Origin: Chloroflexia bacterium | GTDB taxonomy: Bacteria > Chloroflexota > Chloroflexia > QHBQ01 > JADMIH01 | Reading direction: 5' to 3' | Length of the DNA: 8,441 nt | Assembly (NCBI GenBank): GCA_025927935.1 | Contig: JAICKM010000279.1 | Span: 1-8,441, forward strand | Shown here: piece after piece, positions 1 to 8,441 of the stretch | Layout of the letters: the number at the start of each line of letters is the position of its first letter | Position numbering within the stretch: position 1 is the stretch's first letter | Notes under the pieces: model-generated | Databases searched by the model: none | The model's input: only the letters and a program-made list of their open reading frames with translations | Told to the model about the DNA's origin: nothing | Program-made: the position numbers and the translations under genes

Positions 1-2232
1 CATCATATCCAGGCCGAGCAGCAACGCCTTCTCATAGTGGTAGGCCAGCAAGTCACAGAACTCATCGACCCGGTCGCCCGCCTTGACCTCGATCCAGGAG
101 GCCACCCGCGCGTGTTCCTCGCCGCGCAGGGCCTTGGGCACGCTGATATAGGTCACGTCGCGAGTCAGCAGGTTGCGGAAACTATACTCGCGCTCGCCCG
201 CGAAGACGGGGCCGTTCCGTTCGACAATAAACTCACGCCGCTCCAGGTAGCGCAGCGACTCGGCGATGCCGGCAGGCGGCACCTGCGGGAACATCTCGCC
301 CAACGCCCCGGCCCAGAAGACGCGCCCCACCACGGAAGCGCCCTGCAACAGTCGCTTCTCGCCTTCCGGCAGGTCGTCCACCCGCGCGCCCACCAGGGCT
401 TGCACCGTGTCGGGGATATGCAGCGTCTCGACCGCCGCCACCAGCTTCCACTCGCCGTCCCGCTGCACGATCACCTGGGCGTCGATCAGCATGCGGATGA
501 TCTCTTCAAGGAAGAAGGGATTGCCCTCGGTTTTCGCCATGACCAGGTCGAGGAACGCGGCGGGCAGATCGGCGTCGGCCAGCAGATCGCGGACCAGGTG
601 GCGGCTGTGGTCCTCGCTCAGCGGCCCAATTGTAAGCTGGGTAAAGGCCGGGGCCGCCCGCGAGCGTGCGATCCACGCCTGGCCCGCGCCGCTCTCCCAC
701 AGCGCCGGGCGGGCCAGCGTGACGATCAAGATCGGATGATCGGGCAGCGTCTCACGCAGGTACTCGATAAATTCGAGCATGCTCTGGTCGGCCCATTGCA
801 AGTCTTCGACGGCCAGCACCAGCGGCGCCGCTTCGGCCTGGCGCGCGAAGAAACAGCGCAGCGACCAGAAGATCTCCGTGCGCACGGTATCCGGCTCGAC
901 ATCGACCGCGCGCAGCCCCAGCATGATGCCCAGCCAGTGGGCCACCACCTCGGCCTCCGAGGCCCCGGCCACCGCCCGGCGCACCAGCCGGCCAATCGGA
1001 TCGGCGGGGTCGCCCACGGATAGATCGCGGCCATCCGCCTGATCCACCACGACCCGCACGCCGGCCAGCAGTTTCTCGGCGGCGACCGGGCGCGGATCGT
1101 CGTCCAGGATGCCGCACTGCGCCTTGAGCATCTCGCCCAGGGCGCGGAACCCGGCGCCGGGGCCGTAGGGCTGCGCCCGGCCCTTGCGGAACGCGGGCGC
1201 CTGCGGCAAGCCGGACAGATACTTCTCCAATTCCCAGAGCAGACGCGACTTGCCGATCCCCGCCGGTCCCAGCAGCAAGACGTGATGCAGCCGCCGGTCG
1301 CGCACGACCTGGCCGTAGAGGTGCTTGAGTTGCGCGAATTCGGCGTCCCGGCCCACCAACCGGCTCTCGCGCCCGGTCAGGCGGCGGGCCTCCCCGCGGC
1401 GTGTGCGCACGTTGACCACTTCCCAGGCCGAGACGGGCTGCTCTTTGCCACGCACCTGCACATGGCCCCGCGAACGGTACTCGATCATGGCGTTGCTGGC
1501 CCGATAAGTCGCCTCGCCCACGACGATCTCGCCCGGCCCGGCGGTATGCTGGAGCCGCGCGGCCAGGTTTACAGGATCGCCCATGACCGTGTAGTCGATG
1601 TCCCGGCCCGCGGCCATGCGCCCGGCCAGCACTTCGCCGGTGTTGATGCCGATATGCAATTGCAGATCAATGCCGCGTGTCCGCTCCAGGTCGGCGCTGA
1701 GTTGGCGCATGGCGTGCTGCATCTCGATGGCACAGCGCACGGCGCGCTCCGGGTCGTCTTCGTGGGCGCGCGGGGCACCAAAGAGGGCCATGATGTTGTC
1801 GCCCAGGAATTTATCGACGTGGCCCTCGTAGCGCTCCACTTCGGCGGCCAGGCGGCGTAGCGTCAGGTCCATCACATGCTTGACTTCTTCGGGGTCCAGC
1901 CGCTCGGCCATGGTGGTGAAGCCCGAGATGTCGCCGAACAGGATAGTGACGACTTTGCGCTCGTCGATGGTCGGCACCAGGCGAGCCAACCCGCTCACCC
2001 CCGGCGGCTCGGCGGCGCCCCCCCCGCTCGTGCCCGCCGCGGGATCGATCCGGGCGGGCGCGGCGGCGGCCCCGACAAACAGGGCGCTGCCGCACTGGCC
2101 GCAGAAGCGCATCCCGGCGGCGTTGAGGAAGCTGCACACCGGGCAATCCAGGGGCACCGCCAGCCGCGCGCCACATTGGCCGCAGAAGCGCATCCCCGGC
2201 ACGTTCATGAAGTTACAGGATGGACATTGCAT
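1..2232 (-). CDS. Zinc-ribbon / class III adenylate cyclase / AAA ATPase signalling protein (C-terminus outside window)
   Basis: The frame is open for 744 codons from an ATG at 2232 to the window edge, so the C-terminus is missing. Two zinc ribbons open the protein (Cys3/Cys6 with Cys17/Cys20, then Cys30/Cys33 with Cys44/Cys47). A class III nucleotidyl cyclase domain follows at about residues 90-275. Its metal aspartates are Asp101 (FGDISGFT) and Asp145 (KFLGD), the purine-binding lysine is Lys141, and the transition-state residues are Asn222 and Arg226 (VNLAAR). Thr215 sits where many cyclases have Asp; the Lys/Thr pair is typical of class IIIb enzymes that make cAMP from ATP, as in soluble adenylyl cyclase. 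A P-loop (GPAGIGKS, 322-329) and Walker B (LVLAVEDLQWAD, 471-482) define an AAA/STAND ATPase, and TEGNPFFLEE (568-577) is usual in this group. TPR repeats commonly follow but would lie outside. I chose the first ATG because it keeps Cys3/Cys6. No Shine-Dalgarno is visible; heptamer repeats lie directly upstream. The protein is probably a cytosolic cAMP-signalling regulator; its input signal is unknown. Confidence 0.93.
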   Translation of the reverse strand, partial: MQCPSCNFMNVPGMRFCGQCGARLAVPLDCPVCSFLNAAGMRFCGQCGSALFVGAAAAPARIDPAAGTSGGGAAEPPGVSGLARLVPTIDERKVVTILFGDISGFTTMAERLDPEEVKHVMDLTLRRLAAEVERYEGHVDKFLGDNIMALFGAPRAHEDDPERAVRCAIEMQHAMRQLSADLERTRGIDLQLHIGINTGEVLAGRMAAGRDIDYTVMGDPVNLAARLQHTAGPGEIVVGEATYRASNAMIEYRSRGHVQVRGKEQPVSAWEVVNVRTRRGEARRLTGRESRLVGRDAEFAQLKHLYGQVVRDRRLHHVLLLGPAGIGKSRLLWELEKYLSGLPQAPAFRKGRAQPYGPGAGFRALGEMLKAQCGILDDDPRPVAAEKLLAGVRVVVDQADGRDLSVGDPADPIGRLVRRAVAGASEAEVVAHWLGIMLGLRAVDVEPDTVRTEIFWSLRCFFARQAEAAPLVLAVEDLQWADQSMLEFIEYLRETLPDHPILIVTLARPALWESGAGQAWIARSRAAPAFTQLTIGPLSEDHSRHLVRDLLADADLPAAFLDLVMAKTEGNPFFLEEIIRMLIDAQVIVQRDGEWKLVAAVETLHIPDTVQALVGARVDDLPEGEKRLLQGASVVGRVFWAGALGEMFPQVPPAGIAESLRYLERREFIVERNGPVFAGEREYSFRNLLTRDVTYISVPKALRGEEHARVASWIEVKAGDRVDEFCDLLAYHYEKALLLGLDMM

Positions 2233-2268
2233 ACGAGTGCTGAGTGCTGAGTGCTGAGTGCTGAGTGG
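2233..2268. repeat. GAGTGCT heptamer tandem array (left arm of hairpin)
   Basis: Four full copies of GAGTGCT run from 2235 to 2262, followed by a partial fifth (GAGTG). The array abuts the start codon of the cyclase gene. Its first 27 nt (2233-2259) are the exact reverse complement of 2353-2379, so the two arms can pair across a loop of about 93 nt. Heptamer tandem repeats between genes are known in several cyanobacteria and filamentous bacteria; a function here is not established. Confidence 0.9.
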
Positions 2269-2274
2269 CGACGG

Positions 2275-2317
2275 GTGACGAGTGTTGCGTATGGAGTGGA
2301 GACGAGTGACGAGTGTT
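2275..2317. repeat. Direct repeat of GTGACGAGTGTT
   Basis: The 12-mer GTGACGAGTGTT occurs at 2275-2286 and again at 2306-2317, inside the loop of the larger heptamer hairpin. A shorter inverted match, GAGACGAGT (2299-2307) against ACTCGTCTC (2333-2341), could form a nested stem. These words share GAGTG with the flanking heptamers, which suggests the whole 146-nt region grew by duplication and drift of one unit. No coding or conserved regulatory motif was recognised here. Confidence 0.75.
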
Positions 2318-2352
2318 ATCCGCTGACCGGCTACTCGTCTCTCTCCGTCTCT

Positions 2353-2379
2353 ACTCAGCACTCAGCACTCAGCACTCGT
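2353..2379. repeat. Inverted copy of the heptamer array (right arm of hairpin)
   Basis: ACTC followed by three AGCACTC units and GT. It is the exact reverse complement of 2233-2259 and reaches into the last base of the SpoVR stop codon (2379-2381 on the minus strand). A transcript continuing from spoVR toward the cyclase gene would fold it into a 27-bp stem. There is no T-run after the stem, so a classical intrinsic terminator is not supported, although attenuation, RNA stabilisation or processing remain possible. Confidence 0.88.
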
Positions 2380-5024
2380 CACAGTTCCGTGCGGGTGTTC
2401 TTCGTGCCGTCATACGAGAGCAGTACCCGGTCGCCTTCAACGATGGTTTCCAGATGCACCGGGCGCCCCCAGATCTGGTACATGTATTGCAAGGTCTTCT
2501 CGGCATACACCGTGTCGAGATCGCGGCCCTCGTGGCGATGGACCAGGTAGAGTTCGCGGCTGCGGCGATAATCCCCATCTTCCACCAGGATGGTCGGATT
2601 GCCGAAGTTGGTCATCTCGTTCAGCAGGCCGTCGCGGACTTTCTCCCAGTCTTTCTCCACGATCACCCACTCGTTGCCGTGACGTTCGTACAGATAGAGA
2701 TCGAGTTCGTCTACCAGCTCTTTGGTCAGATAGTTGCGCAGGAACGAGAGATCATTGTCCAGTTCGCGCACCTCGAAGATCTTGGCCCGTCCCTGGCCCG
2801 GTTGCGCGCCCCGCGCCTGTTGTTCCTGCGTCGGATGGTCCCAGCGGCGCTCGATATCCTCGAACAGCTTCAAGCCCAGGTGATACGGGTTGATGCTGCG
2901 CCGGTGCGGCGCCACGACCCCGGCGTTCAGATTGGCAAACTCCATCACCTCGTCGTCGGTCAACTCCAGTTCGCGCATGATGCGCGCGTGCCAGAAGGAG
3001 TTGTGGTTGACAAAGCCGTTCGCCACATAGCTGTGTTTGCTCTCAACCGTAATGTCGTACACGTCGTCCCAGCCCGACTCGATAGCCACGATGCGATCCG
3101 TGGTGTCTTCGCGCTTGAAGCGGGACCGCGCCTCGACGTAGTGGCGCAGGGCAACTTGTTTGCGCGGGAGCGCGAAGCCGATCTCGGCCAGGAACCGCGC
3201 GGCGGACGCGCCGGTGACTTCCAGGTGCGTGCAGCCGTCCCGCTTCGGGCGCTGGGTGGACAGGATGCCGTAGTTCAGGAGGATGATCTGCACGCCGCGG
3301 ATCAGCGATTCGCTGCTGGACACCAGGCGGATGCCTTCCGCTCCGGCGTAGGCGTCGGCGTCGAAGTAGCCGCGCAAGAAGGCCGACATCACCGGCTTGG
3401 GCGAACGCAAGATGGTGGGCGGGATCGCCTTGGCGGGCGCTTTGGCCTGGGGGTCGATACCCAGGCCGGTCAGCCAGTCCAGCAGGTCACGGGAATGGAC
3501 GTTAATCCGCCAGCGCCCGCCGGCCGCGGTGGCGTCCCAGACCGCAGTCGGGGTTAGGCCCAGCGTGGCCGGGATGAGCGCCAGCAACTCCTCGCGCAGG
3601 TCCGCATCGCCGGTGGTGAAGCAAATCCCCGACTTCGTCCAGTTGCCGTCACCGATGAAGTAGCCCAGGAGCCAGGCCATATCCGCGCCAAGAGTCTGGG
3701 GCACCTGCAAGGTGGATCGGGTCGGTCGCACTTTCCCGGTCATGCCTTGCTGATAGCCGGTCGTCTCCAGCACCCGCGCGATGGTTTCGCCGTTCTCCGT
3801 GCGCCGGCCCTGCATATGACGCATCACCGTCCAGACCGACACTCCGGCCTCCGCCGCGACGGTCGTCAGAGTCGTGCTGGGCACCGCTTGGACGAAGCCG
3901 CAGGGTTGTTCGGTCGCGGGCCAGATATCGGCGCCCGCGTCGAGGGTCACCCGGTCGCCGATCTGCAGGTCGCACAGGGGCGCCCAGCTACCATCGGCCA
4001 GCCGCAGACGATGCTGGTGGGCGCCCTCAATCGAGAGGCCGCGCCGGGTGCGGATGCGGATGGTCGGCACCATCCGCTCGCAGTGGTGATCGGTGATGGA
4101 ATAGAGTTGCCCGGCGCCGCCCGCGGCGACGCGCATGTTGTCACGCGCGGCATAGACCTGGTCAAAGCGCATAAAGCCCCGCTCGGTCAAGAGCAGCGAG
4201 TCGCCGGTCGCGCAGGCCCAGCCCTCGTTCATGATCTTGGTCTGCATCTGGGGCACGAAATAGAGCATCTCCTGGCGCACAATGTCGAGCACGTCGCGCT
4301 GCCAGTCGGCGAGATCGGGCGCGTGCTCGATGAGGAAGCGCATGATGTCCTTTTCGGGTTCCGCCGGGATGCGGGTGGGGAGCAGGCTGGCTTTTTCCTT
4401 TTCCCGCGCGACGCGCTCGCGTTCCGTCGCGGCGTCCTCGCCCAAGTCCCACAGGTCCTCGAAGCCGCTGCTGGGGGCGCGGCGCGGCTCGCGCGGCTCA
4501 TCGCTATTGGCGCCCCGGCGGAAACGCAAATGGGGGTCGATATGTTCCTGAATGGACAAGGCGGCATCCAGGAACACTTCGACGGCGTGCGTGCCGTACA
4601 GGAACTCGTACTTGCGGATGCGCTCGGCATGGAGGCTCGTCGTGTCCACCATGGAGCGGTTGGTGCGGTCGAAGTAGGCGTTATGCTTGAAGAAGTCGGT
4701 ATGGCCGAGCACGTGGGCGATGACCAGCTTGTTCTGCAGCACCGTGTTGGCCTCCATGAGGAAGGCAAACGACGGGTTCGAGTTGATCACCATCTCGTAG
4801 ATTTTGCTGAGGCCGTAATCGTACTGGGTCTTCATGCGGTAATAGCCCTTACCGAAGGACCAGTGCGAGAAGCGACCGGGCAGGCCATAGGCGCCGAACT
4901 CGTACATGATCGTCGCCGGGACGAGCTCGAAGTGGGTGGGAAACGGGTCCAGGTCGAAGCGCCGGGCGAGATCCCAGATCTCGGTCATGGCTGCTTCGAG
5001 CGCGCCGATCATTTCGGTGTCCAT
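2379..5024 (-). CDS. spoVR: SpoVR family protein interrupted by an intein
   Basis: This 881-residue precursor is a SpoVR/YcgB-family protein with a 405-residue intein (residues 271-675). Removing it leaves 476 residues, a normal length for the family. The N-extein has the family's early region (HFELVPATIMYEFGAYG from 31), the His-x3-His motif AHVLGH (103-108) and MNEGWA (265-270). The C-extein resumes with SFWHARIM (676-683) and continues through NPYHLGLKLFEDIERRWD and KNTRTEL at the end. Named for a spore cortex role in Bacillus subtilis, SpoVR also occurs in non-sporulating bacteria with YhbH/YeaH and PrkA, where its biochemistry is unclear; the HxxxH plus NEGWA pattern suggests a metal site, which is inference. 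The ATG at 5024 is preceded by AGGA at 5032-5035, seven nt away, and lies 13 nt after yhbH, so the two are probably one operon. Activity should depend on splicing. Confidence 0.95.
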   Translation of the reverse strand: MDTEMIGALEAAMTEIWDLARRFDLDPFPTHFELVPATIMYEFGAYGLPGRFSHWSFGKGYYRMKTQYDYGLSKIYEMVINSNPSFAFLMEANTVLQNKLVIAHVLGHTDFFKHNAYFDRTNRSMVDTTSLHAERIRKYEFLYGTHAVEVFLDAALSIQEHIDPHLRFRRGANSDEPREPRRAPSSGFEDLWDLGEDAATERERVAREKEKASLLPTRIPAEPEKDIMRFLIEHAPDLADWQRDVLDIVRQEMLYFVPQMQTKIMNEGWACATGDSLLLTERGFMRFDQVYAARDNMRVAAGGAGQLYSITDHHCERMVPTIRIRTRRGLSIEGAHQHRLRLADGSWAPLCDLQIGDRVTLDAGADIWPATEQPCGFVQAVPSTTLTTVAAEAGVSVWTVMRHMQGRRTENGETIARVLETTGYQQGMTGKVRPTRSTLQVPQTLGADMAWLLGYFIGDGNWTKSGICFTTGDADLREELLALIPATLGLTPTAVWDATAAGGRWRINVHSRDLLDWLTGLGIDPQAKAPAKAIPPTILRSPKPVMSAFLRGYFDADAYAGAEGIRLVSSSESLIRGVQIILLNYGILSTQRPKRDGCTHLEVTGASAARFLAEIGFALPRKQVALRHYVEARSRFKREDTTDRIVAIESGWDDVYDITVESKHSYVANGFVNHNSFWHARIMRELELTDDEVMEFANLNAGVVAPHRRSINPYHLGLKLFEDIERRWDHPTQEQQARGAQPGQGRAKIFEVRELDNDLSFLRNYLTKELVDELDLYLYERHGNEWVIVEKDWEKVRDGLLNEMTNFGNPTILVEDGDYRRSRELYLVHRHEGRDLDTVYAEKTLQYMYQIWGRPVHLETIVEGDRVLLSYDGTKNTRTEL
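3000..4214 (-). other. Intein with LAGLIDADG (DOD) homing endonuclease and LacI-like HTH insert, in SpoVR
   Basis: The intein begins at Cys271 (block A, CATGDSLLLTERG) and ends VNHN at Asn675, with Ser676 as the +1 nucleophile; His674 is the penultimate histidine. Block B is GLSIEGAHQHRLRL with His338, but its usual Thr is Ala335. Block F is VYDITVESKHSYVANG with Asp657 and His664. The endonuclease has block C LLGYFIGDG (452-460, Asp459), block D KAIPPTI (Lys532), block E LRGYFDADA (550-558, Asp557) and a block H-like SESLIRGVQIILLNYGI. Both catalytic aspartates are present, so the enzyme looks intact. Residues 384-427 (3744-3875), between splicing and endonuclease regions, read as a LacI-type helix-turn-helix with AAEAGVSVWTVMRHMQG. 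Base composition looks like that of the exteins by eye. Splicing would be standard class 1 (Cys1, Asn/Ser). Homing activity is inferred from motifs only. Confidence 0.95.
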
Positions 5025-5031
5025 CGCGGAG

Positions 5032-5035
5032 TCCT
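5032..5035 (-). promoter_or_regulatory. Ribosome binding site of spoVR
   Basis: On the minus strand AGGA lies seven nt before the ATG at 5024. It sits in the 13-nt gap after the yhbH stop codon (TAG, 5038-5040), which supports this start and translation from a shared yhbH-spoVR mRNA. Confidence 0.65.
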
Positions 5036-5037
5036 GT

Positions 5038-6234
5038 CTACGGCGTGGCTGCCTGGCGCTCGGTAAAAAACTTTTTGAGCGCCGGGTAGACTTCCTTCTT
5101 GTCGCTAATGGTCACCGCGACGAACTTCGGGTCGCGGATCTTGTTGTAGGCCGACATCAGCGTGCTGGTCGAGCCGCGGTAGCCCTCGCGGATTTCGCCG
5201 TAGCCGAAGAGGTTGCAGACGGCCATCAGCTTGTTGACCAGTTGCACGCAGAGGTCGTTGTCCCAGGGCAGGTTGTCGCCGTCCGAGAAATGGAAGGGAT
5301 AGATGTTCCACTCGCTGGGCGGGAAGCGCTCGTTGATAATATGCAAGGCCAGGTCGTAGGCCGACGAGACCTGGGTGCCGCCACTTTCGCCGCGGTGGAA
5401 GAACTCTTCCTCGGTGACTTCCTTGGCCTCGGTATGGTGGCTGATGAAGACGATGCGCACGTTCTGGTACTTGGTCCGCAGGAAGCGCACCATCCAGAAG
5501 TAGAACGACCGGGCGATGTATTTCTCGAACTCGCCCATGGACCCCGAAACGTCCATCATGGCTATCACGACGGCGTTGGACTGGTACTCGATGCGCTGGT
5601 CCCAGGTCTTGAAGCGCAGATCGTCGGGCAGCACGTCGTGGAAGTGGGGATCGCCCTTCGCGGCGTTGCGTTTGATGTTCTCTTTGATGGTGCGCCGTTT
5701 GTCGAGGTTGGGCAAGATGCCGTTGCGGCGAATATCGACAAACTGGACGGCTTCGGTTTCCAGCTCTTGCTGGCGCTTTTCGGCCAGGTTGGGCAGGCCC
5801 AGGTCCTGGAAGATCATGGCCGCCAGTTCGTCGATACTGATCTCGGCCTCGTAGTAGTCGGTGCCGGGGCTGTCGCCCGCTTCGCCCGGCCCCTGGCCGG
5901 GCCGGCCCTTGCCGCGCGGATTGCCGGCCTGGCCGATCACGTCGCCCACCTGCGAGTCGCCGTCCCCGGCGCCCGTGTGTTTGCCGCTGGAGTAATCGAA
6001 GCGGAAGCGATACTCGTCGAGCGAGCGGATCGGCACCTTGATCGTCTTTTGCCCGTCGGACAGGATGATGCTTTCCTCGCTGACGATCTGGCCGAGGTTT
6101 TTGCGCACCGCCTCCTTGATTTTCTCCTGGTGGCGTTGCTGGTCGGCCGGCCCCTTGCGGTGCAGCGACCAGTCGTGCTGCCCGATCGACATCATCGGCA
6201 GGCGGGATTCGGGTTGTTGCTCGTCATTCGCCAT
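5038..6234 (-). CDS. yhbH: YhbH/YeaH family (DUF444, UPF0229) protein with vWA-like domain
   Basis: This 398-residue protein matches the YhbH/YeaH (DUF444) family in length and layout. The N-terminus has the basic, Gln-rich RHQEKIKEAVRKNLGQIVSEESIILSDGQKTIKVPIRSLDEYRFRFD segment spread over residues 34-80 in family order. A Gly/Pro/Asp-rich linker follows (84-125). A von Willebrand A-type domain starts near 220, with the MIDAS motif DVSGSM at 228-233, Thr287 in SGGTQVSSAYDLA and Asp318 in HFSDGD. No signal peptide or membrane segment is visible, so it is cytosolic. In known operons YhbH/YeaH lies between PrkA kinase (YeaG) and SpoVR (YcgB) and is linked to sporulation or stationary-phase stress; its direct role is poorly defined. 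The ATG at 6234 follows AAGGA at 6243-6247 with eight nt spacing. spoVR follows 13 nt downstream. prkA is not found upstream within the window. Confidence 0.94.
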   Translation of the reverse strand: MANDEQQPESRLPMMSIGQHDWSLHRKGPADQQRHQEKIKEAVRKNLGQIVSEESIILSDGQKTIKVPIRSLDEYRFRFDYSSGKHTGAGDGDSQVGDVIGQAGNPRGKGRPGQGPGEAGDSPGTDYYEAEISIDELAAMIFQDLGLPNLAEKRQQELETEAVQFVDIRRNGILPNLDKRRTIKENIKRNAAKGDPHFHDVLPDDLRFKTWDQRIEYQSNAVVIAMMDVSGSMGEFEKYIARSFYFWMVRFLRTKYQNVRIVFISHHTEAKEVTEEEFFHRGESGGTQVSSAYDLALHIINERFPPSEWNIYPFHFSDGDNLPWDNDLCVQLVNKLMAVCNLFGYGEIREGYRGSTSTLMSAYNKIRDPKFVAVTISDKKEVYPALKKFFTERQAATP

Positions 6235-6242
6235 GGTTCCCG

Positions 6243-6247
6243 TCCTT
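6243..6247 (-). promoter_or_regulatory. Ribosome binding site of yhbH
   Basis: AAGGA on the minus strand, eight nt before the ATG at 6234. It is the only good Shine-Dalgarno near this start. The AGTGGTC heptamer array begins just four nt further upstream (6251), so the repeats would lie in the 5' leader or promoter region of the operon. Confidence 0.75.
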
Positions 6248-6250
6248 ACG

Positions 6251-6280
6251 AGTGGTCAGTGGTCAGTGGTCGGTGGTCAG
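6251..6280. repeat. AGTGGTC heptamer tandem array with inverted copy at 6344-6360
   Basis: Three copies of AGTGGTC are followed by GGTGGTC and AG. Bases 6258-6274 are the exact reverse complement of 6344-6360 (17 nt), so the arms can pair and enclose the palindrome at 6308-6339. The array lies immediately upstream of the yhbH ribosome binding site. It has the same 7-nt period and the same array-plus-inverted-copy plan as the repeat on the other side of the yhbH-spoVR operon, though the unit differs. Confidence 0.9.
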
Positions 6281-6307
6281 TAGTAAGTATGACTGCTGGG
6301 GCTGGGT

Positions 6308-6339
6308 CTAAGTGCCGGGTGAATTCACCCGGCACTTAG
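6308..6339. repeat. Perfect 32-nt palindrome upstream of yhbH
   Basis: The half-site CTAAGTGCCGGGTGAA is followed at once by its exact reverse complement, giving 16 bp of perfect symmetry with no spacer. It lies inside the heptamer inverted repeat (6258-6274 with 6344-6360). The region is divergent within this window, between yhbH on the minus strand and the IS transposase on the plus strand, so it does not terminate either gene. It could be an operator, a mobile REP-like hairpin, or the former terminator of a gene displaced by the IS. No protein binding is shown by the sequence. Confidence 0.92.
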
Positions 6340-6362
6340 CATTACCGACCACTGACCACTAG

Positions 6363-6379
6363 ATAACATTCACAATAGT
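6363..6379 (+). repeat. Left terminal inverted repeat of the IS
   Basis: Sixteen bases (6364-6379, TAACATTCACAATAGT) match the right end exactly in reverse complement. The TTCACA inside it also serves as the likely -35 box of the transposase promoter, so a transposase binding its ends could repress its own gene. Confidence 0.85.
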
Positions 6380-6397
6380 AGTCGGATCCGGTATATT
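6369..6397 (+). promoter_or_regulatory. Transposase promoter with -35 inside the terminal repeat
   Basis: TTCACA (6369-6374) and TATATT (6392-6397) are separated by exactly 17 nt, each one base away from the sigma-70-type consensus. Transcription would begin near 6404 and give a leader of about 50 nt before the ATG at 6457. The leader carries GGAGG at 6440-6444, 12 nt from the ATG, which is a rather long spacing. Confidence 0.55.
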
Positions 6398-6456
6398 GGT
6401 GCCATAAGGATCACCTACTCGGTTCGTACCCTTGCCTACGGAGGTTGCCGCCCGCC

Positions 6457-7083
6457 ATGATTGCTCGCTACCAACACCTGCGCCGTTACCCCCAGGTTTT
6501 CTTGGCCATGACCGGCCTGCGCGTGGCCGAGTTCGACCGTTTGGCGCAGGACGTCCTGCCGCGCTATGCGCAGGCCGAAACCCAGCGCCATCAGGCCATC
6601 CCCCTGCCCCGGGGCGCGAGCCGGGCGCGCCGCCGGGCCATCGGCGCCGGTCACCCCTTCACCCTCGCCCGCCGCGACCATCTGCTGCTGACCGTCATTT
6701 GGTTGCGCCTCTATCCCACCAATGAGGTGCTGGCCTATCTCTTCGGCATCTCCGACAGTACCGTCTCGCGGCTGCTGGCGCGCCTGCTGCCCCTGTTGGC
6801 GGCGGCGGGACAGGATACGATGCGCATGCCCGACCCCAGACGCAAGCATCGCCGGCAACTGGACGAGTTGCTGCGCGATCTGCCCGAGTGGGGCGTGGTC
6901 ATTGATAGCTTTGAGCAGCCCGTGCAACGCCCGGCCGGCCGCCACGGCGCCACGCCGAGCGAGGGCGGCGCCGCAGCCCCCGCGGACGGGGCGCCGGGGG
7001 CCGCCGCCCCCCGCCGAAGAAGGCCGATCGCTGGTATTCGGGCAAGAAGAAACGCCATACCATCAAGAGTCAGATCGCCGTGA
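6457..7083 (+). CDS. IS transposase N-terminal part (OrfA-like), frameshifted from its C-terminal part
   Basis: This 208-codon frame holds the N-terminal half of a DDE transposase. It has a helix-turn-helix region at about 86-116 (YPTNEVLAYLFGISDSTVSRLLARLLPLLA) and the first catalytic Asp at 150 in VVIDSFEQPVQRP. After residue 159 the protein runs into an Ala/Gly/Pro/Arg-rich stretch unlike any family domain and stops at 7083. The start at 6457 is chosen because the neighbouring transposase begins in the same way (M-I-x-R-Y-x-x-LRRYP-x-VFL); an in-frame TTG at 6445 touches the GGAGG and is less likely. The rest of the enzyme continues in the -1 frame. Either a programmed -1 frameshift makes a fusion protein, as in some IS5-family elements, or the gene is broken. 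Alone this product lacks two of the three catalytic acids. Confidence 0.75.
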   Translation: MIARYQHLRRYPQVFLAMTGLRVAEFDRLAQDVLPRYAQAETQRHQAIPLPRGASRARRRAIGAGHPFTLARRDHLLLTVIWLRLYPTNEVLAYLFGISDSTVSRLLARLLPLLAAAGQDTMRMPDPRRKHRRQLDELLRDLPEWGVVIDSFEQPVQRPAGRHGATPSEGGAAAPADGAPGAAAPRRRRPIAGIRARRNAIPSRVRSP

Positions 7084-7520
7084 ACCGCCACAGCGGGGAG
7101 ATTGTGGACGTGGCCGAGAGTGTGCCGGGGCCGACGGCCGCTATCACCTTGCTCAAGGAGTCGGACCTGTTGCGCCGCGTGCCGGAGGGCGTGAGCGCCG
7201 AAGGGGACTTGGCCTATGTGGGCATGGGCAAGGCACCCCCGCAGGGCTTGGGCTATACGCCCCGGCGCAAGCCACGGGGCAAAGACAAGCACCGCCCGCG
7301 CGGGCAGGACCAGGAGCAGCCGGCGGCGGACAAGGCGTACAACCAGGCGTTCGCCCAGAGCCGCATTATCGTGGAGCACACGATTGGGCGGGTGCGGCGC
7401 TACCAAGCAGTGACGGCGCCGGATCGGCACCATCGCCAGGGCCACACCGCCCGGGTGCGGGCGATCGCCGGCTTGGTGAACCGGCAGCTTGCGGCGCGAC
7501 TGCCCTACATGGTCCATTAA
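7080..7520 (+). CDS. IS transposase C-terminal catalytic part (OrfB-like), -1 frame relative to the N-terminal part
   Basis: The frame is open from 6915 to 7520. Similarity to the neighbouring intact transposase resumes about 7017 (KKADRWYSGKKKRHTIKSQIAV), upstream of the GTG at 7080, which is the first possible internal start and is therefore unlikely to be the true one. The second catalytic acid lies in GDLAYVG and the third in IIVEHTIGRVRRYQAV, with the family segment TPRRKPRGKDKHRPRG between. The reading ends with LPYMVH at 7520, followed by a small stem (7534-7541 with 7547-7554) before the right IS end. It is best read as the second half of one transposase. Function needs a frameshift between 6915 and 7083; otherwise this is a pseudogene. 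Confidence 0.72.
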   Translation: MNRHSGEIVDVAESVPGPTAAITLLKESDLLRRVPEGVSAEGDLAYVGMGKAPPQGLGYTPRRKPRGKDKHRPRGQDQEQPAADKAYNQAFAQSRIIVEHTIGRVRRYQAVTAPDRHHRQGHTARVRAIAGLVNRQLAARLPYMVH

Positions 7521-7533
7521 GAGACTCCTCGGG

Positions 7534-7554
7534 GTTGGGGTCCCCTACCCCAAC
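7534..7554 (+). other. Short stem-loop after the transposase frame
   Basis: GTTGGGGT (7534-7541) and ACCCCAAC (7547-7554) can form an 8-bp GC-rich stem with a 5-nt loop, 13 nt after the TAA stop. No T-run follows, so terminator activity is uncertain; it may instead block transcripts crossing the element or be a subterminal IS structure. Confidence 0.45.
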
Positions 7555-7556
7555 TC

Positions 7557-7573
7557 ACTATTGTGAATGTTAA
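7557..7573 (+). repeat. Right terminal inverted repeat of the IS
   Basis: Bases 7557-7572 are the exact reverse complement of 6364-6379. CTAG follows at 7574-7577, as it precedes the left end. Confidence 0.85.
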
Positions 7574-7586
7574 CTAGTAGTTAATC

Positions 7587-7615
7587 TTCTTAATAAGGCG
7601 GTATTCGGGTATACT
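7587..7615 (+). promoter_or_regulatory. Probable promoter of the second transposase (leaderless start)
   Basis: A good -10 box TATACT lies at 7610-7615 with a weak -35 (TTCTTA, 7587-7592) 17 nt upstream. The stretch 7581-7615 aligns without gaps to 6363-6397 of the first IS, placing both promoters the same distance from the element's left end. The expected transcription start, about 7622, is next to the ATG at 7623, and there is no Shine-Dalgarno, so the mRNA is probably leaderless. Confidence 0.45.
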
Positions 7616-7622
7616 GCTGCTG

Positions 7623-8441
7623 ATGATTACACGTTACGACAACCTGCGCCGCTACCCAGCGGTGTTCCTCTCGCTCACCGGCTTGCATGTCGCCGAGTTT
7701 GACCGCCTGGTGCCCGGTGTCGCGCCCCACTGGGCCGCCGCCGAACTCGCGCGCCATGCCTTGGCCCTCACGCCCGCCGGGGATTTGCAGCCCCGCCGCC
7801 GCGCCATCGGCGGTCCTAGCTACGAATTGGCCTTCCGCGACCAACTGCTGCTGGCCGTCGTGTGGCTGCGCGTCTATCCCACCCAGGAAGTCCTCGGCTT
7901 CCTGGGTGGCGTCTCCGACTCCACCGCCGGGCGCCTCGTCAGCCGCCTGGTGCCCGTGCTGGCCGCAGTCGGCAAGGACGGCATGCGCATGCCCGATCCC
8001 GGGCGCAAGCATCGCCGCACCCTCGATACGCTACTGGCCGAACTGCCCCAACTCGGGGTCGTTATCGACAGCTTCGAGCAACCGGTGCAGCGCCCGCGCC
8101 AGCGCCGCGAAGCGGACACGTGGTACTCCGGCAAGAAGAAGCGCCACACCATCAAGAGCCAACTCGCCGTGGACCGCCACAGCGGTGAGATTGTCGAGGT
8201 CGGCCCCAGCGTCAAAGGGCCGACGGCTGACATCACCTTACTCAAAGACTCGGGCATCTTGGACCGCTTGCCGCGCGGGGTGAGCGCCGCAGGCGACCTG
8301 GCCTACGTGGGCCTCGCCAAGCTGCACCCGGAGGGGCTGGGTTTCACGCCCCGGCGCAAGCCGCGCGGCAAGGACAAGCACCGCGAGCGCGGGACCGACA
8401 AAGCGCAACCCCCGGAAGACCAAGCCTACAATCGGGCGTTC
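7623..8441 (+). CDS. DDE transposase of a second, related IS (C-terminus outside window)
   Basis: The frame is open for 273 codons from the ATG at 7623 to the window end. It is a homologue of the split transposase in the IS before it, with well over half of residues alike by eye, so it is a related element and not a copy. Visible are the N-terminal MITRYDNLRRYPAVFLSLTGLHVAEFDRL region, an HTH at about 85-115, the first catalytic Asp149 (VVIDSFEQPVQRP), YSGKKKRHTIKSQLAV (168-183), the second Asp225 (GDLAYVG) and TPRRKPRGKDKHRERG. The final Glu region (VEHTIGRVR in the neighbour) lies beyond the window. Only 24 nt separate the QRP and WYSG motifs here, against 98 nt in the first copy, and no frameshift is needed. 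The left end of this element probably lies between 7578 and 7585; the right end is not in view. Confidence 0.9.
   Translation, partial: MITRYDNLRRYPAVFLSLTGLHVAEFDRLVPGVAPHWAAAELARHALALTPAGDLQPRRRAIGGPSYELAFRDQLLLAVVWLRVYPTQEVLGFLGGVSDSTAGRLVSRLVPVLAAVGKDGMRMPDPGRKHRRTLDTLLAELPQLGVVIDSFEQPVQRPRQRREADTWYSGKKKRHTIKSQLAVDRHSGEIVEVGPSVKGPTADITLLKDSGILDRLPRGVSAAGDLAYVGLAKLHPEGLGFTPRRKPRGKDKHRERGTDKAQPPEDQAYNRAF

Follow-up and report, generated by a model that had tools for sequence, protein, structure and literature searches.

The 8,441-nucleotide stretch of DNA from a member of the Chloroflexia that was analyzed here, referred to as the window, raises the question why a full-size intein should reside in SpoVR, a protein of unknown chemistry, and what it does there. 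As judged from its sequence, the SpoVR intein is very probably a mobile, self-excising class-1 homing element located in invariant active-site codons. The larger result lies beyond the window: SpoVR, YhbH, and PrkA are all intein hosts, and their genes are adjacent in the operons examined. The element is ordinary in kind and unusual in place, representing a new intein host module. In the available part of a review, intein hosts are placed in DNA replication, recombination, and repair (PMC5874633). A stress/sporulation module is thus added to a range of hosts familiar mainly from replication and repair. The suggestion made in a preliminary description of this DNA, that SpoVR is an unusual kind of intein host, is supported.

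The SpoVR precursor gene (N-extein, intein, C-extein) occupies 2379..5024 on the minus strand and is an ORF of 881 amino acids. It matches PF04293 (SpoVR) in two stretches, the best being residues 8-275 (whole-protein E 1.7e-141), as well as PF24755 (SpoVR_C). The intein of 405 amino acids (3000..4214, minus strand; precursor residues 271-675) was identified from its Cys1 and HN/S junctions (the slash marks the splice point), its relatives, and its fold. NEGWA (4215..4229, minus strand) forms the last five residues of the N-extein, and its N, E, G, and A are invariant in 64 aligned SpoVR proteins. The C-extein starts with SFWH (2988..2999, minus strand), of which the Ser would be the +1 nucleophile and the His is invariant in 64/64 intein-free relatives. 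The splice residues C271 (Cys1), H674, N675, and S676 (+1) are the terminal residues of a class-1 intein, and the joined exteins would form a SpoVR of 476 amino acids. The preliminary description had placed a full-size intein at the NEGWA/SFWH site, and its coordinates, 405 residues, Cys1 and Asn405, +1 Ser, and predicted 476-residue product are exact according to the ORF and the junctions; profiles and relatives bear out the identification. In Pfam, the precursor scores 73.8 bits against LAGLIDADG_3 (PF14528; cut-off 22.5) and 29.6 bits against Intein_splicing (PF14890), which is under the cut-off of 35.8. Third-position GC is 0.86 in the intein and 0.88 and 0.81 in the exteins, a similarity that gives no hint of a foreign origin of the insert.

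The C-terminal splicing region, including HN/S, was recognized at 2997..3065 (minus strand) with NCBIfam TIGR01443 (intein_Cterm; 31.2 bits, cut-off 15.6). Two LAGLIDADG motifs are present on the same strand, LLGYFIGDGN (3642..3671) and LRGYFDADAYA (3345..3377), the latter supported by the LAGLIDADG_3 match. Their catalytic acids, D189 and D287 of the intein, are kept in 99/100 and 97/100 aligned inteins, respectively, the alignment comprising the 100 of 121 rows that could be parsed (20 of the other 21 read NEGWAC, and P0089 was without an N junction). A LacI-like helix-turn-helix (3765..3872, minus strand; residues 385-420; PF00356, E 0.0059, under cut-off) coincides with helices 386-393, 397-404, and 412-422 in the precursor model and is perhaps part of DNA recognition. 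In block B, the pattern A/S/T, two residues, His was matched in 142/142 SpoVR inteins; the Thr position is Ala in the window's intein and in 127 of these 142. A Thr is usual at this position in class-1 inteins, yet it is not defining. The patterns used to extract SpoVR, PrkA, and YhbH inteins required Cys1, a penultimate His, and a fixed +1 residue; the 100 % conservation of Cys and His is therefore by construction, while the Asn as last residue is a finding.

The precursor as modeled with AlphaFold (pLDDT 83.5, pTM 0.52) contains the Hint fold, with TliVMA (7qsu) as the best match among intein structures (Foldseek E 1.3e-18), and PI-PfuI and PI-SceI were matched too. As in these class-1 LAGLIDADG VMA inteins, the splicing fold is split by a two-motif endonuclease and is bounded by Cys1 and HN/Ser. 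Unlike the VMA inteins, the element has SpoVR as its host and carries the weakly matched LacI-like helix-turn-helix before the endonuclease, and most SpoVR inteins have Ala at the block-B TxxH position. Residues 267-270, directly before the N junction, have a pLDDT below 50. When an intein-free relative is modeled, the equivalent stretch lies within one continuous helix, 253-270, and the insert consequently breaks that helix. The precursor with its intein would, on this modeling, be inactive.

The preliminary description had also suggested that the interrupted motif is at a catalytic or metal site, perhaps together with AHVLGH (residues 103-108; 4701..4718, minus strand, coordinates reckoned from the ORF). 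The HxxxH of the latter would provide two metal ligands and the Glu of NEGWA a third. This suggestion gains from the observation that 64/64 aligned intein-free SpoVR proteins share H103, H107, E257, and H264 (numbered as in the relative L015) and from a gluzincin-like model, of which the match is moderate. The best structural matches of the SpoVR model are gluzincin zinc peptidases, a putative likeness in overall fold. The sequence profile match between the two is very weak (probability 3.7%; the M1 sequences used were those of the 8 of 24 fetched loci with the full motif). No fold was assigned to SpoVR by Foldseek on its own, and a sequence search of the PDB returned one weak match only, to a LolA chain (E 0.011). 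Gluzincin metallopeptidases (M1 LTA4H, M32, M2, M61) are characterized by HExxH and a downstream Glu, whereas SpoVR has HVxxH: 64/64 aligned proteins have both His of AHVLGH as well as the Val that follows the first His. As Val replaces the catalytic Glu in all of them, SpoVR was not filed as a gluzincin member but as fold-like only. The NEGWA helix probably belongs to a metal site, and we propose for SpoVR a gluzincin-like site that is composed of HVxxH and NEGWA and lacks the catalytic Glu typical of gluzincins.

The rarity initially attributed to the SpoVR intein is not borne out. With the intein as query, 502 protein matches were obtained at E <= 0.001, and each of the 120 listed is a SpoVR protein with both PF04293 and PF14528, which excludes chance for the pairing. 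Where the source names an organism among the rows viewed, it is Pyrinomonadaceae, Blastocatellia, or Acidobacteria. The same site was occupied in 8 of the best 80 of 207 loci of a species collection, a nonrandom sample; by their labels, these are two Armatimonadetes, one Thermosporothrix, one Bipolaricaulota, and four Sandaracinaceae/Polyangia/Deltaproteobacteria. Within the class of Thermosporothrix, which we take to be Ktedonobacteria, 14/45 genomes with SpoVR (47 searched) have the site occupied, the intein region being frame-broken in G303 and split over contigs in G304. The corresponding figure for Blastocatellia, the class of L028, is 4/44 (98 genomes searched), with a possible fifth case (G330) in which only the N part is visible. 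Any match was found in 16 of 247 Acidobacteriota genomes and a strong full-length match in three. Viral SpoVR-like genes (L188-L197, H16, H17, and H26-H28) are present on viral contigs, in Thermus phages, and in uncultured phages of very large size; in one of them, L191, the +1 residue is Cys. The 18 viral SpoVR loci include 11 that reach the intein site, as judged by motif or by length of the match, none of which has the intein, and seven that consist of an N-terminal piece only. Among the matches listed for plasmids (15 of 80) and phages (15 of 19), none had one place covering 80% of the SpoVR precursor, a result with which a diverged or partial carrier would be compatible.

The preliminary description had allowed for the insert being both common and already described. 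Many SpoVR carriers indeed exist; a description of an intein in SpoVR ("stage V sporulation protein") was not found in the literature searched, and a listing is possible in subscription papers or supplementary tables, which lay outside it. Among the matches listed in this literature, no paper on inteins and PrkA dealt by title with the bacterial PrkA, none combined an intein with DUF444, YhbH, or SpoVR, and a search for inteins in Ktedonobacter matched fungal introns only.

The partner gene yhbH (DUF444; 5038..6234, minus strand; TIGR02877, 552.6 bits, cut-off 467.95) is intein-free in the window, and PrkA is absent from it. The DVSGSM of the window's YhbH (5536-5553, minus strand) is the site that is invaded in relatives; in VWA domains, DxSxS constitutes the MIDAS metal motif. 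Four insertion sites were recognized: NEGWA/S in SpoVR, DVSG/S in YhbH, and two in PrkA. YhbH inteins have the junctions DVSG/C and HN/SM, PrkA site a ends with HN/CDEKFL, and PrkA site b has PSDPK/C and HN/SQD. Site a presumably follows an AAA+ Walker B-like stretch. At least 108 intein-matched PrkA proteins occur among the 120 matches listed (of 135), and at least 115 YhbH/DUF444 proteins among the 120 listed (of 156); the site could be typed in 98/108 PrkA rows, and both junctions could be parsed in 96/115 YhbH rows. We take YcgB, YeaH, and YeaG of E. coli to be SpoVR, YhbH, and PrkA, respectively. In the parts of the papers available, these three are a co-conserved triplet (PMC2375023) and are listed among the hubs in the response of E. 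coli to multiple stresses (PMC9501238).

In the Thermosporothrix class, 15 of the 44 genomes that encode PrkA have inteins in it (10 at site a, 6 at site b, one at both; broken by contig ends in G287 and G302), and YhbH inteins were found in 6/43 (G285 frame-broken, G277 contig-broken). Together, 36 operon inteins, of which some are incomplete owing to frame breaks or contig ends, are present in 26/47 genomes. A general intein C-terminal profile gave 205 matches in the same 47 genomes, a figure counted differently from the 36, and left G303 unmatched. Match spans indicate an insert in DnaB, a classic intein host, in 24 of these 47, so that the genome share of DnaB is similar to that of the stress operon; DnaB is a single replication gene, unlike the three-gene stress module with its four sites. 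Two operons (L149 and L150) carry one intein each in PrkA, YhbH, and SpoVR, a third (L151) has two in PrkA and one in YhbH, and L160, of the Blastocatellia class, has inteins in PrkA and SpoVR. Inteins in PrkA and in SpoVR are present in Thermosporothrix hazakensis too. Several variants were observed. Endonuclease-free mini-inteins of 159-189 amino acids are present at the YhbH site among the parsed rows (P0350, P0351, P0352, P0354, and P0355), and one of 188 amino acids at PrkA site b. In Dictyobacter vulcani (L030:4692-7161), the frame of the YhbH intein breaks in the endonuclease, giving two overlapping ORFs, which may be natural or a sequencing slip. A same-site YhbH intein occurs in a protein named by the source as that of a Promethearchaeota archaeon (P0348), and P0356, P0358, and P0360 combine PF09967, presumably a VWA-like family, with intein domains akin to that of YhbH.

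Intein-free alleles, which the preliminary description had advised looking for in relatives, are present at all four sites. In loci that include overlapping fetches and close relatives, the +1 residue of empty alleles is Ser (77), Thr (14), or Ala (4) in SpoVR; Ser in all 65 loci read in YhbH; Ser (46), Thr (one), or Asp (one) at PrkA site b; and Cys (21), Val (13), Ala (4), Ser (4), Thr (2), or Leu (2) at PrkA site a. Alleles with Ala, Val, or Leu at +1 would be unable to complete splicing and should resist the intein at the protein level. With four sites in three partner proteins, the module is a natural place to test a preference for invariant active sites against regulation.

In the homing reading, spoVR would be translated as the 881-residue precursor, from which Cys1, His404-Asn405, and Ser+1 would excise the intein, joining NEGWA to SFWH to give the 476-residue SpoVR. 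The two-motif LAGLIDADG endonuclease, perhaps with the helix-turn-helix, would cut intein-free spoVR, and repair would copy the intein in. Separate intein lineages would act likewise at the MIDAS motif of YhbH and the two PrkA sites. The SpoVR intein would persist because the codons that it targets specify an invariant helix, which is probably part of a metal site, and the stress operon would be a hot spot because several invariant active-site stretches are located there. Inteins have been reported, in the part of the paper available, to favor conserved sites (PMC2814812). Counting against homing are the persistence of endonuclease-free YhbH inteins, for which a purely selfish cycle would have no use, and the Ala where Thr is usual in block B of the SpoVR intein.

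These mini-inteins would rather fit a conditional switch, in which host-adopted inteins delay maturation of SpoVR, YhbH, and PrkA until a signal such as redox state, zinc, or temperature arrives. Such post-translational control is unlikely. The four sites do interrupt conserved, catalytic-looking stretches, three operons have three inteins each, and zinc is reported, in the accessible text of one study, to block the mycobacterial DnaB intein via its catalytic Cys (PMC7360933); on the other hand, many relatives live without these inteins. Moreover, no co-occurrence beyond chance was seen across the three genes (Fisher p 1.0, 0.37, and 0.65) in the 43 Thermosporothrix-class genomes with all three, a small and, as the genomes are related, rough test; joint occurrence was discarded as a sign of concerted regulation. 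It is even less likely that PrkA-YhbH-SpoVR, where inserted, share a maturation checkpoint, at which up to three proteins of one operon have their active sites completed by splicing under permissive conditions only. Overall, the case for selfish homing into active-site codons is good and that for regulation weak.

Mobility, as the homing reading implies, was assessed with trees and distances. A SpoVR extein tree of 99 hand-picked rows, of which 35 have the intein and 64 lack it, requires 17 changes in intein presence; starred branches force at least 10 of these. The window's extein groups with Chloroflexota (starred branch, 96, with L016). Between the window's group and Acidobacteriota-type rows, labeled so by some source names and by extein-tree placement, median identity is 57.8% for exteins and 60.2% for inteins; toward Thermosporothrix-class rows, these values are 60.1% and 44.0%. 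Within the Acidobacteriota-type rows, they are 75.7% and 62.2%, so that the inteins of the window's group resemble Acidobacteriota-type inteins almost as much as the latter resemble one another, although the exteins are much further apart. These distances and the matched trees comprise 31 hand-picked rows, with L002, L005, L093, L095, and others left out. The disagreement between intein and extein distances is read by us as transfer of the SpoVR intein between phyla, in one direction or the other, the topology tests being indecisive. The intein data did not reject holding together the window's group and the Thermosporothrix-class rows (p-AU 0.058) or the Acidobacteriota-type rows as one clade (p-AU 0.377), nor did the extein data reject the window's group with the Acidobacteriota-type rows (p-AU 0.242). 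The sole topology rejected was the window's group with P0005 on exteins (AU test, p 1.8e-51). A clean topological proof of inter-phylum transfer was abandoned, as vertical alternatives stood unrejected. In the matched trees, the window's group lies on one side of a branch with exteins (83) and inteins (96, starred), and inheritance within the group therefore looks vertical.

In a 112-row intein tree, from which inteins of up to 250 amino acids were dropped, in which the P rows are random, and which carries a long-branch warning, inteins group by site (starred branches: SpoVR 97, YhbH 100, PrkA-b 100; PrkA-a in two parts). P0005 falls with part of the window's group in this tree (starred, 97), the group standing alone in the matched tree (starred, 96). 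The site-wise grouping indicates that the SpoVR, YhbH, and PrkA sites were invaded separately. It disfavors the idea that the hot spot arose by copying between neighboring genes: that an intein in one operon gene spread to its neighbors would agree with three adjacent genes being hosts, but as the inteins do not group by operon this is highly improbable. Least probable of all is a dying insert that neither splices nor homes in a SpoVR pseudogene, for which nothing direct speaks (frame breaks occur elsewhere, in the L030 YhbH intein and the G303 SpoVR intein region), whereas the window's 881-residue frame is open, with splice residues and endonuclease Asp intact, as is that of the nearest relative, P0002 (extein 93.3% and intein 86.4% identical).

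An intein-bearing PhoH was noted in the genome of Chloracidobacterium sp. UBA7656 (L089:598-3549). In the window itself, positions 1-2361 (minus strand) encode an adenylate/guanylate cyclase and AAA_16 protein with double zinc ribbons, resembling TOMM kinase/cyclase fusions below the cut-off of that model. Upstream of yhbH, two neighboring transposase-like genes are located on the plus strand. The first (6445-7520) consists of two overlapping ORFs, and the second (7623-8441; DDE_Tnp_4, weak IS5 match) is cut by the window end; the two are 74-79% identical in two stretches.
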